Source: Nitrospirota bacterium | Lineage (GTDB): Bacteria; Nitrospirota; Thermodesulfovibrionia; Thermodesulfovibrionales; JdFR-88 | Assembly: GCA_021812785.1 (NCBI GenBank) | Contig: JAKAMR010000099.1 | Location: forward strand, 1 to 8,143 | Reading direction: 5' to 3' | DNA length: 8,143 nt | In this document: positions 1 through 8,143 of the stretch, in pieces | How the letters are laid out: each line of letters begins with the position of its first letter | Numbering within the stretch: position 1 is the first letter of the stretch | Notes under the pieces: model-generated | What the model saw: the letters and a program-made list of their open reading frames with translations, nothing else | Told to the model about the DNA's origin: nothing | The model's database searches: none | Program-made: the position numbers and the translations under genes

Positions 1-738
1 AACAGAATAAACGAGGGGGAAGAGGGGCGGGATTTCGTGCCTAGGGCGATATTATTTTCCGGCAAGGCGGCGCCGGGGTATTTCATCTGCAAGCTGGTCA
101 TTAAGCTCATACATAACGTAGCAGCCGCAATTGCGGCCCACCCGGAGGCAAGCAGGAAGTTGCAGGTCGTTTTCGTCCCCAACTACAGCGTTACGATGGC
201 GCAGCGTATAATACCGGCGACCGAGCTTTCGGAACAGATTTCAACGTCGGGCTACGAAGCCTCGGGCACCGGGAATATGAAGTTCGCCATAAACGGGGCG
301 CTTACAATAGGAACTCTCGACGGGGCCAATGTCGAGCTGAGGGAGGAGGTCGGGGCCGAAAACTTTTTCCTCTTCGGCATGACAGCCGATGAATTGGCGG
401 GCCTCAAGGCCGATTACAACCCGTGGCACTATTACCATCAGGACGAAAACATCAGGAAGATTATAAACCAGGTGTCGGAAGGCTATTTTTCCCCGGGGGC
501 ACCCGGACTCTTCCAGCCGATCGTGCGGTCGCTTATGGACCATGACAGCTATTTTGTCCTTGCCGATTATGCCTCTTATATACAGTGCCAGGACATGGCA
601 GCGACGGCTTATAAAGACAGGAACCGATGGGCCAGGATGGCGATCCTAAACGTCGCCCGATCTGGGCAGTTCTCCAGTGACAGGGCCGTGCGCGAGTACG
701 CCGAAAAGATTTGGAAAGTCACACCCGTAAACATATAG
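1..738 (+). CDS. glgP: Glycogen/starch phosphorylase, C-terminal part (5' end outside window)
   Basis: This is the C-terminal third of an alpha-glucan phosphorylase, the PLP-dependent GT35 enzyme that releases glucose-1-phosphate from glycogen or maltodextrin in the cytoplasm. The frame is open from base 1, so the GTG at 37 is internal and not the start. Codons 13-24 read VPRAILFSGKAA, matching the family's 'GKAAPGY' region. The PLP-site signature EASGTGNMKFAINGALTIG follows, and the lysine of NMK (codon 280-282) is the residue that forms the Schiff base with PLP. The TLDGANVE segment, which lines the phosphate/PLP pocket, is intact after it. The end, IWKVTPVNI, is where bacterial phosphorylases normally stop, so the 3' end looks complete. 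Whether the enzyme is GlgP or MalP cannot be told from this fragment. No downstream partner gene of glycogen metabolism is present. Confidence 0.95.
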   Translation, partial: NRINEGEEGRDFVPRAILFSGKAAPGYFICKLVIKLIHNVAAAIAAHPEASRKLQVVFVPNYSVTMAQRIIPATELSEQISTSGYEASGTGNMKFAINGALTIGTLDGANVELREEVGAENFFLFGMTADELAGLKADYNPWHYYHQDENIRKIINQVSEGYFSPGAPGLFQPIVRSLMDHDSYFVLADYASYIQCQDMAATAYKDRNRWARMAILNVARSGQFSSDRAVREYAEKIWKVTPVNI

Positions 739-752
739 CTCTCCACCGCTTG

Positions 753-830
753 CCGGTTTGGACCGGACGGCCAAGTGACTCTCGGTCAAAGTCCTCAGGC
801 ACGATATCAGGATGGCTTGTCCACCTGATA
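753..830 (+). terminator. Tandem hairpins after glycogen phosphorylase (possible 3'-end signal)
   Basis: Two inverted repeats lie 15 and 67 bases after the phosphorylase stop. CCGGT (753-757) pairs with ACCGG (762-766) around a 4-base loop. TATCAGG (805-811) pairs with CCTGATA (824-830), and TGG/CCA (813-815/821-823) extends the stem past a single bulged A (812) to a CTTGT loop. Neither is followed by a T run, so intrinsic termination is doubtful. An mRNA-stabilising 3' structure is equally possible. Confidence 0.35.
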
Positions 831-929
831 CCTCGCAGATTCCAAAAGTCGAAACTAGTGCGATTTTTTCGTTCGAAACATGCATTTGCGTCACGATTTG
901 TGACCGCTACCCGTCATGCAATTTATTAC

Positions 930-953
930 CCCTCAAGTCCTCCCTTTTGAGGG
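930..953. repeat. Perfect 7-bp inverted repeat in the intergenic region
   Basis: CCCTCAA (930-936) is followed after a 10-base spacer by TTGAGGG (947-953), giving a GC-rich hairpin. It is not followed by a T tract and sits about 190 bases past the phosphorylase stop, so its role is unknown. Confidence 0.3.
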
Positions 954-1317
954 AATGCCAAGGATACTGAAATACGCCCTGAAGTTTAAAGTCGGGCCTG
1001 ATGCCCTCAGGACGCGGAGTACGAACGGAAGTTTGCCTGAGCCAGTCTCCCCAGTTCAAATAAGAAAGCTGTGGCCGATGGGCCAGGCAGACCTGAATGT
1101 GGCCGGGGCGAGCTGAAGAGATTCCCATGGTGCGGCAATTGGTTTTTTAAAGCCATATTGTCTTGACAAGACCTGTTGCTAATTATTAAAGTTCATCATA
1201 AAATGCGAAGCAGGTAAAATTCCCGGCAGGAGTTTATATGGGAGTTCCCTCATATAGATTGAAAGACCAAAATTTCTCAACCCTTGTCCGCCGCCATCGC
1301 AAATCCGGCACAGGTGC

Positions 1318-1731
1318 ATGTCCGCCCCTAAGGGATGCTCATTAATTATGCCTAAAAGGCCGCCGGTCTTTTGTCTTTTGGATAATTTAGTATATAAGGC
1401 AAAGAAGAACCGGGCAAAGTTTCGGGCTGCATTTTTTAAAAGCGTTTTTGGAAGGCTTCTCTTACGCCGGTTTAAAGTAGGAGACATTATTTACGTCCCT
1501 GGCGAATCTTACGTAGGTCATGCCAGGGACGACATTCATGGAGGCCGTGCAACCATAAGCAAAATAGGCAGGGATTTAGGTTTCTGGGACTATGCCGAGG
1601 TAAAGGAAATTCCCGGTGAACGTTATTCCTTATCTTACCTATGGGAAAATCAAAGGAAATGGCGGAGGCAATACGGGGATGCCGTAGCGCATCCCGCTCC
1701 CGATTTTTCGCCCAAGTTCAATAAGGATTAG
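1318..1731 (+). CDS. Small hypothetical protein (FKVGD...YVPGESY type), 137 aa
   Basis: I do not recognise a named family. The second half (from about residue 51) looks like a genuine compact domain: RRFKVGDIIYVPGESYVGH, a glycine-rich GGRATISKIG segment, then a charged, aromatic stretch ending in NQRKWRRQYGD and PAPDFSPKFN. The KVGD-x-(I/V)-YVPG opening recalls a small beta-barrel, but that is only a resemblance. The first 50 residues are basic and less protein-like, and the start is uncertain. ATG 1318 has only a weak AGG upstream; the in-frame ATG at 1348 is an alternative with AAGGGA 13 bases before it. The protein is probably cytoplasmic, with no signal peptide or clear membrane helix. 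The gene points towards the helicase gene's 3' end, 117 bases away, and has no obvious operon partner. Confidence 0.6.
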   Translation: MSAPKGCSLIMPKRPPVFCLLDNLVYKAKKNRAKFRAAFFKSVFGRLLLRRFKVGDIIYVPGESYVGHARDDIHGGRATISKIGRDLGFWDYAEVKEIPGERYSLSYLWENQRKWRRQYGDAVAHPAPDFSPKFNKD

Positions 1732-1848
1732 GAGTAAATGGGCGGCAGGCCTCGGCCTAGCGCAACAAATTCCGTTAGAAACATACAAAAAGGCCTATCT
1801 TCTCTCCGGTGTGATGTACTGTGAGTTATCCGCAAGGCCTGGTCTTCT

Positions 1849-4824
1849 TTACCTGATGTCCGGGGGAAGACCGCGATTTTCCTCCCCCGTATCGGGCCGG
1901 AGCGGGGAGACTGCTCCTGAATCCTTGACCGGCTGCCTGGTCTGCCGCTCTGGTCCCGGCCGGGAAGCATGATTTGGCCGTGCGCCTCTTACAGAAAGCA
2001 GGCACAGGATATCCCCGCGAAAACCATTATCTCCTTCGCCGCACATTTTCAAAATATGCCCGATGTTGGCGTGATCGTAAATGTCGATCCAGTCCTCTTT
2101 CCGGCGTATCGAAAGCCCGGGGTTTAGGATATAATGGCCCCTGTTTTTCCTTGTGAAAAGTTTTTTCCCGTAGGCATTGGCGCTATCCGATTCGTTTTTT
2201 GAAAGGAGCGCTGAGATATAGGCGCGCTTCTTCCGGTAATCGGGGATGACGCTGCCAGGCAGGGACCCCAGGATGTACGCTATGGCAACGGCGGGAAGCG
2301 GGACGGTATCGGCGCATCCGCCGAAGATATCCGCATATCCGCTGCTGATAAGGGACCGGAAAGCGGCGAAGAAGACGTGAAACAGGAGAAACTCTCCCTG
2401 CCTTCGATCGATTTTGACCAGCTGGCCGTTCACTTTCAGACTCACCATCGATGGCGCCAGAAGCTCGTGCACCGCCGGAAATCCCGCCTGGGCGAATTTT
2501 TTGTCCTCGATAATACGCTGCAGCGCCCACTGCCAGGCCGTCAGGCCGTAATTATCGGTCAGCTCCGTGTCCGCGCCCGCCCCGAGCAGCTCACGGACAA
2601 GAGCCGCGTTGCCCGCCCGCGCCGCCATCATAAGCGGCGTCTTGTTGAATACGTTCCGGTGGTCCACTCCGTAAAGTTCGCACTCCCTTATGACTTCCTT
2701 GAAATAAGCGCCGGAATACCGCTGCAGATATTGTCCGGAAAACTGCATCTTCTGCTGTTTGTAGAGGGAATGGTTGAGCAGCATCCGGCCGTCCTTCAAA
2801 TAATAGATCCGCCCGGCCTTGTCGAACCCCTGTCCGCTCAATGCCCTTATCAGCATGGGTTCGTCATGGAAGAGGGCGTATTCAAAGAGCGTTTTCCTGG
2901 GTTTTTGAGAAGCCTCCTTATTGGACAGACCCAGAAGATCTGTCACCTTCTCCGGAGTGCAGACCTCCCATGGGACCGGTTTGGTTTTGATGATGTCGCG
3001 TCTGATCTGATCCGCCTGTTCCTGTTTGCCCTGAAGCTCAAGCCTCCTGGCCTCGGCCTGCCAGTCCGCGGTGCTGGACTCCTTCATCTCGATTGAAGCC
3101 ATCTCCCTCAGGTCCTTTATGCCCAGCATCCGGATCAGGGGATGTCCCGTGTCGCTCTCAATCAGGTATAATCGCCGCACCGCGCGGGTTATGGCGACAT
3201 AAAGGGAGTTTACGTAGAACTTGTAAGCCTCAAGCGTCTTGTCAGTTTTGTCACGAGCCCTCCGGTACTCAAGGTCTCCTTCCAGGCCGTCAGGGTTGAC
3301 GCCATTAATTATCTCACTGAAATTGGCCCTCTCTGAAGAGATGAAATTCACGAGTATGACGTTCTCATACTCTAGCCCCTTCGCCTCCTGTATGCTGAAA
3401 AGAAGCGGGGTATCGAAGAACCGGCGCGCATCCGCCTTGTCCTCGTCGCGCATCACCAGGACGGCGAAGCTCGTGGACTTGCGGGTCTTCTGATTGAGAT
3501 CACGCTTAGCCTTTTCACTGTCCCTTACGAACACGACCTCACCGGCGTCGGCAGAGACGCTCTTCATGAGATAATTGCTCTCCTTGTCGATGGAGCCGAA
3601 GCGTTTTTGCTTGATCCTGAGCAGGGCGTTGGCCAGGTTGGTCAGTGCGACGGAGTTTCGGAAGTTGGACTGCAGTATCCGCGTCACTTTTTGCGTCTCA
3701 ACCGGCTCCGAGGCGTAAAACATGGATTTCAGGTTGCTCCAACGGAAGAAATTGGGATGGACTATCTGGTTGGAATCCCCGCTCAGGATAAAATTCCCGG
3801 GCCGCTTCAGGCTCTGGAGGACGAGATGGAGCTGGACGTTTGTCATATCCTGCACCTCGTCGACCACCACGAAATCGTAAGTCTGCCTGACAAGTCCAAG
3901 ATAGTCGTGGGCCAGGATATTGGGATCGTACAGGCCGTTTCCCCTGAGAAAGGCCAGATATTTTTCAAACAGGTCATATACGAGACCGCGCTCGGCCTCG
4001 GGATAGATGGATTGACGGACGCCCAGACCCAGATAATCGTCACGGCTCAGCCACGGCTTGTCGATTACGGAGCCGGTGACCACGCCCCTGAACTCCTCAT
4101 ACAGGCGATGGGCATCGGCGACCCTCTGCTGTCTCGGAAACCGCATGAGCCACCTTGCAAATGCGCTGTAAGCGATCTCCCTGCCCTCCGGCACGCGCAT
4201 CGTTTCGAGATATTCCCTGAAGGATAAAAATGTCAGCTCCTGGCCGTCATTTTCGTAGCGGTTGCCGTAATAGATGTTCCTTGAATTGTCCGCCAGGTAC
4301 CGGGACAGGGTCACGTAGAGCACTTCGCCGGCCGCCACCTTCATCTTCTCAAGGGTAAGGGCCGTCTTGCCGCTGCCTGCGGGGCCGATGACGATTAGCG
4401 GGGCCGGCTCGCGGTATACCTCGTCCTGCCAGGGATCAAAGGATATTATCTTGTCGAGGAGGTGAAACCTCCTGTCTAAAGGGTTGACATAGACAAGGGA
4501 GGGTAGGGCCTCCCTTGCAAGCCCGGGCTTATCCACGGGCAGGATACTCGACTCATTTGGCTTTGCCCCGTTAAGAAATTTCGATTTTTCGTAGGCGTGA
4601 TTTCGCACGACCTCCAGGATGAGGGCATGACGAGCCCCCTCGTACTCCATGATCTTAAAGAGCAGCCGGTTGCTGTCATCAAGCTTTGCCCTGTAGAGGC
4701 CGTGCCCGGCCAGTTTTTTAACCTGGGCGGACTGGAAATCATCTTTTTCAAGGAAACCTATCAACTTTTGATACTGGCGGCCCAGCCCCGAAATGTCGAG
4801 ATCTGAATATTCAAGTATTTTCAT
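1849..4824 (-). CDS. UvrD-like SF1 helicase with RelE/ParE-like N-terminus and ankyrin C-terminus, 991 aa
   Basis: This is a large cytoplasmic superfamily 1A (UvrD/Rep-like) ATPase. Residues about 1-85 resemble a RelE/ParE toxin fold (KKLAGHGLYRAKLDDSNRLL, then an ILEVVRNHAYEKSKF strand and helix). The helicase motifs follow in order: Walker A GPAGSGKT (147-154), Walker B VVDEVQD (320-326), motif III GDSNQ (349-353), an NFRN motif IV (387-390), KGLEYENVI motif V (482-490) and VAITRA motif VI (543-548). All key residues are present, so ATPase activity is expected. A TPR-like helix pair lies at about 587-612 and one to one-and-a-half ankyrin repeats at about 726-770 (NKTPLMMAARAGNAALVREL). The region from about 800 to 935 is unrecognised, and the last 45 residues are low-complexity. 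The start is the ATG at 4824, with GAGGAG 13 bases upstream. It is divergent from HU. A role in DNA or RNA remodelling, stress or anti-phage defence is inferred, not shown. Confidence 0.85.
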   Translation of the reverse strand: MKILEYSDLDISGLGRQYQKLIGFLEKDDFQSAQVKKLAGHGLYRAKLDDSNRLLFKIMEYEGARHALILEVVRNHAYEKSKFLNGAKPNESSILPVDKPGLAREALPSLVYVNPLDRRFHLLDKIISFDPWQDEVYREPAPLIVIGPAGSGKTALTLEKMKVAAGEVLYVTLSRYLADNSRNIYYGNRYENDGQELTFLSFREYLETMRVPEGREIAYSAFARWLMRFPRQQRVADAHRLYEEFRGVVTGSVIDKPWLSRDDYLGLGVRQSIYPEAERGLVYDLFEKYLAFLRGNGLYDPNILAHDYLGLVRQTYDFVVVDEVQDMTNVQLHLVLQSLKRPGNFILSGDSNQIVHPNFFRWSNLKSMFYASEPVETQKVTRILQSNFRNSVALTNLANALLRIKQKRFGSIDKESNYLMKSVSADAGEVVFVRDSEKAKRDLNQKTRKSTSFAVLVMRDEDKADARRFFDTPLLFSIQEAKGLEYENVILVNFISSERANFSEIINGVNPDGLEGDLEYRRARDKTDKTLEAYKFYVNSLYVAITRAVRRLYLIESDTGHPLIRMLGIKDLREMASIEMKESSTADWQAEARRLELQGKQEQADQIRRDIIKTKPVPWEVCTPEKVTDLLGLSNKEASQKPRKTLFEYALFHDEPMLIRALSGQGFDKAGRIYYLKDGRMLLNHSLYKQQKMQFSGQYLQRYSGAYFKEVIRECELYGVDHRNVFNKTPLMMAARAGNAALVRELLGAGADTELTDNYGLTAWQWALQRIIEDKKFAQAGFPAVHELLAPSMVSLKVNGQLVKIDRRQGEFLLFHVFFAAFRSLISSGYADIFGGCADTVPLPAVAIAYILGSLPGSVIPDYRKKRAYISALLSKNESDSANAYGKKLFTRKNRGHYILNPGLSIRRKEDWIDIYDHANIGHILKMCGEGDNGFRGDILCLLSVRGARPNHASRPGPERQTRQPVKDSGAVSPLRPDTGEENRGLPPDIR

Positions 4825-4841
4825 GGAGTTACGAATACTCC
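4825..4841 (-). promoter_or_regulatory. Hairpin enclosing the helicase ribosome-binding site
   Basis: Read on the minus strand, the leader is GAGGAGTATTCGTAACTCC followed directly by ATG. GGAGT and ACTCC are complementary across a 7-base loop. The only Shine-Dalgarno-like element is therefore in the 5' arm and the 3' arm abuts the start codon. The spacing from GGAG to ATG (13 bases) is longer than usual. Translation may be restrained by this structure. The stem is only 5 bp, so the effect is uncertain. Confidence 0.4.
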
Positions 4842-4856
4842 TCAGTCAAATTACGA

Positions 4857-4876
4857 TGCCGCCGGAACAAGCGGCA
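4857..4876. promoter_or_regulatory. 6-bp inverted repeat in the helicase/HU divergent region
   Basis: TGCCGC (4857-4862) and GCGGCA (4871-4876) form a perfect inverted repeat with an 8-base spacer, 33 bases upstream of the helicase start. It could be an operator or a leader hairpin in the helicase mRNA. I found no convincing -10/-35 pair for the helicase on the minus strand, so the choice cannot be made from sequence. Confidence 0.35.
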
Positions 4877-4940
4877 CTCTATGGTAACAAAAAAGCAGAC
4901 GGATTGAAAACAGAGGGAAACGCGAAGTTCATCTCTACTC

Positions 4941-4964
4941 CGGAGGGGCCTCCGATGTTATAAT
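4941..4964 (+). promoter_or_regulatory. Promoter of the HU gene with an operator-like palindrome
   Basis: A perfect TATAAT (-10) lies at 4959-4964, which would start transcription about 25 bases before the HU start codon. No good TTGACA is present at the expected distance. The inverted repeat CGGAGG-GG-CCTCCG (4941-4954) occupies the place between -35 and -10 instead. That position suits an activator or repressor that substitutes for a poor -35. The regulator is not known. Confidence 0.5.
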
Positions 4965-4983
4965 TGTCTGCCAAAACATTTCA

Positions 4984-4990
4984 AAGGAGG
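4984..4990 (+). promoter_or_regulatory. Strong ribosome-binding site of the HU gene
   Basis: AAGGAGG ends 4 bases before the ATG at 4995. It is a near-perfect anti-16S match and fixes the HU start. Confidence 0.75.
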
Positions 4991-4994
4991 AATA

Positions 4995-5267
4995 ATGACA
5001 AAGGCTGAGATTGTTGAAAAAATGGCGCAGGACGCGGGCATTACAAAGGCTGGGGCCCAAAAGGCCTTGGATTCGTTTATCGAAAGCATCGGCAAGGCTT
5101 TGAAAAAAGGAAACAAGGTTACTCTGGTAGGTTTTGGGACGTTTGCCGTTTCAAAAAGGGCCGCAAGGACGGGAAGAAATCCCCGGACCGGTGAGGCCAT
5201 AAAGATAAGGGCTTCAAAGACGCCCAAGTTCACGGCTGGAAAGGCGTTCAAGGAAGCTATAAGGTAA
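4995..5267 (+). CDS. HU/IHF-family DNA-binding protein, 90 aa
   Basis: This is a small histone-like protein that dimerises and bends DNA, contributing to nucleoid structure and to recombination and repair complexes. The length of 90 residues is typical of the family. The helical N-terminal half begins MTKAEIVEKMAQDAGITKAG. It is followed by the family signature VGFGTFAVSKRAARTGRNPR (residues 45-64), with the conserved RNP-TGE arm tip (Pro63 is the intercalating proline), and the standard PKFTAGKAFKEAI end. The features fit HU (hupB-type) better than IHF, but the two cannot be separated with certainty here. It has its own -10 box and a strong ribosome site. It is divergent from the helicase and 49 bases ahead of the next gene, with no clear terminator between, so co-transcription is possible. 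Confidence 0.95.
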   Translation: MTKAEIVEKMAQDAGITKAGAQKALDSFIESIGKALKKGNKVTLVGFGTFAVSKRAARTGRNPRTGEAIKIRASKTPKFTAGKAFKEAIR

Positions 5268-5316
5268 GTTCCGGGTCTGCACTCTTCAAAGGGTAAAACC
5301 ATCAATAGGGAAGAAA

Positions 5317-5901
5317 ATGAAAATCAAGTGTTGCGTTTTAAAAATATCGGTTGACGGCATCATGCCTGAGATATGGAGGCGGATTGCTGTCCCGTCCGAT
5401 ATTACCCTTGACCGGCTTCATGATATCCTTCAGATCGTCATGGGCTGGGAAGATTACCATCAGCACGAGTTTACGGTCGGTGGGCAAAGGTATACCGAAA
5501 AACCCGAATCCCCGGAGGACGGTAAAGAAGAGGGCCGCTTCAGGCTGGGAGAACTGGTGAACCAGGAAAATGCCGTGTTTGAATATCTCTATGATTTTGG
5601 GGATTCCTGGCTTCATCATATAACGCTCGAAAATAAAAATTACGTTCCCGGCCCGGGCGAAAGGATCATACAATTTCTGGCTGGAAGAAGGACATGCCCG
5701 CCCGAGGATGTCGGCGGCGTCAGCGGCTATTACAAATTCTGTGAGGACATAAGAGACAGTGAGCATCCGGTCTACAGCCAATATGCAAAAGAGCACGGCA
5801 AAATCTATGACCCTGAAATATTTGATTGGCGCCTGATCGAGATGGAGTTGTGGAAATATACGCGCTGGTCCAGAATACGCCAGATAAAGTGGGAGATTTG
5901 A
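5317..5901 (+). CDS. Plasmid pRiA4b ORF-3 family protein, 194 aa
   Basis: This belongs to the pRiA4b ORF-3-like family (named after an Agrobacterium plasmid ORF). The family is widespread on plasmids and in accessory regions, and its molecular function is not established. The diagnostic segments are all present: PEIWRRIAVPSDITLDRLHD (17-36), then LQIVMGWEDYHQHEF (38-52) and YDFGDSWLHHITLE (92-105). The CPPEDVGGVSGY block (127-138) completes the set. Conserved His and Asp/Glu residues suggest a possible ligand or metal site, but this is inference. The length is about that of single-domain members. AGGGAAG at 5307-5313 serves as ribosome site for the ATG at 5317. There is no signal peptide or membrane segment. 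It follows HU closely, and a small hairpin lies just after its stop. Confidence 0.9.
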   Translation: MKIKCCVLKISVDGIMPEIWRRIAVPSDITLDRLHDILQIVMGWEDYHQHEFTVGGQRYTEKPESPEDGKEEGRFRLGELVNQENAVFEYLYDFGDSWLHHITLENKNYVPGPGERIIQFLAGRRTCPPEDVGGVSGYYKFCEDIRDSEHPVYSQYAKEHGKIYDPEIFDWRLIEMELWKYTRWSRIRQIKWEI

Positions 5902-5921
5902 TCCCCCGAAATGCCGACGGA

Positions 5922-5937
5922 TAAGCCATCCGGCTTA
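5922..5937 (+). terminator. Hairpin after the pRiA4b-like gene
   Basis: TAAGCC (5922-5927) pairs perfectly with GGCTTA (5932-5937) across an ATCC loop, 20 bases after the stop codon. The position suits a terminator, but no T tract follows (AACTCTCC), so strength is doubtful. Confidence 0.35.
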
Positions 5938-6057
5938 ACTCTCCATTCAGCCGCCTCATGGTTGTTGGCTAAAAACGAATAAAAATATGACAGCACTATT
6001 CTCCTGAGAAGTTCCGTTAGAATCATGGCATATTTTGAAAATTTGTGAAAAGCAAGA

Positions 6058-6069
6058 CTGCGTCCACCT
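6058..6069 (+). other. Left insertion junction of the IS110 element (left target plus element start)
   Basis: CTGCGTCC at 6058-6065 is repeated exactly at 6118-6125, inside the first RNA loop, as expected for a left target read by its guide. TCCACCT at 6063-6069 is the reverse complement of AGGTGGA at 6210-6216 in the second loop, as expected for the right-donor side. The recombination core must lie in or beside this overlap. Confidence 0.55.
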
Positions 6070-6079
6070 ACCCGCAGAG

Positions 6080-6090
6080 TATGTTATAAA
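6080..6090 (+). promoter_or_regulatory. -10 candidates for bridge RNA promoter (half-promoter at left end)
   Basis: TATGTT (6080-6085) and TATAAA (6085-6090) are overlapping -10-like boxes with no good -35 in the flanking host DNA. Joining the two ends of the element would place the right-end TTGACA at suitable spacing. With a GT core, TTGACA lies 18 bases from TATGTT. With an AC core, TTGACC lies 16 bases from TATAAA. Confidence 0.5.
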
Positions 6091-6265
6091 AGGAGGGGAA
6101 AAAGGCAGGAGGACTCGCTGCGTCCTGGGTCTGAGAATCCTGAGTACTGTGTGTCCCCTGCCTCCCAAAGCCCTTATAGGTTGATTGGGTCTTCGAACCC
6201 TTGTGACAAAGGTGGATTGGCTGGGAGGCAATTCCTGTCTTTTCGAAATCTGAGGACGGGAGGTG
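6091..6265 (+). ncRNA. Predicted IS110 bridge RNA with target- and donor-binding loops
   Basis: IS110 elements make a non-coding RNA from the left end that guides the recombinase to target and donor DNA. This stretch, between the -10 boxes and the transposase start, folds by eye into that plan. Domain 1: GGCAGG and GGAC (6104-6109, 6111-6114) pair with CCTGCC and GTCC (6157-6162, 6153-6156), with one bulged A. They enclose an internal loop and an apical hairpin GGGT/ATCC (6127-6130/6137-6140). Domain 2: TCCC and AGCC (6163-6166, 6169-6172) pair with GGGA and GGCT (6223-6226, 6219-6222). The apical hairpin is GGGT-CTTCGA-ACCC (6187-6200). Domain 3: CCTGTC/GACGGG (6234-6239/6255-6260, one G-U). 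Loop matches to the ends are: left target 6118-6125, right target 6144-6150, left donor 6180-6185, right donor 6210-6216. RNA ends are inferred. Confidence 0.7.
6258..6263 (+). promoter_or_regulatory. Transposase ribosome-binding site inside the bridge RNA 3' hairpin
   Basis: GGGAGG lies 7 bases before the GTG at 6271 and decides that start. Its first three bases (6258-6260) are in the 3' arm of the CCTGTC/GACGGG hairpin. Folding of the RNA and translation of the transposase would therefore compete. Confidence 0.5.
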
Positions 6266-6270
6266 GCGGC

Positions 6271-7456
6271 GTGTACAAACTTTTTGTGGGGGTTGATATC
6301 TCTAAGGAGACATCATCTGCCCATGGTCTGGATGAAAATGGGGAGAGCCGTTTTTCTATGACCTTCTCCATGAACGAGGAGGGGTTTTCAAAGCTGTACA
6401 AGGCATTAAAAAGCAATTGCAAGGACCTCGCCAAGGCAATGGTGGCGATGGAGTCAACGGCGTGTTATCACATCAATCTCTTTTCTTTCCTCAACTCAAA
6501 AGGGACCGATGCATTTGTTATCAATCCTCTGCTGATCGCCAATTTTGCCAAACTCTCTCTGCGTAAAACGAAGACCGACAAGAAGGACGCTCTTACTATC
6601 GCCCGATTCATCCTGGCCAATAAGGATTCTGTTTCTCAGATCGCTATATCCCAGGACCTCCAGGACTTAAGGGATCTTGCAAGGGAGAGGGAATCATTAA
6701 CTGACCAGATATCGGAAAGCAAAACCGAAATCAAAAGGCTTCTTCAAACGCTTTTCCCTGAACTGGAGACCATTTGCGAAGTTCACACTATGGTGATGCT
6801 CGATCTTCTGCAGGAATTTCCTTCTGCCCGCGCGGTAAAAAGCTGCAAAGCGCAAGGAAATCGAGCAAGCGCTTAAAAGGAAAGGGGTAGGTCCCAGATT
6901 GACCTACACGGCGGATGATCTGATCAAAGCCGCGCGTGCCTCCGTTGCGACTGTCAGCCCGGCAAAGGAATTTATTCTTAAGGGCAAGATATCCACTCTG
7001 CTGCATCTCAAAGCCAGGCGTGACGAACTCACCAGGGCGCTCACAGAGTATTGCAAATCTGCCATCCTGGAGGATTTGAATATCATCACCTCGATTAAAG
7101 GCATAGACAAAGGCACCGCGACCACTTTCCTTGCGGAGTTGGGAAACATCGACAATTTCGACTCGCATAAAAAACTTATTGCCTTTGCTGGTATTGAGCC
7201 GACCGTTTATCAATCAGGGAAATTCGATGGCAAGAGCAGAATTTCAAAACGCGGCAATCGCCATATGAGAAGAGTTATCTGGATCATGACGACATGTGCA
7301 ATTCAGCACAATGACACATTCAGGGCATATTACACGAAAAAGAGAGAGGCAGGCCAGTGCTACAAAAAAGCGGTTTGCGCAACGGCTCATAAGCTACTTC
7401 GGGTTATCTTTGCCCTGCTTTCTCAAAAGGTCTATTTTGAGGAGGACTGTGCATAG
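6271..7456 (+). pseudogene. IS110-family transposase (DEDD recombinase), split by a one-base frameshift
   Basis: IS110 transposases are RuvC-like DEDD enzymes with a second domain carrying a catalytic serine. They use a bridge RNA to recombine donor and target. From GTG 6271 the first frame carries D9 (VGVDISK), E61 (AMESTACYH), D103 and D106 (KTDKKDALTIARFI), so the DEDD set is complete. It runs in frame to about 6843, then leaves the family sequence and stops at 6874-6876. The protein resumes one base later (from 6845: AKRKEIEQALKRKGVG) and ends at 7456. The second part holds the transposase_20 domain (ITSIKGIDKGTATTFLAELG) and the YQSGKFDGKSRISKRGN region, where the serine at 7214-7216 is the likely nucleophile. 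Dropping one A from the A5 run at 6837-6841 restores about 394 codons. A recent mutation or a homopolymer read error are both possible. Confidence 0.85.
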
Positions 7457-7466
7457 TTGACAGTAC
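7457..7466 (+). promoter_or_regulatory. Right end of the IS110 element with an outward-facing -35 box
   Basis: TTGACA (7457-7462) is a perfect -35 beginning immediately after the transposase stop codon. In the inserted form no -10 lies at the correct distance. ACAGTAC (7460-7466) is the reverse complement of GTACTGT (6144-6150) in the first RNA loop. GTTGA (7456-7460) recurs at 6180-6184 in the second loop. The position fits the left-donor and right-target junction. Confidence 0.55.
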
Positions 7467-7560
7467 ATGTTATCTGGCAATATAAGAGGTATCCTCAAAA
7501 AGTGTGTAAATAGTTAAAGGCGGTGTATCCTTTCAAGTTGAGACCAATCAACCGTAAGAA

Positions 7561-7566
7561 AGGAGA
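7561..7566 (+). promoter_or_regulatory. Ribosome-binding site of the IS256-type transposase
   Basis: AGGAGA, 7 bases before the GTG at 7574, supports that codon as start over the in-frame GTG at 7523, whose upstream sequence has no comparable site. Confidence 0.6.
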
Positions 7567-7573
7567 CACCACC

Positions 7574-7949
7574 GTGGGAAAGAGTATCACCAGGACGGCA
7601 AAGCCGTCAAGCGCAGCATATGAGGTATTGGAGGACATGGTCCGGGCTAAGGTGCAGGAATTCATACAGGACATACTTGAAGAAGAGGTCACGGAATTCC
7701 TGGCGAGGGGAAAATCCGAACGGATAAAAGGGATCGACGTTCCTGGCGGATATCGCAACGGTTACGGGAAAACCCGGAAATTTGCACTGATGAGCGGGAC
7801 GATAAAGATCAAAAGACCCCGGGTGAGGGGTACGGAAGAGCAGTTTGTAAGCAAGGTATTGCCGCTTTTTAAGCGCCGTACAAGAGAGGTTGGGGATATG
7901 CTGCCTGAGCTATATCTGCACGGGCTCGCTACGGGGGACTTCGACCTAG
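7574..7949 (+). pseudogene. IS256-family transposase, N-terminal fragment (about 125 codons)
   Basis: IS256-family (Transposase_mut) enzymes are DDE transposases of about 400 residues. This fragment has the typical N-terminal half: VQEFIQDILEEEVTEFLARG, the PGGYRNGYGKTRKF motif, IKIKRPRVRGTEEQF, and LPELYLHGLATGDF. After GDFDLA the family sequence stops abruptly, and three foreign residues (ending GC) lead to TGA at 7958. The DDE catalytic core lies entirely beyond the break, so the product is inactive. The start chosen is GTG 7574 with its AGGAGA site. The interruption coincides with a CTAG tetranucleotide (7946-7949) and the presumed end of another element. Confidence 0.85.
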
Positions 7950-8143
7950 CAGGTTGTTGAAAAACACCTATCAAATGGTATGAATAGTGCATATCATTTT
8001 CAGCCTCAATAGATGCCGAAACGAGGAGGAAGACGATATGCGTGGTGACGATAAAAATACTGAAGGATTTTTTTGTTATTTATCAGCGGAATCGGTGGTG
8101 CCCGCAGATCATCCACTGCGGCCGATACGGCGGATGGCTGAAG
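7950..8143 (+). mobile_element. IS5/IS1182-type element, left end (continues past window)
   Basis: The element begins at or next to 7950, with CAGGTTGTTGAAAAAC as the likely outer end. GGTTGTTGAAAAA termini are common on DDE elements of this type. CTAG (7946-7949) just outside is a plausible 4-bp target duplication; the second copy and right repeat are outside the window. About 88 bases of leader precede the transposase start. Confidence 0.6.
8038..8143 (+). CDS. IS5/IS1182-type transposase, N-terminus (3' end outside window)
   Basis: The frame from ATG 8038 reads MRGDDKNTEGFFCYLSAESV, then VPADHPLRPIRRMAE, and is open to the end of the window. MRG-D at the N-terminus followed by (Y/F)-x-S-x-E-x-x-VP-x-DHPLR-x-IR is the hallmark of the DUF772 N-terminal domain of IS5/IS1182 DDE transposases. 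AGGAGGA (8024-8030) is a strong ribosome site 7 bases before the ATG. The DDE catalytic domain is outside the window, so activity cannot be judged. It is oriented like the IS256-type gene it interrupts. Confidence 0.85.
   Translation, partial: MRGDDKNTEGFFCYLSAESVVPADHPLRPIRRMAE

Follow-up and report, generated by a model that had tools for sequence, protein, structure and literature searches.

The window analyzed here, a stretch of 8,143 nucleotides from a Nitrospirota bacterium, very probably carries an insertion sequence of the IS110 group at positions 6067–7460, with a bridge RNA encoded in its left end. It is a known kind of bridge-RNA system, with the core dinucleotide CA in place of CT. 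From this element and its relatives, we lean slightly towards the view that one group of Nitrospirota IS110 elements, the window's included, has had its bridge RNA naturally reprogrammed between kinds of tolerable insertion site: in the window lineage a dispersed repeat, with a CA core tracked by both right guides and TTGACA in the circle, and in a sister lineage a Shine-Dalgarno sequence plus start codon, rebuilt on insertion.

Anatomy of the element and its bridge RNA

The element combines DEDD and Transposase_20 domains with a long left end and a short right end, the features that define the IS110 group; the IS1111 layout is the reverse of this arrangement. The transposase gene (6271–7456, forward strand, as are all element features below) matches the Pfam families PF01548 (DEDD_Tnp_IS110, 1.5e-36) over 6271–6876 and PF02371 (Transposase_20, 2.4e-26) over 6899–7456, the latter in another frame than the N-terminal piece. 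Because these two open pieces lie in different frames and the same stretch is uninterrupted in relatives, the gene of the window copy is broken, between about 6829 and 6898, and the element would need a recombinase supplied by another copy. Among PDB sequences, the N-terminal piece matched ISCro4 (2.5e-8) and IS621 (2.2e-5); ISCro4 (PDB 9t56) is its best solved relative by sequence, at a distant 37.2 bits. The left end (6067–6270), which holds the bridge RNA, measures 204 nt if translation starts at GTG 6271, the start chosen here. The right end, TAGTTGA (7454–7460), doubles as the left donor and extends 4 nt past the stop codon (7457–7460). No relative of the element was found in the viral contigs searched, and every one of the 2567 plasmid records with a match fell below 60% identity. 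Elsewhere in the window, the N-terminal part of a Mutator-type transposase (7523–7960; PF00872, 1.7e-12) begins some 57 nt beyond the target on its right side and stops near 7960, marking an IS-dense neighborhood, and a 991-aa reading frame on the reverse strand (1849–4824) has UvrD-like helicase and ankyrin-repeat matches.

The conserved two-loop bridge RNA spans 6104–6231, with a target-binding stem-loop (6104–6162) followed by a donor-binding stem-loop. An alignment of 11 sequences (A1) gave a consensus fold of 27 pairs, 5 of them with two-sided changes, that forms two stem-loops with an internal loop each. A covariance model (R1), run at E <= 1e-6 on 395 genomes from the phylum to which the metagenome-assembled genome G002 belongs, had hits in 25 of them. 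The structure rests on conservation, since minimum-energy folding of the window copy by itself did not outperform shuffles (z -0.49). Rfam at gathering thresholds returned nothing in the window or in 12 loci, and nothing for the target repeat described below.

Guide–target matches and the position of the core

The sequence-only reading had proposed that the first loop binds the target, on the strength of two matches that both proved exact. CTGCGTCC stands at 6058–6065 and again at 6118–6125, with no third occurrence in the window, and GTACTGT (6144–6150) is the reverse complement of 7460–7466. For matches anywhere in the window the statistics are only modest, as shuffles are mildly exceeded: the 2 matches to CTGCGTCC compare with a shuffle mean of 0.23 (4 of 200 shuffles reach 2), and the 3 matches to GTACTGT or its complement, which include a further copy at 1816–1822, with a mean of 0.17 (1 of 200 reaches 3). 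What places the two matches above chance is that each lies on the side of a single loop where it is expected and in the right orientation, together with their recurrence in relatives that have other guides. As now assigned, the left target is CTGCGTC in host DNA (6058–6064), identical to the left guide, and element-free repeat copies read GTC-CA at this point. The left target guide, CTGCGTC plus CT (6118–6126), agrees with target plus core at 8 of 9 positions; the mismatch is the second core base, and the left guide is thus imperfect across the core, keeping CT against CA. The right target guide, GTAC plus the core complement TG (6144–6149), is the complement of CA-GTAC at 7461–7466 and covaries in relatives. 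Its right target in host DNA is GTAC (7463–7466), complementary to 6144–6147, and uninterrupted sites read TGCGTC-CA-GTAC. In both loops it is the right guide alone that carries the core complement TG.

The same reading had placed an AC core within a 7+2+5 target, TGCGTCC-AC-AGTAC, and in this it was wrong. The core is CA (left copy 6065–6066, right copy 7461–7462), common to both junctions and present once in uninterrupted sites, and the target is 7+2+4, CTGCGTC-CA-GTAC. An AC core demands the empty site TGCGTCCACAGTAC, and a CA core demands TGCGTCCAGTAC. Among the fetched loci, which were chosen for likeness to the flanks and so make the 12-mer count no random sample but the two-length comparison a fair one, TGCGTCCAGTAC is exact in 4 distinct contexts, within one mismatch in 8 and within two in 15, and TGCGTCCACAGTAC occurs in 0 contexts at up to 2 mismatches. 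This places the core at CA, and the AC core with its 14-nt target was rejected. A7460 belongs to the element and not to the target.

Most relatives have a CT core at the same offset. The core complement in the right target guide (AG for CT, TG for CA) fits the core in 32 of 32 rows, a count that uses the left core, or the right core where the left is missing; the cores of L023 are unlike, CT on the left and CG on the right. The part of PMC11208158 drawn on here describes the core T as nearly invariant and contacted by Gly63. Judging from the motif, Gly63 probably corresponds to the residue three positions beyond the putative catalytic Glu. Unlike in IS621, this putative core-contact residue is Ala in the window element, as it is in L012 and L013, all with a CA core. 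Ala also occurs there in L010, L011, L022, L023 and L044, which have a CT core, and Gly in L014, L016, L019, L021 and L032 (CT core) and in L018 (no assigned core). We rejected the exchange of Gly63 for Ala as the cause of the CA core, since only half of the relation holds: among 14 proteins, Ala is found in 3 of 3 with CA and in 5 of 10 with CT.

Other insertions of the lineage

Other insertions had been predicted to share the target. A close variant is indeed common to the lineage, but the prediction fails at one right junction of four, that of L001. With the window counted, CGTC-CA ends 4 of 4 left junctions and CA-GT begins 3 of 4 right junctions. The Nitrospirae genome G002 (L002, L003) holds close copies of the element, identical at 114 of 123 nt in part of the left end; its left junctions read GACTGCGTC-CA, GGAGTCCGTC-CA and TATAACGTC-CA, with unlike flanks, and its right junctions CA-GTACTCC and CA-GTTATCC. 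Agreement with the left guide is 7 of 7 for the window, 6 for L005 and for L006 and 4 for L007, and agreement with the right guide is 4 of 4 for the window and L002 and 2 for L003; the G002 values are not based on guides read independently for each copy, since these junctions are contig ends sharing about 123–127 nt of element, and the pairing of left with right ends in G002 is an inference. L001, on a contig filed under Candidatus Amesbacteria, is identical to the window element at 400 of 402 nt, and its right flank, CA-CCTATG, is not fitted by the right guide. This flank (L001 401–420) resembles the element's own left end (CA-CCTA). In L013, a right end lies about 160 nt beyond the transposase gene, with 23 nt that agree with the window right end (GGACTGTGCATAGTTGACAGTAC); it may be a remnant of another copy or belong to one.

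Because CGTC-CA ends all four left junctions, the shared CGTCC could be thought to belong to the element rather than the target, and the match would then say nothing about targeting. We regard this as hardly credible, since uninterrupted sites contradict it: repeat copies that lack the element hold the same bases (the four exact TGCGTCCAGTAC contexts, and GTC-CA in 17 of 17), the bases further left differ among the four junctions, and the left sequences of relatives track their own guides.

The target is part of a dispersed repeat

The flanks are part of a dispersed repeat, with 29 matching places (E up to 0.01) spread over 7 of 12 family genomes, G002 and G235 among the seven. Uninterrupted sites, which the sequence-only reading had called for as a check, were found in repeat copies of related genomes (other than the window's own orthologous site), and these, together with the close target variant shared by lineage insertions, uphold the interpretation of the first loop as target-binding. 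When compared with the joined L007/L002 flanks, L099 from the congener G235 matched at 82% over 148 nt, including 17 nt left of the core, and L091 and L092 from G002 at 77% and 75%, with a match that begins 61 nt to the left of the core. In all 17 element-free copies aligned across the insertion point it reads GTC-CA, followed by G in 16 of 17. Judged from such copies, rather than from the window's orthologous site, insertion adds or removes no target bases except one shared core. A repeat profile built from 16 copies, without L117, found the window left flank at E 0.0021 in a 135-kb set, with the match ending exactly at 6066. It also found L002 (1.8e-18) and L001 (0.0056); L007 (0.12), L005 (0.94) and L003 (4) were not significant, and L006 was unlisted on that strand. 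With L117 included the window scores 8.9e-6, a value inflated by L117, whose sequence immediately right of the core resembles the left end of the element. A column tally anchored on TCCAG was excluded from the evidence. L117 itself (G398:C17:19965-20011) is a repeat copy that continues with CACCTACCCGCAC, the first bases of the lineage's left end (G002 copies), and then with the repeat again. On contig C7 of G002, a 2.5-kb stretch (L096 632–3140) lies between two parts of the repeat and carries a tyrosine-recombinase-like reading frame next to one that by eye resembles an IS91-type transposase.

We also considered that the repeat might be an integron attC, which would make the element an IS110 counterpart of the attC-targeting IS1111 elements. 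Two right flanks adjoin short reading frames resembling RelE/HigB-type toxins (by eye, without a family call), which are common in cassettes, and the left flank of L005 contains GCCTAAC. On the other hand, six repeat copies folded no better than mononucleotide shuffles on either strand (RNA energies; z -1.70 to +1.04, no strong fold). In G002 and G235, the two genomes searched for an integron integrase, the best match scored 106 bits against a curated cut-off of 265, and partial matches below the cut-off also turned up in all 14 control genomes. Two of the 29 repeat places share a contig only at G002 C7 and C47; elsewhere there is one. The integrase-like reading frame at G002 C7 is no evidence for an integron, since it adjoins the IS91-type-transposase-like frame. 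On these grounds, with 2 genomes searched for the integrase and 6 copies folded, the attC reading is unsupported and we consider it improbable.

Guides and targets covary across relatives

Agreement between guides and targets was compared with that of permuted guides. For the left guide and left target (7 nt; 33 rows, 17 guides) the mean agreement was 4.58, against 2.94 (sd 0.31) when permuted, a level reached in 0 of 20,000 permutations; leaving out the last base gave 3.61 versus 2.25, again with 0 of 20,000. For the right guide and right target (4 nt; 13 rows, 11 guides) the mean was 3.31 versus 1.57 (0 of 20,000). Left fits span 7 of 7 (window) to 1 of 7 (L016, L063) and right fits 2 to 4 of 4. 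For these counts the junctions were placed manually, guided by conserved end motifs, and a single genome contributes several of the rows. L039 and L058–L060 were counted in the 33-row left comparison only, and L013 was counted despite its distant right end. Outside the counts are L001 (guide off the contig, and a right flank that would not match it), L015, L017, L020, L026 and L027 (bridge RNA absent on the locus or not sought), L025 (degenerate left end and poor right target), and L018, L037, L042, L047, L052, L056, L057 and L068 (loop or end not assigned).

This bears on the proposal that the matches reflect chance, or common ancestry of guide and flank, with protein contacts choosing the sites. 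The mildness with which window-wide shuffles are exceeded (4/200 and 1/200) and the poor fit of some relatives speak for it. It is nevertheless extremely unlikely in our view, as guides agree with their targets better than permuted ones do, left and right alike, and where the core has changed from CT to CA the right guides of both loops have changed with it.

Donor loop, circle junction and proposed mechanism

The second loop can be read in the same way against the element's own ends. The probable left donor guide, AGGTTGA plus TT (6178–6186), agrees with the right end TAGTTGA at 5 of 7 positions. The putative right donor guide, GG plus the core complement TG (6211–6214), is complementary to CA-CC at 6065–6068. 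In relatives, in readings made without statistics, GG-AG accompanies CT-CC, AG-AG accompanies CT-CT (L010) and GG-TG accompanies CA-CC. The putative donor-loop handshake guide GA (6215–6216) is complementary to TC (6063–6064) of the left target; L012, L013 and L040 have left targets ending in A, and their guide begins with T. The part of PMC11208158 used here describes handshake guides in IS621, as well as a promoter split between the two ends. By position and analogy with IS621, TG at 6150–6151 would be the target-loop handshake guide, and T6150 could pair with A7460 as the counterpart of the IS621 handshake base, which would account for the seventh base in the right-hand match. The joined ends would read TTGA-CA, 17 nt and TTATAA (6084–6089), so that TTGACA and TTATAA may serve as the -35 and -10 of a promoter formed only in the circle; TTGACT would arise instead in CT-core relatives.

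In the mechanism we propose, the target loop of the bridge RNA would carry a copy of the insertion site and the second loop would likewise match the element's own joined ends. The element would excise as a circle, and the DEDD/serine recombinase would insert this circle by core-for-core exchange, yielding CTGCGTC-CA-[element]-CA-GTAC. The intended target would be the dispersed repeat, with GTC-CA-G as its most constant part. The circle, the strand exchange, the handshake pairing and the circle-junction promoter are modeled on published IS621 work; the anatomy, guide–target matching, covariation, uninterrupted sites and repeat are read from the sequences themselves.

A sister lineage points to Shine-Dalgarno targeting

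In a sister IS110 lineage (L014, L016, L021, L024, L034, L038, L039, L051, L055 and L061–L066), the right guide ends in GG-AG, the guides look like a Shine-Dalgarno sequence with a start codon, and the targets resemble the guide-derived CATTTCAC-CT-CCTTT, the complement of AAAGGAGGTGAAATG. Of 15 insertions with this GGAG guide, 14 abut a start codon, compared with 0 of 18 for the others (Fisher 1.8e-8); an insertion counts as abutting when it lies 3–11 nt from an ATG that opens, on the opposite strand, a frame of 40 or more codons. The rows lack independence, as 8 of the 15 come from G261 and 2 from G377, and the pattern was noticed before the guide-based group was defined. Among positions sampled along the flanks, 511 of 9318 lie this way. 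The sequences thus point to Shine-Dalgarno targeting by the sister lineage. With CT-CCTAC as its left end, an inserted element would recreate GTAGGAG ahead of the gene, and translation might then continue undisturbed. A full-text literature search, with PMC11616780 and PMC11187229 in scope (each in part) and with preprints and most subscription journals outside it, returned no title on an IS110 element that targets Shine-Dalgarno or ribosome-binding sites. The sister lineage is more novel than the window element.

Relation to known systems and significance

The window element resembles IS621 of E. coli, as described in the parts of PMC11208160 and PMC11208158 used here, in having a bridge RNA in a long left end, left and right target guides and putative donor guides in two loops, a core dinucleotide at each junction, a target in a dispersed repeat (REP; PMC11208160), a predicted -35/-10 pair split between right and left ends, and candidate handshake positions. 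It differs in its CA core, with CT retained in the left guide, and in that the six copies of its repeat folded here lack a strong hairpin. It is also like the seekRNA elements ISEc21, ISPa11 and ISKpn4, in which, by the portion of PMC11187229 drawn on, the non-coding region supplies an RNA that directs an IS110/IS1111 transposase to its short target sites, some of them in repeats. According to the same portion, ISPa11 and ISKpn4 target REP and attC; they are of IS1111 type with the RNA downstream of the transposase gene, whereas the window RNA lies upstream.

The target of a bridge RNA was thus legible in raw sequence, and uninterrupted sites provided a check that corrected the joint by one base. 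The natural change of core from CT to CA, tracked by both right guides, is useful for asking how freely the core can change. If confirmed, the sister lineage would provide an RNA-guided element that inserts at ribosome-binding sites and restores what its insertion breaks, and it would become testable how elements of this kind spare their hosts from harm.
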